NCBI RefSeq assembly: GCF_018139545.1
Contig: NZ_JAGSPJ010000001.1
Location: 434,001-498,000, forward strand
Direction: 5' to 3'
DNA: 64,000 bases
Source: Affinundibacterium fentianense
Lineage (GTDB): Bacteria > Pseudomonadota > Gammaproteobacteria > Burkholderiales > Burkholderiaceae_D
This document shows, in pieces, positions 1 through 64,000 of the stretch. The position numbers and the translations under genes were made by a program. Under the pieces are notes generated by a model, which did not search any database, was not told where the DNA came from, and saw only the letters and a list, made by a program, of their open reading frames with translations. Position 1 is the first letter of the stretch. Each line of letters opens with the position of its first letter.

Positions 1-1969
1 TAAAAAAGTGATATGCAAAAAATGGCGTCAACCATTGCAGCATGCGGAATGCGACCAAGCAAGGGATCATGGCGGCCTGCGCCAACCCACAGGTCCAGCG
101 TTTGATTGCTGATGGCGGCGTCCATGCTTCGCCTGCTTGCACCTCGTCTGTCACCCCGATCATGCCAGCTTGCATCACAGCTGCGATTTCTCCTACCCGA
201 CGCTGTTGATAGATATCGCTGATTTTAAAATACGTGAAACGCGCATCCAAGCGTAAGGACGATACCAAACGCGCTGCCATCAAAGAATGACCACCGAGAT
301 CGTTAAAAAAATCTGCGTCTCGACGTATCGCTTGACCGGGAAAGAGACGCGTTAAGGCTTCAAACAAACATGATTCAGCCTCGGTTTCGGCGACATCACT
401 TTCCGAGGATAAGACTTGTACAGCTAGCTCCTGCGCTTTGAGGGTTTTACGATCAATTTTTCCTGAGCTTAAACGCGGCATCTCATCCAAAAATTCGTAG
501 CGCGTTGGCACCATGTAGGCTGGCAAACTTTGCGTCAATGCTTGGCGTAAATTGCTACTATTCACCAATGCAGGATCAGCACCGGTTTCGCGCACGATAA
601 AGGCAATCAGTTGATCAACACCCTGCTCCGCACGCAAAATAACTGCAACGGTTCCTACACCGTTTTGCTTCGCCAAGACCGCTTCGATCTCACCCAATTC
701 AACGCGAAAACCACGAATCTTTACTTGATCATCCGCTCGACCTAAACATTGGACACTACCGTCTTCTCCAATTTTTGCAAGGTCGCCAGTACGATAAATT
801 CTGATATTAATAGGATCATTGGCCCAAGGATTACTCAGAAATTTTTCCGCTGTTAAATCTGGGCGTCCAAGATAACCTGCCGAGACGCCTGGACCAAAAA
901 TACAGAGTTCACCAATCTCACCGCGTTCCAACAGGCGCAGGCCTTTATCGACATCAGGATCAATCACCAATAGACCATAATTGGGCAGAGGAATGCCGAT
1001 GGTCACGGGTGTACCAGCTTGCAAAGGGGCGAGGCTGGCAGACACCGTTGCCTCGGTTGGTCCATAGGTATTGAACATCTGGCGGCCATTTATCGCCCAG
1101 CGTTCAACCAAACTAGCAGGACACATTTCCCCGCCCAGATTGATTAATCGCAAACACGGTACATCGATACTAAACAAGGCGAGCAAAGTCGGTACCGCAT
1201 GCAATACAGTGATCTCATGTTCAATCAAGGCACGTGGCAGCGCATCGGGGTCGAGCGCTACTTCTTTTGGTGCTATCCACAAGCTAGCGCCGACCAAATA
1301 GCTAATCCAGATTTCCTCAAATGACATATCAAATGCCACAGAAAAACCCTGATAGACGCGGTCATGAGAATTGATTCCAAGGACGCTATTTTCACTGCGC
1401 AAAAAATGGCAAATGCTCCCCTGATCAATCAGAATACCTTTCGGTTTTCCCGTTGATCCCGAGGTATAGATGACATAAGCAGGATCATGTGAACTTACTG
1501 GAGCGCGTGTTCGCAATTCGGTATCGACGTCAGCTAATACATCTGTCGCAGTAAAAATGGGCTTGGTCAACTTACCCAATTGCGGTAAAAACTCATCGGC
1601 TGCCAAAAGGCCAACAGCTTGCGCGTCGTCCAAGCAAACTCCGATTCGTTCTACCGGCACGTCTGCATCGAATGGCAGCCAAGCTGCACCACTCTTTGCG
1701 ATTCCTGCTTGCATGACCAATAGAGCTATGCCTCGCGGCAACCACAATCCAAGAATATCTCCTGGCTTGACACCCGCTTGAATGAGATGATGCGCAACTA
1801 AATCTGCGCGTCTGCCTAACTCGCCATAGCTGAGCACTTCCTGCTCACTCGAGAGCGCAATTTTCTCAGGCATAACGCTGATGGTTGCTTCAAGCAAGTC
1901 TGCCAAACATTCTGCTTTGATTAAATCTGGCAGCGCACTACCGTACAAAATAGGACTATCTGATTTCAT
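1..1969 (-). CDS. Pls/PosA-type nonribosomal peptide synthetase, C-terminally cut by window edge
   Basis: The reading frame starts at an ATG at 1969 and runs off position 1, leaving about 656 residues. It opens with a full adenylation domain: core motif A3 (YTSGSTGKPKG, about residue 168), A5 (NTYGPTEAT, about 302), A7/A8 (YRTGDL, then GRADDQVKIRGFRVELGE, about 400-430) and A10 with its lysine (SSGKIDRKTL, about 503). A carrier domain follows with the phosphopantetheine serine in LGGHS at about residue 560. After that the protein turns hydrophobic (about 625-656), as in the Pls/epsilon-poly-lysine synthetase family, where acyltransferase-like membrane domains replace condensation and thioesterase domains. 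There is no condensation domain before the A domain. Specificity-pocket residues read by hand are D, M, E, H at the first four positions; the acidic third one would suit a basic amino acid, but this is a weak inference. It lies 57 bp downstream of murB on the same strand. Confidence 0.85.
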   Translation of the reverse strand, partial: MKSDSPILYGSALPDLIKAECLADLLEATISVMPEKIALSSEQEVLSYGELGRRADLVAHHLIQAGVKPGDILGLWLPRGIALLVMQAGIAKSGAAWLPFDADVPVERIGVCLDDAQAVGLLAADEFLPQLGKLTKPIFTATDVLADVDTELRTRAPVSSHDPAYVIYTSGSTGKPKGILIDQGSICHFLRSENSVLGINSHDRVYQGFSVAFDMSFEEIWISYLVGASLWIAPKEVALDPDALPRALIEHEITVLHAVPTLLALFSIDVPCLRLINLGGEMCPASLVERWAINGRQMFNTYGPTEATVSASLAPLQAGTPVTIGIPLPNYGLLVIDPDVDKGLRLLERGEIGELCIFGPGVSAGYLGRPDLTAEKFLSNPWANDPINIRIYRTGDLAKIGEDGSVQCLGRADDQVKIRGFRVELGEIEAVLAKQNGVGTVAVILRAEQGVDQLIAFIVRETGADPALVNSSNLRQALTQSLPAYMVPTRYEFLDEMPRLSSGKIDRKTLKAQELAVQVLSSESDVAETEAESCLFEALTRLFPGQAIRRDADFFNDLGGHSLMAARLVSSLRLDARFTYFKISDIYQQRRVGEIAAVMQAGMIGVTDEVQAGEAWTPPSAIKRWTCGLAQAAMIPCLVAFRMLQWLTPFFAYHFF

Positions 1970-2026
1970 TTTTATTTCTTAGAGGGGGAAACGCGGGACA
2001 GCAATGTGACTTTCGTTTTATAGGAA

Positions 2027-3067
2027 TCACACGAACACAGGCTCAACCTCAAGCTTGACACCAAATCTGTTGAGTACATCAACCTGAATTTCCTCAGCCA
2101 ACACCCTGACGTCTGCACCCGTGGCACCACCCAAATTCACCAGAACCAAAGCCTGCCTCTCGTAGACTCCGACCGTTTCATAGCGGCGACCTTTCCATCC
2201 GCATTGCTCAATCAACCATCCTGCAGCGAGCTTATAGTCACCATTGGATTGCAGGTAACTGACACAAGCAGGATAAAGCGCCATTAGCCGATCACGCTGC
2301 TCCCTTGAAACGATGGGATTCTTAAAAAAACTCCCCACATTGCCGATCTCAGCTGGATCGGGCAATTTACTCTGACGGATTGCAATGACCGCTTGACTTA
2401 TATCCATCGCAGTTGGCACGGCAATGTTGGATTCGCGTAATTGACTCGCAATATCACCGTAAGTTAAACGAGCTTGCCATTTCTTTGGCAAAGCGAAATT
2501 CACATCGAGTATAACGAAACGCCCCGGCTCAGTTCGCTTAAAAACGCTGTCTCGGTAGGCAAATTCGCACGCTTGCTTGTCAAAGATGCGTATGACGCCA
2601 GACTCCAAATCAAATGCACGTAAAGAATGAAAATACTCTTGCATTTCCATTCCATATGCACCGATATTTTGGATCGGGGCAGCACCTACCGTTCCAGGGA
2701 TTAAAGAGAGGTTTTCTAAGCCTGGATAATTCTGTGCGAGAGTCCACAATACGAACCCATGCCAACTTTCCCCACTCCCTGCTCGGACGATGAAATGGTC
2801 CTCTGTTTCGGCTTGGAGCTCGCGCCCTCCGATTTCCATGTGCAATACAAGATGTGGTAATGAATCTGATAAAACAAGGTTACTACCACCGCCAAGGATC
2901 AATCGAGGAAGCTTGCGTAACGCTACATCGTTGTTGAGTAATTGATGCAGTGCGAGCAATTGTGAGACGGATTCTATCCGAGCATAAGTATGTGCATGAG
3001 AATGGATGCCAAAGGTATTGAGGCTGTGTAAGTCGACATTCTGTTGCAGTAAAAGTTCTGATTTCAT
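2027..3067 (-). CDS. murB: UDP-N-acetylenolpyruvoylglucosamine reductase MurB
   Basis: MurB performs the NADPH- and FAD-dependent reduction of UDP-GlcNAc-enolpyruvate to UDP-MurNAc, the second committed step of peptidoglycan precursor synthesis in the cytoplasm. The 346-residue length fits the type I (E. coli-like) enzyme. Visible features are the N-terminal NTFGI segment, the FAD-binding LGGGSNLVLSD (about residues 58-68), the central IPGTVGAAPIQNIGAYG loop, and the late NVGSFFKNP segment that carries the catalytic serine region. It begins with an ATG and is divergent from yajQ. The downstream Pls-like gene is 57 bp away on the same strand, so co-transcription is possible but not shown. Confidence 0.97.
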   Translation of the reverse strand: MKSELLLQQNVDLHSLNTFGIHSHAHTYARIESVSQLLALHQLLNNDVALRKLPRLILGGGSNLVLSDSLPHLVLHMEIGGRELQAETEDHFIVRAGSGESWHGFVLWTLAQNYPGLENLSLIPGTVGAAPIQNIGAYGMEMQEYFHSLRAFDLESGVIRIFDKQACEFAYRDSVFKRTEPGRFVILDVNFALPKKWQARLTYGDIASQLRESNIAVPTAMDISQAVIAIRQSKLPDPAEIGNVGSFFKNPIVSREQRDRLMALYPACVSYLQSNGDYKLAAGWLIEQCGWKGRRYETVGVYERQALVLVNLGGATGADVRVLAEEIQVDVLNRFGVKLEVEPVFV

Positions 3068-3251
3068 AAGGACAGAATTATAGTCGTGAATCGCACTTTC
3101 ACCTGTGATTCAAACATCAATTTGACTGCAAAAACGTGCTTAATTTTTGTTAAAATAGCGCTACCGCAAAGAAATCACCAAATTTCATCGCATTTCATTG
3201 GCGCCCTTACTTTCTAAACGCCAGTCTGTCACTTATTTACAAGGAAATTCT

Positions 3252-3743
3252 ATGCCCTCATTCGACACGGTCTCTGAAGCCAACATGGAAGAAGTAAAAA
3301 ATGCTATCAATCAAATCAACAAAGTTGTAACAAATCGATTTGATTTAAAGGGAACGAGTGCAAAAGTCGAACTCAAAGACAAAGAGCGCGAAATTACGAT
3401 TTTTGGCGACTCTGAATTTCACCTCGATCAAGTCATGGTCGAGATGAACCAAACAATGGGAAAACGCAATGTTGACATCCGCTTTCTCGACGTAGGTAAA
3501 GTTGAAAAAATTGGCGGCGACAAAGTCAAACAAGTAATCAAAGTCAAAAATGGAATTCAAACAGAAGATGCAAAAAAAATTGTCAAGGTTATCAAAGACA
3601 GTAAAATGAAAGTCCAAGCAAGTATTCAAGGCGATGCGGTTCGTGTTACTGGCGCAAAACGTGACGACCTTCAAGCAACGATGGCAATGTTGCGCAAAGA
3701 GATCAAAGACTTGCCTTTAGAATTCAACAATTTCCGCGATTAA
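3252..3743 (+). CDS. yajQ: YajQ family nucleotide-binding protein
   Basis: A 163-residue DUF520/YajQ protein: MPSFDTVSE at the N-terminus, the NRFDLKGT and DSEFHLDQV segments, and a C-terminal RDDLQ...LEFNNFRD tail typical of the family. YajQ proteins have two ferredoxin-like domains and bind nucleotides; homologues in Xanthomonas and Pseudomonas were described as cyclic-di-GMP effectors. The ATG at 3252 was chosen over an in-frame upstream start at 3198 because it has an AAGGAAA ribosome site at 3241-3247 and gives the family's usual length. The gene is divergent from murB across about 185 bp, which should contain both promoters. Confidence 0.93.
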
Positions 3744-3866
3744 TAGCGCAGTTTTCTATCTCAAAAGTCTCGGGCAGAGTCTCCAAAAGCGTGGATTTGT
3801 AATGACTAGACCAACGCAAATCCTACTGCGATCAGCGCCAATCACATCTGTTTAGGAGTGAAGAAA

Positions 3867-4553
3867 ATGAAGCAAAAAATGCGCAGGGTATATTGGAGAT
3901 CGCGATTGAAGCGCACTGCCTTTTTTGGTGCAAGTTTGACTCTATTCTTAAGTAGCATTAGTTCTTCATCCGCAATCGACCTCAATTTAGTTGCATTAAG
4001 CAACGGCAAAGCGATGCTGATTGTGGATGATAAACCACCAAAAATGTTTGCAGTTGGAAGCCAAATCACACCCGAAATCAAACTAATTGGAGTGAATCAA
4101 AACAGCGCCCATGTCGAAATCAATGGCAAGCGACAAACGCTCTTTTTGGGACATGCTGTTTTGCAAAACAATGCATCAAAAAATGCAAGCGTGACCTTGC
4201 AAGCAAGTGAAAATGGCCACTTTTTTGCTGAAGCCAAAATTAATGGCGGCAGTAACCTCAAAGTACTCGTCGACACAGGCGCAAGCTACTTATCCATGTC
4301 AGCAGCGGATGCCAAACGGCTCGGCATTGATTACAAAAAAGGTGTCCCTTCTCGCAGTAGCACGGCCAATGGTATTGTTCCAACTTACTTAGTAAGACTT
4401 GACTCAGTCAAAATCGGCGACATCGAACTCTTTCAAGTGGATGCGTCTATTCATGAAAATGAAATGGGTATATGCCTGTTAGGCATGTCGTTTCTCAAAC
4501 GCCTTAGTATGACTCGCGAAGGTCAACAAATGGTATTAACGAAAAAGCTCTGA
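3867..4553 (+). CDS. Retropepsin-like aspartic protease, secreted or membrane-anchored (TIGR02281 type)
   Basis: The 228-residue product begins with a basic stretch and a hydrophobic segment ending in Ser/Ala-rich residues (about 15-35), consistent with a signal peptide or N-terminal anchor. The C-terminal half holds a retroviral-type single aspartic protease domain: VDTGASYLSMSAADAKRLG with the catalytic Asp at residue 136, and a later LLGMSFL flap-end motif. Such clan AA proteases work as homodimers; the substrate of the proteobacterial family is unknown. The ATG at 3867 is preferred over a GTG at 3858 because the TAGGAG ribosome site (3853-3858) is then correctly spaced. It is 114 bp downstream of yajQ, with no clear terminator between them, and converges on aroG. 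Confidence 0.85.
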   Translation: MKQKMRRVYWRSRLKRTAFFGASLTLFLSSISSSSAIDLNLVALSNGKAMLIVDDKPPKMFAVGSQITPEIKLIGVNQNSAHVEINGKRQTLFLGHAVLQNNASKNASVTLQASENGHFFAEAKINGGSNLKVLVDTGASYLSMSAADAKRLGIDYKKGVPSRSSTANGIVPTYLVRLDSVKIGDIELFQVDASIHENEMGICLLGMSFLKRLSMTREGQQMVLTKKL

Positions 4554-4691
4554 ACCAAAGCTATTAAGGACAACCTAGCATTCTCTTTAATCCTGTCCGC
4601 AAGCGCAAAGAAATTTCGGATGCTGACCAATGCGTAAGCACAAAAATTCAAGTGCTTCCATTGATGGCACTGGTCAACATCACGAGGTAGA

Positions 4692-5759
4692 CTAAACTGT
4701 CGCAGACTTCACGAGCCTACGTTGTTTCACCGCATCAGCCAAACCTTGCAAGACCTTCTCACTCGCATCCCAGTCAATACACCCATCGGTGATCGATTGG
4801 CCATAAACTAAATCTTTGCCTGCAACCACATCTTGACGCCCAGCGACCAAATTTGATTCGATCATCACGCCCACGATTCGACCATCACCGCCCGCAATTT
4901 GCTGCGCAATATCCGCACATACAGGAATTTGATTAAGAGGATTTTTTGAACTATTCGCATGCGATGCATCGATCATCAAGCGGGCTTGCAATCCATTTGC
5001 AACGATATCTTTGGCTGCAGCATCGACACTTGCAGCATCATAGTTGGGCGTCTTTCCACCGCGTAAAATCAAATGACAGTCTTCGTTTCCATTCGTCGAA
5101 ACAATGGCAGAGTGTCCGCCCTTGGTCACCGATAGAAAATGGTGCGGTTGTGACGATGCCTTTATCGCATCGACTGCAATTTTCACATTACCATCCGTCC
5201 CATTCTTAAACCCAACAGGACACGATAGCCCCGAAGCTAATTCACGATGCACTTGTGATTCAGTTGTTCTCGCTCCAATCGCACCCCAGCTAATTAAATC
5301 GGCAATGTATTGCGGACTAATCATATCTAAATATTCGGTTCCAGCTGGCAAGCCCAGCTCATTGATATTCAATAGCAATTCACGGGCGATACGCAAACCA
5401 TCATTAATTCGGAAGCTGTTGTCCATATAAGGATCATTAATCAAGCCCTTCCATCCGACCGTGGTTCGCGGTTTCTCAAAATAAACTCGCATCACAATCT
5501 CTAAATCGCCTGCAAATTTGACTCTCGCCTCGGCTAATTTTTGTGCATATTCCAAGGCGGCCTTGGTATCGTGTATTGAGCACGGCCCAATTACCACCAT
5601 CACGCGGTCATCCTTTGCTTCTAGAATGTTGTGGAGGGCCGCGCGTGCATTCGCAGTGACTTCTGATGCTTTGTCTGAACAAGCGAATTCGCGAATCAAA
5701 TGCGACGGTGGCAGCAATTCTTTCATTTCCCGGATACGTAAATCGTCTGTGCGTTGCAT
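4692..5759 (-). CDS. aroG: 3-deoxy-7-phosphoheptulonate (DAHP) synthase
   Basis: Condenses phosphoenolpyruvate and erythrose 4-phosphate to DAHP, the first step of the shikimate pathway to Phe, Tyr and Trp. The 355 residues match type I AroG/AroF enzymes (about 350). Visible motifs are MQRTDDLRIREMKELLPP at the N-terminus, VVIGPCSIHD (about residue 55), MRVYFEKPRTTVGWKGL (about 88), GARTTESQ..REL..G.S.PVGFKNGTDG (about 150-180) and DASHANSSKNP (about 265). The start at 5759 is supported by an AGGA ribosome site and by family alignment; an in-frame extension to 5837 has neither and would begin right at the attenuator's T-tract. Expression is probably controlled by the Phe/Tyr attenuator mapped at 5847-5995. 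Which amino acid feeds back on the enzyme cannot be told from the sequence. Confidence 0.96.
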   Translation of the reverse strand: MQRTDDLRIREMKELLPPSHLIREFACSDKASEVTANARAALHNILEAKDDRVMVVIGPCSIHDTKAALEYAQKLAEARVKFAGDLEIVMRVYFEKPRTTVGWKGLINDPYMDNSFRINDGLRIARELLLNINELGLPAGTEYLDMISPQYIADLISWGAIGARTTESQVHRELASGLSCPVGFKNGTDGNVKIAVDAIKASSQPHHFLSVTKGGHSAIVSTNGNEDCHLILRGGKTPNYDAASVDAAAKDIVANGLQARLMIDASHANSSKNPLNQIPVCADIAQQIAGGDGRIVGVMIESNLVAGRQDVVAGKDLVYGQSITDGCIDWDASEKVLQGLADAVKQRRLVKSATV

Positions 5760-5846
5760 GATAATTTTCCTGAAGTTTCTGTTAAATAAAATTGGGTATA
5801 AATCGTTGAGATCTAGGTTACCGACGTATCTGCGCACCGAGATGGC

Positions 5847-5878
5847 AAAAAAAAACCGCCAAGCTTGGCGGTTTTTTT
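5847..5878 (-). terminator. Attenuator terminator in front of aroG
   Basis: A perfect inverted repeat, CCGCCAAG/CTTGGCGG at 5856-5871, extended by A/T pairs to 5849-5878. On the minus strand it is followed by nine T residues (5855-5847). It lies 51 nt past the stop codon of the Phe/Tyr leader peptide and 87 nt before the aroG start, so transcripts from the promoter at 6021-6050 must read through it to express aroG. Its 5' arm (ACCGCC, 5872-5867) can alternatively pair with GGCGGT at 5942-5937 inside the leader peptide frame. The repeat is symmetric, so it could also act in the opposite direction. Confidence 0.88.
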
Positions 5879-5929
5879 GGATCGGCTAGGTTCTATGTAT
5901 GTTGATCTTTCTTTTACGTGAACTTACCG

Positions 5930-5995
5930 CTACTCCACCGCCTCAGGCTGGGAATTGCTAAAGTAAAAGTAAAAGTAAAATCGTGCAAATTTCAT
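5930..5995 (-). CDS. Phe/Tyr-rich leader peptide of aroG
   Basis: A 21-codon frame, ATG at 5995 and TAG at 5932-5930, with a GAGG ribosome site at 6004-6001 five bases upstream. It contains five Phe and three Tyr; residues 6-12 alternate FYFYFYF, encoded by alternating TTT and TAC codons. It lies just after a good promoter and just before an intrinsic terminator in front of aroG. This is the arrangement of translation-coupled attenuators such as pheL-pheA. Codons 18-20 contain GGCGGT, complementary to the 5' arm of the terminator, and the preceding CC-A-GCC (5951-5946) can pair with the same GGCGG. A ribosome stalled on the aromatic codons would leave GGCGGT free to form the antiterminator. 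A ribosome at the stop codon would cover it and permit termination. The peptide itself probably has no other role. Confidence 0.85.
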   Translation of the reverse strand: MKFARFYFYFYFSNSQPEAVE

Positions 5996-6020
5996 GAGCG
6001 CCTCAAGATCGAATGGAACG

Positions 6021-6050
6021 ACTATAACAACATCTGCCAAAGCTTGGCAA
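6021..6050 (-). promoter_or_regulatory. Sigma-70 promoter of the aroG leader
   Basis: On the minus strand TTGCCA (6050-6045) and TATAGT (6026-6021) are separated by 18 bp, giving a predicted start near 6014, about 19 nt before the leader peptide ATG. The -35 overlaps a TGCCAAAGCTTGGCA dyad (6035-6049 on the plus strand) that could be a repressor site; it does not match the E. coli TyrR box. Confidence 0.7.
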
Positions 6051-6108
6051 GTAATTTATCAAGATTTTGCACAATCCTTGCGCAAGAACATCGACCTGTT
6101 CGGTCTAT

Positions 6109-6798
6109 CTAGAGAAAGCTGGCAATATCACTGAGTGGCTTCTTCCTTATATTGGGAACCATACACGCATCAGCTGGGTGACCGACTACCAATAAGATAT
6201 AAGGCTTTTCATTATCGGGACGGTCTAACAGTTCATTTAAGAACCCCATAGGACTCGGCGTATGGGTCAAAGTGGCAAGTCCAGCATAATGCAATGCCGC
6301 GATTAAAAATCCTGTTGCTATTGAAACTGATTCTGGCACGTAGTAATTTTTCACTGCCGTACCATCATCCATCAAAGTACTTTTTTGCCCGAAAATTGCG
6401 ATCAAATACGGGGCATCTTCCAGAAATGGTTTATTCGAATCCGTCCCCAATGGAGCGAGGGCGTCTTTCCATTCTTGTGGCGCGCGTCGCTCATAGAATT
6501 CCCGCTCTTCAATTTCCGCCTCGACACGTATGCGATGTTTTAATTCAGGATCGGAAACGACCGCGAAATGCCATGGCTGATGATTGGCACCAGAAGGAGC
6601 TGTTCCTGCTGCAAGCAAACAGTGCTCGATGACTTTGCGTGAAACCAGTTTCGAAGAAAATTCCCGAATTGTCTTACGCCGCGCAAGGTCAAGATAAAAG
6701 GCTTGCGCTCTTTCCTCCATCTCTTGCTCGGAATAGGAACGATAAGTGCTCAAGGGAATGAATTGTGGATCACCTTGGTTAAATGAGAGTTTCGACAT
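6109..6798 (-). CDS. Nitroreductase-fold flavoprotein resembling iodotyrosine deiodinase
   Basis: A 229-residue FMN-dependent nitroreductase-superfamily protein. The FMN-binding Arg cluster RRKTIREF (about residues 41-47) and [12 protein letters not shown] (about 65-76) are present. The region after it follows iodotyrosine deiodinase rather than general nitroreductases: a conserved DP.LKH.IR..AE.EE block, then E98, Y102 and K123 at the spacing of the human Glu/Tyr/Lys triad that grips the amino acid part of the substrate, and a C-terminal VGHPA....VPN.RKKPL segment. The reaction may be reductive dehalogenation of halotyrosines, but the natural substrate in bacteria is unclear. The ATG at 6798 has an AAAGG ribosome site; a longer in-frame start at 6834 lacks one. 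The gene is upstream of and on the same strand as the aroG leader, which has its own promoter. Confidence 0.8.
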
Positions 6799-6987
6799 AA
6801 AAACCTTTCGAAGAAAAGGATAATGTAAACACAATGTCGAAACTACTCAATACGCCTAAGCAGATTCAAAATAAGAAACAAAAAACAAGGCTTTTTTACA
6901 ATGATTCCACGGTAAAAATATGTCTATACAATACGAACTTCTGGTGCGTCACAGCGAAAAACGACTTATCTTTTCAGACACCAACAA

Positions 6988-8448
6988 TTAGGCTGTACCA
7001 CCAACAACCAAACCATCAATCCGCAATGTAGGCTGACCGACCCCAACAGGCACACTTTGCCCCTCTTTGCCGCAGACGCCCACTCCAGAATCAAGGCGCA
7101 TATCATTCCCTATCATGGAGACCCGATTCAACACTTCTGGACCATTACCAATCAACGTTGCCCCTTTTACTGGGTAGCTTACCTTACCATTCTCAATCAT
7201 ATAAGCTTCGCTCGCGGAAAATACAAACTTCCCGTTCGTTATATCGACTTGGCCACCACCGAAATTCACAGCGTACAAACCATTTTTCACAGACGCCAAA
7301 ATTTCAGCTGGATCTTTGTCACCGGCCAACATATACGTGTTCGTCATTCTTGGCATCGGCAGGTGGGCGAATGATTCCCGACGAGCATTCCCTGTAACCG
7401 GCATTTTCATCAGACGTGCATTCATTGTGTCTTGAATATACCCTTTCAAAATGCCGTCTTCGATCAACGTTGTACATTGCGTCGGATTTCCTTCGTCATC
7501 AATATTGAGTGAGCCGCGTCGATTTGATAGCGTCCCGTCATCAACAACTGTCACACCCTTCGCTGCAACTCTATCTCCTATCCGCCCTGCGAAGGTGCTT
7601 GACCCTTTGCGATTAAAATCACCTTCAAGACCATGCCCGATTGCTTCATGCAATAAAACTCCTGGCCACCCCGATCCCAGCACCACTGTCATTGGTCCTG
7701 CAGGCGCAGGCCGAGCATCTAAATTAACCAAAGCGGACTGTACCGCATCATGCGCATATTGTTCCAAAACAGCGTCTGAAAAATAAGAAAAACTATAGCG
7801 ACCACCGCCACCCGCAGACCCCGTTTCACGTCGACCGTTTTGCTCAGCGATCACAGTCAGTGACATTCGAACTAGTGGCCGAACGTCCGCCGCGATGACG
7901 CCATCACTTCGAGCGACCAATATCACGTCATATTCGCCAGCAAGACTTGCCATCACTTGCACAACTCGTGGATCTTTTGCGCGAGCGATTTTTTCAATTT
8001 TCTCAAGCAATGCTACCTTTTGATTCGCGTCGAGTGAGGCTAAAGGATCATCCGCTAGGAACAGTTCATGTCCTTGAATTCCCCGCATGGAAGCAGCGAC
8101 TTTAATTTTCCCTGCGCCTACTTTAGCAATTGTGCGTGTTGCAGCTGACGCTTCTAACAACGCATGTTCAGAAATTTCGTCGGAATACGAAAAAGCAGTC
8201 TTATCACCAGATACGGCACGTACTCCCACTCCTTGATCGATGGAAAAGCTTCCCGTTTTCACGATGCCTTCTTCGAGGCTCCAACCTTCATTTTTAGTGA
8301 ATTGAAAATACAAATCTGCGTAGTCTATTTTGTGCGTGAACATGCTTTTCAAAGCCCGATTTAACTTCACCTCATCTAAACCGAAAGGGGTTAATAAAAT
8401 ATCGCGGGCGATCGCAAGATGTTTTAAATTCGAGTCAAAAGGTGTCAT
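6988..8448 (-). CDS. tldD: Metalloprotease TldD
   Basis: The 486-residue product matches TldD (E. coli 481). Family hallmarks are the N-terminal DYADLYF and GVGVRAVSGDKTAFSYSDE segments, the zinc-site motif HEAIGH in VLLHEAIGHGLEGD (about residue 267), and the glycine-rich C-terminal GGGQVDITNGKFVFSASEAYMIENGK. TldD acts with TldE/PmbA as a heterodimeric protease that degrades unfolded peptides and matures some microcins. No pmbA is present in this window. A TTG two codons upstream (8454) is possible, but the ATG at 8448 is the more likely start. It is the last gene of the yhdP-nitrilase-tldD set, 145 bp downstream of the nitrilase gene. Confidence 0.96.
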   Translation of the reverse strand: MTPFDSNLKHLAIARDILLTPFGLDEVKLNRALKSMFTHKIDYADLYFQFTKNEGWSLEEGIVKTGSFSIDQGVGVRAVSGDKTAFSYSDEISEHALLEASAATRTIAKVGAGKIKVAASMRGIQGHELFLADDPLASLDANQKVALLEKIEKIARAKDPRVVQVMASLAGEYDVILVARSDGVIAADVRPLVRMSLTVIAEQNGRRETGSAGGGGRYSFSYFSDAVLEQYAHDAVQSALVNLDARPAPAGPMTVVLGSGWPGVLLHEAIGHGLEGDFNRKGSSTFAGRIGDRVAAKGVTVVDDGTLSNRRGSLNIDDEGNPTQCTTLIEDGILKGYIQDTMNARLMKMPVTGNARRESFAHLPMPRMTNTYMLAGDKDPAEILASVKNGLYAVNFGGGQVDITNGKFVFSASEAYMIENGKVSYPVKGATLIGNGPEVLNRVSMIGNDMRLDSGVGVCGKEGQSVPVGVGQPTLRIDGLVVGGTA

Positions 8449-8599
8449 GATCAATTTTCTTAAAAGCAGTTCAAGCCGAAGTCATCTGCGAATGACCAAA
8501 TGGCGAAAGTTCGGTATTGTAGAGCATTTGTTAAATTCCGATCTTGCGAAAAAAATGCAATCACAAGTCCGAAGTCAAGGGAGACAGTTGGCTTACTCC

Positions 8600-9400
8600 T
8601 TAGCAAGCGATTCGCCGATGTTTAAGTGCTGGTAAGTTTGTTCGAATTTGCGCCAACTGAGCCACATCCAGCTCACCCACAATCACACCTTCGCCTTGTT
8701 CCAGCTGCGATACTATTTTCCCCCATGGGTCGATTAGCATACTATGCCCCCAAGTCTGACGCCCACTTTCATGGGTTCCCCCCTGAGCTGACGCCAACAC
8801 AAAGCACTGATTTTCAATCGCTCGAGCCCGAAGAAGAATTTCCCAATGTGCTTGTCCGGTGGTATAGGTGAATGCAGCCGGCAACACCAATAAATCGCAA
8901 GCGCCCATGCTCCGAAATAGCTCAGGAAAGCGCAAGTCGTAACAGATTCCTAATCCAATTTTACCGAACGGACTATCGAAACACTGGACTGCATCGCCTT
9001 CTTGTATGGTGTTTGACTCCTGGTAGCTCTCCGCGCCATTAGTAAAACCAAAAAGGTGAATTTTGTCGTAGCGAATTATCTGTTCACCATTAGAATTAAA
9101 TACGAGGCAAGCGTTAAATATTTTTCGTGGATCTGAGCTTGACAAAGGAATTGTACCGCCGATGATCCAGAGACCGAGTTCTTTCGCCTTTTCGGCCAAA
9201 AACACTTGAAGTGGCCCAGCACCTTGAATTTCGGCGCAAGCAATTTTATCCGTGTCACGCAAGCCCATAGTTGACCAATACTCGGGTAACACAACCAGCT
9301 CCGCACCTTGTGCCTTCGCTTCCTTCATTAGGCGATAGGCTACCGCGATATTTTCCTGAGGCTGTGGACTCGATATCATCTGTATCGCTGCAACACGCAT
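8600..9400 (-). CDS. Carbon-nitrogen hydrolase (Nit1/Nit2-like amidase)
   Basis: A 266-residue nitrilase-superfamily enzyme. The Glu-Lys-Cys triad is visible: E40 in VLPEYWS, Lys near 111 in DKIHLFGF, and Cys near 151 in GICYDLRFPELFR. The short length and the DLRFPELFR motif fit the Nit1 branch, whose better-studied members hydrolyse deaminated glutathione or omega-amides as metabolite repair enzymes. The exact substrate cannot be assigned from the sequence. It sits between yhdP (22 bp upstream) and tldD on the same strand, an order conserved in Burkholderiales, so co-transcription with yhdP is likely. Confidence 0.9.
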   Translation of the reverse strand: MRVAAIQMISSPQPQENIAVAYRLMKEAKAQGAELVVLPEYWSTMGLRDTDKIACAEIQGAGPLQVFLAEKAKELGLWIIGGTIPLSSSDPRKIFNACLVFNSNGEQIIRYDKIHLFGFTNGAESYQESNTIQEGDAVQCFDSPFGKIGLGICYDLRFPELFRSMGACDLLVLPAAFTYTTGQAHWEILLRARAIENQCFVLASAQGGTHESGRQTWGHSMLIDPWGKIVSQLEQGEGVIVGELDVAQLAQIRTNLPALKHRRIAC

Positions 9401-9422
9401 ACTGTTTTCTCTCCAATGTTCG

Positions 9423-12400
9423 TTATTTGACTTCGGCCTTTGTTTTAGCCTGCTCCGCTTTTTGTTTCTCTAAAATCTGCTGTCTTTCTTTATTCTCGAT
9501 TTTGGTAACGACTGGGTTAAGCCACGGGCCCGTGATTTGGTATTCATACGTAAAGGCCCGTTTCAAAGGATCGCGAAAAAATAATTGCGCCAAAAACGTG
9601 CCCAAACCTATCACAGGATTAACGGCTAAACCATACACTACTGAGGCTGCGCCTGCATTCAAGTCTGGTATTACTGCCACGTGTAGATTTTGCGTCTCTT
9701 TCGCGATGTCGGCCGATCCTTCCATCAGAACAGCGGCATTGACGCTATTCATTTTTAAATTATCAGTCTTTGCGATTCCGTTTTGAATCTGCGCTGTCCC
9801 TGTGATCCCATCAAAAGCAAAACCTTCTGAAAACACATCACGGAAATCCAATGTAAATCGTCTGGGCAAGGATTGCATACTTAATACGCCCAACAACTTC
9901 GCTGCGCCGGAATCAACTTTTAAAAATTGTCCCGTCGCCAATTTGAGTTGGAGTTGCCCATTCATGCTAGGGATATCCATATCAAATGGCAATCCTCGCC
10001 ACTGCACATCCCCCTCCAACTTACCTTTTCCGCCATGCACGACGTCTGGAAAGTCGAGTCTCTCCAATAATTTTCCCGAATTAATAATATCTAGGTTAAA
10101 ACGCAAATTGGTTTGACTGTCGTTGCTACGAGCAATCCAATTTCCAGTCGCACTCAATTCGGCATCATCATTTTTCAAATTCAATTGATCGATATTCCAC
10201 TCACGCCCCCGTGAAGCCACCGTATTACTCGCGTTCAGGTTCAATAAACCCAACTTTTTATTGAACAATTCAAAATTTTCGACACGAATATCTAAACTAG
10301 GAATTTGACGCGTTGTATTCTTCGCTTCCAACAATTCGCCCACATCATTTGCAGCCGACTTTGGAATCATCAAACGGCTTAATCTCGCGGTTATTTGTCC
10401 AGATGAATCCGGTCGATCAAAACCATTCCAACTTATAAATCCTGATGCCTGCTTCGAGTCAAGATTGGCTTGCCACACACCGCCAAAGTGCGACGCACCG
10501 AGTGTCACTTCATTGATTTTTTTTCCGAACAAATTAAGTTCATTGGTTATGACCGAAAAGCTTGTAGGAGCAAGATACTGGGAAAATTCAGTCTGGGATC
10601 GATTCTCCATTTTCAAATTTTTTGAATTCGGTCCACTCTGCTTATTCACACCGACTGATTCCAAAAGGTGGCGCCATTCATCAACATTGAGTGTGTGCGC
10701 CTGCACGTGCAAATTAAGTCCATAGTCTGGCAATATCGCTGGCGCATTTAATGCGACGGCAGCGCGCGTCACGGACCATTTAGCCGACTTATCCAGTTCC
10801 TTCCGACGGAGATAATGAGCATTCAAGCGATTTCCTACGCTCAACTTTATTTGTTCCTTTTGTTCCGATGTATCAGAACTAAAATCAGGCACAATTTCAA
10901 ATCGTAGTGGTGTGATTTCACCAATGGCCTTGTTCAATGGTGCTGGCAGCTTCCATTCAAACCCTTGCATATCAGATTCAACAATGACTTCCGTTTGTTT
11001 CCGCTTACTGTTAATTTGTGCTGTGTATTTTGCATCGCCATTTAAGCTATCCAATATGCTAACGAATTCTAAATTAGCAAAGTGCTTGCGAATTCCATCT
11101 GCATTGGCATTCCCATCCAAGCGGACACGGATCGATCCGTCTTTTTGCGATCCACCACTTGCAGTCACTGGACCACCCAAAAGATTTGCTCTCAATGTAT
11201 TGAGATTCACGCCTTTCTCATTAAATTCGATTTTTCCGACCAAGCCGCTTATCGCAGGAAGATCAGGTTGCAACACAGTTTCATTGTTGTTCAAACTAAG
11301 TACACCATTAACTTTTGAATCAACAATGGAATTCAGTGGAAGTTGCAATTTCAAATTTAATTGCGAATTCCCAGAGGCAATCGTGTCATGTAAAAAGTTA
11401 GAAAGCCAATCGTCAACCGGACTTGCCTTCACATAGTTGAGCATCGTTTGCAGTGCGCCATTCGCTAGCCCGTCTATCTGCAACAGAACATCATGCTCAA
11501 GCAAATCTGGAATCGTGGCTTTCACTTTGCTTAGTGCGACACCATTGGTAGTTGCCGTGTCAGCACGAATCTCCATCTTTGCCCGATCAAAGGAAAAGCT
11601 GCCTTTGATATTATCAATCACTGGCCAAAACGGGTTCACCCCATCTTTTGCAAACACGCCAGGTAAGAAATTCAATTTTGCATTGCGCAGATCTCCCCTA
11701 ACGTAAAATTCTGCTCTTCTATTTTGTTCGAGTTCTTTCTGATTAAAGGGAAAATTCGCGAGAGGTCCATTCAATCGGAACTCAACATCATTCGCTTCAC
11801 CGTCCAGTAACGCATTACTTAGCCAGTGCTTCAAATGCTCTGGTGTATGAGAAGGAATGTAACGTGTGATCGTCTTAAGATCGAAACCATCTAGTCTTCC
11901 TTCAAGGTCAACTTCACCTAAATCAGCATGACGCATCGATAGACGATGATGACCCCTCAATTGAGCGTGGGCACCATCTTGCACAAAATCCAGTTGCCGA
12001 ATTTGGAACTCCAATCGATCATCTTGCTGGAATTGCCAACGCGCTTGCATCTTGAAGCTCTTAAATGGCATCAAGGGATCAACAAAATACGTGGGCAACT
12101 GCAAAATCAAATCGCTAGAATCCAAGGTAATACTTCCGCCTTTATCACTGGCATCAATCGACCCACTCAAATTATCAAAACCCGGAATCGCGGGCACGGC
12201 CGCTTTTGCTGGTGTCTTGCTTGTCTTTGGACGGGCAAGTTGTGCTTTTTGCGCTTGCATTTCCAAATTACTGAATTGCCCTTTGATACTGTAGCTTGAA
12301 ATTTCGGGAAAGCTTCCCTGCCAGCGCGCTGTAAAGTTTTTTAAGACTCCTTTCGGCGCAACGTCAATTAACAGACGTCGTTGGTCACTCGGCAACGGCA

Positions 12401-13538
12401 AATGTTCCGCGAAGTTTGCCAACGAATGTAGATCTAGGCTTTCCGCAAAAAATTCGACTTTTTCACCTTGACCATTTTCGCCTGGTGTAAATGTTTCCTT
12501 TAAAGTCGTCGCTGGCAAGACCAAGCCATCCCGAGTTTGCATAGAAAAATTAACCAACGCCAAACTATGCCCAGTCTCACCGGGAATCCATGATAAATAG
12601 CGCCGGTTGGCTAAAATTCGCTCACTCGCGATGATTCTGCCACTGACTTGTGCAACATCTAAAACAGGGAGATCTTGCCGAAATTTCCCGAGCACATCCT
12701 GCAACTGTACATCCGCCGTGATGTCAATTAGTCGCCCTTTGTCCATTTTTAACCAAGTGCGAACGCTTCCTAATCCTTTTTGAAGTTGAAAAGGAAAAGG
12801 GAAATATTGATGGATTGCCGGTAGGTCCGCCTTTTTTAGATCAACATACAATTCGCCCGACCATGAATCGACTTTTGACTTTTTGCGTGCAAAAACGGAT
12901 TGCTGAAATTCCCCACGAATGTCGACTGGCGACGCCAAATGAGTGGGTGGTTGCGCGGTCAATGAAAATTGGTGCTTACGCCATTGATTGGCCAGTAAAA
13001 AATCAAATTTCTCAATCGACAAGACTGGATTCTTTAAATGCAAATCATCCCACTTAAGCGTACCTGAACGAACAAATATCGCGTGCTGGGCAAGCAGCCA
13101 ATCCAAGGCGCGATCATCGTTTTGATTAGAAGTTTGCGAGAGTGTAAAACCCGCAATTTCTATGCTGCCATCTGTTAACCTACGCACCTCTAAATTTGGT
13201 CGAAGGAACTCGATCTCATCAAACCGCAGGTCGAGTAGTGCTAGCGACCACCAAGACAATGAGGTGTTCACCTGTGGCAAAGTCAACACCGCTTTTGCAT
13301 GTTGATCGTAAACAACCAAATTTTGCAGCTCTAAACGAGGATTAATACCTTGCCATGAAGCGGACACTTTGAGAATTTTGACTTGGCGACCGATTTTCGC
13401 GCTGACAAATTGCTCGATATCAGGCTGATAGTTTTCAACTTGAGGAAGAACTAGGTAGCGTAATAGCAGAAAAATAAAAGAGAAAAGCAAATAAGCGATA
13501 AATACCAGCTTGAGGCTAAGACGTAGGCATTTGCGCAT
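9423..13538 (-). CDS. yhdP: YhdP/AsmA-like intermembrane phospholipid transport protein
   Basis: A very large (about 1371-residue) protein with one N-terminal membrane helix (residues 12-32, LVFIAYLLFSFIFLLLRYLV) followed by a long beta-rich periplasmic region, ending in a Lys/Glu/Gln-rich tail. The opening after the helix (ENYQPDIEQFVSAKIGRQVKI) and the near-C-terminal block GLAVNPVIGLGTFLAQLFFRDPLKRAFTYEYQITGPW are family signatures of YhdP (DUF3971/AsmA-like). YhdP bridges inner and outer membranes and helps carry phospholipids outward. The start is uncertain: the ATG at 13538 fits family N-termini but has only a poor ribosome site (GGTGG), and an in-frame GTG at 13673 would add 45 residues without family resemblance. 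It is divergent from glnE. Confidence 0.93.
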   Translation of the reverse strand: MRKCLRLSLKLVFIAYLLFSFIFLLLRYLVLPQVENYQPDIEQFVSAKIGRQVKILKVSASWQGINPRLELQNLVVYDQHAKAVLTLPQVNTSLSWWSLALLDLRFDEIEFLRPNLEVRRLTDGSIEIAGFTLSQTSNQNDDRALDWLLAQHAIFVRSGTLKWDDLHLKNPVLSIEKFDFLLANQWRKHQFSLTAQPPTHLASPVDIRGEFQQSVFARKKSKVDSWSGELYVDLKKADLPAIHQYFPFPFQLQKGLGSVRTWLKMDKGRLIDITADVQLQDVLGKFRQDLPVLDVAQVSGRIIASERILANRRYLSWIPGETGHSLALVNFSMQTRDGLVLPATTLKETFTPGENGQGEKVEFFAESLDLHSLANFAEHLPLPSDQRRLLIDVAPKGVLKNFTARWQGSFPEISSYSIKGQFSNLEMQAQKAQLARPKTSKTPAKAAVPAIPGFDNLSGSIDASDKGGSITLDSSDLILQLPTYFVDPLMPFKSFKMQARWQFQQDDRLEFQIRQLDFVQDGAHAQLRGHHRLSMRHADLGEVDLEGRLDGFDLKTITRYIPSHTPEHLKHWLSNALLDGEANDVEFRLNGPLANFPFNQKELEQNRRAEFYVRGDLRNAKLNFLPGVFAKDGVNPFWPVIDNIKGSFSFDRAKMEIRADTATTNGVALSKVKATIPDLLEHDVLLQIDGLANGALQTMLNYVKASPVDDWLSNFLHDTIASGNSQLNLKLQLPLNSIVDSKVNGVLSLNNNETVLQPDLPAISGLVGKIEFNEKGVNLNTLRANLLGGPVTASGGSQKDGSIRVRLDGNANADGIRKHFANLEFVSILDSLNGDAKYTAQINSKRKQTEVIVESDMQGFEWKLPAPLNKAIGEITPLRFEIVPDFSSDTSEQKEQIKLSVGNRLNAHYLRRKELDKSAKWSVTRAAVALNAPAILPDYGLNLHVQAHTLNVDEWRHLLESVGVNKQSGPNSKNLKMENRSQTEFSQYLAPTSFSVITNELNLFGKKINEVTLGASHFGGVWQANLDSKQASGFISWNGFDRPDSSGQITARLSRLMIPKSAANDVGELLEAKNTTRQIPSLDIRVENFELFNKKLGLLNLNASNTVASRGREWNIDQLNLKNDDAELSATGNWIARSNDSQTNLRFNLDIINSGKLLERLDFPDVVHGGKGKLEGDVQWRGLPFDMDIPSMNGQLQLKLATGQFLKVDSGAAKLLGVLSMQSLPRRFTLDFRDVFSEGFAFDGITGTAQIQNGIAKTDNLKMNSVNAAVLMEGSADIAKETQNLHVAVIPDLNAGAASVVYGLAVNPVIGLGTFLAQLFFRDPLKRAFTYEYQITGPWLNPVVTKIENKERQQILEKQKAEQAKTKAEVK

Positions 13539-13969
13539 TCCGCGGCCACCATGGAAGGCAGCCAACACGCAGGAAGCCCTGACGAAATGCAAAAAACTTA
13601 GCCCAGCGGGAAGCTTTGCCAGCTTGTCATTCGCGCCACTATTGGCTTGACCAAAAGCTTTTCTCTCGCTCACAGCGGATAATTAATGGTTGGCAAATCG
13701 CCAAATTGGGGACGGACAGCCTCGGCAGTCTTCATTTGCGCTACTTCAAACAACAACATAATCCCCCAAATAACAACATGGTTTCAATTTAGCCAATCCA
13801 CTTCGCACGCACTCTAAAATAAATCTAAGCGATGCAAGCAAAGTGAAGTTACGTATGACTTACTTACGCTTACAATGTTTACTCCAGATTCAGACTAGAT
13901 GCTGTTGTGTTGTCTAATACAAGAAGCGCAAACCACAAATTCAACAAAGAGAAGCACCATTCATATCTT

Positions 13970-16690
13970 ATGAGTAAGAGCATTCAGACCAACACAGCCT
14001 ATAGCCTATCGCGATTTGTTCAACGGTGGCTTCAAGCAAACCCACAGCGCGAACAAGAGCTTGAGAATATATCTCAATTCGCACTCAGCAAGGCAAAATT
14101 TACTGAAATTTTACAAAAACAATTAGCAGAAGGCATTAGCTTACCGGCGGCCATGCGACGTTTGCGCAATCTCTTGATGGCTAGTCTGATCAAACGCGAT
14201 TTGGAAGGTTCCGCTGATCTTCACGAAGTCATCTCAACAATCAGTGCGTTTGCTGACTTTGCAATTGAAAGCCATTTGCAATCGTTAACGCAAGAAATGA
14301 CGGCACTCTATGGTCCGCCCATCGGTGAGGAAACTGGTGAGATCCAAGCGCTAATCGTTTTGGGAATGGGGAAACTCGGTGGGCTTGAGCTCAATGTCTC
14401 GTCGGATATTGACTTGATTTTTTGTTACAACGAGGATGGCGACACCGCTGCCGATACCAATCAGAAAAGTTTGTCAAATCACGAGTTTTTTAGTCGCTTG
14501 GGAAAGAAACTCATCGCCGCGATATCTGAAATAACTGAAGATGGTTTTTCCTTTCGAGTTGATATGGCCTTGCGTCCTAACGGCAATTCTGGTCCACTCG
14601 TAGCCAGCTTTGGCATGGTTGAAGACTATTTCTTGGTTCAAGGACGAGAATGGGAGCGATATGCCTGGGTTAAGGCTCGCGCGATCACAGGGAAACCATC
14701 CGATATTGCGATACTGGAGAAAATTATCTTCCCCTTCGTCTATCGCCGCTATCTCGATTACGGCGTGATTGATTCGCTTCGAAACATGCACCACCAAATC
14801 CGAGCAGAAGTCATTCGACAAGAGACTCGCCATCCTGACCGTGGAATCAATGTGAAATTAGGTCGTGGTGGTATTCGAGAAGTCGAATTTCTTGCGCAAG
14901 TCTTTCAACTCATACGCGGTGGGCGAGAGTCTGTTTTACGCGACCGATCCACACGTTTGACATTAAAGACGCTGGGAGAGAAAGGAATATTAGATTTGCA
15001 AATTGTCGATCGTCTCATGCAGTCCTATGTTTTCTTACGCAATACCGAGCACTGCTTGCAGTATCTCGACGACGCACAAACCCATATTTTTCCGGCGAAC
15101 ATGCAAGATCAACATTGCGTCGCACAGATGATGGGATTCGATGGGGTTGAAAGCTTAAATAAGGTATTGATTCCACACATGCAATTCGTTGCCGAGCAAT
15201 TCGATGCGATCTTTAAGGACAAAAGTAGCGAAGAAGAGTCGGAAACGCTCAATACCACTAACTTGTCCGCGATTGATGCAAATGAAAATATCATCGGCTA
15301 TTTAAATACACTTGCTTTTCAAGATTCAAAAGAAGTTGCTCAACGTCTATCTGCGACATGGCAATCAGGAAAAATTCAAGCACTCCCTGAAGCAAGTCAA
15401 ATCAAGCTCGCAGCACTGATACAAAATGGACTCAAAGCAATATCAAAACAAACGGATGGACAGGCAAGCACAACCCATCGGTTTCTCGATTTTCTCGAAC
15501 AAATTGCTCGTCGCACTGCCTACTTGTCTCTTCTAAGCGAATTTCCACATGCATTGGAACGAGTCATTCGTATGATGAGCGCAAGTGATTGGGCTGCAAA
15601 ATTTCTAAGCCGACATCCGATTTTACTTGACGAGCTACTGGATGAATCTGTCTTACACCAGACTCCTGACTGGCCCAATTTCAGTGCTGAATTAGACCGA
15701 TTGATGCAGGAGCAATCTGGCGATGTCGAGTCACAACTTGATACCTTGCGTGAGCTTCATCATGCACAATTATTTAGACTGCTCGCTCAAGATCTTGAGG
15801 GTAAGATGAGCGTGGAACATTTGGCAGACTCACTTTCACAACTGGCTGATATTGTTGTCGAAGCCGTGATCCATGCGGTTTGGAAAACGATTCCTTCTCG
15901 ACATCGGGAAACGCCGCAATTTGCCGTGATTGCGTATGGAAAATTGGGCGGCAAGGAACTTAGCTACGCGTCAGACTTAGACATTATTTTCCTTTACGAC
16001 GACGATGACCAAGAAGCACCAGCGCTCTATGCACGATTAGCTCAGAGATTTATTACATGGATGACGACACATACATCCTCTGGGATATTATTTGATATCG
16101 ATATCGCCTTGCGTCCTGATGGAGCAAGTGGCTTGATGGTTTCCTCAATCCAATCATTTGCCCGTTATCAGGAAAAATCTGCTTGGCTATGGGAGCATCA
16201 AGCTTTGACTCGTGCCCGCTTTTGCGCAGGGGACCGTAGCATCGGGCAACAATTTGACCAAATTCGAACTAATGTATTGCGACTTGAACGTGCGCCCGAC
16301 AAACTTATGCAAGACGTCCTTGCGATGCGAAGCAAAATGCGTGATGCCAATACCCACAGAACTGGCATGTTTGATCTAAAACACGATCATGGTGGCATGA
16401 TCGATATCGAATTTATTGTCCAATATTTGGTCTTACGCCACGCGCACCGTTATTCCGAATTATGCGAAAACATCGGAAATATCGCTCTACTCAAATTAAG
16501 TGGCAAGCTCGGCTTGATCGATGCAAACCAGGCAAATGAGGTTGCAAACAGCTATCGACTATTGCGGAAGCTCCAACACAATTTGCGTCTTCAAGGCGAA
16601 GAAAAAGCACGGGTCAACTTCGATAAAGTACAACACGCCATCCAAGCCAGTGAAACACTTTGGAGCGACGTTTTTAGGGAGAGTGCATAA
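13970..16690 (+). CDS. glnE: Bifunctional glutamine synthetase adenylyltransferase/deadenylase
   Basis: GlnE adds AMP to glutamine synthetase and removes it by phosphorolysis, tuning nitrogen assimilation in response to PII. The 906 residues contain two nucleotidyltransferase domains: GMGKLGGLELNVSSDIDLIF (about residues 132-150, deadenylase side) and AYGKLGGKELSYASDLDIIFLYDDD (about 655-680, adenylylation side). Each is followed by the GxGGIREVEF-like or HDHGGMIDIEFIVQ helical domain. The ATG at 13970 was chosen; a GTG at 13907 would add 21 residues unlike the family. No strong ribosome site is visible for either. It ends at a clear intrinsic terminator. Confidence 0.96.
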   Translation: MSKSIQTNTAYSLSRFVQRWLQANPQREQELENISQFALSKAKFTEILQKQLAEGISLPAAMRRLRNLLMASLIKRDLEGSADLHEVISTISAFADFAIESHLQSLTQEMTALYGPPIGEETGEIQALIVLGMGKLGGLELNVSSDIDLIFCYNEDGDTAADTNQKSLSNHEFFSRLGKKLIAAISEITEDGFSFRVDMALRPNGNSGPLVASFGMVEDYFLVQGREWERYAWVKARAITGKPSDIAILEKIIFPFVYRRYLDYGVIDSLRNMHHQIRAEVIRQETRHPDRGINVKLGRGGIREVEFLAQVFQLIRGGRESVLRDRSTRLTLKTLGEKGILDLQIVDRLMQSYVFLRNTEHCLQYLDDAQTHIFPANMQDQHCVAQMMGFDGVESLNKVLIPHMQFVAEQFDAIFKDKSSEEESETLNTTNLSAIDANENIIGYLNTLAFQDSKEVAQRLSATWQSGKIQALPEASQIKLAALIQNGLKAISKQTDGQASTTHRFLDFLEQIARRTAYLSLLSEFPHALERVIRMMSASDWAAKFLSRHPILLDELLDESVLHQTPDWPNFSAELDRLMQEQSGDVESQLDTLRELHHAQLFRLLAQDLEGKMSVEHLADSLSQLADIVVEAVIHAVWKTIPSRHRETPQFAVIAYGKLGGKELSYASDLDIIFLYDDDDQEAPALYARLAQRFITWMTTHTSSGILFDIDIALRPDGASGLMVSSIQSFARYQEKSAWLWEHQALTRARFCAGDRSIGQQFDQIRTNVLRLERAPDKLMQDVLAMRSKMRDANTHRTGMFDLKHDHGGMIDIEFIVQYLVLRHAHRYSELCENIGNIALLKLSGKLGLIDANQANEVANSYRLLRKLQHNLRLQGEEKARVNFDKVQHAIQASETLWSDVFRESA

Positions 16691-16691
16691 G

Positions 16692-16722
16692 AAAAAAGCC
16701 TTGCAATGCAAGGCTTTTTTTT
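16692..16722. terminator. Bidirectional terminator between glnE and pbpG
   Basis: GCCTTGC-AAT-GCAAGGC (16698-16714) is flanked by a run of A on the left and eight T on the right. It can stop glnE from the left and the convergent endopeptidase gene from the right. Confidence 0.9.
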
Positions 16723-16766
16723 GATCAGATGTAGCGAAAGAAGATGTAATGGTCAACAACCGACTA

Positions 16767-17828
16767 TTAGGCCTGTGGGCGCATCGTTTGTATCCACTTC
16801 TTGATTCGCCCCGCATCGGCCAATCTCGAATATTTTCCCTTGGAGTCAAGAAACACCATGACAACCGCACGCCCTTCAATAATCGCTTGCATGACGAGAC
16901 AACGACCAGCTTCAGCAATATAACCGGTTTTCTGCAAACCGATATTCCAATCTGACTGCTCCACCAGCTTATTAGTCGTACCATATTCAAGCAAACGTTT
17001 TCCCTTTGGATTGACAACATAGTGAGAATCAGTGGAATACTCACGAATCAAAGGATGTTGATACGCAGCGTTAATTAATTTTACTAAATCCCGTGCACTT
17101 GCGACGTTCTTGCTCGACAAACCACTTGAATCGACATAATACGTGTCATTCATTCCCAATTGTTTCGCCTTCGCATTCATGGCAGCGACAAAAGCTGATA
17201 AGCCACCAGGATAATTGCGTCCTAAGGCCGACGCTGCTCGATTCTCTGAACTCATTAATGCAATATGCAGCAAATCAGCACGTGATAATTTCGCACCAAT
17301 CGCCAGACGGGAACCTGTTCCCTTTTCTTTGTCGAGATCGTCGGTAGTGATTTCAATCATTTCATCCAAGTCTTGTTTTGACTCTACAACTACCAAGCTC
17401 GTCATTAACTTCGTGATGGATGCGATAGGCAGAGATACCTCTGCATTTTTTTCGAACAACACCTTTGAGCTGTCTTGCTCAACGACAAACGCGACATTTG
17501 ACGCGAGTGCCAATGGATCTTGTGAATGTTTTAAGCCAACAGCATCGCCAGTACTTGGGCGATCGACGATGTCATGCTTGAGTTGTGACTTACGTGATTT
17601 GTGCGACTTTGTCGATTTCGATACAACAATTGACTTATTGCGCTTACCTTGTTTCACGCTCACTTTTTTGACAATAACAGATTTCTTGCTACGATGTGAA
17701 CTCGTGCTGGCAAAACTCAGTTGGGACACTGCAAAGATAGAGGCTATCGCCAAAGTGCAAATGAGCCTTTTATTCGACGAAAATGTGAACATAGATTTCA
17801 CTGTTGACTTCAAACTTAGTGCAACCAT
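16767..17828 (-). CDS. pbpG: D-alanyl-D-alanine endopeptidase (PbpG/PBP7 family)
   Basis: A 353-residue exported S11-family serine peptidase that cleaves D-Ala-meso-DAP cross-links in peptidoglycan. A signal peptide (hydrophobic about residues 21-40, ending SFA) is followed by an unusually basic Lys/Ser-rich linker (about 43-85). The catalytic domain then carries SITK (Ser137, Lys140), SSEN (about 192) and KTG in LQKTGYIAEAG (about 300). The start at 17828 has a textbook AAGGAG site. The basic linker could bind cell-wall or membrane anions; this is inference. It is transcribed away from the nitroreductase gene's 3' end across about 220 bp of unremarkable sequence. Confidence 0.93.
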   Translation of the reverse strand: MVALSLKSTVKSMFTFSSNKRLICTLAIASIFAVSQLSFASTSSHRSKKSVIVKKVSVKQGKRNKSIVVSKSTKSHKSRKSQLKHDIVDRPSTGDAVGLKHSQDPLALASNVAFVVEQDSSKVLFEKNAEVSLPIASITKLMTSLVVVESKQDLDEMIEITTDDLDKEKGTGSRLAIGAKLSRADLLHIALMSSENRAASALGRNYPGGLSAFVAAMNAKAKQLGMNDTYYVDSSGLSSKNVASARDLVKLINAAYQHPLIREYSTDSHYVVNPKGKRLLEYGTTNKLVEQSDWNIGLQKTGYIAEAGRCLVMQAIIEGRAVVMVFLDSKGKYSRLADAGRIKKWIQTMRPQA

Positions 17829-18048
17829 GTAGGACTCCTTGATGCAAAATAATTTCCTGATGGCACGTAGTGTAGCAAATTCAAAATAATTCGCAAGAGA
17901 ATTAAAGACTTAGCTGCATATCTTCAATAAAGTTCTTCAGATTCAACGCCAGAACAACTATATGATTTATATTTTTTACCAACTTGGATAAAACCAAGGG
18001 GCAAAGGACTGCGTTTGCAACCAAATTTGTTCTCTTCAACAAGCCTTA

Positions 18049-18744
18049 CTATTCTAAAAATTGTACAAATTCTGCTACCGACGCACGTTCAGTCACCAAA
18101 GAATTTTCAATCTTGTTCATATCGGCAAATCCTAGTGACATCCCGCACACCAACATTTCATTGTCTGGAAGCTTCAATTCCTCTGCAACGATACGATGAA
18201 ACTGTGTGAATGCGGCTTGAGGACAAGTATCAAGCCCCCTAGCTCTCGCAGCCAGCATAATGTTTTGAAGAAACATCCCATAGTCTAACCACGATCCTTG
18301 TTCCATTACACGATCTATTGTAAAAATCAGACCGACAGGCGCGTCAAAAAACTGAAAATTGCGGGCATGCTGTTGATGCATTCCCCGTTTATTTTCACGC
18401 CCCAGACCAAGTAATGCATACAAATCCCAACCAACCATACGTCGACGGTCGATATACGGACTGCGCCATTCAGTAGGGTAATATCGATATTCCTCAGCAT
18501 GTTGTTCTGCGAGCTCAGGTTGATTGTAGGTCGCGAGAATTTTTTCTGAAAAAGAATGCAGACGGTCCCCTTTCAACACGTAGACTTTCCAAGGTTGCGT
18601 ATTTGTTCCTGATGGCGCTCTCGCTGCGACGTCAAGGATCGCCTCGATATCCTCATTTGCTACGGGCGTATTCAAAAATGCTCTTAGCGATCTTCTAGAA
18701 CGGATATTTTCATCAACCGTTTCCTGAACTCTATTTGAAATCAT
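18049..18744 (-). CDS. Nitroreductase family protein (NfnB/PnbA-like)
   Basis: A 231-residue FMN-dependent NAD(P)H oxidoreductase. The N-terminal RRSLRAF (FMN-contacting arginines), ARAPSGTNTQPWKVYVL (about residues 42-58) and C-terminal LGFAD...N segments are typical of NfsB/PnbA-type nitroreductases. The middle, DLYALLGLGRENKRGMHQQHARNFQFFDAPVGLIF, resembles the nitrobenzoate reductase group. The physiological substrate is unknown. The ATG at 18744 has an AGGAG site five bases upstream; a GTG at 18750 is too close to it. It is 57 bp downstream of the helicase gene on the same strand and may be co-transcribed. It is not closely related to the deiodinase-like protein at 6109-6798. Confidence 0.88.
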   Translation of the reverse strand: MISNRVQETVDENIRSRRSLRAFLNTPVANEDIEAILDVAARAPSGTNTQPWKVYVLKGDRLHSFSEKILATYNQPELAEQHAEEYRYYPTEWRSPYIDRRRMVGWDLYALLGLGRENKRGMHQQHARNFQFFDAPVGLIFTIDRVMEQGSWLDYGMFLQNIMLAARARGLDTCPQAAFTQFHRIVAEELKLPDNEMLVCGMSLGFADMNKIENSLVTERASVAEFVQFLE

Positions 18745-18807
18745 TGCCACTCCTTTTTAGATTGCCCATTTTATGCAATTCAAGACCCGAAAATGTTTTG
18801 CTAAATC

Positions 18808-20838
18808 TTATGTCTGCGAAGCCGAGCGGATCTGATCGAGTTTTTCGAAAAATGCCAGAACGACACCCAATTCTCTCGTTCGTGCAAATGCCGGGAGGCT
18901 CTGCCATATTCTTTTTCCGTAGGGTTTTGAAATCAACCTAGGATCACATATCATCAACACACCGCGATCCGTTTCATCACGTATCAATCTTCCAGCTCCT
19001 TGCTTCAGATTGATAATTGCTTCAGGCAATTGATGATGAACAAACCCATTCAATCCTTTTTTCTCCATTGCCTCGATACGCGCCGCGAGAACTGGGTCGT
19101 CAGGTGGGGCAAATGGAAGCTTATCGATCACCACAAGTGAAAGTGCCTCACCGCGAACATCGACGCCTTCCCAGAAACTCTGACTTCCGATTAAAACTCC
19201 GTTTCCTGAGGCACGAAATCGATCTAACAGTTCAGTACGACCAGCATCGCCTTGAACAAACAACGGGAAATCTATTGCTCTCTGGGAGAACTCCTCCTTT
19301 AAACGCTCTGCGCAATGCCGAACCGCTTTATTGGTCGTACAAAGCAAAAAAGTACGTCCGCCTGCAGCTTCTATCACAGGCAAAGCCGCGTCAACAACGG
19401 CATCCATATATTCACGTGAATTGGGTTGAGGCATTCCCTCAGGCACATATAAGATACCCTGTTCTTGATAATTAAACGGACTCGGCCAAGTACGCGCAGG
19501 TTCGTCCCAAAGTCCCATCTGCGACACATAATGGGTAAAGTCGTTTTTTACCGCCATCGTTGCTGAAGCAAAAATCCACGTACGAGGAACACCTTCACGT
19601 TGTTTATTAAAAATTGGCGCAATCGATAGAGGAGTTTTGTGCAATTGGAGAGAATTCGAATAAGCCTCCACCCACAATACACATTCAGGCTTTGATTTTG
19701 CCTCCTTTGAATCAGGATCCAACTCACGCCAATCCTCGAGCAATGATTGTAAATCGATCGCTCTCACCCTACATTGTTCAATTGTTTCGGCACGTTCAGC
19801 TTGCTTTTCGAGTACTTGGATGAGCGCACTGAGGCAATCCTTGAGCGTCTCTAAGTGTGGAAAAAATTCACTCGACGGTGCAATTTGTTGCAAGGACAAC
19901 CTAACTGAATCTTGTGGGAAGGATAAGCGCAGATCACGTGCTGCACGTTCAACGGGTGCGACAACTTTTACCCAATCTGCACCGTCGCGGGCGTGCGAGA
20001 GACCTTCTGCCAAAGCGTCTCGACATAACTCTAGAATCTGCGAAGTAGAAACCGAATCTCCAAAAAATAAGCTTGCCGTTTCGGGTAACTGATGCGCCTC
20101 ATCAAAAATTACGGTGTTGGCGGATGGCAACAATTCCGCAATACCTGTATCTTTCAACGCGAGATCTGCGAAAAACAGATGATGATTGACTACGACAACA
20201 TCGGCCTGTTGTGCTTCTTTCCGTGCTTTCATTACAAAGCAGTCTTGGTAGTACTGGCATTCAGACCCCATACAATTATCTTTTGTTGAGGTCACCAGAC
20301 TCCACACTCCCGCTGTTTCTGGAACACGCGCCAACTCGGCTTTGTCACCACTCATTGTGGTCTTAATGAAACGCGAAATATCGCGTAGGTACCCAACATC
20401 CTCTCGCGATGTCAATCTGCCATTTTGGAGTGTCCGTTCCAAGTGAAAATGACATAGATAATTTGCACGCCCCTTCAACAAGGCTACTGAAACTGGTGCC
20501 TTCAACACTTTTTTTATCGTTGGCACGTCGCGCAAGTACAACTGGTCTTGTAAGTTCTTTGTTCCTGTCGAGACGATCACCTTCCCTCCCCAAAGCAAGG
20601 CTGGAATCAAATAGGCAAATGTCTTACCGGTACCTGTGCCTGCTTCGGCAAGTAAAGTCTTTTGACCTGCAATCGCTTGGGCAATGGCCTTAGCCATCTC
20701 TATTTGCGCCTCGCGCGATCGATATCCTTGGATCGACGTACTTAACAAGCCGTCATCGCCAAATATTTTTTCTATTTCAGAATCATGAATGCCAAAGTCA
20801 TTCGTAATATTATTTTTTTCAGTCAAAATGAAACACAA
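18808..20838 (-). CDS. DinG/YoaA-family ATP-dependent DNA helicase (XPD-like, Fe-S)
   Basis: A 676-residue superfamily 2 helicase. It has a Q-motif region (GYRSREAQIEMA, about residues 38-50), Walker A EAGTGTGKT (about 65-73), four cysteines between the Walker A and DEAH boxes (NYLC, DNCMGSEC, QDC) that should ligate a 4Fe-4S cluster, and the DEAH box VIFDEAHQLP. C-terminal motifs V/VI (GSQSFWEGVDVRGEALS, QGAGRLIRDETDRG) are present. There is no N-terminal exonuclease domain. The length is closer to E. coli YoaA than to DinG; such helicases act on replication intermediates during damage repair. No ATG is available near the N-terminus: TTG at 20838 or TTG at 20826 must start translation. Confidence 0.92.
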   Translation of the reverse strand: MCFILTEKNNITNDFGIHDSEIEKIFGDDGLLSTSIQGYRSREAQIEMAKAIAQAIAGQKTLLAEAGTGTGKTFAYLIPALLWGGKVIVSTGTKNLQDQLYLRDVPTIKKVLKAPVSVALLKGRANYLCHFHLERTLQNGRLTSREDVGYLRDISRFIKTTMSGDKAELARVPETAGVWSLVTSTKDNCMGSECQYYQDCFVMKARKEAQQADVVVVNHHLFFADLALKDTGIAELLPSANTVIFDEAHQLPETASLFFGDSVSTSQILELCRDALAEGLSHARDGADWVKVVAPVERAARDLRLSFPQDSVRLSLQQIAPSSEFFPHLETLKDCLSALIQVLEKQAERAETIEQCRVRAIDLQSLLEDWRELDPDSKEAKSKPECVLWVEAYSNSLQLHKTPLSIAPIFNKQREGVPRTWIFASATMAVKNDFTHYVSQMGLWDEPARTWPSPFNYQEQGILYVPEGMPQPNSREYMDAVVDAALPVIEAAGGRTFLLCTTNKAVRHCAERLKEEFSQRAIDFPLFVQGDAGRTELLDRFRASGNGVLIGSQSFWEGVDVRGEALSLVVIDKLPFAPPDDPVLAARIEAMEKKGLNGFVHHQLPEAIINLKQGAGRLIRDETDRGVLMICDPRLISKPYGKRIWQSLPAFARTRELGVVLAFFEKLDQIRSASQT

Positions 20839-20908
20839 TCTTTAACAACATAGTGAAACAACAAAGCTCAAAAGTAAATCCATCTATCCGGTATGATGTG
20901 ATCGAATT

Positions 20909-21109
20909 TTATGCTGGAATATCAGGCGACAATTGCATTTTTAGCAATGCAATATAATCTTTCAACTGTAACTTGCGTTTTTTGAGCCGCCGAAGTTGAA
21001 GTTCGTCATGATTTGGATCTTTGATTATCGCTTCAATCACAGAGTCTAAGTCACGATGTTCAACTTCAAGTTCACAAATACGCATTCGAATTTGATTTGT
21101 ATGGTCCAT
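20909..21109 (-). CDS. Small YdcH-family (DUF465) protein
   Basis: A 66-residue, highly charged, all-helical protein. The pattern of HxxLDxxIxxxxxDP followed by LKKRKLQLKDYIALL is the DUF465/YdcH signature. The function is unknown across proteobacteria; it is a predicted short coiled coil. It is 70 bp upstream of the helicase gene on the same strand and divergent from the PP2C gene. The ribosome site before the ATG is weak. Confidence 0.82.
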   Translation of the reverse strand: MDHTNQIRMRICELEVEHRDLDSVIEAIIKDPNHDELQLRRLKKRKLQLKDYIALLKMQLSPDIPA

Positions 21110-21190
21110 AAGCTGTAAGAGCGAGTAAAATGCAATGAGTTTATTAATGAATAAATCGGAATTTCCGACTAGTGTAATCTACCAAGACGT

Positions 21191-21988
21191 ATGAGCCAAT
21201 ATAAGATCGAAGCAGGCACCGCTCAACACATCGGTGATCGTAAAGAACAACAGGATCGCGTAGCACTTTTTGCAGCACCACATGCACCTGGCCACATGAT
21301 GGCTGTTGTTGCTGATGGAATGGGAGGAAAAAGTGGTGGCGCTATCGCGGCTGAACAAGTAATTCGCTCCGCAAAGATGTTATTTGACGAATTTTTCCCC
21401 GGCAATGACATCAACAAGATGCTAGAGTCTATCGTACATGAGGCTCATACCGTCATTAAATTATCCGCAGTCTCATCCGAGAAAGAACCTCATAGTACTT
21501 TCGCAGCAGTTGTCATTTCTCCGCAAAAAGCTGTATGGGCACACGTAGGAGATTCGCGCTTATATCGCTTTGATGGCCCCAACTTTGCTGAAAGGACAAA
21601 AGACCATTCCTATGTCGAGCGACTGGTTGACGAAGGTATGATTACTGCCGAGGAAGCGAAGAATCATAAAATGTCGAATGTGCTAGTTAATGTTCTAGGC
21701 TCGAAAAATGCGATCCCCTATGTTACGTTCGGGGAAAAAGATAATCTCACCGCTGGCGACTCATTCTTACTATGCTCTGACGGATTATGGCATTATTTTG
21801 CGGATATAGAATTGTCCGTGGCGGTTGGTGCGAGCACCCCAAGACAGGCATCCGAACTGTTAATCAAGAAAGCCCGAGAACGCGCTAATTCAATGGGGGA
21901 TAATGTGTCGTTTGCGATCGTCAAATTAGTGTCGCCACCAGTGGAGCAAAAAAATTATGTTGCCGAAAAAATGACACGGGTGATTTAG
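21191..21988 (+). CDS. PP2C-family protein serine/threonine phosphatase
   Basis: A 265-residue PPM/PP2C phosphatase. Metal-binding motifs are all present: QDR near residue 20, VADGMGGKSGG (about 37-48), HVGDSRLYR (about 118), CSDGLW (about 197) and MGDNVSFAIV (about 238). Such Mn/Mg-dependent enzymes remove phosphate from Ser/Thr, often acting opposite an Hpk2-type kinase. No kinase gene lies nearby, so the substrate is unknown. It ends just before a strong bidirectional terminator that separates it from flgL. No obvious ribosome site precedes the ATG. Confidence 0.92.
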   Translation: MSQYKIEAGTAQHIGDRKEQQDRVALFAAPHAPGHMMAVVADGMGGKSGGAIAAEQVIRSAKMLFDEFFPGNDINKMLESIVHEAHTVIKLSAVSSEKEPHSTFAAVVISPQKAVWAHVGDSRLYRFDGPNFAERTKDHSYVERLVDEGMITAEEAKNHKMSNVLVNVLGSKNAIPYVTFGEKDNLTAGDSFLLCSDGLWHYFADIELSVAVGASTPRQASELLIKKARERANSMGDNVSFAIVKLVSPPVEQKNYVAEKMTRVI

Positions 21989-22003
21989 CTTGCAACGCTG
22001 AGT

Positions 22004-22033
22004 AAAAAAAGCCTCGCAATTTGCGAGGCTTTT
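22004..22033. terminator. Bidirectional terminator between PP2C gene and flgL
   Basis: The stem GCCTCGCAA/TTGCGAGGC (22011-22029) is preceded by seven A residues and followed by TTTT. It closes the PP2C transcript and the convergent flgKL transcript, marking the left edge of the motility island. Confidence 0.9.
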
Positions 22034-22074
22034 CTATTTGTATCAATACTGTGTGGAAAGGTGAACTTCCAATA

Positions 22075-23283
22075 TCAGTTAATGTAATTAAATAACGACA
22101 AAGATGACACTTTGACAAAAGATTGCTGTGCAGCTTGCAACACCATCTGACTTTGATTTAAGTCTGTAATTGCCTTCGCATAATCAAGATCTTGAATATT
22201 CGATAGCTCTTGCTTGTACAAAAGTCCTGCACTCGCCCCCGAACTATCTAAATCTTCAATTTCGCGCAATCCCATCCCAAAACTCGTCCGTGCCACCAAA
22301 ATATTAGACAGCGATTTCTCCAAATTCGCATTCGCCTGACTTAAATCTGCCTTAAGATCCAATTTACCTGCATCTGTGGATGCTGGAGTATTCAGCGCAT
22401 TAATCAGGTCAGTGATGGTTTGAAAAATGTCCTGATTACCAGATTGAATTGAAAACTTATCATTCGCGCCAGGCGCTCCCGGTGAGTCGGTGAGCGTGAT
22501 ATCCATGCCATCGATGGTCACGGTATGTGGGCTTGCATACACCGTACTAGGAATCACAATCGCCCCGGTGGTTTTATTTGTGACAGTAAAATTCAAGCCA
22601 GTATTATCAAATGCAACTTCATAGTTGTTCCCAGTTAAATTTGCGGCATTACTGATTGCCACACTAGCCGTTGCTTGACCCACGTTCGAAGAATTCGGCC
22701 GCACATTAAACTGTCCGTTCGAGGTGCGAATGTTACCGAAAATTGCAGACCCAACCTCACTCACTGGTAATTGTCGAGAAGTATCAACCTGTAAGTAGCG
22801 TGTACCCTGATCCCCCACGTACTGCGCGCCGCCTTGCGTCTTCACGAAGGGAGCGGTGGTTGAAGAATACCCACCAAACAGATAGGAATCTGTTCCATCT
22901 GTCGAGTTTGCCAGACCAATTATTTCGTCCAAGTGCCCTTGCAATTCTTTAGCAATATAGCCCCGTTGCTGGTCTGTCAGAATACCGTTGCCGCCACTAA
23001 CAATCAAAGTCTTGACACTCTGTAGCGCTGTTGTGACGCTACCAAGAACATCTTCAGCCATACTCAATGTATTCGTCGCATTACGACGATTCACGGCCAA
23101 TTGATCATTCACCGCTGCGCTTTGGGAAATCACTAATGCCCTCGCAGAGCCAATTGGATCATCAGAAGGAGTCAGAATTCGTCGCTGAGATGCAATTTGC
23201 TGCATGGTTCGATTCAAATTCGATTGGAGTTCACTGATCCGCGACCCACCGTTCTCATAAATGGTACTTGTACTGATTCTCAT
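22075..23283 (-). CDS. flgL: Flagellar hook-filament junction protein FlgL (HAP3)
   Basis: A 402-residue flagellin-like protein joining hook-associated protein FlgK to the filament. The conserved N-terminal helix (MRISTSTIYENGGSRISELQSNLNRTMQQIASQRRILTPSDDP) and C-terminal coiled helix (ELSNIQDLDYAKAITDLNQSQMVLQAAQQSF) frame a variable centre. The centre contains a beta-domain (about residues 205-300, ending GANDKFSIQ) similar to units repeated in the neighbouring FlgK. An AGGGG ribosome site precedes the ATG. It is 9 bp after flgK in the same transcript, which starts at a sigma-28 promoter. Confidence 0.97.
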   Translation of the reverse strand: MRISTSTIYENGGSRISELQSNLNRTMQQIASQRRILTPSDDPIGSARALVISQSAAVNDQLAVNRRNATNTLSMAEDVLGSVTTALQSVKTLIVSGGNGILTDQQRGYIAKELQGHLDEIIGLANSTDGTDSYLFGGYSSTTAPFVKTQGGAQYVGDQGTRYLQVDTSRQLPVSEVGSAIFGNIRTSNGQFNVRPNSSNVGQATASVAISNAANLTGNNYEVAFDNTGLNFTVTNKTTGAIVIPSTVYASPHTVTIDGMDITLTDSPGAPGANDKFSIQSGNQDIFQTITDLINALNTPASTDAGKLDLKADLSQANANLEKSLSNILVARTSFGMGLREIEDLDSSGASAGLLYKQELSNIQDLDYAKAITDLNQSQMVLQAAQQSFVKVSSLSLFNYIN

Positions 23284-23292
23284 GAGATGCCC

Positions 23293-25614
23293 CTATCGAC
23301 CTAGTGAAATTATCGTATCAAACAACTGACTTGCAATCTGCATCACTTTTCCAGCTGCTTGATATGCTTGTTGGTATCGCAGCAAATTGGCAGCTTCTTC
23401 ATCCAGATTAACACCCGATTCTGACTGTTCCGCGGCAATCGCTTGCTTAAGTAAATTAGTTTCTGCCGTACTTGTTATCTCAACTTCACGCGCTTTATTT
23501 CCAACCAAACTAACAAATTGACTGTACGCACCTTGAAACGTTGTCGATCCCGACGCCATTGTATTTTTTGTCTGCAACCCTGCTAAAAGGCTTGCATTTC
23601 GATTGTCGCCCGTTCCATTTGGATTCTGGGTCACATTGATAACGTCGCCGTTAGAGAAATTTCCAGAGACAACAAAGCTCATCCCGCTAAAACTAATCGT
23701 TGAGCCCTCAAGATAGGGAACCGCAGTGCCAGCAACATAGGTTGTACTGGTATTTCCACTCGTCACAGTCACATTGGCATCCACCGGAAAACCGGAGAAC
23801 GTCTTTCCAGCTGCATTATAAGTTAGTTGCGTCGGCGTAATCGGCAGTGATTTCGACAGTGTAAAAGTTTCTCCAGCGATTGGTGTCGTTGGATTATCCT
23901 TAATCGAGAAACTAAGTCCAGCGTATTCAATCTTTGCGCCACTAGAGTAAGGAATATTGACAACTTGCGGTGGTGACGCTGTTGGGAGATCTGCAGCAGC
24001 CACTTGATAATTAGACGTGACACCTGCAACTGTAACCGAAACCAAAGCACCAATCGGAAAACCAGAGAGTGAATCCGGTGCGTTTGCGAAAGTCAAACTT
24101 AGTGGAGTCGATAAACTAGTCGATTGAAAAGAATCACCCACGGTCACTGCACTTATCGTACCGTTCAAAGAATTACTACTCGACGCAACCGCGGAATTGA
24201 CACTACCATTTGTTATTCGCCCTGTGCCCAAATTTGTACTCGGAACATTGGTAGTCAAGGGAGCTGCAGCGGCAATCTTGGAAATATCGTTAAGCTGAAC
24301 TTGAATTGAAGTTGCACCAAGCGCAGTCGGTTTGACGAGAAATTCATCGTTCACAGCGGGCTGAATCGCGCTAGGTGGAATGCCCGAATCGAGCGCAAGA
24401 TTAAAATCAACACCATCCATTGTGGCGGGCAAGGTATCTGAAGTTTGAACCTTACCATCGGAAACCCGAGTGATCTTAAAATAATTCGGCGCTGGTGAGG
24501 TGCCAGCTAAGTATTGAACCCGATAATCACTAGTGGTTAAGGCGCCTACATCCGAAAATGACGCTGCGATATTCGCCACTGAATTGTTCGCACTACTTGG
24601 CGTAGAAACGGGTCCTGCAACTTTAAAAAAATCCCCTCCTAGCTGTCCATTCAAGTCTTGGCCCAAACGATGTTGCGCATTAAACTCCGTTGCCACCGCA
24701 ATCGCCATGCGCCCAAGAGAATTACGAGTCACGTCTAACGTATTGGTTCGAAACGCGAGTAGCCCACCTAATTCACCACCACTGAGGCTATTTTCACTTA
24801 GCTGCACATATTGCCCGTTACTTTCGTAGGCGATCTGCGTACGACTTGGGTCGGTTAAGGAATTGACTTGGCTCAGCACACTGACCTTGGCACCGATGAC
24901 GAGTGGCTGCCCAGTACCCATGAAAATATTATATTTACTATCTTGCTTAACAACAGAAACATTGACGAATTTACTCAATTCACGCACAGCGGAATCGCGT
25001 TGATCCAACAAGTCGTTCGGTGCTCCGCCTCCTGCGACGCTCTGCGAACGCTCGATGGCATCATTCAGTTCTGAAATCTGTTGTGCATAAAGGTTAATAC
25101 TCGTCACGGATTGCGAGATTCTATCGTTCACGTCTTGCGAAATTTGTTCAACACGACTACCTAGATTCTGAATTCGAGAACTAAGTGACGCACCCGCAGA
25201 GAGTACAGATTGACGAGCAGCAGCACCCGCAGTCCCGTTTGGTGTCGCTGATAAATTTTGAATCGAACTAAAAAAATCTTGTAATGCAGGCGAAACACCT
25301 GCAGTCTGATCAGCAACTAGATTATTGATCTGTTGAATTTGCGCTGAATACGATTCCGCATAACTTTTACTAGATTGTGTTTGGTTCACTTGCTGTGAAA
25401 GCAATTCATTATAAACGCGTCGAATTTCACCGATACGGGTACCTTGACCAATAAAATTACCACCATCATTACGTGCTGCAGCAGCACTTTGCAAAAGCAC
25501 TTGCCGACTATAGCCAGGAGAATTTGCATTGGCGATATTGTGACCTGTGGTCGCAATCCCTAGTTGGGCGGCAGCTAATCCACTTTGCCCAATGCCTAAT
25601 ATGTTGGTACCCAT
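23293..25614 (-). CDS. flgK: Flagellar hook-associated protein FlgK (HAP1)
   Basis: A 773-residue protein, well above the about 550 of E. coli. The N-terminal MGTNILGIGQSGLAAAQLGI...TGHNIANANSPGYSRQ and C-terminal LDEEAANLLRYQQAYQAAGKVMQIASQLFDTII are the conserved D0/D1 parts. The extra length lies in the variable centre, where a beta-rich unit seems repeated: about residues 358-428, 500-588 and 594-663. The last two share SGFP, a [YF][AS]GxSF core and a GDxxxL-type end. Start ATG at 25614 matches family N-termini; an upstream in-frame extension does not. FlgK caps the hook and is exported unfolded by the flagellar secretion system, with FlgN (34628-35122) as chaperone. Confidence 0.97.
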   Translation of the reverse strand: MGTNILGIGQSGLAAAQLGIATTGHNIANANSPGYSRQVLLQSAAAARNDGGNFIGQGTRIGEIRRVYNELLSQQVNQTQSSKSYAESYSAQIQQINNLVADQTAGVSPALQDFFSSIQNLSATPNGTAGAAARQSVLSAGASLSSRIQNLGSRVEQISQDVNDRISQSVTSINLYAQQISELNDAIERSQSVAGGGAPNDLLDQRDSAVRELSKFVNVSVVKQDSKYNIFMGTGQPLVIGAKVSVLSQVNSLTDPSRTQIAYESNGQYVQLSENSLSGGELGGLLAFRTNTLDVTRNSLGRMAIAVATEFNAQHRLGQDLNGQLGGDFFKVAGPVSTPSSANNSVANIAASFSDVGALTTSDYRVQYLAGTSPAPNYFKITRVSDGKVQTSDTLPATMDGVDFNLALDSGIPPSAIQPAVNDEFLVKPTALGATSIQVQLNDISKIAAAAPLTTNVPSTNLGTGRITNGSVNSAVASSSNSLNGTISAVTVGDSFQSTSLSTPLSLTFANAPDSLSGFPIGALVSVTVAGVTSNYQVAAADLPTASPPQVVNIPYSSGAKIEYAGLSFSIKDNPTTPIAGETFTLSKSLPITPTQLTYNAAGKTFSGFPVDANVTVTSGNTSTTYVAGTAVPYLEGSTISFSGMSFVVSGNFSNGDVINVTQNPNGTGDNRNASLLAGLQTKNTMASGSTTFQGAYSQFVSLVGNKAREVEITSTAETNLLKQAIAAEQSESGVNLDEEAANLLRYQQAYQAAGKVMQIASQLFDTIISLGR

Positions 25615-25704
25615 AAACAACCCATTCACAAAAACACAACAAAATACCCAACCTGCGATTTCGAAGCTTTGCTTGAGACGCACGTAGTGCTACCGTCAAC
25701 TATC

Positions 25705-25731
25705 TTATCGGGTATTCAGCAGAAAACTTTA
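25705..25731 (-). promoter_or_regulatory. Sigma-28 (FliA) promoter of flgKL
   Basis: On the minus strand TAAAGTTT (25731-25724), 11 bp, then CCCGATAA (25712-25705). The enterobacterial FliA consensus is TAAAGTTT-N11-GCCGATAA, so 15 of 16 positions match. It lies in the 160-bp flgJ-flgK gap, about 90 bp before the FlgK start, making flgKL a late (class 3) transcript. Confidence 0.9.
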
Positions 25732-25774
25732 ATTTGAGAAACACGGCCTTCCTAATTCAAATTTCGTAATTGGA

Positions 25775-26689
25775 CTAGCCTGAAAAGGATTGATGTATCA
25801 GTTTATTCAATTTTTGGGCATACATTGGATCCGTTGCATAACCGGCTTTCTGCAATGCTTGTGCAAATTTCGACGGATCATCCGTGCTTTGCATGACTTG
25901 CTGATAACGTGGATTATCAGAGATCAGCTTCGCGTAGTCGCGAAATGCGTCGCCGTAGTTGTCGTACGCTCGGAATTTTTCCACTTTTTGATAAGCGACA
26001 CCATTAACATATTCCGTGGTCAATGCATCAACAGTTTTACCTTTCCAACCAGCATTTGCCTTAATGCCAAATACATTGTGACTCGTGCTGCCATCCATTG
26101 CTTTTATCTCTTTTTTACCCCACCCGCTCTCTAGTGCCGCTTGTCCCAACATAAATTTTGCTGGTATTCCACTCGATTGACTGGCGAGTTCCGCGTGCGG
26201 TCCCAGCTTTTGCGTGAACTCTTGGACGTGCTTAGCGCTTGAGTTGGACTCAATCGTTCCAGTTGTCGCCAATAGCTGACTAGCTTGAATACCTAGTTTT
26301 TGCTGTTGAACATACTGATCGACAGAACCAATTCCCCCCATTGGCATCGCTGGCGCTTCCTCCGATTGTAACGCTTGTGTCATGGCATTATTGCTTAACT
26401 GCCTAACCATCGCATCAGCTAAACCAATTCCGCGACTTGCCATTTTTTGTGAAAGCTGTTGATCCATCATTGAGGTGAACATCTTGCTTTGTTCATTGTC
26501 GAACATCCCGCCCTCACTGGCACTTGCTTGACGCATTGACTTCATCATCATATTGATAAACAGTGCTTCAAACTGCGTGGCGGCAGCTTTGATTGACTCT
26601 GGTGAATTTTCTCGAGTCGAGTGCCGAAGCGAGTCAAGCCCTTTACTATCAAACGCAAGCTTATCGGATATGTCAGCACGACCTATCAT
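25775..26689 (-). CDS. flgJ: Flagellar rod assembly protein/muramidase FlgJ
   Basis: A 304-residue dual-domain FlgJ. The N-terminal rod-binding domain (about residues 30-110; AAATQFEALFINMMMKSMRQAS) is followed by a linker and a C-terminal glucosaminidase-type domain (about 150-304). The catalytic Glu is in GQAALESGWGKKEI (about 186), followed by NVFGIKA. It opens the peptidoglycan so the rod can pass and caps the growing rod. The ATG at 26689 is preferred because AAGGA is then correctly spaced; a TTG at 26695 is the alternative. It is nine bases downstream of flgI. Confidence 0.96.
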   Translation of the reverse strand: MIGRADISDKLAFDSKGLDSLRHSTRENSPESIKAAATQFEALFINMMMKSMRQASASEGGMFDNEQSKMFTSMMDQQLSQKMASRGIGLADAMVRQLSNNAMTQALQSEEAPAMPMGGIGSVDQYVQQQKLGIQASQLLATTGTIESNSSAKHVQEFTQKLGPHAELASQSSGIPAKFMLGQAALESGWGKKEIKAMDGSTSHNVFGIKANAGWKGKTVDALTTEYVNGVAYQKVEKFRAYDNYGDAFRDYAKLISDNPRYQQVMQSTDDPSKFAQALQKAGYATDPMYAQKLNKLIHQSFSG

Positions 26690-26698
26690 TATCAATCC

Positions 26699-27829
26699 TT
26701 AAATAATTTCCAAATCAGCACGCAGAGCACCAGATGCCTTCATCGCCTGCAAAATTGCGAGTAGATCTTGTGGCGTTGCGCCGATTGAATTTAACGCCTT
26801 CACCACTTCCGACAGCGATGCGCCTGCCTTCAGCATTAACAATTGGCCGCCTTCTTTCGTAATCGAAATATTCGAATTCCCAACTGATGCTGTTTGTCCT
26901 TCCGATAAAGCATTCGGTTGACTCACTGCATTATCAGTACTGACAACGACACTCAAATTACCATGAGCGACCGCACAAGTTTCGAGACTAACTGATTGGT
27001 TCATCACAATCGATCCGGTTCTCGCATTTAAAATCACCTTGGCCGCGGATTGCGCAGGTATGACATCTAAGCTTTCTAGCAAACCCAAAAAGGTGACGCG
27101 TTGATCATTCGCCTGTGGTGCTTTTACTTGAATAACCCGTCCATCTACTGCGGCGGCGGTGTTCGCGCCGAAGCGCGCATTGATCGCCTCCACGACACGG
27201 CTAGCAGTCGAGAAATCTGCTGAATTGAGCTCTAATTGAATACTATTGCCGTTGCCTAATGGCGAAGGAACTGCTTTTTCAACAGTGGCGCCGGCGGAAA
27301 TCCGCCCTACGCTCAAATGATTCACTTGCGCTTTACTGCCGTTTGCGGTTGCGCCGACGCCGCCAACGAGAACGTTGCCTTGCGCCATGGCATAAATTTG
27401 ATTGTCAGCCCCTTTCAAAGGCGTCATCAGTAAGGTGCCTCCTTTCAGACTTTTCGCATTTCCCATCGACGAGACCGTGACATCCAGAGTCTGTCCTGGC
27501 TGCGAAAAGGGTGGCAAAGACGTTGTCACCATCACTGCAGCAACGTTCTTCAATTGCAAACTTGTTCCGACGGGGATACTGACTCCCATCTGTTGCATCA
27601 TGCTAATGATGCTTTGAACCGTAAAAGGTGTCTGTGTTGTCTGATCACCACTCCCATCCAAACCGACAACCAAGCCATATCCCATCAATTGATTTTGTCG
27701 AACGCCTTGAATACCAGCGAGATCCTTAATTCTTTCTGCGCTAACACTTTGCGCAAAACTCACCAAAAACAACAAACCAATCGTGATCAACCTCGGAACC
27801 CAATTAGTTTTGGTTGGGAAGATATTCAT
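26699..27829 (-). CDS. flgI: Flagellar P-ring protein FlgI
   Basis: A 376-residue periplasmic protein forming the P-ring around the rod. The signal peptide (hydrophobic about residues 15-30, cleavage after SVSA) precedes ERIKDLAGIQGVRQNQLMGYGLVVGLDGSGDQ, the family hallmark. DLLAILQAMKASGALRADLEII closes the protein. The ATG at 27829 has a GGAG site at correct spacing; a TTG at 27841 is less likely. It lies between flgH and flgJ in the flgBCDEFGHIJ operon. Confidence 0.97.
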   Translation of the reverse strand: MNIFPTKTNWVPRLITIGLLFLVSFAQSVSAERIKDLAGIQGVRQNQLMGYGLVVGLDGSGDQTTQTPFTVQSIISMMQQMGVSIPVGTSLQLKNVAAVMVTTSLPPFSQPGQTLDVTVSSMGNAKSLKGGTLLMTPLKGADNQIYAMAQGNVLVGGVGATANGSKAQVNHLSVGRISAGATVEKAVPSPLGNGNSIQLELNSADFSTASRVVEAINARFGANTAAAVDGRVIQVKAPQANDQRVTFLGLLESLDVIPAQSAAKVILNARTGSIVMNQSVSLETCAVAHGNLSVVVSTDNAVSQPNALSEGQTASVGNSNISITKEGGQLLMLKAGASLSEVVKALNSIGATPQDLLAILQAMKASGALRADLEII

Positions 27830-27847
27830 TGCCAACTCCAATCTTCT

Positions 27848-28516
27848 CTAGAACGGTAAAAAACTCAAAAAGAAACGCGTAAGTAGCGAATTTGCCTCAG
27901 CTAAATCAATCCTTGAAGTTGACCGATATTCAAAACGCGCATCCGCAACTTGAGTCGAAGACACGGTATTCGCAGCACTAATTGTTTGTGGATTGACGAC
28001 ACCAGAAAAACGCACATACTCGGCACCTTTGTTGAAGGCGATTTGCTTTTCCCCGCTCACTAACAGGTTTCCATTTGCCAGCACATCGATGACCGTCACT
28101 GCAATCGTCCCAGTAAAAGTATTGCTAGCCGTCTCCGCACCTTTCTCATCAAACTTGGTCGAAGCTGAAGTCGAGAGCGATGCTTTTGCTGTCGTTGTAC
28201 TAGGAATCCCAAGGATCGTGGGCGCCGCAAACGATGCTCCACCAGCTTTGCTACCGGATGATGCAGCAGCTTTCGCTGCAGATGTATTCTCACTGATCGC
28301 TATCGTTAAAATATCGCCCATGTGACGCGCTTTGTAATCTTCAAAAAGCGGACGATATGTCGACGCTTGAAAGATGGCACCATTCGCTTCACGTTGAGGT
28401 TTTGCGGTTTGTGCGTAGGCCATAGTCGGTTGATTTACGATCGGTGCAGGTGTCACCGCACATGCCGCTAAAACTAACGGTCCAACCAAAGAAAACGCTC
28501 CTCTTAGCACATTCAT
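27848..28516 (-). CDS. flgH: Flagellar L-ring lipoprotein FlgH
   Basis: A 222-residue outer-membrane lipoprotein forming the L-ring. A lipobox is seen as VLAAC with the modified Cys near residue 19. Family segments follow: FEDYKARHMGDILTIAISENTSA and NTFTGTIAVTVIDVLANGNLLVSGEKQI, and the C-terminus VDLAE-like DLAEANSLLTRFFLSFLPF. The ATG at 28516 is supported by GAGGTG seven bases upstream and by the position of the lipobox; an 11-residue extension to 28549 would place the signal peptide internally. Confidence 0.97.
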   Translation of the reverse strand: MNVLRGAFSLVGPLVLAACAVTPAPIVNQPTMAYAQTAKPQREANGAIFQASTYRPLFEDYKARHMGDILTIAISENTSAAKAAASSGSKAGGASFAAPTILGIPSTTTAKASLSTSASTKFDEKGAETASNTFTGTIAVTVIDVLANGNLLVSGEKQIAFNKGAEYVRFSGVVNPQTISAANTVSSTQVADARFEYRSTSRIDLAEANSLLTRFFLSFLPF

Positions 28517-28565
28517 TTTTGCCACCTCAATTGAATTCAAAAAACGCATACTTCAGTTCAAACTA

Positions 28566-29348
28566 TCAAAGCTGCGACAAGCGTTGCAACATTTGATCTG
28601 ACGTGGTGATAGCCTTACTATTGATTTCATAAGCGCGCTGAGTTTGAATCATGCTCACCAATTCTTCTGCGACATTGACGTTCGATGTTTCAACAAAACT
28701 TTGAACCAATAGTCCAGCCCCATTTGTTCCTGGTGTATTTGTTCCAGGGTTTCCAGAGGCTGCGGTTTCAACATAAAGATTCTCACCAAGCCCCATTAGA
28801 CCTGCTGGATTAATGAAAGTCGCTAGTTGAATCGAGCCAACCTGCACTGGTGCAGGTGATCCTGGTTGTGTCACCGAAACAGTTCCATCTCGCCCAACAG
28901 TAATACTCTGCGCATTTGCCGGTATCGTAATTGCAGGTTGAATCACGAATCCACTAGATGTCACCATTTGTCCTTGGTTATCGACCTGAAACGATCCGTC
29001 ACGCGTATAACCGGTTGTACCGTCTGGCATGAGAACCTGAAAAAAACCTTGTCCATTAATCGCCAAATCTTTGCTATTCCCAGTCTGTTGTAAATTCCCT
29101 TGAGTAAAAATTCTCTCGGTCGCGACAGGGCGAACACCAACACCTAACTGTAAGCCTGAGGGTAACTGAGTTTGTTGCGAACTCTGTGCACCGGGTTGGC
29201 GAATTGTTTGATAAAGCAAGTCCTCAAACACGGCGCGGGATCGTTTGAAGCCAGTCGTGCTCACATTCGCAAGATTATTGCTAATCACATCCATTTGCGT
29301 TTGCTGAGCATCAAGTCCAGTTTTCGCAATCCATAAAGACCGTATCAT
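28566..29348 (-). CDS. flgG: Flagellar distal rod protein FlgG
   Basis: A 260-residue protein, the family's usual length. It shows [44 protein letters not shown] at the N-terminus and [35 protein letters not shown] at the C-terminus, the coiled-coil ends shared by rod and hook proteins. FlgG builds the long distal rod through the peptidoglycan and P/L rings. It sits between flgF and flgH. Confidence 0.97.
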
Positions 29349-29429
29349 GTTTTTCTCCTAGTTGACGCCAACAACAATCTAAACAAACTGAAAGCCGACT
29401 CGTACTTTGTTATTGTGCGCCAAAGTCAA

Positions 29430-30170
29430 TCAACTCAATGCGAGGATTTGACTAGCTTTTGTTGCGTTACTCTCAGCATTGGTCAGCAATTTCATTTGTA
29501 ATTCAAACTGCCGTGCCAAATTAATCATGGTGACCATCGATTCCACGACATTCACATTACTGCCCTCAAGCATCCCACCAGCAACCGAGACCGCCGCATC
29601 AGCATCAGCATTTACACCATCTGCCGTTTTAAAGAGCCCATCACTATCTCTCACCAAATTCGACTCTGGTGGATTAACCAATTTGAGCCGACCGAGCACT
29701 TGCACAGCATTCGGCTTGGTTCCCATCGGAATACTTGAAATTGTTCCGTCCTTAGCAATCGCAATCGTCACCTCAGGAGGAATCGTAATCGGCCCACCAT
29801 CACCAACGACATTCAGGCCGGATTGTGTCTGCAAAACCCCGTTTTCACTCACTTTTAAACTGCCATGACGGGTCAATTTTTCGGAGCCATCGTCTGCCTG
29901 TACAACAAGCCACCCCTTCCCTTGAATCGCCACATCTAAATCACGCCCAGTATTTTGCAAACTACCTGTCGAAAAATCAGTTCCAACGGTTGCATCGACA
30001 ACAAAGGCTCGCGTTGGCAATCCTTCACTGATCACAGGCACCGCACGAAAAGAGTCGAGCTGCGCGCGAAAGCCGGTTGTCGTAGAATTAGCAAGATTGT
30101 GAGAAGTCGTCGCTTGCTGCTCGAGGATATGCTTTGCCCCGGTCATAGCGGTATAAATTAATCGATCCAT
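29430..30170 (-). CDS. flgF: Flagellar proximal rod protein FlgF
   Basis: A 246-residue rod protein. It shows MDRLIYTAMTGAKHILEQQATTSHNLANSTTTGFRAQ, the central GRDLDVAIQGKGWLVVQ and the C-terminal EGSNVNVVESMVTMINLARQFELQMKLL. FlgF forms the rod segment below FlgG. It is 78 bp downstream of flgE and 81 bp upstream of flgG in the same operon; neither gap shows a terminator. Confidence 0.96.
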   Translation of the reverse strand: MDRLIYTAMTGAKHILEQQATTSHNLANSTTTGFRAQLDSFRAVPVISEGLPTRAFVVDATVGTDFSTGSLQNTGRDLDVAIQGKGWLVVQADDGSEKLTRHGSLKVSENGVLQTQSGLNVVGDGGPITIPPEVTIAIAKDGTISSIPMGTKPNAVQVLGRLKLVNPPESNLVRDSDGLFKTADGVNADADAAVSVAGGMLEGSNVNVVESMVTMINLARQFELQMKLLTNAESNATKASQILALS

Positions 30171-30248
30171 ATTAACTTCTCACTTACATGCAATTCGTTT
30201 CAACAAGTAAAATCACCGTTTAACTGCCCCAAATAGTTCGGCTAATTT

Positions 30249-31607
30249 CTAGCGTAAATTAACCAATGTTTGCAAAATCTGATCTTGTGTCTTGATCGTC
30301 TGTGCATTTGCTTGGTAAACCCGTTGCGCGGTAATCATATTTACTAACTCGCCTGTCAAATCAGTATTCGAATCTTCTGTCGCACTGGAGGTAAGAACGC
30401 CAAGACTTCCCGAACCCGGCACCCCCACCAATGCAGAACCGGAAGTCGCTGTCTCGGTCCACTGATTGTCACCCAATGATTGCAAACCGTTTGGATTCGT
30501 GAAATTTGCCATCGCGACCTGACCTAGTACCGCAGTTCGCCCATTCGTATAACTCCCGACTATCGTGCCATCTTTCGAGGTATTAAACTTCGACAACTTA
30601 CCGGAGGTATATCCATCTTGCTTGATCGCATTGACGCTAAAAGCTGAACCATATTGCGTCATTCCAGTCATGTCGTATTTAACCGTCGGACTCGAGATTG
30701 GCGTCACCGCGCCGGTAGTAACAGGAATATCGATCGCGAATGCGTTCGTGTCATTAACGGAAAAGTTTGGCGTTGCGCCGACCATCTTACCAAACGCGTC
30801 AAAGCCAATCGTGCCGACAGAGTTTGTCGGCGCTGGCGCTGGAGCAGTCCCTGCAATCAAGACTCCATCAACTGCAGCAAAGACATCCCATTCGGCAGAA
30901 ACTTGGGCTGCTGGTGGCACCGCAACTGGTGGAGGACGCACCGCCGCATCAACCCTTACGAAGAAAGTTTGCAAAACATGTGAATTACCCAAACTATCAA
31001 AAACCGCGACACTGGTTGCATTGTTGTAGGAACCAGGATCCGTGATCGAAAATGCCACCGGAATAATCACTGGAGGTGATGCGACGGGTAGTTGGGTCCC
31101 AGGTACCAATGACCTCGAATCAAGATTGAGCACCGCATTCACCGTATCGGTTTGTTTTGGTGGAATATCATTCGTATTAATGTTGAGTGGCACAGCTGAA
31201 CCAGTTGACAACACGCCATTTGAATCGGCTGCATAACCAGTTAGTTGTGCCCCTTGAGCATTCACAATGTAACCTTCTTTGTCGAGCGAGAATTGGCCAT
31301 TCCGACTGTATGTAATTGAACCATTGGTCGACATCCTAAAGAAGCCTGAACCATTAATCGCAATATCGAGTGGATTATTCGTTGAGCTGATATTACCCTG
31401 CGTGAAAAGTTGCACAACGCTTTGTACCTTCACACCAATACCAACCCCATTCCCGCCCGCTCCGCTTAACGAATTGGCGAATACGTCCGCAAACTGCGCT
31501 TGCGCCATCTTGAAACCGACGGTGCTAGCATTAGAAATATTATTTCCAATCACATCCAGTGATTTCGACGTGGCATTTAATCCACTTAGACCTTGTTGAA
31601 AACCCAT
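30249..31607 (-). CDS. flgE: Flagellar hook protein FlgE
   Basis: A 452-residue hook subunit. It shows MGFQQGLSGLNATSKSLDVIGNNISNASTVGFKMAQAQFADVFA at the N-terminus and ATEDSNTDLTGELVNMITAQRVYQANAQTIKTQDQILQTLVNLR at the C-terminus. The middle part (about residues 150-330) is proline- and alanine-rich and less conserved, forming the outer hook domains. It is exported through the flagellar secretion system and assembled under the FlgD cap encoded just upstream. Confidence 0.97.
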   Translation of the reverse strand: MGFQQGLSGLNATSKSLDVIGNNISNASTVGFKMAQAQFADVFANSLSGAGGNGVGIGVKVQSVVQLFTQGNISSTNNPLDIAINGSGFFRMSTNGSITYSRNGQFSLDKEGYIVNAQGAQLTGYAADSNGVLSTGSAVPLNINTNDIPPKQTDTVNAVLNLDSRSLVPGTQLPVASPPVIIPVAFSITDPGSYNNATSVAVFDSLGNSHVLQTFFVRVDAAVRPPPVAVPPAAQVSAEWDVFAAVDGVLIAGTAPAPAPTNSVGTIGFDAFGKMVGATPNFSVNDTNAFAIDIPVTTGAVTPISSPTVKYDMTGMTQYGSAFSVNAIKQDGYTSGKLSKFNTSKDGTIVGSYTNGRTAVLGQVAMANFTNPNGLQSLGDNQWTETATSGSALVGVPGSGSLGVLTSSATEDSNTDLTGELVNMITAQRVYQANAQTIKTQDQILQTLVNLR

Positions 31608-31732
31608 GACATTTCTCCTCTTGATTGGATATAAAGTAACTACTTCAAGCTATTGCAACGCATTGCGCCTATTTCTGATCTTAGAGAAACACGGCATATC
31701 AAAGAAAGTTGCGTAATGACGCTGTTATCGAA

Positions 31733-32401
31733 TTAAAAAACCTGCTTTACATCAGCCATCGCAACGTCACCCATGTTCAAAATACTAAGTGTGGTGCCTT
31801 GGCTACCGAACGCGACACTTGAAACCAGTCCAAATGCATAGGGAGTGACCTTTAACTTTTGATCTGCCGCGGTTGCACTCACCTCAAAAGTGTAGTTACC
31901 ATTTGCCGCGTTGGTTCCCGCATCCGTCTTGCCATCCCAAGTCATCGAATTAAAGCCGCCTGTCATCGCACTGGGAGTCAAGGTTTTTACTACTGTTCCA
32001 CTCGCATCCTTAATCAAGACTTGAATCTTGTCTGCGGATGATGGCAAATCAAATCCGAGTATTGATTTGCCATCTTTAAGCTCTACGCTACTTCCAGGAA
32101 TAACAACACCGTGACCGATCATGCTTGCCGATTGCAAATTCTGACTACTTTGAAAACTCGCGCTCATCGAATTCATTGTTTCATTTAATTTGTCGATACC
32201 GGTGACGGTGGACAATTGAGCTAATTGGCTTGTAACTTGAGCATTGTCCAGTGGATTAAGTGGATCCTGATTCTTCATTTGTGTAACCAACAAAGTCATG
32301 AATCGGTCTTGCGCCTCTTGAACCGAATTTTTCGCGCCCTTATTGCCGTTCATTGTGTTCAGCAAGGTTGGATCAACTGTTTGTGTATTAATGGTACTCA
32401 T
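31733..32401 (-). CDS. flgD: Flagellar hook cap protein FlgD
   Basis: A 222-residue scaffold protein that caps the growing hook. The N-terminal secretion/cap region contains EAQDRFMTLLVTQMKNQDPLNPLDNAQVTSQLAQLSTVTGIDKLN (about residues 28-72), the FlgD hallmark. The C-terminal part carries a FlgD Ig-like/tudor domain with TWDGKTDAGTNAANGNYTFEVSA. Two consecutive ATG codons exist; the second (32401) has better spacing to AAGGA. The 125-bp gap to flgE shows no terminator. Confidence 0.95.
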   Translation of the reverse strand: MSTINTQTVDPTLLNTMNGNKGAKNSVQEAQDRFMTLLVTQMKNQDPLNPLDNAQVTSQLAQLSTVTGIDKLNETMNSMSASFQSSQNLQSASMIGHGVVIPGSSVELKDGKSILGFDLPSSADKIQVLIKDASGTVVKTLTPSAMTGGFNSMTWDGKTDAGTNAANGNYTFEVSATAADQKLKVTPYAFGLVSSVAFGSQGTTLSILNMGDVAMADVKQVF

Positions 32402-32429
32402 CATTATTCCTTTATCAAGTCAACATGAA

Positions 32430-32837
32430 TTAGCTTTGGCCGATACTTAAGGTTTTCAAAAGCATGGTTTTCGCAGCGTTCATCGTTTCAACATTTGTTT
32501 GATAAGAGCGCGACGCAGAGATCATGTTGACCATTTCTTCAACCACATTCACATTGGGCATAGCGACATATCCCTTTTCATCGGCAAGTGGATGCTTTGG
32601 GTCATACATTAGCTTGGGCGGATTCGGATCCTCGACGACCTGCGTTACTTTCACACCTGTCGAAGCAGCTTCACTAGTTGGCATGGCAGAAAAAACTACC
32701 TGTTTCGCTCGGTAAGCTTGTCCATTCGAACTCGTTACACTGTCAGCGTTAGCCAAATTACTGGACACGACATTAAGCCGCTGCGCCTGTGCGCTCATTG
32801 CAGAGCCAGATACATCAAAAACTTTAAATAGAGACAT
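32430..32837 (-). CDS. flgC: Flagellar proximal rod protein FlgC
   Basis: A 135-residue rod protein. It shows [33 protein letters not shown] at the N-terminus and [38 protein letters not shown] at the C-terminus. The ATG at 32837 has an AAGG site nine bases upstream; an in-frame TTG at 32846 overlaps flgB more and is less likely. It follows flgB by five bases. Confidence 0.96.
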
Positions 32838-32842
32838 GATAT

Positions 32843-33238
32843 TCAACCTTGAATAGCAGTCAACATGCTTTTGATTTGCATGTTAATCATCGTTAAACTT
32901 GCTTCATATTTAAGAGCATTTTCCGTAAAGGCATTGCGTTCGACATCCATATCCACGGTATTTCCATCAACGTTTCCCTGGACTTCCTTCCGAAAAGCAG
33001 GGGGCAAACCAGCAACCGTATTGGCTTGACTAAAGTGTGCCGCTGAGGTTTTATGAAGATCCTTTACAGCGTCCGTTTTTCCGAGTGCTGCACTCATCGC
33101 AGTACCAAAATCAATATCGCGCGCCTTATAATTTGGCGTATCTGCATTTGCAATGTTTGATGCTAGTAATTGTTGTCGCTGCCCCCTAACTGACAGCGCC
33201 AACTGATTAAAACGCATATAGTCATCCAATTTATTCAT
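32843..33238 (-). CDS. flgB: Flagellar proximal rod protein FlgB
   Basis: A 131-residue rod protein, first gene of the flgBCDEFGHIJ operon. It shows [44 protein letters not shown] and the C-terminal [26 protein letters not shown]. The start at 33238 is fixed by GGAG six bases upstream and by family length; the frame stays open a further 65 codons upstream through the divergent promoter region, but that stretch is not FlgB-like. Confidence 0.96.
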
Positions 33239-33464
33239 CACGATCTCCATCCATTTCGCCTTTCCGCCATTGCAAACAGCAGACACTAAAATAACAACTA
33301 GCGGCAACGCGGTCTTTTCACATGAAACATAGTAGTCCCGTACTGTCGAGTTCAATCGTTCGATAAAAGACCAAAAAACTCGTCTATTCGCACGATTGAT
33401 TCCCACCAACGCAATTACAATCCTTCTCAACAAAAATTTTTTTTATCAAAGTAGAGAGCGCGAC
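33239..33464. promoter_or_regulatory. Divergent flgB/flgA promoter region
   Basis: The 226-bp interval separates flgB (minus) and flgA (plus). By analogy with enterobacteria it should hold back-to-back FlhDC-dependent class 2 promoters. I could not identify a convincing FlhDC box or a sigma-28 promoter here. The right end carries an A/T-rich tract (33431-33446). Confidence 0.45.
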
Positions 33465-34169
33465 GTGAAAAACTGGTTGATTTCGACATTCTTGACGTTG
33501 ACACTATTAGGTGTGTCCGCTATCGCCAATGGGCAAAATCAATCTATACAAGAAGATGTTCAAAGACTAACGATAGAAGTCGAAAACTTCTTGAAGGAAC
33601 AATCTCAGGGTCTAAAAGATCCTTATGTGATTGAAGTGAAACCGATTGATCCGAGACTTAAACTCACACCCTGTTCGGATCTCAAAAGCTTTCTCCCCGC
33701 GGGAGCCAAGGTTTGGGGGAAAGTAACAGTCGGACTTCGATGTTCAGCACCAAAGGGTTGGGTAATTTATGTTGCAGCCCAAGTCCGCGTGTATGCTGAA
33801 TACTTCGTCAGCAAAAACCCACTCAATGCTGGGCAGACTCTTTCAGAAGAAGATCTGTTGAAAATTCGCGGGGAAATCAGCAATCAACCTATGGGCACAA
33901 TCACAGATAAGCAACAAGCAATCGGCAAAACAATGCTAGCAACGCACCCAGCGGGTGTCACTTTACGTCATGACCTGTTTAAATCCGTCCCAGTGATTCT
34001 TCAGGGCCAAAGCATCAAAGTGATCAGCCAAGGTCCCGGTTTTCGGGTATCCAATGACGCCATCGCCATACAACAGGCAATCGAAGGACAGCTCATTAGA
34101 GCGAAAACTTTATCTGGCCAGTTCGTCAGTGGAATCGCTAGGTCTGGCGGATTTATCGAAGTTCAATAA
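33465..34169 (+). CDS. flgA: Flagellar P-ring chaperone FlgA
   Basis: A 234-residue exported chaperone that assists P-ring (FlgI) polymerisation. The signal peptide KNWLISTFLTLTLLGVSAIANG is directly at the N-terminus if translation starts at the GTG at 33465. The C-terminal SAF-like region shows VTLRHDLFKSVPVILQGQSIKVISQGPGFRVSNDAIAI...AKTLSGQFVSGIARSGGFIEV. GTG 33465 was chosen for the signal peptide position and a weak GAGAG site; a TTG at 33396 would add 23 residues in front. It is divergent from flgB and upstream of flgMN, which has its own promoter. Confidence 0.93.
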   Translation: MKNWLISTFLTLTLLGVSAIANGQNQSIQEDVQRLTIEVENFLKEQSQGLKDPYVIEVKPIDPRLKLTPCSDLKSFLPAGAKVWGKVTVGLRCSAPKGWVIYVAAQVRVYAEYFVSKNPLNAGQTLSEEDLLKIRGEISNQPMGTITDKQQAIGKTMLATHPAGVTLRHDLFKSVPVILQGQSIKVISQGPGFRVSNDAIAIQQAIEGQLIRAKTLSGQFVSGIARSGGFIEVQ

Positions 34170-34246
34170 GCGGAGTCAATTCGAAACTCAAGAGTAGTAA
34201 AAAGATGTTTTTTTACTGTTGCCTAACAGGTTTCTAAAAATAAGGT

Positions 34247-34273
34247 TAAAGTTTAAAAATAGCGAGCCGTTAT
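34247..34273 (+). promoter_or_regulatory. Sigma-28 (FliA) promoter of flgMN
   Basis: TAAAGTTT (34247-34254), 11 bp, GCCGTTAT (34266-34273): a near-consensus FliA promoter with a predicted start near 34280, about 37 nt before the FlgM start. It makes flgMN a class 3 transcript, so FliA raises its own anti-sigma factor. Confidence 0.9.
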
Positions 34274-34316
34274 ATAGGATGTAGATGTATGTCAATCCAA
34301 CCACAGAGGTATCACC

Positions 34317-34631
34317 GTGAAAATTAACGACTCGCTAAACTCAACCCAAGGACTGCCAAGTAGCCCTCCGGCGCCACGGGCAGACAAGGCTGGGGACAAT
34401 GCGAAGGTGTCTACTACACCTTCACACAATGTACAGATTTCACCACTTTCTGTTCAATTGCAAACAATGCAAAGAACTCAGGCTAGCGGTGCAGTATTTG
34501 AAGCCAAAAAAGTAGAAGAAATTAAATTGGCGATTGCTGAAGGACGCTTTCAAGTCGATGCCGAAAAAGTAGCAGATGGCTTGCTTGAGACGGTAAAAGA
34601 TTTACTCAATGCCAGAAGACAACCCACATGA
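34317..34631 (+). CDS. flgM: Anti-sigma-28 factor FlgM
   Basis: A 104-residue protein with a long polar, proline-rich N-terminus and a conserved C-terminal FliA-binding region (about residues 55-100; VEEIKLAIAEGRFQVDAEKVADGLLETVKDLL). FlgM holds FliA inactive until the hook is complete, then leaves through the export apparatus. Translation starts at a GTG with a GAGGT site. The stop overlaps the flgN start by four bases. Confidence 0.95.
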   Translation: MKINDSLNSTQGLPSSPPAPRADKAGDNAKVSTTPSHNVQISPLSVQLQTMQRTQASGAVFEAKKVEEIKLAIAEGRFQVDAEKVADGLLETVKDLLNARRQPT

Positions 34632-35122
34632 ACCCAATTTTGACTAACGCTTCCCAATTAAAACAAATCATCGAGCAAGAAGTGCAGGTGATGCAATCTT
34701 TGTCGCTACTTCTCAGCGAAGAGCAACAAGTGTTAGTCAATAACGAGTCAGAAAAACTAGAATTAATTACACCAAACAAGAACCAATTGCTGACACAAAT
34801 TGTTGAATTAGAAAAAAGCCGCAGTCACGCCATGAATCAGCTTGGCTTGCCTAATGATGCAAAAGGTATGCAAGCACTTTTTTCAGGTGACGCGGACGCG
34901 AAGGCTTTGCAAAGCTTGTGGCAGACCTTAATTCAGATTTCAAGCACAGCACAAGAGCAAAACAAAACAAATGGTTTGCTCATCAATCGTCAAATCAATA
35001 AAAACCAAGCGACTCTTAGTATCCTCCAAAGTGGAAATAATCACCAAGCAGGTTCTATGTATGGCGCAGATGGTCAATCAAAAATAAAAGCATCCGCAGC
35101 ACGTGGTATTGTCGCTGGCTGA
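34628..35122 (+). CDS. flgN: FlgK/FlgL export chaperone FlgN
   Basis: A 164-residue, mostly helical FlgN-family chaperone, expected to bind the C-termini of FlgK and FlgL and deliver them to the export gate. Features are the N-terminal LKQIIEQEVQVMQSLSLLLSEEQQVLVNNESEKLELITPNKNQLL and the later QEQNKTNGLLINRQINKNQATLSIL, a repeated N-rich helix typical of FlgN in betaproteobacteria. It is translationally coupled to flgM by a four-base overlap and converges on motD, with 74 bp between them. Confidence 0.93.
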   Translation: MNPILTNASQLKQIIEQEVQVMQSLSLLLSEEQQVLVNNESEKLELITPNKNQLLTQIVELEKSRSHAMNQLGLPNDAKGMQALFSGDADAKALQSLWQTLIQISSTAQEQNKTNGLLINRQINKNQATLSILQSGNNHQAGSMYGADGQSKIKASAARGIVAG

Positions 35123-35196
35123 GTTTACCTTTTCAATCTGAAATGCGTTCTAGATATCCCCGTCTAGACCCGAACCATTTTATTCAACAGAACTTA

Positions 35197-35976
35197 CTAT
35201 TGTTTTGGTGTTGGCGCAATTGGGACGTCGACGGGCGTCTCTGGAATTACCGCAAGAATAGTGATCGTAACACGACGATTTCGAGCCCTACCATCTGCCG
35301 TATCATTTGAGCCAACCGGAAATTTAGGTCCCTGTCCAACCGCCGTTATTCGGTTTTCATCAACCCCCGTCTCCATGAATAATCGTGCTACAGTGCTTGC
35401 ACGCGTTGCCGATAACTCCCAATTTGACGGAAATATTGAATTCTTTATCGGCAGGTTATCGGTAAATCCTTCGACTTGAATGGAATGGTTATCTGTTTTT
35501 AAGACTTCAGCAATTGCTTTTAGCGTTTGCATTGAATCAGAATTCAGTTTTGCCTCACCTTGCCCAAACAGCAAACTCGCATTAATTTCAATTGACACTC
35601 CACGACTCGTTTGCGTCACACGAACTTTCCCTTCTCGCACCAAGGGTTCAAGCGCCGTCATCAAATCGCGGGCAACATGCGTCATTCTCTCGCGCTCTTT
35701 TTTTAAAGGCTCGTTGACTTTAGGTTTAATTAAGGGGAGTGGTTCCACCAATGAAGCTTGGTGCTGCTTTAAATTTACAATTTCACCACCAGGTATCATT
35801 GCAGTTCCGAATGCGCCATTCAATGCATTCGATAAAACGCGATATTTCCCTTCATTAAGCGATGAAATTGCATACATAACTACAAAAAAAGCAAATAGCA
35901 AGGTCATGAAGTCAGCGTAGGACACAAGCCAACGCTCATGATTATCGGGTTCTTCTTCATATTTTTTACGGGCCAT
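35197..35976 (-). CDS. motD: Flagellar stator protein MotD (second MotB-type)
   Basis: A 259-residue MotB homologue. One N-terminal helix contains the ion-binding Asp22 (LVSYADFMTLLFAFFVVMYAISS). It is followed by a plug/linker and an OmpA-like peptidoglycan-binding domain (about residues 120-245; VEGFTDNLPI, NWELSATRAS, NRRVTITI). The C-terminus is proline-rich. With MotC it forms the second stator of the window. ATG 35976 follows the motC stop by 12 bases; the in-frame TTG at 35994 would overlap motC. Confidence 0.92.
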   Translation of the reverse strand: MARKKYEEEPDNHERWLVSYADFMTLLFAFFVVMYAISSLNEGKYRVLSNALNGAFGTAMIPGGEIVNLKQHQASLVEPLPLIKPKVNEPLKKERERMTHVARDLMTALEPLVREGKVRVTQTSRGVSIEINASLLFGQGEAKLNSDSMQTLKAIAEVLKTDNHSIQVEGFTDNLPIKNSIFPSNWELSATRASTVARLFMETGVDENRITAVGQGPKFPVGSNDTADGRARNRRVTITILAVIPETPVDVPIAPTPKQ

Positions 35977-35990
35977 AGCACCAATCCCGT

Positions 35991-36737
35991 TCAACTTTTA
36001 GATTTGTGATTTGACAGACGTTCTTCAACAATGCGCGGACTGTCCCCTTGTGCAATGCTAAAGAAAATATCCGCCAGCATCTCACGACGAACAACTTCTT
36101 TTGACACAATCTCTTTGAGTTTGTTCGCAACTGGCAAAAAAAACAAATTAGCCAACCCGACCCCATAAATGGTGGCCACAAAAGCAACAGCGATTCCTCC
36201 CCCCAGTTTATTCGGATCGCTCAAATTTTCCATTACATGAATCAATCCTAGAACCGCACCCAAAATTCCAATTGTCGGTGAATACCCACCCGCTGCATCC
36301 CAAATCTTAATGGCTTGGCGCTGTTCCATTTCATAAAATGAAATATCAACATCTAATACTTCCCGTAGACGCTCAGGATCAATTCCGTCAACAACCAACT
36401 TCAAACCCTTTTCAATAAAAGGATCTTTCACGGTATCAATATAACGTTCAAGACTCAAAAACCCCTCACGCCGAGCGACGACACTCCACACAAGCGCATC
36501 TTGTACATTTTTTCGACTTTTATCTTCTGGCATCAACACGATCCATTTAAGCATCTGAACACCGCGAATAAATGTCGGCATTCGGCTTTGCAGTAACACT
36601 GCACCGATCGTACTGACCACGACGATAACAAACGCCGCAGGTTGTAATAAAGATGAAAGGTGACCGCCTTCTAGGACTTGCCCAGAGAGAATGCCAACCA
36701 CAACCAATACAATCCCAATTAAGCTAGCCCGGTCCAC
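35991..36737 (-). CDS. motC: Flagellar stator protein MotC (second MotA-type)
   Basis: A 248-residue MotA homologue with four predicted membrane helices (about residues 5-25, 31-50, 145-165, 180-200). It has the conserved cytoplasmic charged loop and the AAGGYSPTIGILGAVLGLIHVMENL segment, which includes the functionally important proline. Start is a GTG with a GGAG site and overlaps the fliA 3' end by 19 bases, so expression is coupled to fliA. The fliA-motC-motD order is the Pseudomonas/Burkholderiales arrangement of the second stator. Confidence 0.93.
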   Translation of the reverse strand: MDRASLIGIVLVVVGILSGQVLEGGHLSSLLQPAAFVIVVVSTIGAVLLQSRMPTFIRGVQMLKWIVLMPEDKSRKNVQDALVWSVVARREGFLSLERYIDTVKDPFIEKGLKLVVDGIDPERLREVLDVDISFYEMEQRQAIKIWDAAGGYSPTIGILGAVLGLIHVMENLSDPNKLGGGIAVAFVATIYGVGLANLFFLPVANKLKEIVSKEVVRREMLADIFFSIAQGDSPRIVEERLSNHKSKS

Positions 36738-37453
36738 GCCCGCTCCCTTAATGATGCACGTAACCGGGCGACAGCCTGGCTATGTAGTTGAGAAACGCGT
36801 GATTCGGAAACGCCCATCACCGCGCCAATTTCTTTCAAATTCAATTCCTGCTCGTAGTACAAACCCATTAACAATTTTTCGCGCTCAGGCAAACTGTTAA
36901 TTGCGTGAACCACAGCATCACGAAAGTCGCCATGCAATAAGTCTTGCAGTGGATCACCAGAACGTTCATCAGTACAAAAGTGATCAAGAAAATGCTCTTT
37001 TGTATCTGCATCATGAAAATCTTCGTAGTACAGCAATTGATGCCCGCCACTTTCGCCAAGTAGCTCTTGATAGTCAATTAAACTGAGTTTGAGATGCTTT
37101 GCCAACTCAGTTTCCATCGGAGGGCGCCCCAATTTTTGCTGAAGCTCATTGATTGCATTCTCAATCTTCCGCATATTTTGGCGTACACCGCGAGGCAACC
37201 AATCACTACTTCGCAATTCATCCAACATCGCACCGCGAATCCGTTGAATTGCATAGGTTTCAAATTGCGCTCCGTGATTATCTTCGTAGCGATTGACTGC
37301 ATCAAGTAAACCTATCATTCCCGCTTGTACCAAGTCATCAACTTCAACACTGGGTGGCAGACGTGCTTTCAATTGATAAGCCAATCTTTTCACAAGAGGC
37401 GCATGCTCAGTGAGAATTGAATTTTTATCGGATTTACCACTCGCTGTGTACAT
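36719..37453 (-). CDS. fliA: RNA polymerase sigma-28 factor FliA
   Basis: A 244-residue flagellar sigma factor. Region 2 shows LVKRLAYQLKARLPPSVEVDDLVQAGMIGLLDAVNRYEDNHGAQFETYAIQRIRGAMLDELR (about residues 20-82), and region 4 GLYYEQELNLKEIGAVMGVSESRVSQLHSQAVARLRA (about 196-232). It directs late flagellar and chemotaxis genes; matching promoters are seen at 25705-25731, 34247-34273 and 55812-55838. Its antagonist FlgM is encoded 2 kb away. It lies between flhG and motC. Confidence 0.97.
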   Translation of the reverse strand: MYTASGKSDKNSILTEHAPLVKRLAYQLKARLPPSVEVDDLVQAGMIGLLDAVNRYEDNHGAQFETYAIQRIRGAMLDELRSSDWLPRGVRQNMRKIENAINELQQKLGRPPMETELAKHLKLSLIDYQELLGESGGHQLLYYEDFHDADTKEHFLDHFCTDERSGDPLQDLLHGDFRDAVVHAINSLPEREKLLMGLYYEQELNLKEIGAVMGVSESRVSQLHSQAVARLRASLRERAWTGLA

Positions 37454-37494
37454 AAAATATTTCGTTGTTTTCTTTGATTCTTACGCAAAAGAAG

Positions 37495-38316
37495 CTAATG
37501 CGAGACTGTTTCAAATCGTAAACCTTGGCTCGCTTTTGATACGATTTTTTCAGCCATTCGTACAAATGCATTCGACGCTTTTGAAAACGGAAAAGCGTCA
37601 ATCACCGCACGTCCAAGTTCCGTTGCTCGCGTCAAATGTACATCAATCGGTACATATCCAACTAGCTGCAGTTCGACTGCCAAATAACGCCTTGCTGTCA
37701 TCGATAGATTCGCAAATACGCGCTGCGCCTGATCCGTATCGACACCTGATACAACGATACCGTAGGTGCGCCGGCCCAATTTGTTATTCAATCGTTTTAT
37801 CAAACTATATGCTTGAGTAATCGTTTCAGGATTAGCAGACACTTGTATAATCAACTCACTTTCCTCGAATGAGGAAATCAAGAACGTGTCATCCGAATTC
37901 AAATTGCAATCGACAACAACCAGATCAGAACGACTGGCGGCCAAATCAAATACCTTCGCCAACTCCCTATTTCCCATAGATTGTCGTGCGGCGGAGTGAT
38001 TAGCTCCTTGCGTAATTCGCGTTATTGATAGACCCGGCGACACTTCCTTAATTACAGCGTCCATTGTACGCTGTTGTCGCGCGACCTCCAACAATGACTG
38101 ATCGGCATTCAAATTTAACCAAGCGCTCAGACTAGATGAACTTGGCTTTGCATCGACTAGCAAGATCTTCTTACCTTGTTGTGCAAATGTGGCGGCGAGA
38201 TTAATTAACATCCCATTGCGCTCAGAATCGGGCAATGCAGAGAGAAATGTCAACACGCGTAACTTTGGCATATCCAGCATGCGCCGTAGCCCTTCCGCTT
38301 GGTCATATTTAAGCAA
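37495..38316 (-). CDS. flhG: FlhG (FleN/YlxH) MinD-like flagellar number regulator, P-loop lost
   Basis: A 273-residue MinD/ParA-fold protein. The N-terminal KYDQAEGLRRML is the DQAxxLR motif by which FlhG stimulates the FlhF GTPase. The strand that normally runs into the deviant Walker A (KGGVGKT) instead reads LSALPDSERNGM (about residues 21-32) and has no P-loop lysine or glycine pattern. The Walker B-like VVVDC lacks the usual following TGAG. ATP hydrolysis is therefore doubtful. The start was set at a TTG (38316) because a perfect GGAGG sits six bases upstream and it places DQAxxLR at the N-terminus; an ATG at 38349 would overlap flhF by 41 bases. As set, it overlaps flhF by eight bases. 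Confidence 0.9.
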   Translation of the reverse strand: MLKYDQAEGLRRMLDMPKLRVLTFLSALPDSERNGMLINLAATFAQQGKKILLVDAKPSSSSLSAWLNLNADQSLLEVARQQRTMDAVIKEVSPGLSITRITQGANHSAARQSMGNRELAKVFDLAASRSDLVVVDCNLNSDDTFLISSFEESELIIQVSANPETITQAYSLIKRLNNKLGRRTYGIVVSGVDTDQAQRVFANLSMTARRYLAVELQLVGYVPIDVHLTRATELGRAVIDAFPFSKASNAFVRMAEKIVSKASQGLRFETVSH

Positions 38317-39565
38317 AATTAGCCTCCATATTTCCCGAAATGTTTGCATGCGTATTCATCTGCATGTTGGATATGATCAACGGAAGTTCCTCATTCTGAA
38401 ATTTATACGCAGAAGTTTCGCGCTTCAATTTAAAGGCTCGATCGACCAAATACTGCTTGCTTGCCAAATGCAAATCTTCAGGAACCCGTTGACCGCTTGC
38501 CACATAATAAAGATTTAACTTTTGACGAATCGCTATATCGAGTGCACCACCAATTGTTGCAGCTTCATCCAACTTCGTTAATATACATCCAGATAAACCT
38601 CCACCCTGATAAGCCCGAACTACTTCACTTAAGGTCTCCCCTGTCGACGTTGCGTTTAAGCACAACAGACGTTTTACGTCGACACCTGCGCCAGACAACA
38701 TCGCTACTTGTTGGGTGACCATTTTGTCACGCTGACTGACACCAACGGTATCGATAAGTACCGTATGTTTATTCTTTAACTCGGACAAGGCAATTTTCAA
38801 ATCAGATTCATCTTTGACAGAATGAACCATCACTCCCAAAATCTTTCCGTAAATGCGGAGCTGTTCATATCCTCCAATACGATAGCCATCGGTCGTAATC
38901 AACGCCAATTTTGATGGGCCATGGCGCATCACGCAGCGAGCAGCGAGCTTTGCTGTTGTCGTGGTTTTCCCAACGCCAGTGGGACCAACTAATGCATAAA
39001 CACCGCCTTGCTCAAGGATTTCATTTTCGTTACTGATAGTGGAAAGATTTCGAACAAGTATCGATTTAATCCATTCGAGACCTGCTTCTGACGTCTCAAA
39101 TTCGGGCATTTTTTCAATTAAATGACGCGACAAACTAGCACTCAATCCGGTCGCGAGCATTTCACGCATCACGTCTGCTTTGTATGGTGCTTTTTGTTGT
39201 GTTGTGAGCCAAGTCATTTCTGACATTTTACTCTCTAACATACTGCGCATTGATCGGATCTCATTCATCATCAACGCGACCTCTGCCTGACTTGGCAAGT
39301 CTTCGTCTTTTGCTTTAATTGGCGATACAGACGTCGAAGAATTATGCATACCCGCTCGCGGATTGAACTGCATCTGTTGCTCGATCTTTTGGCTCGGCTC
39401 GACCGGAGGAACCATTTGTGTCAAAGCCTCATCATTCATGGCCAGAATTTCAACCTGACCATCAATATTACGATTCGATAAGATAACAGCATTCTCACCC
39501 AACATTGCACGTACTTTTTTTAGTGCCTCACGCGAACTGGGTGCGATAAATTTTCTGACGTTCAT
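38309..39565 (-). CDS. flhF: Flagellar SRP-like GTPase FlhF
   Basis: A 418-residue signal-recognition-type GTPase controlling flagellar placement. The N-terminal FlhF-specific part (MNVRKFIAPSSREALKKVRAMLGENAVILSNR) is followed by a linker and an NG domain. G1 is GPTGVGKTTTTAKLA (about residues 193-207), then TTDGYRIGGYEQLRIY, DTVGVS (G3) and TKLDEA (G4). It overlaps flhA by four bases (ATGA) and flhG by eight, in the order flhA-flhF-flhG. The FlhG activator motif is intact, so a FlhF/FlhG pair is expected. Confidence 0.96.
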   Translation of the reverse strand: MNVRKFIAPSSREALKKVRAMLGENAVILSNRNIDGQVEILAMNDEALTQMVPPVEPSQKIEQQMQFNPRAGMHNSSTSVSPIKAKDEDLPSQAEVALMMNEIRSMRSMLESKMSEMTWLTTQQKAPYKADVMREMLATGLSASLSRHLIEKMPEFETSEAGLEWIKSILVRNLSTISNENEILEQGGVYALVGPTGVGKTTTTAKLAARCVMRHGPSKLALITTDGYRIGGYEQLRIYGKILGVMVHSVKDESDLKIALSELKNKHTVLIDTVGVSQRDKMVTQQVAMLSGAGVDVKRLLCLNATSTGETLSEVVRAYQGGGLSGCILTKLDEAATIGGALDIAIRQKLNLYYVASGQRVPEDLHLASKQYLVDRAFKLKRETSAYKFQNEELPLIISNMQMNTHANISGNMEANFA

Positions 39566-41658
39566 GATTGCCCTCCTACTAGGCTTGTAACTCTTATTGT
39601 TTTCGTTTCAGGAAGCTCTGCATGTGATAAGACTTTCACCTGCGGCAAAGTACGCCGTAAAAATCTAGCCATGAGTACACGCAATGGTCCAGGAACAAGT
39701 AAAACCGGAGTCAACCCCAACTGTTGTTGATGTTGCGCGGCAATCTCTGTTTGCATCGCCAAAGTATCCGCTAAACCTGGCTCCATACTTGCCCCATCAG
39801 CACCGTGCCCCTGCAAAGTTTGCATCAACAATCTCTCTAATTTATTATCGAGTGTCATCACAGACAATTCATTTCCGTTCGGGAAAATTTGTTGCACAAT
39901 CGCCCGCCCCAATGCAATCCTAACTTGCGCGGTTAATTCAGTTGGATCTTGCGTATGCACTCCGAATTCAGTGAGTGTCTCAACTATTGTGCGCATATCG
40001 CGGATATGTACACCTTCAATCAATAGATTTTGCAGAACTTTTTGTATGACGGATAAGGGCAATAAACGAGGGGTTAAGTCTTCAACCAACTTCGGAGATT
40101 CTTTCCCGATATGATCTAACAACTGTTGTACCTCATGGCGCCCCAAGAGCTCGGCTGCATTTGATGTAATTAAATGATTCAAGTGCGTCGCGATCACCGT
40201 GCCTGCATCAACCACGGTGTAGCCCATTGCTTGCGCTTGATCACGGACAGCAGCATCGATCCAAACGGCAGGTAAACCAAATGCTGGATCGGTCGTAGGA
40301 ATGCCAGGTAAAGTCCCCGTCACCATGCCTGGATCAATCGCTAAAAATTGCCCCATATTCGCATCGCCAGTACCAATCTCTACACCTTTCAATGCGATTC
40401 TGTAAGAGCCTGGCTTTAACTCTAAATTGTCACGAATATGAACTGGCGGTGAAAGAAAACCAATATCTTGGGCGAATTTCTTTCGAATGCCTTTGATTCT
40501 TCGTAATAACTCACCGCCTTGGTTTTTATCAACCAATGGAATTAAGCGATACCCAACTTCTAAGCCAAGCGTATCCACCGGTAAGATATCCTGCCAAGTT
40601 GCCTCTTCCATTTCAGGAGCTTGGGGAATATTTGATGCCGCAGCAGCCGCAGCTTCATCGACAATCGGCGTCGCATCGATACGTTTCTTAAGCAAATAGC
40701 CCGCTCCAGCAAGCGTACTGGCCAGCAAAATAAAAACAAAATTAGGCATGCCGGGAATCAGTCCGAGACTGCCAATAATCGCAGCGGTGATATACATCAC
40801 TTGCGGCTTTGCAAATAACTGGCTGATGAATTGATTGCCGATGTCTTGTTCACTCGCGACTCGCGAGACGACAATACCAGCAGCTGTAGAAATGATTAGC
40901 GATGGAATTTGTGCAACGAGTCCATCACCAATTGCAAGCAACGCATAGATCTTGGATGCAGCGGAGAAATCTAAATCATGCTGAACCATCCCAACTATTA
41001 GGCCACCGACGACGTTAATGATCGTCACCATGATACCGGCAACAGCATCTCCTTTTACGTATTTACTCGCACCATCCATTGCGCCATAAAATTCGGCTTC
41101 TTGCGCGACCTCTGTGCGACGGCGACGCGCTTCTTGCTCGGCAATTAAACCAGCATTTAGATCGGCATCGATCGCCATCTGCTTGCCAGGCATCGCATCA
41201 AGTGCAAATCTCGCACCGACTTCCGCAATCCGCCCCGCACCTTTTGTTACAACGGAAAAATTAATGATAGTCAAAATCACAAATACGACGATACCAACCG
41301 CATAATTCCCACCAATTAAGAAATGACCAAATGCTTCAATTACTTTCCCCGCTGCGTCAGGCCCAGTATGCCCTTCCGTCAACACCACACGTGTCGATGC
41401 AACATTCAAGGAAAGGCGCAGCATTGTACTTACTAACAAAACCGTCGGAAAAACCATGAAATCGAGTGGCTTAACCGTGTACAAACTTGTCAACAATACG
41501 ATGATCGACAGCGCGATATTAAAACTAAAGAAAATATCGAGAGCGAACGGTGGCAGTGGCAAAATCATCATCGCCAACATCATGACAATGAGAATCGGCC
41601 CCGCCAGCGCTTTCGTGCCCATTGCTGCTAACCATGGAGGGAGTTTGATTGAATTCAT
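39562..41658 (-). CDS. flhA: Flagellar export gate protein FlhA
   Basis: A 698-residue inner-membrane component of the flagellar type III export gate. The N-terminal half has about eight membrane helices. The FHIPEP-type cytoplasmic signature NFSVVTKGAGRIAEVGARFALDAMPGKQMAIDADLNAG lies at about residues 132-170. The C-terminal cytoplasmic domain (about 330-698), which docks chaperone-substrate complexes, is complete. It overlaps flhB upstream and flhF downstream by four bases each, indicating tight translational coupling. Confidence 0.97.
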   Translation of the reverse strand: MNSIKLPPWLAAMGTKALAGPILIVMMLAMMILPLPPFALDIFFSFNIALSIIVLLTSLYTVKPLDFMVFPTVLLVSTMLRLSLNVASTRVVLTEGHTGPDAAGKVIEAFGHFLIGGNYAVGIVVFVILTIINFSVVTKGAGRIAEVGARFALDAMPGKQMAIDADLNAGLIAEQEARRRRTEVAQEAEFYGAMDGASKYVKGDAVAGIMVTIINVVGGLIVGMVQHDLDFSAASKIYALLAIGDGLVAQIPSLIISTAAGIVVSRVASEQDIGNQFISQLFAKPQVMYITAAIIGSLGLIPGMPNFVFILLASTLAGAGYLLKKRIDATPIVDEAAAAAASNIPQAPEMEEATWQDILPVDTLGLEVGYRLIPLVDKNQGGELLRRIKGIRKKFAQDIGFLSPPVHIRDNLELKPGSYRIALKGVEIGTGDANMGQFLAIDPGMVTGTLPGIPTTDPAFGLPAVWIDAAVRDQAQAMGYTVVDAGTVIATHLNHLITSNAAELLGRHEVQQLLDHIGKESPKLVEDLTPRLLPLSVIQKVLQNLLIEGVHIRDMRTIVETLTEFGVHTQDPTELTAQVRIALGRAIVQQIFPNGNELSVMTLDNKLERLLMQTLQGHGADGASMEPGLADTLAMQTEIAAQHQQQLGLTPVLLVPGPLRVLMARFLRRTLPQVKVLSHAELPETKTIRVTSLVGGQS

Positions 41659-42809
41659 ACGTTCGCTCCAACTTCATTTGACAATGGATCTAATCCATTC
41701 GGTACTTGAATATTTCTTGGCTCCATTGGCTGTACGCCACCAGTCTTGCGGTAGGTACGAAGCTGAAATACATAAGCGAGAATCTCCGCAACTGCGGAGT
41801 AAAGTGCTTCAGGTATCTCATCACCTAATTCAGTGTGTTTAAATAAAGCTCGAGCTAAAGGTGGCGCCTCCAAAATTGGCACGTTATTCTCTTTCGCTAG
41901 CTCTTTAATTTTTGCGGCAACGGCATCCGCACCTTTCGCGACAACACGCGGCGCACCGTTGCTTCCATCCGCGTATTTCAATGCAACAGAAAAGTGAGTC
42001 GGATTGGTCACAACAACATCTGCAGTCGGCACTTCTGACATCATCCTACGTCGCGCCATTTCTCTTTGTTGTTGACGGATTTTCGCTTTGATTTGTGGAT
42101 TTCCGTTTGCCTCTTTTGACTCTTGAATAACCTCTTGATGTGTCATTTTCAGTTTCTCTGCATACGCCCACATTTGGTATGGTGCGTCTATCGCTGCGAT
42201 TAAAACTAAACCTCCAACAATTGCTAAGAAACATACTCCCAACATATGCCCCAAATGAGAAATCGATTGATCCAGTGGTTCATATATCAAACCAAAAATT
42301 GCGTCTTTCTGGCGTGCCACGACCATCCAAGCAATCACACCGACAAGTATGGTCTTCAAGATCGCCTTAACCAGCTCGATACCAGCTCGAGAAGAAACCA
42401 GATTTCCAATCCCCGCAATAGGATCAAGTCGGGAAAATTTTGGTTCAATTGCCTTAAAACTAAACAACCATCCTCCTATCAACAATGGAGAACCAAGTGC
42501 TGCCAATAGAAATAGTCCAGCAATAGGGACAAAAGCCAGCAACACATCTTGAAGCGAGCCTACAATTTGCATCATCAAAAAATTCAGATCAAATGCAGCG
42601 CTCCGATCAAATGCGATGCTACGCGTCATGCTTTTTGCTAAATGCGCAAATAGGGAGTCCCCATAAAAGTACAGACCTCCCCCTGCAGCGAGCAACACTG
42701 TGCAAGTTGAGAGTTCTTTAGAACGTGGGACGTCCCCCTCTTCACGCGCTTTTTCGAGGCGCTGCGGCGATGCCGGTTCGGTTCGTTCTAGTCCACTGTC
42801 TTCTGCCAT
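41655..42809 (-). CDS. flhB: Flagellar export switch protein FlhB
   Basis: A 384-residue export gate protein that switches secretion from rod/hook to filament substrates. The N-terminus (EDSGLERTEPASPQRLEKAREEGDVPRSKEL) is canonical. Four membrane helices follow, and the self-cleavage motif NPTH (about residue 270, in VVTNPTHFSVALKY) is intact. It is the first gene of the flhB-flhA-flhF-flhG-fliA-motC-motD run. No clear Shine-Dalgarno sequence stands before the ATG. The promoter should lie in the 300-bp gap upstream. Confidence 0.96.
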   Translation of the reverse strand: MAEDSGLERTEPASPQRLEKAREEGDVPRSKELSTCTVLLAAGGGLYFYGDSLFAHLAKSMTRSIAFDRSAAFDLNFLMMQIVGSLQDVLLAFVPIAGLFLLAALGSPLLIGGWLFSFKAIEPKFSRLDPIAGIGNLVSSRAGIELVKAILKTILVGVIAWMVVARQKDAIFGLIYEPLDQSISHLGHMLGVCFLAIVGGLVLIAAIDAPYQMWAYAEKLKMTHQEVIQESKEANGNPQIKAKIRQQQREMARRRMMSEVPTADVVVTNPTHFSVALKYADGSNGAPRVVAKGADAVAAKIKELAKENNVPILEAPPLARALFKHTELGDEIPEALYSAVAEILAYVFQLRTYRKTGGVQPMEPRNIQVPNGLDPLSNEVGANV

Positions 42810-43110
42810 CTTCGATCCAATGCGTGCGCAATATGAAATATTTCCCTGAGGACAAATTATTCACGAAAATGAAGCGTCGATATCGAACGAATAGAGAGGA
42901 ATATTCCCCCTAATTCATGAGTAAATGGTCAGAATCCAGAAACGGAGCCGCGACGGCGATCGAAAAACAAGGGATGGATCGAGCGGAATGGTAAAGGAGA
43001 TGCGGATACATCCCCTTCGTAAAAGCAACGATAGATTAATCAGGCAATGAGAATACGCTGCTTAGGAAAGACAGAAAACAGCGTCTAGAAAAAGTCCAGG
43101 TTACGACATA
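42810..43110 (-). other. 301-bp non-coding gap upstream of flhB
   Basis: No gene and no strong intrinsic terminator are seen. An inverted repeat ACGCTG/CAGCGT with an 18-nt loop lies near 43055-43085. By position this gap should carry the class 2 promoter for flhB-flhA-flhF; I could not recognise a FlhDC box or a sigma-28 promoter. Confidence 0.4.
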
Positions 43111-44325
43111 TTATGCGGCTGCGATATTCTTTGCCCAAACTAGAGCAGACAGATGTGCCTTATTAACATCTTGGGTTGAAATTTTTAAGGTTTCAGCCAA
43201 AGATGCAACCAACATACTGTTCAGTTCACATGCTTCTGCCAAAGCAAGGTAGGGCCCATAAATACCGCTACGAGAAACCAAAGCCTCAACGACAGGCTCA
43301 GGTAGTTGAATGGTCGTCAGCACTTCTTCCATCGGCAAACCTAATAGCCGATCAAGTAGTGAAAACATCCCGGCAACAAATAAATTTTCTGCCTCGGTCT
43401 TCGACATAAAAGGCTGACCGAGTATTTCCGCAAAGCGCCCACGAACAATCGCTGTTTCCAATAAAACAGGTGAATTACCACTCGTACTTGCCGTCGCTAA
43501 TAGAAGCGACAACCAACGATAAAGTGGACTGTATCCTAAAATCGTGACAGCATGCTTTAATGATTGGACTTCTGTACGGAGGCCGAATCCAGCCGAATTA
43601 ATATAACGAAGTAATTTATACGCCAAAGCGGCATCACGCTTAACGACCGTTTCCAACTGTTGGATGTCGGCATTTTTCCGTATCATTTCCATAAGTTGAA
43701 GAATCGTGGTTTGCGTCGTATTCAAACCTTTCTGCGCAATATTCGGACGTGGTGTCAAATGCAGTTTTCCAACAAAACTCGACAAACCCAACGCTGCACA
43801 CGCATCAAAATCTTGCCAATTTCCGACATTTCTTGCCACCATTTGCACGTTCGACTGTTTCAACGCCGCATACATTTTGGCTTGAGCGGTTAAGTTGCTC
43901 GAGTCCAGTTGCACTTCAAAATGGGTAATCAAAGAAAAAAATGAACGTTCGAGCGCAGAAATATCGGCATTTTTCAAACATATTCCGAAGCCTAAGGCTC
44001 TTAACTCTTTAATCGCTGCTAACGAGATTTCGTCACCAAAATAACGCTTTGAAAAAATCAAAACGGTATTTTTAGGCGACAAATGGCGCAGCCCCTCTGC
44101 CTGCAATAATCCTGGAACTGCTTCCAAGAATATCAAGCTATCACCGAGTAAAAAACCCTTTTCAGTATCCTCGAGTTCTCTTGCCACAAACGACATCAGA
44201 TCACTCAAGGCCGACGTATCAAGTTCAGCATTTTTCACATTATTTTGCCATGACAACTGAAATCCAATCACACGCTGAGACGGATCGAGCAGAGGTTCCC
44301 TGACAATGAACTTTACATCACTCAT
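43111..44325 (-). CDS. Degenerate EAL plus HDOD domain regulatory protein
   Basis: A 404-residue protein with the two-domain layout of YuxH-type signalling proteins. The N-terminal part (about residues 1-200) keeps the outline of an EAL domain, but the EAL motif itself is replaced (GFQLSW near residue 22) and the catalytic metal ligands are not apparent. It is therefore unlikely to hydrolyse cyclic-di-GMP. The C-terminal HDOD domain (about 205-400; TVVKRDAALAYKLLRYINSAGFG, VTILGYSPLYRWLSLLLA, LFVAGMFSLLD) lacks phosphohydrolase function in known cases. It is 15 bp downstream of cheZ on the same strand and probably the last gene of the mot-che operon, suggesting a motility-signalling role that is unproven. 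Confidence 0.85.
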   Translation of the reverse strand: MSDVKFIVREPLLDPSQRVIGFQLSWQNNVKNAELDTSALSDLMSFVARELEDTEKGFLLGDSLIFLEAVPGLLQAEGLRHLSPKNTVLIFSKRYFGDEISLAAIKELRALGFGICLKNADISALERSFFSLITHFEVQLDSSNLTAQAKMYAALKQSNVQMVARNVGNWQDFDACAALGLSSFVGKLHLTPRPNIAQKGLNTTQTTILQLMEMIRKNADIQQLETVVKRDAALAYKLLRYINSAGFGLRTEVQSLKHAVTILGYSPLYRWLSLLLATASTSGNSPVLLETAIVRGRFAEILGQPFMSKTEAENLFVAGMFSLLDRLLGLPMEEVLTTIQLPEPVVEALVSRSGIYGPYLALAEACELNSMLVASLAETLKISTQDVNKAHLSALVWAKNIAAA

Positions 44326-44340
44326 AAATTAAATTTGTAA

Positions 44341-44973
44341 TTAAAAACCGAGGCTATCGAGTAAATCATCCACCTGTCCTTGATTCGAGACAATATCCGA
44401 CTTACCCTCTGGATTGATCTGAGGTCCATTCAACAGACCATCTTGTTGGACACGTTTTACTTGTTCAGGCGAGTATTCAATCAACAATTGCACCAACTGT
44501 TGCTCAAGATTTTGAGCAAGTTCAGTCACTCGTCGTATCACTTGTCCAGTTAAATCTTGAAAGTCCTGTGCCATCATAATGTCCATTAGATGGGCTTTTG
44601 TTGCACGAGAATGTTCGTTCGCCAATTCTAAAAAAACAATGACCTCATCAAGCTCTGACTGAAAATCATCTTCATTAGGATTGCGTGCCTTAAGTTGTTG
44701 CATCGTGGAGCGCAACCGTTTTGCACCAACGTCAACCTCTTCTTGAAGAGGGATGGCAGCATCGGTCGCATTCAACACTCGCTGTGCTGCTTTCTCAGAC
44801 ATCTTAGCGACATAGTCCAAACGATCCCTAGCGTCAGGAATGTCTTCTGCTGCGCGCTCCAATAATTTGTCCAACCCAAGGCCGCGCAAACTATCATGCA
44901 GCAAGCGAGTCATATGTCCCACTCGCATCAACAATTCATCGTGCTGAGTCAATTCAACCTGATCGTTTCCCAT
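44341..44973 (-). CDS. cheZ: CheY-P phosphatase CheZ
   Basis: A 210-residue, highly helical CheZ. The catalytic pair is seen as Asp140 and Gln144 in DFQDLTGQVIRRV. The C-terminal CheY-binding peptide VDDLLDSLGF is intact. CheZ accelerates dephosphorylation of CheY-P, ending the tumble/reversal signal. A GGAG site precedes the ATG. It follows cheY by 27 bp. A second CheZ-like protein with the same catalytic pair is encoded at 51253-51801. Confidence 0.95.
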   Translation of the reverse strand: MGNDQVELTQHDELLMRVGHMTRLLHDSLRGLGLDKLLERAAEDIPDARDRLDYVAKMSEKAAQRVLNATDAAIPLQEEVDVGAKRLRSTMQQLKARNPNEDDFQSELDEVIVFLELANEHSRATKAHLMDIMMAQDFQDLTGQVIRRVTELAQNLEQQLVQLLIEYSPEQVKRVQQDGLLNGPQINPEGKSDIVSNQGQVDDLLDSLGF

Positions 44974-45000
44974 TGCTGCTCCGCGATTTACTGAAAAAGT

Positions 45001-45396
45001 TTATGCAGGCTTACCTAACTTTTCAAAAATCTTTGACAACTTTTCATCAAGAGTCGCGGCAGTAAAAGGTTTTACCACATAACCATTCGCACCCGCCTGC
45101 GCGGCAGCAATAATGTTTTCCTTCTTCGCTTCTGCAGTCACCATTAAAACAGGAAGTTTTGCAAGCGCTGGATCGGCACGAATATGTTGCAACATAGTCA
45201 GACCATCCATGTTCGGCATATTCCAATCAGAAATTACGAAATCGAAATCTCCACTTTTTAACTTTGCAAGGCCAAGCGCTCCATCTTCGGCTTCATCGAC
45301 GTTCGAGTATCCCAATTCTTTCAACAGATTACGCACAATACGGCGCATCGTCGAGAAATCGTCAACTACTAAAAATTTGAGGTTTTGATCAGCCAT
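45001..45396 (-). CDS. cheY: Chemotaxis response regulator CheY
   Basis: A 131-residue single receiver domain that binds the flagellar switch when phosphorylated by CheA. Active-site residues fall at the E. coli positions: Asp12, Asp13, Asp57 (phosphoacceptor, in [13 protein letters not shown]), Thr87, Tyr106 and Lys109. GGAG is six bases before the ATG. It sits between cheB (97-bp gap) and cheZ, and the pairing with CheZ suggests that it is the motor-binding CheY of the two. Confidence 0.96.
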
Positions 45397-45493
45397 AACT
45401 TACTCCATAAAATCACAAGGACGGTATTCCACATTATCGGTTATATGAACATCTTTTGGTACGTCATTTACATCCATTACTACAAAACTTGCG

Positions 45494-46570
45494 TTATACA
45501 CGCAACGCGCGGCTTCCGTGTTGATCCAAATAATGCAACACTCTTTGTGGCAAATCATTCAGAGGAACAATTTCATTGACCGCACCGACTGCGATCGCTT
45601 CCCGAGGCATACCGAATACTACACAACTTGCTTCATCTTGCGCAAAATTGTAAGCTCCGGCGTTTTTCATTTCCAGCATTCCCTCTGCGCCATCTTTCCC
45701 CATTCCCGTCAAAATAACGCCTACTGCATTCTTACCTGCAAATTTTGCGGCGGATCGGAATAGTACGTCCACTGAAGGGCGATGTCGATTTACTGGGGCT
45801 CCATCATTTAACTCTGTCACGTAATTGGCGCCACTGCGAGCGAGTAAGAGGTGAGAATGTCCAGGAGCGATATAGGCGTGCCCTGGCAAAATACGCTCTC
45901 CACCAACTGCCTCAGAAACCGAAATCTTACATAATCCATCTAGACGCTTTGCGAATGACTTTGTAAAGCCTTCTGGCATGTGCTGCGCAATAAGAACGCC
46001 GGGACAATCCGAAGGCATTTGCATTAAAAAATTCTTGATCGCTTCCGTTCCGCCAGTAGAGGCACCAACAATGATGAGCTTCTCGCTACTAACCAACGGA
46101 TTGCGCATCGAGGGCAATACAGACACTACAGCATGTGCATGCGATTCTGTGATGTGGGTTCGGGCACGAATTTTCGCCTTTGCTGCAGCTCGAATCTTAT
46201 CGGTAATAACATGTGCATATTCAAGCATTCCACTTTGAATAGACAACTTTGGCTTAGTGACAAAGTCGACTGCACCGAGCTCCAATGCTCGCATCGTGAT
46301 TTCTGAACCACGCTCTGTAAGTGACGATACCATGATCACTGGCATGGGGCGCAAACGCATAAGCTTCTCAAGGAAATCGAGCCCATCCATTTTAGGCATT
46401 TCAACATCCAGTGTTAGAACGTCTGGGTTATGTTGTTTAATTAATTCGCGCGCAACAATTGGGTCGGGAGCAACGCCAACAACTTCCATATCACTCTCTT
46501 CACGAATAATTTCGCTTAAGATACTTCGTATCAATGCAGAATCATCAATGATTAATACTTTAATTTTCAT
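45494..46570 (-). CDS. cheB: Chemoreceptor glutamate methylesterase/deamidase CheB
   Basis: A 358-residue two-domain enzyme. The receiver domain (Asp10/Asp55; [20 protein letters not shown]) is followed by a linker and a methylesterase domain with VGASTGG (catalytic Ser), [17 protein letters not shown] (catalytic His) and [12 protein letters not shown] (catalytic Asp). Phosphorylated CheB removes methyl groups from receptors, opposing CheR. The ATG has a GAGGG site. It follows cheD by 62 bp. Confidence 0.97.
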
Positions 46571-46632
46571 GCTGCCCTCACGCTACCACGCTTTGTCTAA
46601 TTGCCTTTTTCAGGACGGGAATATCATCTGCA

Positions 46633-47241
46633 TTAAAACAGATCCACATCACCACCCACTGGTGCACTTTTCAATCGGCTAGCGTAATCCAATTCACGTT
46701 TCTTCAAGGTATCGTTATGTTCAACTTTCAGTTTTTTAACCAAGACTTTACCTGTACGTGGAAAGAAATAAACTTTTCGGGGATAGATATCATTGAGATC
46801 TTCGGCGATTACACGCATTCTCTCCATACGTAGATAATCGAGAACAAACTTAGCGTTTCTTTCCCCGACATTTATGGCCGTGAAGCCACGCAAAACGTTT
46901 CCGCCACCAAACACTTTTGCTTCCATATTTTCGCGTTTTGCACCCGCCTTAAGCAATTCATTAATTAGCACCTCCATTGCATAAGTTCCGTAGCGCATTG
47001 AAGCCGAAACAGGATTTTCTGAGTTCTCACCACCATCTGGCAGCATAAAGTGATTCATTCCCCCTACACCTGAAACTCGATCTCGAATGCACGCTGAAAC
47101 ACATGAACCCAACACAGTGACAATCAGCATATCTTTACCAGTAAAGTAAAACTCTCCAGGTAAAATTTTTGCCGCATCACAATCAAAAGTGCGATCATAA
47201 TAAACGTTAGTGGCAAAGTGTTCTTCACTAAACTGACTCAT
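46633..47241 (-). CDS. cheD: Chemoreceptor glutamine deamidase CheD
   Basis: A 202-residue CheD. The catalytic Cys47 is in VLGSCVSACIRDR and His64 in GGMNHFMLP, with the 17-residue spacing of the family. The GGGNV segment and a C-terminal extension follow. The C-terminus ends GGDVDLF, very like the SGDIELF end of the CheZ-like protein at 51253-51801. CheD converts specific receptor Gln to Glu. AAGGG precedes the ATG. It lies between cheR and cheB. Confidence 0.96.
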   Translation of the reverse strand: MSQFSEEHFATNVYYDRTFDCDAAKILPGEFYFTGKDMLIVTVLGSCVSACIRDRVSGVGGMNHFMLPDGGENSENPVSASMRYGTYAMEVLINELLKAGAKRENMEAKVFGGGNVLRGFTAINVGERNAKFVLDYLRMERMRVIAEDLNDIYPRKVYFFPRTGKVLVKKLKVEHNDTLKKRELDYASRLKSAPVGGDVDLF

Positions 47242-47244
47242 GGA

Positions 47245-48132
47245 TCACCCTTTATTTAACTCGTAAGCGCTTGACTTCTTACGTTTATCGTCTTGTCCAG
47301 CAAGTACATAGACAGTTTTTCCACGCAACTTAAAATCATCCGATACATACAGGAAATTTTCGGAGTGACCTGCAAATAACAGTCCGTCTGATTTCAATAA
47401 AGGCACGAATTTCTTCAAAATACTCGATTGCGTGGGTTTATCGAAATAAATCATGACATTTCTGCAGAAAATAGCATCGAATTCTCCACTCAAATTCCAA
47501 TGGTTATCGAGCAAATTCAAAGGTTCAAAACTAATCAAATCGCGTATTTCTGGGCGTACCAAAACTGTGCCCTCGTTTTTGCCGCGACCGCGCAAAAAAT
47601 ACTTCCTTAACAATTCACTCGACATTTTTTCTGTTCGATCGGCGTTATATACACCTCTGGCAGCAATTGCCAACACATTCGTGTCGATATCAGTCGCGAT
47701 AATTTCTAAATTAGGCTTTAGTGTACCTAGGGCCTCGCAAACGCACATTGCAATCGAGTAGGGTTCCTCTCCAGTCGAACTCGCGGAACACCAAACTCGA
47801 AGGTGCCCATGTTTATTTTTAACATGCTCTGCCAAGATTGGAAAATGGTGTTCTTCACGAAAAAATGAGGTCAAATTGGTCGTGAGTGCGTTCGTAAAAG
47901 CTTCCCACTCTCCGCTATCACTCTCACGCTCCAACATATCTAGGTATGTCGCAAAAGAAACGATCCCAGTGGCACGCAGTCTTCTCGCCAAACGACTGTA
48001 AACCATTTCCTGCTTACTGTCCGACAAAGAAATCCCTGCACGTTGGTAAATCAAACCTCTTACTCGATCAAAGTCACGATTATTGAACGCGAATTCTTTT
48101 TCTCCATCTGATCGATCTGCTGGCTTCGCCAT
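47245..48132 (-). CDS. cheR: Chemoreceptor methyltransferase CheR
   Basis: A 295-residue S-adenosylmethionine-dependent enzyme that methylates receptor glutamates. An N-terminal helical domain (FDRVRGLIYQRAGISLSDSKQEMVYSRLARRLRA) precedes the Rossmann domain with WCSASSTGEEPYSIAM, ATDIDTNVLAIAARGVY and FDAIFCRNVMIYFDKPTQ. The ATG at 48132 is favoured (AGGA at good spacing); a TTG at 48159 is the alternative. Its stop is three bases before the cheD start, so the two are coupled. Confidence 0.96.
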   Translation of the reverse strand: MAKPADRSDGEKEFAFNNRDFDRVRGLIYQRAGISLSDSKQEMVYSRLARRLRATGIVSFATYLDMLERESDSGEWEAFTNALTTNLTSFFREEHHFPILAEHVKNKHGHLRVWCSASSTGEEPYSIAMCVCEALGTLKPNLEIIATDIDTNVLAIAARGVYNADRTEKMSSELLRKYFLRGRGKNEGTVLVRPEIRDLISFEPLNLLDNHWNLSGEFDAIFCRNVMIYFDKPTQSSILKKFVPLLKSDGLLFAGHSENFLYVSDDFKLRGKTVYVLAGQDDKRKKSSAYELNKG

Positions 48133-48199
48133 TACCTCGTCCTGTCCGTCAAATATCAATGATATGATTTTTAATTTTTGCTTCTACTCATTTCTTGTA

Positions 48200-48706
48200 C
48201 TACTCGGCATGATCTAACAACCCCATTTCGGGACTCGACATGAGCTTCTCAATATCAACCAAAATCAGCATTCGTTCTTCAAGTGTTCCCAATCCAATCA
48301 AGAAGTCATCATTGAAAGTTGTATTCATTTCCGGCGCGGGACGCACTTGTTCTGGCAGCAAAGTCATCACATCAGAAACACTGTCTACGACCATTCCAAC
48401 AACCCTAGTTCCAATGTTAAGAATGATTACGACAGTTAATTGATCGTAAGTTGGCGTACCTAAATTAAACTTGATGCGCATATCAACAATCGGCACAATA
48501 ATTCCGCGCAAATTAATCACGCCTTTCAGAAAATCGGGCGCATTTGCAATCCTAGTGACCGCCTCATACCCGCGAATTTCTTGCACCTTCAGAATATCGA
48601 TACCGTACTCTTCACTTCCTAAGGTAAACGCAAGAAATTCGTGGGTCGTCAAATCGCCCTCTTGCGAATCTGCTTTTTTTGTTAACCCATCAGAGCTTTG
48701 TATCAT
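48200..48706 (-). CDS. cheW: Chemotaxis coupling protein CheW
   Basis: A 168-residue SH3-like adaptor linking receptors to CheA. Conserved [46 protein letters not shown] (about residues 32-78) and [11 protein letters not shown] are present. AAGGA precedes the ATG. It lies between cheA (34-bp gap) and cheR in the operon. Confidence 0.97.
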
Positions 48707-48740
48707 GATCTATTCCTTTTAATGCAATTTGTTTCAAAAC

Positions 48741-50789
48741 CTAACGCACTGAGCGCAAAATGGCCGCGACATCCAAAATGAACGAGACTCCTCCGTCACC
48801 GAGTATCGTGGCACCCGAAATACCAGGTATCTTTCGATAATTTGATTCGATATTTTTCACCACAACTTGCTGCTGCCCAACAAGATCATCAACAAACAAC
48901 GCTGCCTTTTTGCCATCCACCTCAACAATTACCGTAATACCATTCGCAGGATCTGTATGCTTAGGCTGTATATTGAATGTTTCAAACAAGGGAATTAGTG
49001 GCAAGTATTCTTGACGTATTTTGATAACACGTCCTTTGCCGTTGATCTCTTTGATATCCTCGTGTTGTGGCTGCAAAGACTCAACAACGAAGCCCAAAGG
49101 TAAAATATAAATTTCTTCTCCGACTTTGATCGACATCCCATCCAAAATTGCAAGCGTCAAAGGCAAGGAAATCGTGATGGTAGTACCAAATCCTTTCGCA
49201 GAACGGATATCGACCACTCCGCCCATTTGGGTGATGTTTCTTTTCACAACATCCATTCCCACGCCGCGCCCAGAGACGTCGGTGACCACTTCAGCCGTCG
49301 AAAAACCTGGCGCAAAAATCAATTGCCAGACATCTGCATCTGACATCGAATCTGACACCACCAAGCCGTTTTGCTTTGCTTTGGAAAGAATTCGCTCACG
49401 GTTTAATCCACCACCGTCATCACAAACTTCGATTACGATATTGCCACCTTGATGTACCGCCGAAAGAGACAGCTTGCCCGATTCACTCTTGCCATTTTCA
49501 AGTCGAGTCGCTGGCATTTCAATACCATGATCAATGCTGTTTCGAACTAAATGCGTCAAAGGATCAACAATACGTTCGATCAATCCCTTATCTAATTCTG
49601 TTGATGCACCGTAGGTGACAAATTCAACTTTCTTTCCGAGTTTGTGCGCTAAATCCCGAACCATGCGTGGAAATCTCGAAAAGACATAATCCATTGGCAT
49701 CATACGAATCGACATCACCGCTTCTTGCAAATCGCGCGTATTTCTCGTCAAGTGTGCCACGCTGCTTAACAATCTTTCATTCGATACAGGATCCAAATCT
49801 TGAGTGCGCTGAGTCAACATTGCTTGCGTTATGACTAATTCACCAATCAAGTTGATGATCTGATCGACTTTTTCAATGCCGACTCGAATCGTTGACGACT
49901 CTTGTGTCGCTGCATGCTTTTCAGCCTCTTTTTTGGGCTGAGCTTTTGCAGCATTAACTAAATTTTCTTGGGCTTGACGTTTTTCCTCTTCAGCCTTTAA
50001 GGCTGCCGCCTGCTCCGCCTTTTCATCAGGGGGAAACATCGCATCAAGGGGCTCGAAAAAACCATATCCAAGTTCATCTTCACTAGGCTGATGCTTTGCA
50101 CTTTCGATCGGTACCTCGACACTTTCAATCTTCATTTTGTCAGCATCAACAATAAATGAACAAACGGCCACAATATCATCCTCGGAACCATTCGTATGCA
50201 AGACAATCAGGTCTTGGTTATCCGCATTTTTTTCACTCAATGCCCTACCCAATAGTCCTAATTCTGAAATCAATAACGTCAAATCCGCTTCTTTAACCTC
50301 TTTGAAGGTCACCTTAAAACAATGATGATACTTTTCCTGAACTTCCTCACTTCGGCTAATATGGGCAATGCTTGGCGCAGCACTTGCTTTCGGAACCAAA
50401 TCATCCTGTACGAATGATTGCAATAACATGCGAACATCTCCGACTGCATCCAAATCAACTTCAGTTCCTAACCGATGTCCATCCAGCTGCATTTTCAAAA
50501 TATCTTTCGCAGCTAAGAACGCATCTACATGGTCCGATGTCAGATGCATTTCGCCTTTGCGAATTTTATCGAGCAGTGATTCGAGAATATGTGTGACCTC
50601 GGTCATATCGGTCAGGCCAAATGTGGACGCGCCACCTTTTATTGAATGCGCTGCACGAAAGATAGCGTTCAGATCTTCAGGATCTGGGGACGAAATATCA
50701 ACACCTAATAATAACTTCTCCTTTTCAGCAAGAAGTTCCTCAGCCTCATCAAAAAAAACCTGAAAAAACTGACTCATGTCAATCGTCAT
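48741..50789 (-). CDS. cheA: Chemotaxis histidine kinase CheA
   Basis: A 682-residue kinase with the classical order: HPt domain with phosphorylated His48 (FRAAHSIKGGASTFG), a P2-like region (about 150-240), a Glu/Ala/Lys-rich linker (about 250-300), a dimerisation helix pair (IEKVDQIINLIGELVITQAML), an ATPase domain (HLVRNSIDHGIE N-box; DDGGGLNRERIL G1; GRGVGMDVVKRNI G2) and a C-terminal CheW-like domain. It phosphorylates CheY and CheB. A GGGGTG site precedes the ATG. It is preceded by the second cheY and followed by cheW. Confidence 0.97.
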   Translation of the reverse strand: MTIDMSQFFQVFFDEAEELLAEKEKLLLGVDISSPDPEDLNAIFRAAHSIKGGASTFGLTDMTEVTHILESLLDKIRKGEMHLTSDHVDAFLAAKDILKMQLDGHRLGTEVDLDAVGDVRMLLQSFVQDDLVPKASAAPSIAHISRSEEVQEKYHHCFKVTFKEVKEADLTLLISELGLLGRALSEKNADNQDLIVLHTNGSEDDIVAVCSFIVDADKMKIESVEVPIESAKHQPSEDELGYGFFEPLDAMFPPDEKAEQAAALKAEEEKRQAQENLVNAAKAQPKKEAEKHAATQESSTIRVGIEKVDQIINLIGELVITQAMLTQRTQDLDPVSNERLLSSVAHLTRNTRDLQEAVMSIRMMPMDYVFSRFPRMVRDLAHKLGKKVEFVTYGASTELDKGLIERIVDPLTHLVRNSIDHGIEMPATRLENGKSESGKLSLSAVHQGGNIVIEVCDDGGGLNRERILSKAKQNGLVVSDSMSDADVWQLIFAPGFSTAEVVTDVSGRGVGMDVVKRNITQMGGVVDIRSAKGFGTTITISLPLTLAILDGMSIKVGEEIYILPLGFVVESLQPQHEDIKEINGKGRVIKIRQEYLPLIPLFETFNIQPKHTDPANGITVIVEVDGKKAALFVDDLVGQQQVVVKNIESNYRKIPGISGATILGDGGVSFILDVAAILRSVR

Positions 50790-50837
50790 TATTTCACCCC
50801 ATTATCGACGCTATTAACTGGCAATATAAACGGCACT

Positions 50838-51203
50838 TTAACCAATTACTTTTTTCACGACCTCGGTTAATTTTTGCGGATCAAATGGCTTGACTAGCCA
50901 ACCATTCGCACCAGCAGCACGTCCCTTTGCTTTCATGTCATCACTAGATTCTGTTGTAAGCATCAAAATTGGCACACGTTGATACGTTGACAAAGCACGC
51001 AACGACTTAATCAAAGTCAGCCCATCCATACGAGGCATATTCTGGTCGGTCAAAACAAGATCAACAACTTGATTCTTGGCTTTTTCAAGACCATCTTGAC
51101 CATCAACAGCTTCTATGACTTGATATCCAGCAGCTTTTAAACTAAATGCCACCATTTGACGCAGTGATCCTGAATCATCCACCGCTAAAATTGTTTTGGC
51201 CAT
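50838..51203 (-). CDS. Second CheY-like response regulator
   Basis: A 121-residue single receiver domain. Acidic Asp9/Asp10, phosphoacceptor Asp53 (LVLTDQNMPRMDG), Thr83 and Lys105 are present, but the switch aromatic is Trp102 instead of the Tyr of the motor-binding CheY. It shares the Tyr-free, TDQNMPRMDG pattern of the CheY paralogue commonly placed just before cheA in beta- and gammaproteobacteria. It may be a phosphate sink or act on another target. The second of two ATG codons (51203) has better spacing to GGAG. It is directly downstream of the CheZ-like gene. Confidence 0.9.
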   Translation of the reverse strand: MAKTILAVDDSGSLRQMVAFSLKAAGYQVIEAVDGQDGLEKAKNQVVDLVLTDQNMPRMDGLTLIKSLRALSTYQRVPILMLTTESSDDMKAKGRAAGANGWLVKPFDPQKLTEVVKKVIG

Positions 51204-51252
51204 CATTACTCCATTCAGAAAAATCGAGAAAAATTCTCAGCTCAATCCATCA

Positions 51253-51801
51253 CTAAAATAATTCAATATCACCACTATCCAAATGCTGTTGATTCACAGT
51301 CCTTCGGAGAAGACTCTTTAATTCCTTACTTTGTTGTTCTAATTTTTCGGTGATTTCATTAAGCACTTGTGCAATTTCATCTGTACCGCCATCAGCAGGG
51401 ATTACATTTCCAACCATATCGAGTGTTGAGAGTAATTCACGCAAACCGGCGCTTCTTTGCACGGTGCGCGAAATCAACTGACTTGTCAGATCTTGAAACT
51501 GAAGGCTTGTAACAGCTCTATTAATATGCAAACCAATATCAGACTGAATTTTAGCCAATTGATCGACATTGTCTTTCGGGACTAATCCAGTGTTCACCAA
51601 TTGCAGAATCTGCGCTTCTTGCGATGTGATTGAAGCATGCAAATCGAGAAAGCTTTCCCCTAGCTTCTCTATTGCTTCCGCCAATAACAAAGTGGTTTGC
51701 ACCAAATCAGTTTCCACTTCGAGTAAATGCGCGACACCATGATCTGAAACTCCAGAGAGGAGCTGTTTAACTTGCGAACCCAAGTTTTTTTTCTTCGACA
51801 T
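51253..51801 (-). CDS. CheZ-like chemotaxis protein
   Basis: A 182-residue, helical protein recognisable as CheZ-like by FQDLTSQLISRTVQR. The Asp104 and Gln108 in DLTSQ correspond to the CheZ catalytic Asp/Gln pair, and the long helices before it match a four-helix-bundle phosphatase. It ends SGDIELF, an acidic-hydrophobic tail that could bind a receiver domain as the CheZ tail does. It is placed between motB and the second cheY, mirroring the cheY-cheZ pair at the operon's far end. The ATG at 51801 was preferred to an upstream TTG (51822). A dephosphorylating role for the adjacent receiver is inference. Confidence 0.78.
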   Translation of the reverse strand: MSKKKNLGSQVKQLLSGVSDHGVAHLLEVETDLVQTTLLLAEAIEKLGESFLDLHASITSQEAQILQLVNTGLVPKDNVDQLAKIQSDIGLHINRAVTSLQFQDLTSQLISRTVQRSAGLRELLSTLDMVGNVIPADGGTDEIAQVLNEITEKLEQQSKELKSLLRRTVNQQHLDSGDIELF

Positions 51802-51861
51802 CTTTAGCGTCCCATTCTGCAAACTAGTTGTTGCACTTTCTGATGCGATTAATGAGCGAAA

Positions 51862-52779
51862 TTATTTTTTCGTTCCTACAGGCACTTCAATGGACTTGCC
51901 TTGATCCACCTCCCCCCCATCTTGGGAGGCAGACAACTCAGCTTTCTTATTCATCACGATGATGCTAATTCGTCGGTTAATAGGATTTAGCGGATCCTCT
52001 TTATCAAATAAGACTGAAGAAGATAAACCAACGATTTTTAACACTTTCGTTTCATCCATACCACCATAAACCAACTCTCGTCGCGACGCATTTGCTCGGT
52101 CTGCAGACAATTCCCAGTTACTGTAACCTTTCTCACCATTTCCATAAGGCGCAGCGTCGGTATGACCGGACAAACTGATTTTATTTGGAACATCATTCAA
52201 TGCTAAGCCAATCTCGTGCAAAATTTCTTTTGTATATGGTTGTAAATCTGCTTTTGCCGAAGCAAACATCGGTCGATTTTTCTCATCAACCATTTGAATT
52301 CTCAAGCCCTCCGAAGTAATATCCAAAAGAAGCTGTTTCTTAAATTGTTTTAGCACTCCGTTCGATTCAATCGCAGCCTCAATCTTTTCTTTTAGGCCTT
52401 TTAGTCGCTCTGCATCGACTTTCGCCAAAGCAGCTTCCGCTGCTTGCAGATTGTATGTTTTCTTAGCTGCCTCGATATCACCTTTTTTTGTCTGACCTTC
52501 GCGCAAGGACAAATCTTTGCCCCCACCCTTAATCACGCTAGAACTATCACCGCTACCATCGCCACCCGACATTGCCACCTTCAGAGGAGTCTGAAAATAC
52601 TCAGCAATACCTTGCAAATTACCTTTCGCAGTCGAGCCTAGTAACCACATCAATAGAAAAAAAGCCATCATCGCAGTCACAAAATCCGCATAAGCGATCT
52701 TCCAAGCACCACCGTGATGCCCTCCTGCGACCTTCTTAATTCGCTTAACTATAATCGGACGTAGTTCTTCATTAGCCAT
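51862..52779 (-). CDS. motB: Flagellar stator protein MotB
   Basis: A 305-residue stator subunit. The single N-terminal helix carries the ion-binding Asp32 (KIAYADFVTAMMAFFLLMWLLGS), at the same number as E. coli MotB. A long helical linker (about residues 95-150) leads to an OmpA-like peptidoglycan-binding domain (ISLSGHTDAAPY, NWELSADRANASRRELV, NPINRRISI). It is 17 bp after motA. The motor also has MotC/MotD in this window. Confidence 0.96.
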   Translation of the reverse strand: MANEELRPIIVKRIKKVAGGHHGGAWKIAYADFVTAMMAFFLLMWLLGSTAKGNLQGIAEYFQTPLKVAMSGGDGSGDSSSVIKGGGKDLSLREGQTKKGDIEAAKKTYNLQAAEAALAKVDAERLKGLKEKIEAAIESNGVLKQFKKQLLLDITSEGLRIQMVDEKNRPMFASAKADLQPYTKEILHEIGLALNDVPNKISLSGHTDAAPYGNGEKGYSNWELSADRANASRRELVYGGMDETKVLKIVGLSSSVLFDKEDPLNPINRRISIIVMNKKAELSASQDGGEVDQGKSIEVPVGTKK

Positions 52780-52796
52780 ATCAAGCTATTAATTTA

Positions 52797-53657
52797 TTAT
52801 TTTGATTTAGATTGTTTAATATGTTCTTCCAACTCGGAAAAAGTTGGACGCTCGGTTGAATACAAAACTTTTCGACCAAACTCCACAGATAGGGCTGGAG
52901 CATATCCATTTAAACTCGCAAGCAATGTCACCTTTACGCATTGAAATGTTTTGGACGATTCCTCGAGTTTCTGCTCGAGTAGGCTCGAGATAGGTCCGAC
53001 AAAACCATATGCAAGCAGAATACCTAAAAAGGTACCGACAAGCGCTTTTGCGATCAAAATACCCAACTCTGCAGGCGGGATACCTACCGATTCCATAGTA
53101 TGGACAACACCCATCACCGCAGCAACGATACCAAACGCTGGCAAACCATCACCCAATTTCGCCATAAAATGCGCTGGCATCGCCCCCTCATGATGATGCG
53201 TTTCCAACTCATTATCCATCAAATTTTCGATCTGGAAAGCATCCATATTTCCGGACACCATTAAACGCAAATAATCACCTAAGAACTCCATTAGGTGATG
53301 ATCAGAAACTACCAAAGTGTACTTACTAAATAAAGGACTCTCTTCGGGTTTTTCAATATCTCCCTCAATTGACATCAAGCCTTCTTTTCGAATTTTAGTC
53401 AACACATCAAACAACATCGTCATTAATTCCATATACATCGCTTTGTTGTATTTGGAACCTTTAAAGATAGTCGGCAGTGCCTTGAGCGATGCCTTAATTG
53501 TCTTTGAATTATTCCCGACCAGAGAAGCACCTACTGCCGCACCACCGATCATCAGCAGTTCGATTGGCTGAAATAGAACAGCCATATGTCCGCCAGCCAA
53601 AATAAATCCGCCAAATACGGAACCACAAACAACGATGTAACCCACTATAACTAACAC
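52797..53657 (-). CDS. motA: Flagellar stator protein MotA
   Basis: A 286-residue, four-helix stator subunit. The first helix pair (LVIVGYIVVCGSVFGGFILAGG), the large charged cytoplasmic loop, and helices 3-4 (LPAFGIVAAVMGVVHTMESVGIPPAELGILIAKALVGTFLGILLAYGF), including the key proline, are visible. Start is a GTG with a perfect AAGGAG eight bases upstream. It is the likely first gene of the motAB-che operon. A 24-bp dyad lies about 80 bp upstream. Confidence 0.96.
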   Translation of the reverse strand: MLVIVGYIVVCGSVFGGFILAGGHMAVLFQPIELLMIGGAAVGASLVGNNSKTIKASLKALPTIFKGSKYNKAMYMELMTMLFDVLTKIRKEGLMSIEGDIEKPEESPLFSKYTLVVSDHHLMEFLGDYLRLMVSGNMDAFQIENLMDNELETHHHEGAMPAHFMAKLGDGLPAFGIVAAVMGVVHTMESVGIPPAELGILIAKALVGTFLGILLAYGFVGPISSLLEQKLEESSKTFQCVKVTLLASLNGYAPALSVEFGRKVLYSTERPTFSELEEHIKQSKSK

Positions 53658-53739
53658 GAGTTAGACTCCTTAAACAGATTGACTCGAAACTTGCGGCTTC
53701 AAGATACATCTGAAGAATACCAGCGATCTCATAACATTA

Positions 53740-53763
53740 GGCAACATTTTCTAAAATATTGCC
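53740..53763. promoter_or_regulatory. Dyad upstream of motA
   Basis: GGCAACATTTT-CT-AAAATATTGCC: 11-bp arms with a single mismatch around a 2-bp centre. It lies between the methyltransferase stop and the motA start. It has no adjacent T-run on the minus strand, so a protein-binding site is likelier than a terminator. The regulator is unknown. Confidence 0.5.
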
Positions 53764-53785
53764 CAAAAAATATATTTTTGTTGTT

Positions 53786-54550
53786 TCAATATATATGCCA
53801 ACCGTATAAATACTTGTCACTATTATCTATACATATAGAAATATCAGGTTGAACATCTGGAACAATAAACTCAAAACTCAAAAATAAACTCCCGTTTCGC
53901 ATTTCAGATTTCACACGATCCCAAACTGCTGGCATCGCCGCCGGAGAAAGATAGCAAAAAACAACATCAAACTCTCTGAAATTGACGTTATAAAAGTTTC
54001 CCAATATAAACTTTGCGCGAGATCGAGCAGCAATCGCATGGATACGACTAATTAACCAAGGCAATGGTGCAATTTCAATACCAACGACTGTGGCAAATGG
54101 AAGTTCCCTAGCTAACGAAATTGCCAATCCCCCCATGCCACTACCGATATCAATCACCTTTATTTCTTTATCACTTTGGATGAGGCGAACCAATGGCAAA
54201 ATCAACGAAGATTTGGACGGATAGTAAGGAACTTGGGTTCGAAAAGTCGACCAAAAAATTGCAACTAATAACGAAGCGATCGCTAGGTAAATCGATGGAG
54301 GGATGTCTTGAAAAAAACAAAAATAAGCGAGCAATGGAAAGCCAAACTGTATCGGCACCCACCACCAGTCAAATTTAAATACTAACGCCAAGAAAGCGGC
54401 TAGCCCTGCGTGCGCCAGCAAAATGGTTAGCCCAGAAAAAGATAATCCCAAGCTCTTTGAAATAACGATAAAACATGCCAGTGAAAACAGCAAAGAACCC
54501 AATTGCAAGAATAATGATTTAACTCCAATTGAATACTTCAAGATTTCCAC
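53786..54550 (-). CDS. Membrane-anchored FAM173-like methyltransferase
   Basis: A 254-residue protein. The N-terminal half is hydrophobic, with about four helices (residues 15-33, 38-58, 60-82, 85-102). The C-terminal half is a Rossmann methyltransferase with IDIGSGMGGLAISLA (SAM motif I, about residue 133) and VVGIEIAPLPWLISRIHA. After that, AKFILGNFYNVNFREFDVVFCYLSPAAM....WDRVKSEMRNGSLFLSFEF resembles the FAM173 family, whose eukaryotic members methylate lysines of membrane proteins (ATP synthase c-subunit, ADP/ATP carrier). It lies between flhC and motA on the same strand. A target in the flagellar or chemotaxis apparatus is possible but unproven. It is somewhat richer in A/T than its neighbours. 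Confidence 0.78.
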   Translation of the reverse strand: MEILKYSIGVKSLFLQLGSLLFSLACFIVISKSLGLSFSGLTILLAHAGLAAFLALVFKFDWWWVPIQFGFPLLAYFCFFQDIPPSIYLAIASLLVAIFWSTFRTQVPYYPSKSSLILPLVRLIQSDKEIKVIDIGSGMGGLAISLARELPFATVVGIEIAPLPWLISRIHAIAARSRAKFILGNFYNVNFREFDVVFCYLSPAAMPAVWDRVKSEMRNGSLFLSFEFIVPDVQPDISICIDNSDKYLYGWHIY

Positions 54551-54613
54551 CCAGATATGATTTCACTTGCAAAATCATAACATTTTCTATGGCGAAAAAA
54601 ATGTCAAAAAGAG

Positions 54614-55165
54614 TTAATTCAGGAGTCGCTCAGGCTCCGTTGCTCTTTGCTTCTTCGTCTTCCCCGCACGCGATGGTACGTGACATAATCCACACGCATA
54701 ATGATCGTGCAGATCAAGGGTGTGCCCGACAAATTGACCACCGCAACACTCACATTTCACAAAAGATAGCATATTACCTTCAAAAAAACGTACGAGCGTC
54801 CAAGCACGTGTGAGTGATAATACTGGTTCATCCCCGTCCGGCGTGGGCATCTGCTCTTGATAAAGCTTATAAGCCTTCACAACGGCATGAATTCCATCAA
54901 TTCCGGCATGCTCCCGTAAGTACTTAAAGATATTCATGAACAAAGAAGAATGGATATTCGGCTGCCATGTCACAAACCAGTCAGTCGAAAAAGGCAACAT
55001 ACCTTTCGGCGGTGAAACGCCTTTTAACTCTTTATAAATTTTCAAGAGGCGCTCTCTAGACAATGAGGTTTCTGACTCCAACAACTGCAATCTTGCACCC
55101 AAATTGACCAAATCCACTGCTAATTGAATTTCATTAGCTTCATTTACAATACTTTTCGTTGCCAT
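54614..55165 (-). CDS. flhC: Flagellar master activator subunit FlhC
   Basis: A 183-residue subunit of the FlhD4C2 activator of class 2 flagellar promoters. The zinc-binding cysteines Cys138, Cys141, Cys158 and Cys161 (VKCECCGGQF....YACGLC) match E. coli positions within one residue. TDWFVTWQPNIHSSLFMNIF and VVKAYKLY are also family signatures. AGAGGT precedes the ATG. It is 39 bp after flhD in the same operon. Confidence 0.97.
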   Translation of the reverse strand: MATKSIVNEANEIQLAVDLVNLGARLQLLESETSLSRERLLKIYKELKGVSPPKGMLPFSTDWFVTWQPNIHSSLFMNIFKYLREHAGIDGIHAVVKAYKLYQEQMPTPDGDEPVLSLTRAWTLVRFFEGNMLSFVKCECCGGQFVGHTLDLHDHYACGLCHVPSRAGKTKKQRATEPERLLN

Positions 55166-55204
55166 TTTACCTCTCCCTATTTTGCAAAGTTCGACTCGAA
55201 AAAT

Positions 55205-55522
55205 TTATGCTATTTCTTCGACCTTTTGACCCGCCATCAGAATAGCGGCATGGGAGTGAGCGAGGCTGCGCTCCTTGTTGTAGTTGGTGAGCATGCAAAG
55301 AATTGAGCTATCTTCGAAACGGAATCGGGCGAGCATCATATTGGAACCCGCCAACTTCAATATCTGGGCATTATTCATTCCTTCGATCAAATCGGCAATT
55401 TCTTTGCTAATCCCCAAGCGAAATATTGCAGTCGCTTTATCTGAACGAATCATTTGCTGCGCCAACATTAAGTAGCTCAAGTTTGCATCACGAATCTCAG
55501 CCATCATATCATTTGGTGTCAT
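55205..55522 (-). CDS. flhD: Flagellar master activator subunit FlhD
   Basis: A 105-residue, helical FlhD. It shows EIRDANLSYLMLAQQMIRSDKATAIFRLGISKEIADLIEGMNNAQILKLAGSNMMLARFRF, typical of the family. With FlhC it activates class 2 flagellar operons by contacting RNA polymerase. GGGAG precedes the ATG. Its upstream leader is long (about 283 nt) if transcription starts at the sigma-28 promoter at 55812-55838, and it contains several hairpins. Confidence 0.96.
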   Translation of the reverse strand: MTPNDMMAEIRDANLSYLMLAQQMIRSDKATAIFRLGISKEIADLIEGMNNAQILKLAGSNMMLARFRFEDSSILCMLTNYNKERSLAHSHAAILMAGQKVEEIA

Positions 55523-55640
55523 TTTTCACTCCCACTTATTTGCCCTAGCGAAATGTGTTGCCAGTGAGATAGATTGTGAGACCTCAAGAAATTTGCTTGT
55601 ATCGGCAGAACGCTGGAAATTTTCACGGAAAAACAGGAAA

Positions 55641-55671
55641 AATCCAGTAGGAAAAAATCCTACACTGGATT
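55641..55671 (-). promoter_or_regulatory. Terminator-like hairpin in the flhDC leader
   Basis: On the minus strand AATCCAGT pairs with ACTGGATT and AGGA with TCCT, with a two-base GT bulge and a five-T loop, followed by TTTCCTGTTTTTCC. It could be a weak intrinsic terminator, an mRNA-stability element, or, given its GGA motifs, a CsrA site. A second A/T hairpin lies at 55684-55704 and a third (GAGATT/AATCTC) at 55788-55803. Confidence 0.6.
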
Positions 55672-55811
55672 ATTTTTGACAGATCATTATTTTTATAATA
55701 ATGACTTAATTTTGAAGTTAAATTTAAAAACTAAGGGCAGGTAGCTTTTAAATTCAAATAAATCAAAGACTTAACGAATATTTCAATGAGATTTCTCAAT
55801 CTCCTAAAACA

Positions 55812-55838
55812 TTAACGGCCAACATTTGCAAAACTTTA
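55812..55838 (-). promoter_or_regulatory. Sigma-28 (FliA) promoter upstream of flhDC
   Basis: On the minus strand TAAAGTTT (55838-55831), 11 bp, GCCGTTAA (55819-55812): 15 of 16 bases agree with the FliA consensus. It points at flhD, whose ATG is 290 bp away, with a predicted start near 55805. It lies just past the dnaQ terminator. It may drive flhDC (feedback) or a short RNA ending at the hairpin at 55641-55671. Confidence 0.8.
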
Positions 55839-55897
55839 GGGTTGAAGCAAAATATTTTTAATCTTTTTTTCCTACAGCCGCTGAGAGTTTTAACGGC

Positions 55898-55924
55898 AAA
55901 AAAAAACGCCACTTTAGGGTGGCG
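55898..55924 (-). terminator. Terminator after dnaQ
   Basis: On the minus strand CGCCAC-CCTAAA-GTGGCG (55924-55907) is followed by nine T residues. It lies about 120 bp past the dnaQ stop and separates the accA-tilS-dnaQ transcript from the flhDC control region. The remaining parts of 55523-56045 hold no recognisable gene. Confidence 0.85.
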
Positions 55925-56045
55925 ATCAAAAAAAAATATCGGTTCTTGTTGGTTTTCTGTCGAAATCACGAGGCTAAAGTAGCAACACGGTATTTACAAG
56001 GCTCTCAAACCCATCACAGGAAAACATGCTTTACTATTGATTACT

Positions 56046-56750
56046 TCATCCATTTTGCCAAATGCAATTGCCTTGAGATGCCTTGCTAATATCATTCAAA
56101 ATCAATTCATGACTCTCCAATTCTTGTTGAGATGCGGTAATTAATTTCACTTCAAAATCGAACTCTACCTCATCGCTTACATCGACGTCCGGCTTAGCCT
56201 CCACTTCCTCTATTTCAATACTAAAACTATTTTGCCCACGTGACATTGCCAAAAACACGTCGGCGAGTAGCTCTGCATCTAATAATGCACCGTGCAATTT
56301 CCTGTGTGCATTTGAAATTTCATATCGATCACATAGCGCATCTAATGAATTTCTCTTTCCAGGGTGCAATTCTTTTGCTTGAGCCAAAGTATCGACGACA
56401 CCCTCAACAATCGATTCCACCTTAGGATATTCAAGTCTTTCAAATTCCGAATTCAAAAAGCCCATATCAAAAGGTGCATTATGAATGACCAATTCCGCGC
56501 CCTTCACATACTCGATAAATTCTTGAATAATTTGTGCAAAAATCGGTTTATCCCTCAGAAATTCCGTGGTCAAACCATGAACCGCAAGCGCCCCCTCTTC
56601 TGAGTCACGCTCAGGATTAATATAACGATGAAAATTATTCCCCGTTAGTTTGCGATTAATTAACTCTACACAACCAATTTCAATCACGCGATTCCCCATA
56701 CGAGGATTTATCCCTGTCGTCTCGGTATCAAGAACAATTTGTCGAGTCAT
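56046..56750 (-). CDS. dnaQ: DNA polymerase III epsilon (proofreading) subunit
   Basis: A 234-residue 3'-5' exonuclease of the replicative polymerase. Exo I IVLDTETTG (Asp7, Glu9), Exo II IHNAPFDMGFL and Exo III HGALLDAELLADV are intact. The C-terminal tail (about residues 180-234) is longer and acidic, serving contact with the alpha subunit. It is 15 bp after tilS on the same strand. Confidence 0.96.
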   Translation of the reverse strand: MTRQIVLDTETTGINPRMGNRVIEIGCVELINRKLTGNNFHRYINPERDSEEGALAVHGLTTEFLRDKPIFAQIIQEFIEYVKGAELVIHNAPFDMGFLNSEFERLEYPKVESIVEGVVDTLAQAKELHPGKRNSLDALCDRYEISNAHRKLHGALLDAELLADVFLAMSRGQNSFSIEIEEVEAKPDVDVSDEVEFDFEVKLITASQQELESHELILNDISKASQGNCIWQNG

Positions 56751-56765
56751 ATTTACTTACTTTCA

Positions 56766-58208
56766 CTATTTGCTGATGTTAGAATCGTGATCAGGGACCC
56801 AAATAAGCTGAATCAAATTAGGCACCAACAAGCCTGCTGCAAAATCTTTAGGCTCAGAAATAAACTCTGCGTCCATCCCTAATAATCCAACAAAAAAGAG
56901 TTTTTCCCCAACATAAATGCATGGAACCTGACCTCGTTGCCAAAAAGGTATTTTTGCACTTTGAAAATGACTTTTCAAATCCCGTGTGGGTCTTTTTCTT
57001 CCAAGTCGAAGGCGCTCGCCACCAGATCTACTACGAAAAACCAACTCTGATTTCTTCAAAACTTCGCGGCTAATGCCAGTATCGCTTGATCTAAAAATTA
57101 GATGGCCTCTAAACTGTGGAAAATACACCGTCTCATCGCCATTCCAAAGATACTTAAAATCAACGCGATCCTTCGACTGGAATTGCGTTTCAACGACGAA
57201 AATTCTATCTTGTGATCGATAAATGGAAAAATCGCCATGTTCAATCGTGACCCTAGCGTCTTCTCTCGCATTTAACAATTGTGAGAGAATTTCAACGGTT
57301 TTTGTGCTTGACGGTGGTTGGACTTGATTCAATGTTAGCCAATATCGAAATGCGTTAACCAATCGTTCGGTATTTAAACGGCGGAACCGATGCAAGTCGA
57401 GCTCATTGGTTTTAACCAGACACGCATCCACATCAAATTCTGCGAGTTGATTCAATAAAGTTTGGGCAGAGCGAACATGACCCGCCGTTCGAATTATCCG
57501 ATTAGAGAAACCTGGAAAAATTCGTGCAATTTGAGGCATTACTAAATGCCGTAGAGCATTCCGGGTATATTCCAAATCACTATTTGATTCGTCGGTGATG
57601 AACACTTGCGATTTCGATTTCAAATAGGATTGCAGGTCGCTTTTTGATTCCGTTAGTAACGGTCGACAAATCGATACTTGGTCTGTTTGAAGTAGGTCAG
57701 GAGCGATATTCACCTCGTCCATACCGGTCAAACCTCGCAAACCAGTACCTCGAAAGAGCTGCATCAAAATAGTTTCAGCTTGATCTTCAAGGTGATGTGC
57801 AACCATCAAAAGATTCACAGTGTCTGCAAGACACATTTCACCAAGTGCTCGATATCTTTGCTTCCTTGCGGAGGCTTCAATTCCGTGCCCTTGATTATCG
57901 ACCAAAACTCGCGTCGCCCGAAAGGGGACATTGAAAGTCTTACATTGTTTCTCGCAATGTTGTTGCCAATCATCTGAAAACTTGCTGATACCATGATTGA
58001 CATGGTAAGCAAAGACGGGGACACTTTTTTTCTTTGCAAATTGTATCGTGAGATCTAACAAAACAGTCGAGTCAAGGCCCCCGCTATATGCAACCGCAAG
58101 TCTTGTCTCTTCGTTTTGATTTCTCAGTTGATGCTGGAGAATATCTGTTAATTTAAGTAAAAAACGCTCTTCTAATTCTCTTGCACTTTTTAAGTGCTCA
58201 GTTTTCAT
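56766..58208 (-). CDS. tilS: tRNA(Ile)-lysidine synthetase
   Basis: A 480-residue enzyme that converts C34 of the CAU-anticodon tRNA-Ile to lysidine, switching its decoding from AUG to AUA. The PP-loop [11 protein letters not shown] (about residues 43-53) is followed by [18 protein letters not shown] and [29 protein letters not shown] (about 135-165). The C-terminal tRNA-binding domain with [28 protein letters not shown] is present. Its ATG overlaps the accA stop by four bases. Confidence 0.96.
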
Positions 58209-59179
58209 TCGGAGACTCGAGTTTCCTTAAATTTACCATAACTCATTAATTTTTCATGTCGATTTGCGAGCAGTTCTTTCGTTTTCATTCCTTGGAACTG
58301 GCGTAAAGTATCCGCCAAAGCTCGCTTTACAAGTGCACACATTTGCTTTGGATCGCGATGCGCGCCGCCGAGTGGCTCATTGATAATCTTATCGATCAAA
58401 CCCATTGCTTTTAAGCGATTTGCCGTTAACCCTAAAGCTTCCGCTGCATCAGATGCTCGCTCAGAAGTCTTCCAAAGAATCGAAGCACATCCCTCGGGTG
58501 AAATCACGGAATAAGTTGCATACTGCAACATCAAGACCGCATCACCAACAGCTAATGCGAGAGCCCCGCCTGAGCCGCCCTCACCGATTATCGTCGCAAT
58601 CAATGGCACCTTTAACTCCGCCATGACATACAAGTTGTGGCCAATCGCCTCAGATTGACCTCGCTCCTCAGCATCGATTCCAGGCCAAGCGCCAGTGGTA
58701 TCAATAAAGGTAAACACGGGGATATCAAACTTCTCCGCTAATTTCATCAAACGCATCGCTTTACGGTACCCCTCAGGCTTAGGCATACCAAAATTCCGCA
58801 TCGCCCGTTCTTTTGTATCGCGACCTTTTTGATGGCCTATGACCATGCAAGCCTGACCATTAAATCGAGCAAGTCCACCGACGATTGCCAAGTCATCCGC
58901 AAAAGCACGATCACCATGCAATTCATGAAAATCTGTAAAAATTTGAGAAATATAGTCAAGTGTATACGGACGTTGTGGGTGACGTGAAATTTGCGAAACT
59001 TGCCAAGGCGTCAATTTCGCATAAATATCTTTGGTCAACATTTGACTCTTCTGTGAGAGTCTATCAATTTCTTCCGAAATATCGACTGCAGAATCATCTT
59101 GAACAAAACGCAGCTCTTCAATTTTGGTCTCAAGCTCAGCAATAGATTGCTCGAATCCAAGAAATGTCGTTTTAGTCAT
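58205..59179 (-). CDS. accA: Acetyl-CoA carboxylase carboxyltransferase alpha subunit
   Basis: A 324-residue subunit that, with AccD, transfers CO2 from carboxybiotin to acetyl-CoA in fatty acid synthesis. It shows [19 protein letters not shown] at the N-terminus, [12 protein letters not shown] (about residue 67), [28 protein letters not shown] and [15 protein letters not shown] (about 205). AGGGG precedes the ATG. It lies upstream of tilS (four-base overlap) and 54 bp downstream of the glycosylase gene, a Burkholderiales order. Confidence 0.97.
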
Positions 59180-59233
59180 CGTGTCCCCTTAAAAAATCTA
59201 CACGCATTAATCAATAAGCTTGATTGTATCAAG

Positions 59234-59881
59234 TTAAATCGTTTTTTCATCTAAACTGCGCCACATGTACCAAGTGGCAACCGTCCGCCAAGGCTCCCAG
59301 TTCGCCGCAACCTCTCGTATATCAATACGAGAAACTGGCTCACCAGAAAAATAATTTTTGCTAATCCCAGTAATCAAGCCAGGATCATCTAAAGGCAGTA
59401 TATTCGGACGCAACAAATTAAAAATCAAGAACATTTCGGCAGTCCAACGGCTAATCCCGCGAATCTGCGTTAGCTCCGCGATCACTGCCTCATCAGACAT
59501 GTCAACCCAATTATCAACATGAACGCTACCATCCTTGAAGTGCCCAGCGAGATCCAAAATATAGTCTGTCTTTCGTTTTGAAAGGCCGCATGCCAACAAG
59601 CCTAACTTCCCTACACTTAGCACTTCTGCAGGTGACGACTTGGGACAGACACGTAGATACTTTTCCCAAAGTGCGTTAGCAGAAATTCCCGAAATTTGTT
59701 GACCAATAATCGAGCGAGTTAAAGTCGTGAACGAATCATCCCGGCCTAACAAATAAAGATCGCCAAATTGAGGAATTAATTTACGCAAAATGCGGTCGCG
59801 TTTCATCAACTCGGATTTTGCCTCTTCCCAATAATTTGGCACCTGTAAGTCGACATTACGGACACTCTTAACTTTATGCAT
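59234..59881 (-). CDS. DNA-3-methyladenine glycosylase II-type (HhH-GPD) enzyme
   Basis: A 215-residue base-excision glycosylase of the AlkA/MpgII type. It shows SIIGQQISGISANALWEKYL (about residues 58-78), the helix-hairpin-helix IAELTQIRGISRWTAEMFLIF (about 140-160), and the catalytic Asp in LPLDDPGLITGI (about 168). It removes alkylated bases. It lacks the N-terminal extra domain of E. coli AlkA. It is upstream of accA on the same strand. Confidence 0.92.
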   Translation of the reverse strand: MHKVKSVRNVDLQVPNYWEEAKSELMKRDRILRKLIPQFGDLYLLGRDDSFTTLTRSIIGQQISGISANALWEKYLRVCPKSSPAEVLSVGKLGLLACGLSKRKTDYILDLAGHFKDGSVHVDNWVDMSDEAVIAELTQIRGISRWTAEMFLIFNLLRPNILPLDDPGLITGISKNYFSGEPVSRIDIREVAANWEPWRTVATWYMWRSLDEKTI

Positions 59882-60342
59882 ACTTTTGTCTTCCGTAATA
59901 CAAAAACACTACCAACTGATGCGCGGCAATTGAACGTCCAAGCATTAGCTAAAAGAAAACCGTCAATTTTACATTAACTGATGAACAAAGAGGCTAACTT
60001 TTGATGTTCACCAAAATAACACCAAGGATTTTAAGCAAAAAAAAATAGAAAATCACTTTTCCACCCAATAATTCAAAATCATTGCTTTCACTTCAATCTG
60101 AACTTCAGAAATGAAGACATTATTAATGTTGCGTCCGCGCAGGACGAACAAATTCTTAATCGGGAAGTAGAAAATTTCCATTTCAATGCTCGCAATGCCA
60201 CTTTTTCGCCTCAATATAACAAGTTCTACAACGCGATCACAGGTTTATTTGTTAAGATTGCGCCTGACCTTCGAGCAACATAACAATGTGCCTGAATTCC
60301 CGATTTTGAGACAATCCTTTAGAAAAGACCCCACGTTAAATT
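59882..60342. other. 461-bp divergent intergenic region
   Basis: No gene is recognisable. It should carry the promoters of the glycosylase-accA-tilS-dnaQ transcript and of the TPR operon. A short hairpin CGTCC-GCGCA-GGACG lies near 60131-60145. A TAAGAT element near 60253-60258 may be the -10 of the TPR operon, but no good -35 stands before it. In related genomes cysS often lies beside this glycosylase; no remnant is visible here. Confidence 0.4.
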
Positions 60343-61347
60343 ATGCGACACTCACTTAAAACCGCATTCGCTGCAGTCGTATTTACTGTTGGCCTAACTC
60401 CAATGGCATTTGCGGACGATGCCAGTGATGCAACTAAATTATATAAAGCTGGACAATTGAACGAGGCCATCAAGAAAATCGATGCTGTGTTAGCTCAACG
60501 TCCGAAAGATGCGCAGATGCGCTTCTTGAAGGGTATTATCCTCACAGAACAAAACAAGTCAGCTGATGCTATCGTTGTCTTTAGCAAATTAACCGATGAC
60601 TATCCAGAATTACCTGAGCCGTACAACAACCTTGCTGTTCTATATGCATCAAATGGTCAATATTTAAAAGCAAGCGCGGCACTCGAAATGGCAATACGCA
60701 CCAATCCGACTTATGGCACAGCACATGAAAATTTAGGCGATGTGTACGCAAAATTGGCGAGCCAGTCCTATGACAAAGCATTGCAACTTGACTCTGCTAA
60801 CTCGACTGCAAAACTGAAATTAAACTTGGTTAAAAATTTAATTGGTAACACCACTGGTGGCACCAATCCTAAAACAAGCACAACAAGTAATCCAGCGCCC
60901 ATTGCAAATATTCCGAATACATCAACAGTAACGCCACCGCCACCGACCAAAGCTGTTGAACCAAAATTGCCGCAAGTCAGTCCGCAAAAGTCTGTCGCAG
61001 CGACCAATGAAAAAGACCAAGCCTTAAGCATGGTTGAAAGTTGGGCAAAAGCTTGGAGCAATCAAGACGTTCAAAAATACTTATCTTTTTATGCTAAAGA
61101 TTTCCAAACCCCGAAAGGCGAGGCGCGAAGTATATGGGCCGAAGATCGTCGATCAAGAATTGAAGGGAAGGGAAAAATTGGTGTCAGAATAGACGATCCT
61201 ACCATCAATGTAGATGGCAGCACAGCAACGATTAGATTCAAACAGTATTACTCATCAGATCGTTTATCTTCAACAAGTCGCAAGACCTTGATTTTAACTA
61301 AGCAAGATGGCAAATGGCTGATCAAGCAGGAGCGCTCGGGTAACTAA
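60343..61347 (+). CDS. Exported TPR protein with C-terminal Cds6/NTF2-like domain
   Basis: A 334-residue protein. The signal peptide (hydrophobic about residues 8-24, ending AFA-DD) is followed by three or four tetratricopeptide repeats (about 27-165; AIKKIDAVLAQRPKDAQMRFLKG, EPYNNLAVLYASNGQYLKASAALEMAI). A low-complexity Thr/Pro linker (about 168-215) leads to an NTF2/Cds6-like domain (about 228-334). That last domain is nearly a copy of the one ending the next protein: YAKDFQTPxGE, R..RIEGKGKI and a QDGKWLIKQE finish. The stop codon overlaps the next start by one base, so the two are coupled. A scaffold role for the transpeptidase is likely but inferred. Confidence 0.85.
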   Translation: MRHSLKTAFAAVVFTVGLTPMAFADDASDATKLYKAGQLNEAIKKIDAVLAQRPKDAQMRFLKGIILTEQNKSADAIVVFSKLTDDYPELPEPYNNLAVLYASNGQYLKASAALEMAIRTNPTYGTAHENLGDVYAKLASQSYDKALQLDSANSTAKLKLNLVKNLIGNTTGGTNPKTSTTSNPAPIANIPNTSTVTPPPPTKAVEPKLPQVSPQKSVAATNEKDQALSMVESWAKAWSNQDVQKYLSFYAKDFQTPKGEARSIWAEDRRSRIEGKGKIGVRIDDPTINVDGSTATIRFKQYYSSDRLSSTSRKTLILTKQDGKWLIKQERSGN

Positions 61348-63116
61348 TGCGTTCATTTTATCGTAGCAAAGCTCCAATTTACTGGTTAATTGGAGCAATT
61401 TCATTTCCTGTACTAAGCACTGTAACCATACTCTTGGCGAAGCCAAATGTAGCTTTTGCCAACAACAATCCCTCGAACAAGGTGGTCTTGCAGACTGGCG
61501 AACGCAGCGGACCCAACGCGGATTTGTTATTAATTGAAATCTATCGTTTTTTAGCAAATAACGAACTTGATAAAGCGCAAGCAAAAGTCGATGAATTATT
61601 GATTGCCTATCCTAATTTTCATTTAGGCCACTTGATTCGCGGTGATTTAATCGCAATGCGAGCGAGACCAATTGCTCGATTCGGAAACGTAAAAAATGCA
61701 CCGCAAGACAAATTACGCGATCTGAATGATGAGGCAGTGGCACGCCTACGCGCTATAACTGAACGACCTAGCAAAGATCAAATCCCTAGCGTTTTATTGC
61801 AACTAAACGACGAACAACGTTACGCGTTGGTAATGGACGCCAAAAGAGCCCGTCTTTATTTATACGAGAACGTTGCTGGTGTTCCTAGTCTAGTTAGCGA
61901 TTACTACGTCAGCCAAGGCAAACTCGGCATGGACAAATTTAAGGAGGGCGACCAACGCACTCCAGTAGGCGTCTACTATATTACAAACAGATTGCCCGGA
62001 TCAAAGTTACCCGACTTCTACGGACCAGGCGCGCTCCCGCTCAACTATCCGAATGAATGGGACAAACTAAAAGGACGCGGCGGTTCTGGAATATGGTTAC
62101 ATGGCGTTCCATCAACAAATTACAGTAGAGCCCCTCTTGCATCCGACGGTTGCGTTGTACTCGCAAATCCGGATTTTTTAAAAATCGCTGCGACTGTTGA
62201 CGTCGCAAAGACGCCAGTGATCATCACCGAAAAAATTGAATTTTTAAGCAAGGCTGCATGGCTTCTCGAAAAGCAGCAAGCGAGAATTCTGATTGAAAAT
62301 TGGCAGCAAAGTTTCAATACGCAAAATCCTAACAGCATCTTACCGATTTACAGTAAAAATTTCAAAGGCATAAATAGTGAAGGTGCGAGTAGCTGGGTAA
62401 GTCGGCAAATACAGTCCCTAGGTTCAAGTATAAACGCATTCAAAGTACGAGAAATCTCACAATTTAAATACCCTGGCCGGGAAGAACTAATTGTCGCTAA
62501 TTTTACGATCGACGTGCAAACAAACAAAGGACTTACTTCAAGCAAGCGTCGTCAGTACTGGGCAAAGGAGTCTGGATTATGGCGCATCGTCTACGAAGAC
62601 AATAATCAGGTCGCGGGTATCAAAATAGAGCCTGAAGCAGTTCGTGAGATTGCGAAAGTTAACACGAGAGGAACACAAAGTACCGATGATAAATTCAAAA
62701 CTCCCTCTAAAATTGTAGCGACCAACTCAAACACGATAAACACTGTTAAAGCGACGAACACCAAATCTAACGCAAAAGCGCAAGCAGAAGTGATGCAATC
62801 AGTGAATCGCTGGCTCAATGTCTGGAGCTCAAAAAATACAACTGCTTATCTCGCCCACTATGCGAAAGATTTTCAGACCCCAAACGGTGAGTCACGGAAG
62901 TCTTGGATGGAAGAACGGCGTGCAAGAATTGAGGGAAAGGGTAAGATTTCTGTGAAAATTGATACGCCAACAATTCAAATCGAAGGGAATCTAGCGACCG
63001 TGAAGTTTCGGCAGAATTATCAATCTGGCGCATTGGTTGCTAGCAGCAGAAAAACGCTAGTAATGGTTAAACAAGATGGTAAGTGGCTAATCAAACAAGA
63101 GAAAACCGGAAGTTAA
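61347..63116 (+). CDS. L,D-transpeptidase (YkuD) with tandem Cds6/NTF2-like domains
   Basis: A 589-residue exported protein. After an N-terminal hydrophobic segment (about residues 12-32) and a helical/TPR-like part come a YkuD catalytic domain (about 155-295) with HGVPSTNYSRAPLASDGCVVL, where Cys269 is the nucleophile. Two NTF2/Cds6-like domains follow (about 305-425 and 475-589). The family's usual SHGC is SDGC here, as in other members of this subgroup. Such enzymes form 3-3 peptidoglycan cross-links or attach proteins to the wall; which applies here cannot be told. It is coupled to the TPR gene upstream and followed by ppiA after 20 bp. Confidence 0.88.
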   Translation: MRSFYRSKAPIYWLIGAISFPVLSTVTILLAKPNVAFANNNPSNKVVLQTGERSGPNADLLLIEIYRFLANNELDKAQAKVDELLIAYPNFHLGHLIRGDLIAMRARPIARFGNVKNAPQDKLRDLNDEAVARLRAITERPSKDQIPSVLLQLNDEQRYALVMDAKRARLYLYENVAGVPSLVSDYYVSQGKLGMDKFKEGDQRTPVGVYYITNRLPGSKLPDFYGPGALPLNYPNEWDKLKGRGGSGIWLHGVPSTNYSRAPLASDGCVVLANPDFLKIAATVDVAKTPVIITEKIEFLSKAAWLLEKQQARILIENWQQSFNTQNPNSILPIYSKNFKGINSEGASSWVSRQIQSLGSSINAFKVREISQFKYPGREELIVANFTIDVQTNKGLTSSKRRQYWAKESGLWRIVYEDNNQVAGIKIEPEAVREIAKVNTRGTQSTDDKFKTPSKIVATNSNTINTVKATNTKSNAKAQAEVMQSVNRWLNVWSSKNTTAYLAHYAKDFQTPNGESRKSWMEERRARIEGKGKISVKIDTPTIQIEGNLATVKFRQNYQSGALVASSRKTLVMVKQDGKWLIKQEKTGS

Positions 63117-63136
63117 TTTAGACAAAGGAGTAACGT

Positions 63137-63802
63137 ATGTTCATACAATTTCAACGTCGAGTCACCTTGATCGCAATCCTGTCTTGCGTTACTGCCATTT
63201 CAAATATTGCACATGCAGAGGAATTTCCACGCGTCAATATTAAAACGTCGGTCGGCGATATCGTCTTGGAACTTTACCCTGAAAAAGCACCAAAAACCGT
63301 CGAGAATTTTCTCAGATATGTCAAAAAGGGCCATTACAATAAAACGATTTTTCATCGAGTAATTGACAACTTTATGATACAGGGTGGTGGACTTGATGTC
63401 TCTATGCGTGAAAAGCCGACCGATAAGCCTGTTGTCTCGGAAGCAAAGATCGCATTTGAACATGAACTAAAAAATGACATCGGAACCATCGCGATGGCGA
63501 GAACAAATGACCCAAACTCTGCTCGAGCGCAGTTTTATATCAACGTGAACAACAACGACTTTCTGAATTATCAAGCACTCCCAGAAGGTGATCCAGTACA
63601 AATTATGAAAAATGGCGAACCGATCAGCTTACCCCGTGCCAGAGCACTTATTTTTGCCGCTGGGTATACGCCATTTGGAAAGGTCATCGAAGGTTGGGAT
63701 GTTGTTGAGAAAATAAAAACTTCAGCAACTTCAGAGGTAAGTATTTACCAAAACGTTCCTGTTAAACCAGTCATTATTCTTTCTATCAAATTAGTAAAAT
63801 AA
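63137..63802 (+). CDS. Periplasmic peptidyl-prolyl cis-trans isomerase (cyclophilin)
   Basis: A 221-residue cyclophilin with a signal peptide (about residues 9-27, cleavage after AHA). Family motifs are [39 protein letters not shown] (catalytic Arg in FHRVI), [23 protein letters not shown] and [15 protein letters not shown] 20-residue insertion after the NNNDFL segment (about 150-172) is unusual but occurs in betaproteobacterial paralogues. AAGGAG precedes the ATG. It probably helps periplasmic or outer-membrane protein folding. Confidence 0.93.
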
Positions 63803-63830
63803 TCCAATTCCTTTTTCAGAGAGGTTCATT

Positions 63831-64000
63831 ATGGCAGTAATACTGACAACCAATCTTGGTGCGATTAAACTTGAATTAAATGCGGACAAAGCACCCAAAA
63901 CTGTAGCCAATTTTTTAGCTTATGCCGAATCAGGTCATTATGTTGGAACAATTTTCCATCGCGTTATTGCTGGGTTCATGATCCAAGGTGGTGGATTTGA
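63831..64000 (+). CDS. ppiB: Cytoplasmic cyclophilin PpiB, cut by window edge
   Basis: The first 56 residues are visible: [51 protein letters not shown]. There is no signal peptide, so it is the cytoplasmic form. A GAGGT site precedes the ATG. It lies 28 bp after the periplasmic cyclophilin gene, from which it may have arisen by tandem duplication. Confidence 0.92.

Follow-up and report, generated by a model that had tools for sequence, protein, structure and literature searches.

What controls aroG in Affinundibacterium fentianense, and does the short, strongly aromatic reading frame upstream of this gene take part? The window, i.e. the whole stretch of 64,000 nt that was analysed (contig NZ_JAGSPJ010000001.1, positions 434,001 to 498,000), carries all leader parts on the minus strand. 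Promoter-like site, ribosome-binding site, ORF and terminator precede aroG in this order, as is read directly from the sequence. Based on the sequence comparisons described below, a classical ribosome-mediated transcription attenuator of aroG, which codes for a DAHP synthase, is very probably the best explanation of this arrangement.

Layout of the aroG upstream region

The features are as follows (positions refer to the window):

6050-6021, minus strand: promoter-like site TTGCCA-N18-TATAGT (TTGCCA 6050-6045, TATAGT 6026-6021) with TG before the -10 element, sigma-70-like by sequence
6004-6001, minus strand: GAGG, likely ribosome-binding site of the leader, 5 nt before the ATG
5995-5930, minus strand: leader ORF MKFARFYFYFYFSNSQPEAVE of 21 codons with ATG at 5995 and TAG stop, from the sequence and its relatives
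5971-5957, minus strand: putative control zone Y-F-Y-F-S, formed by the codons that begin 15-30 nt before GGCGG, by expected ribosome geometry
5954-5951, minus strand: segment 1 (UUCC), possible partner of GGAG (5936-5933) in a pairing that could contribute to masking segment 2; weak
5942-5933, minus strand: segment 2 (GGCGGUGGAG), overlapping codons 18-21 and including GGCGGT (5942-5937), from GGCGG conservation
5872-5867, minus strand: segment 3 (ACCGCC), predicted by folding as partner of segment 2 (antiterminator) or of the 3’ arm of the terminator
5878-5847, minus strand: intrinsic terminator (segments 3:4) with a nine-T tail ending at 5847, from folding and alignment
5759-4692, minus strand: aroG, class I DAHP synthase of 355 aa, the presumed controlled gene (NF006723, Pfam DAHP_synth_1)

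A sequence-only reading of this DNA had described the promoter, the GAGG, the 21-codon frame with only Phe and Tyr at residues 6-12, its TAG stop and the complementarity of GGCGGT to ACCGCC, and all of them were recovered at the same coordinates on the minus strand. The GC-rich hairpin with nine T residues, likewise described there, comprises 13 pairs in the MFE structure (5878-5849). Folding of the entire leader RNA (168 nt), which had been proposed as a check, results in z = -4.17 with none of 200 shuffles as good. The assignment of the downstream gene is confirmed by the NCBIfam equivalog NF006723 with 588 bits (cut-off 568) as well as by the Pfam match, and the closest named relatives of the protein belong to Undibacterium and other Oxalobacteraceae.

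The locus shows the typical arrangement of an attenuator in that codons for end products are clustered in a short ORF and an intrinsic terminator lies between this ORF and the biosynthetic gene. When the 400 nt before aroG were resampled 3000 times with a first-order Markov model, no ORF with seven of eight residues F/Y/W arose. Hence an ORF this aromatic is not expected by chance at this site. Leader and aroG would be part of a shared transcript from the promoter-like site, with a start placed by means of the -10 element. A motif of this kind (TTGYYH-N16-19-TANWNT, at most 120 nt upstream of the leader ATG) is present in 39 of 66 Oxalobacteraceae-type leaders, with 25 nt as the commonest spacing, and was not matched within these 120 nt in the remaining 27.

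Distribution in the family, the order and beyond

The aromatic run is kept in relatives, as the attenuator proposal had called for. Within 400 nt of aroG, 78 of the best 80 AroG loci from named genomes contain an ORF with at least five of eight residues F/Y/W. In one locus (L073) the leader is present, displaced farther upstream with repeats between leader and aroG; for another Oxalobacteraceae genome (L035) both the ORF test and a search with the covariance model R1 were negative. In the genus of A. fentianense 23 of 24 loci pass the same ORF test, and the exception (L097, genome G004) again has its leader farther upstream. Two genus genomes have direct repeats of the CTCTGTGTCTC..GTGGTGAGATTTT type that separate the terminator from aroG (L073:1043-1500 and L097:933-1326).

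R1 was built from 61 leader sequences. With E ≤ 0.01 as the limit, a match is obtained in 136 of 145 family genomes, counted by model score; nine of these matches, likewise by score alone, are weaker (E 3e-7 to 2.4e-3). In the genus 24 of 25 genomes match with E below 1e-14, while the 25th (G007) has aroG as a fragment at a contig end. The genome of the window exhibits a single match, directly before aroG. It also encodes a second class I DAHP synthase (L114, G000:C57:373439-374443) of ~50% identity, with neither an aromatic leader ORF within 500 nt upstream nor an R1 match. Strong second matches were obtained in two genomes. In G539 an aroG follows each copy and the gene downstream is shared, in G522 a contig end truncates the second copy; assembly overlap is the likely reason. 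Among the weaker second matches (E above 1e-3) three were inspected, and none of them shows this leader.

For the order, AroG matches were obtained in 154 of 200 genomes. From the better-scoring ones 100 upstream regions were chosen by hand, thus not at random; for one of them (L137), at a contig end, only 240 bases are available. An aromatic-rich ORF is accompanied by a CCGCC...GGCGG-T terminator in 33 regions, 64 have neither, three the terminator only and none the ORF only (Fisher 2.4e-23, phylogeny ignored). Of 1000 Markov-resampled order regions only 10 satisfied the ORF criterion. Two of the three terminator-only regions (L152 and L196) have a sparser aromatic leader and the third (L194) has none. 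Positive regions fall into 13 of the 31 order families sampled, with f11 (G034) as a fourteenth, whereas in 18 of the 31 no leader of this type was found within ~460 nt. Outside the order, 40 regions were taken, again not at random, from the 137 of 185 class genomes with an AroG match; two are positive, both from family f63. The two f63 genomes (G387 and G235, loci L215 and L221), although placed outside the order, exhibit the same type of leader and terminator before aroG.

Leader ORF, terminator and antiterminator stand together before aroG in the family as well as in 14 order families, and the region is therefore best read as a leader-peptide attenuator. The comparison, above all the co-occurrence of the parts over these families, thus supports the mechanism that had been proposed from the sequence alone, apart from the designed alternation of Phe and Tyr codons and from the triggering by either amino acid alone.

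Control zone and RNA switch

The control zone was defined by an inferred geometry in which a stalled ribosome covers ~15 nt past its A site, so that stalling on these codons would leave GGCGG free. Zones were evaluated for 95 distinct stretches kept from 111 loci. Dropped were duplicates (L004, L006, L008, L009, L010, L024), two loci with a leader for which the parser chose the wrong ORF or terminator (L097, L012) and loci with no parsed leader (L073, L035, L060, L109, L111-L114), of which L073 and L060 match R1. L001-L003 had been excluded, being duplicates of the window or a terminator-like match. Comparison across families was based on 34 leaders from 14 families (f63 included), consisting of 30 of the 35 order leaders plus L084, L110, L215 and L221; near copies or second members (L116, L119, L134, L151, L178) were omitted.

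With about five codons per zone, the 95 leaders have 478 zone residues, namely 236 F, 124 Y, 28 W, 66 S, 14 H and 10 others, so that F, Y and W account for 388. Each of 33 cross-family leaders has three or more aromatic residues in its zone, and four or five are frequent. Typical zones are YFYFS, as in the window, FFYFS and HFYFS in Oxalobacteraceae, FYFFW in Burkholderia-type leaders, YFWYY in f22 and f63 and FYFW in f3 and part of f49. Trp thereby joins the zone in Burkholderia-type leaders, 24 of 26 of which keep it, and in several others. The FYFYFYF alternation, which the sequence-only reading had regarded as designed to sense both amino acids at once, is not conserved. Tyr positions drift to His or Phe in relatives (e.g. 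FYFHFYF, FFFFFYF, FFTAYFYF), and the constant element of the family is a largely aromatic stretch with F-Y-F at its end.

This end varies little among the 67 Oxalobacteraceae-type leaders. Every one of them uses TTT for the last Phe; the second codon before it is TTT in 65 and the codon after it AGC in 66. The codon directly before the last Phe is TAC (51), TAT (14), CAC (1) or TGG (1), i.e. Tyr in 65 leaders. As TAC and TAT vary while Tyr stays, Tyr is apparently kept as an amino acid under coding constraint, and UUU is kept to the letter. Counted over sequences that are related to one another, so that significance would be overstated, Phe is encoded by UUU in 77% of cases in Oxalobacteraceae-type leaders vs 31% in aroG and in 83% in Burkholderia-type leaders vs 10% in their aroG. 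For Tyr the share of UAU is 54% in Burkholderia-type leaders vs 19% in aroG and 46% vs 43% in the Oxalobacteraceae type. Synonymous choice of control codons affects attenuator sensitivity according to modelling work, as described in the excerpt consulted (PMC1183508).

These data bear on a narrower, compatible version of the attenuator, in which Phe alone is sensed and the codons for Tyr (and Trp) are passengers or fine tuning. The abundance of Phe in the zone, the invariant last TTT and the drift of Tyr positions speak for it, as does the AroR precedent of Corynebacterium, which responds to Phe and not to Tyr in the part of the report consulted (PMC11802643). The retention of Tyr before the last Phe with both of its codons in use, together with the retention of Trp in the Burkholderia type, argues against it and leaves this version possible but rather doubtful. 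We infer that the leader senses Phe and probably also Tyr.

As to the RNA, the family alignment A1 comprises 61 of 68 listed sequences, with L014, L016, L019, L023, L042, L049 and L062 removed by hand. The terminator (3:4) is paired in 100% of cells and shows covariation by double changes at two pairs. Covarying pairs in the 2:3 helix (5942-5937/5872-5867), which had been suggested as a check in Oxalobacteraceae, do not occur there: the pairs are almost invariant, hence covariation is silent inside the family and uninformative. Across families GGCGG follows the aromatic run in 33 of 34 leaders (L135 being without it) and in all 33 stands opposite a CCGCC terminator arm. Relative to the leader ORF it occupies all three reading frames (26/5/2), so that conservation acts on the RNA. 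The peptide ends, e.g. PLAEG and AVEKR, are hence probably by-products.

The 2:3 helix extends further when a leader is combined with its own terminator than after swapping (1.61 vs 1.13 pairs, p = 0.0002, 33 leaders); with one leader per family the median p is 0.01 (range 0.002-0.18). When the stretch from GGCGG to CCGCC is folded in isolation, all 61 family sequences and all 33 cross-family leaders have this helix in their MFE structure. With extra inner pairs the antiterminator stretch is more stable than interior-shuffled versions (mean z -0.82, 25 of 33 negative, p ~1e-5). Its energies (-11.7 to -24.2 kcal/mol) are similar to those of the terminators (-13.1 to -23.4 kcal/mol) in these 33 leaders. 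The core of the window's own 2:3 helix is short, having 6 pairs with an inner extension of 0, and extra pairs are needed across an A-rich bulge. By folding and by cross-family complementarity, antiterminator and terminator exclude each other, and a ribosome that has reached the stop codon would sit on the 5’ half of the former.

Support for the protector helix 1:2 is weak. The CCAGCC/GGCGG hairpin of the sequence-only reading turned out not to be the commonest form, as relatives mostly have UUCCA/UGGAG. As drawn, 1:2 is paired in 91% of cells vs 90.6% in shuffles with one double change (C-G to U-A in L104), and the RNAalifold structure of the family alignment consists of the 2:3 helix alone, with practically no 1:2 hairpin. 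Across families the own pairing exceeds swapped pairing with p = 0.012 (one leader per family, median p = 0.15), and the own duplex energy is slightly better than that of letter-shuffled sequences (mean z -0.32, 24 of 33 below 0).

The following course of events is proposed. RNA polymerase would start near 6014, as judged from the -10 element, with a ribosome trailing on the 21-codon leader, provided that it is translated. With charged Phe-tRNA (and probably Tyr-tRNA) the ribosome would arrive at the TAG and cover GGCGGU of segment 2, whereupon terminator 3:4 would form and leave aroG untranscribed. If charging falls, the ribosome would be expected to stall at the last aromatic codons F10-Y11-F12 and cover segment 1. 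Segment 2 would then be free to pair with ACCGCC of segment 3, and the polymerase could read into aroG.

In Sinorhizobium a leader RNA and its peptide (rnTrpL/peTrpL) act in trans. An additional action of this kind by the terminated aroG leader RNA or the peptide seems unlikely. A terminated transcript of ~170 nt is predicted and peptide C-termini are similar within families, but the GGCGG frame differs between families and the C-terminal residues follow the RNA, so that peptide similarity may be a by-product. Three Burkholderia/Caballeronia loci (L060, L072, L074) keep the FYFYF run and continue in a different frame, with the stop codon elsewhere than in relatives. By this altered frame the stop codon would move and the switch would perhaps be altered.

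Other control of aroG and known attenuators

Repression of the TyrR type as main control of aroG, with the leader attenuator in a minor role, appears quite improbable. A TyrR-type HTH domain (TIGR04381) is encoded in the same genome (G000:C50:499680-499820) and, of 12 additional genomes of the genus that were searched, in 11; other control of aroG is possible for this reason. However, a search of L084 for the TyrR-box-like pattern of E. coli, TGTAAA-N6-TTTACA, with up to 3 mismatches gave 3 matches at a chance mean of 2.75, none of them in the leader region. Moreover TIGR04381 is absent from 8 genomes of other families searched, two of which (G027 and G026) carry the leader. A regulon survey describes TyrR and TrpR as absent outside gammaproteobacteria in the part consulted (PMC5343134); the TyrR-domain protein in the genome of the window is contrary to this.

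That the hairpin terminates the upstream gene and the ORF arose by chance is hardly credible: a nitroreductase gene does lie upstream of the leader on the same strand as aroG, but it is the neighbour in 5 of 80 named aroG loci (fetched flank, up to 1500 nt) whereas leader and terminator stay with aroG, ORF and terminator co-occur, and the promoter-like site is located between nitroreductase gene and leader. Since the upstream neighbour varies between loci, the terminator belongs with aroG.

The pheA (pheL) attenuator combines Phe codons in a leader ORF, competing hairpins and a terminator, i.e. the same logic at a different gene. The corresponding Rfam family Phe_leader (RF01859) reaches at best 25.5 bits on the leader (gathering score 55), chiefly on the terminator; altogether the Rfam scan yielded only sub-threshold matches on or around this hairpin. 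In the ilvGMEDA attenuator of enterobacteria a single leader contains codons for several branched-chain end products. It shares the multi-end-product leader with our locus and differs in amino acids (branched-chain) and host.

One zone of about five codons may integrate two or three shikimate end products in an attenuator family spread over the order, with lineages swapping Phe, Tyr and Trp codons around a fixed GGCGG/CCGCC switch. We regard this as quite possible, though still on the doubtful side. For Burkholderiales the leader provides a likely feedback control of the reaction that opens the shikimate pathway. The leader family offers natural variants of a single RNA scaffold with Phe/Tyr, Phe/Tyr/Trp or mixed zones, which would allow a direct test of how the sensed amino acid depends on the identity of the codons, on their position and on the choice of UUU over UUC.

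The aroR-aroF attenuator of Corynebacterium glutamicum, for which Neshat 2014 is reportedly the original paper, likewise has an aromatic leader peptide before a DAHP synthase gene. According to the portions of the reports consulted, attenuation at its Phe-Tyr-Phe leader is relieved under Phe limitation (PMC4046766, PMC11802643), with a response to Phe and none to Tyr (PMC11802643). Compared by description, the two differ in that C. glutamicum is an actinobacterium with a Phe-Tyr-Phe leader whereas Burkholderiales leaders have longer zones, with Trp in several families. Upstream of Acholeplasma aroF the uORFC-13-1 motif is a predicted Phe-coding uORF with terminator; it has 24 representatives from one genus and environmental sequences, and its U-run encodes at least one Phe (excerpt of PMC8632094). 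Again this resembles our locus in having a Phe-coding uORF and a terminator before a DAHP synthase gene, a likeness by description and not by sequence.

The attenuator kind is thus textbook, and leaders of DAHP synthase genes are, in the parts of the sources consulted, already described in Corynebacterium and predicted in Acholeplasma (PMC4046766, PMC11802643, PMC8632094). This narrows the earlier remark that no description was known, which holds for Burkholderiales: no description of their aroG leader family was found in the open-access literature, subscription journals lying mostly outside the search. The consulted parts of PMC2965389, PMC5688073, PMC4603805, PMC10175445, PMC5343134, PMC4046766, PMC1183508, PMC11802643 and PMC8632094 do not describe the leader, and aroG, aroF and DAHP are all absent from the consulted main text of PMC2965389. 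For Burkholderia cenocepacia 82 short 5’ UTRs are reported in the excerpt at hand (PMC5688073), and a prematurely ended aroG transcript may already be contained in these data.
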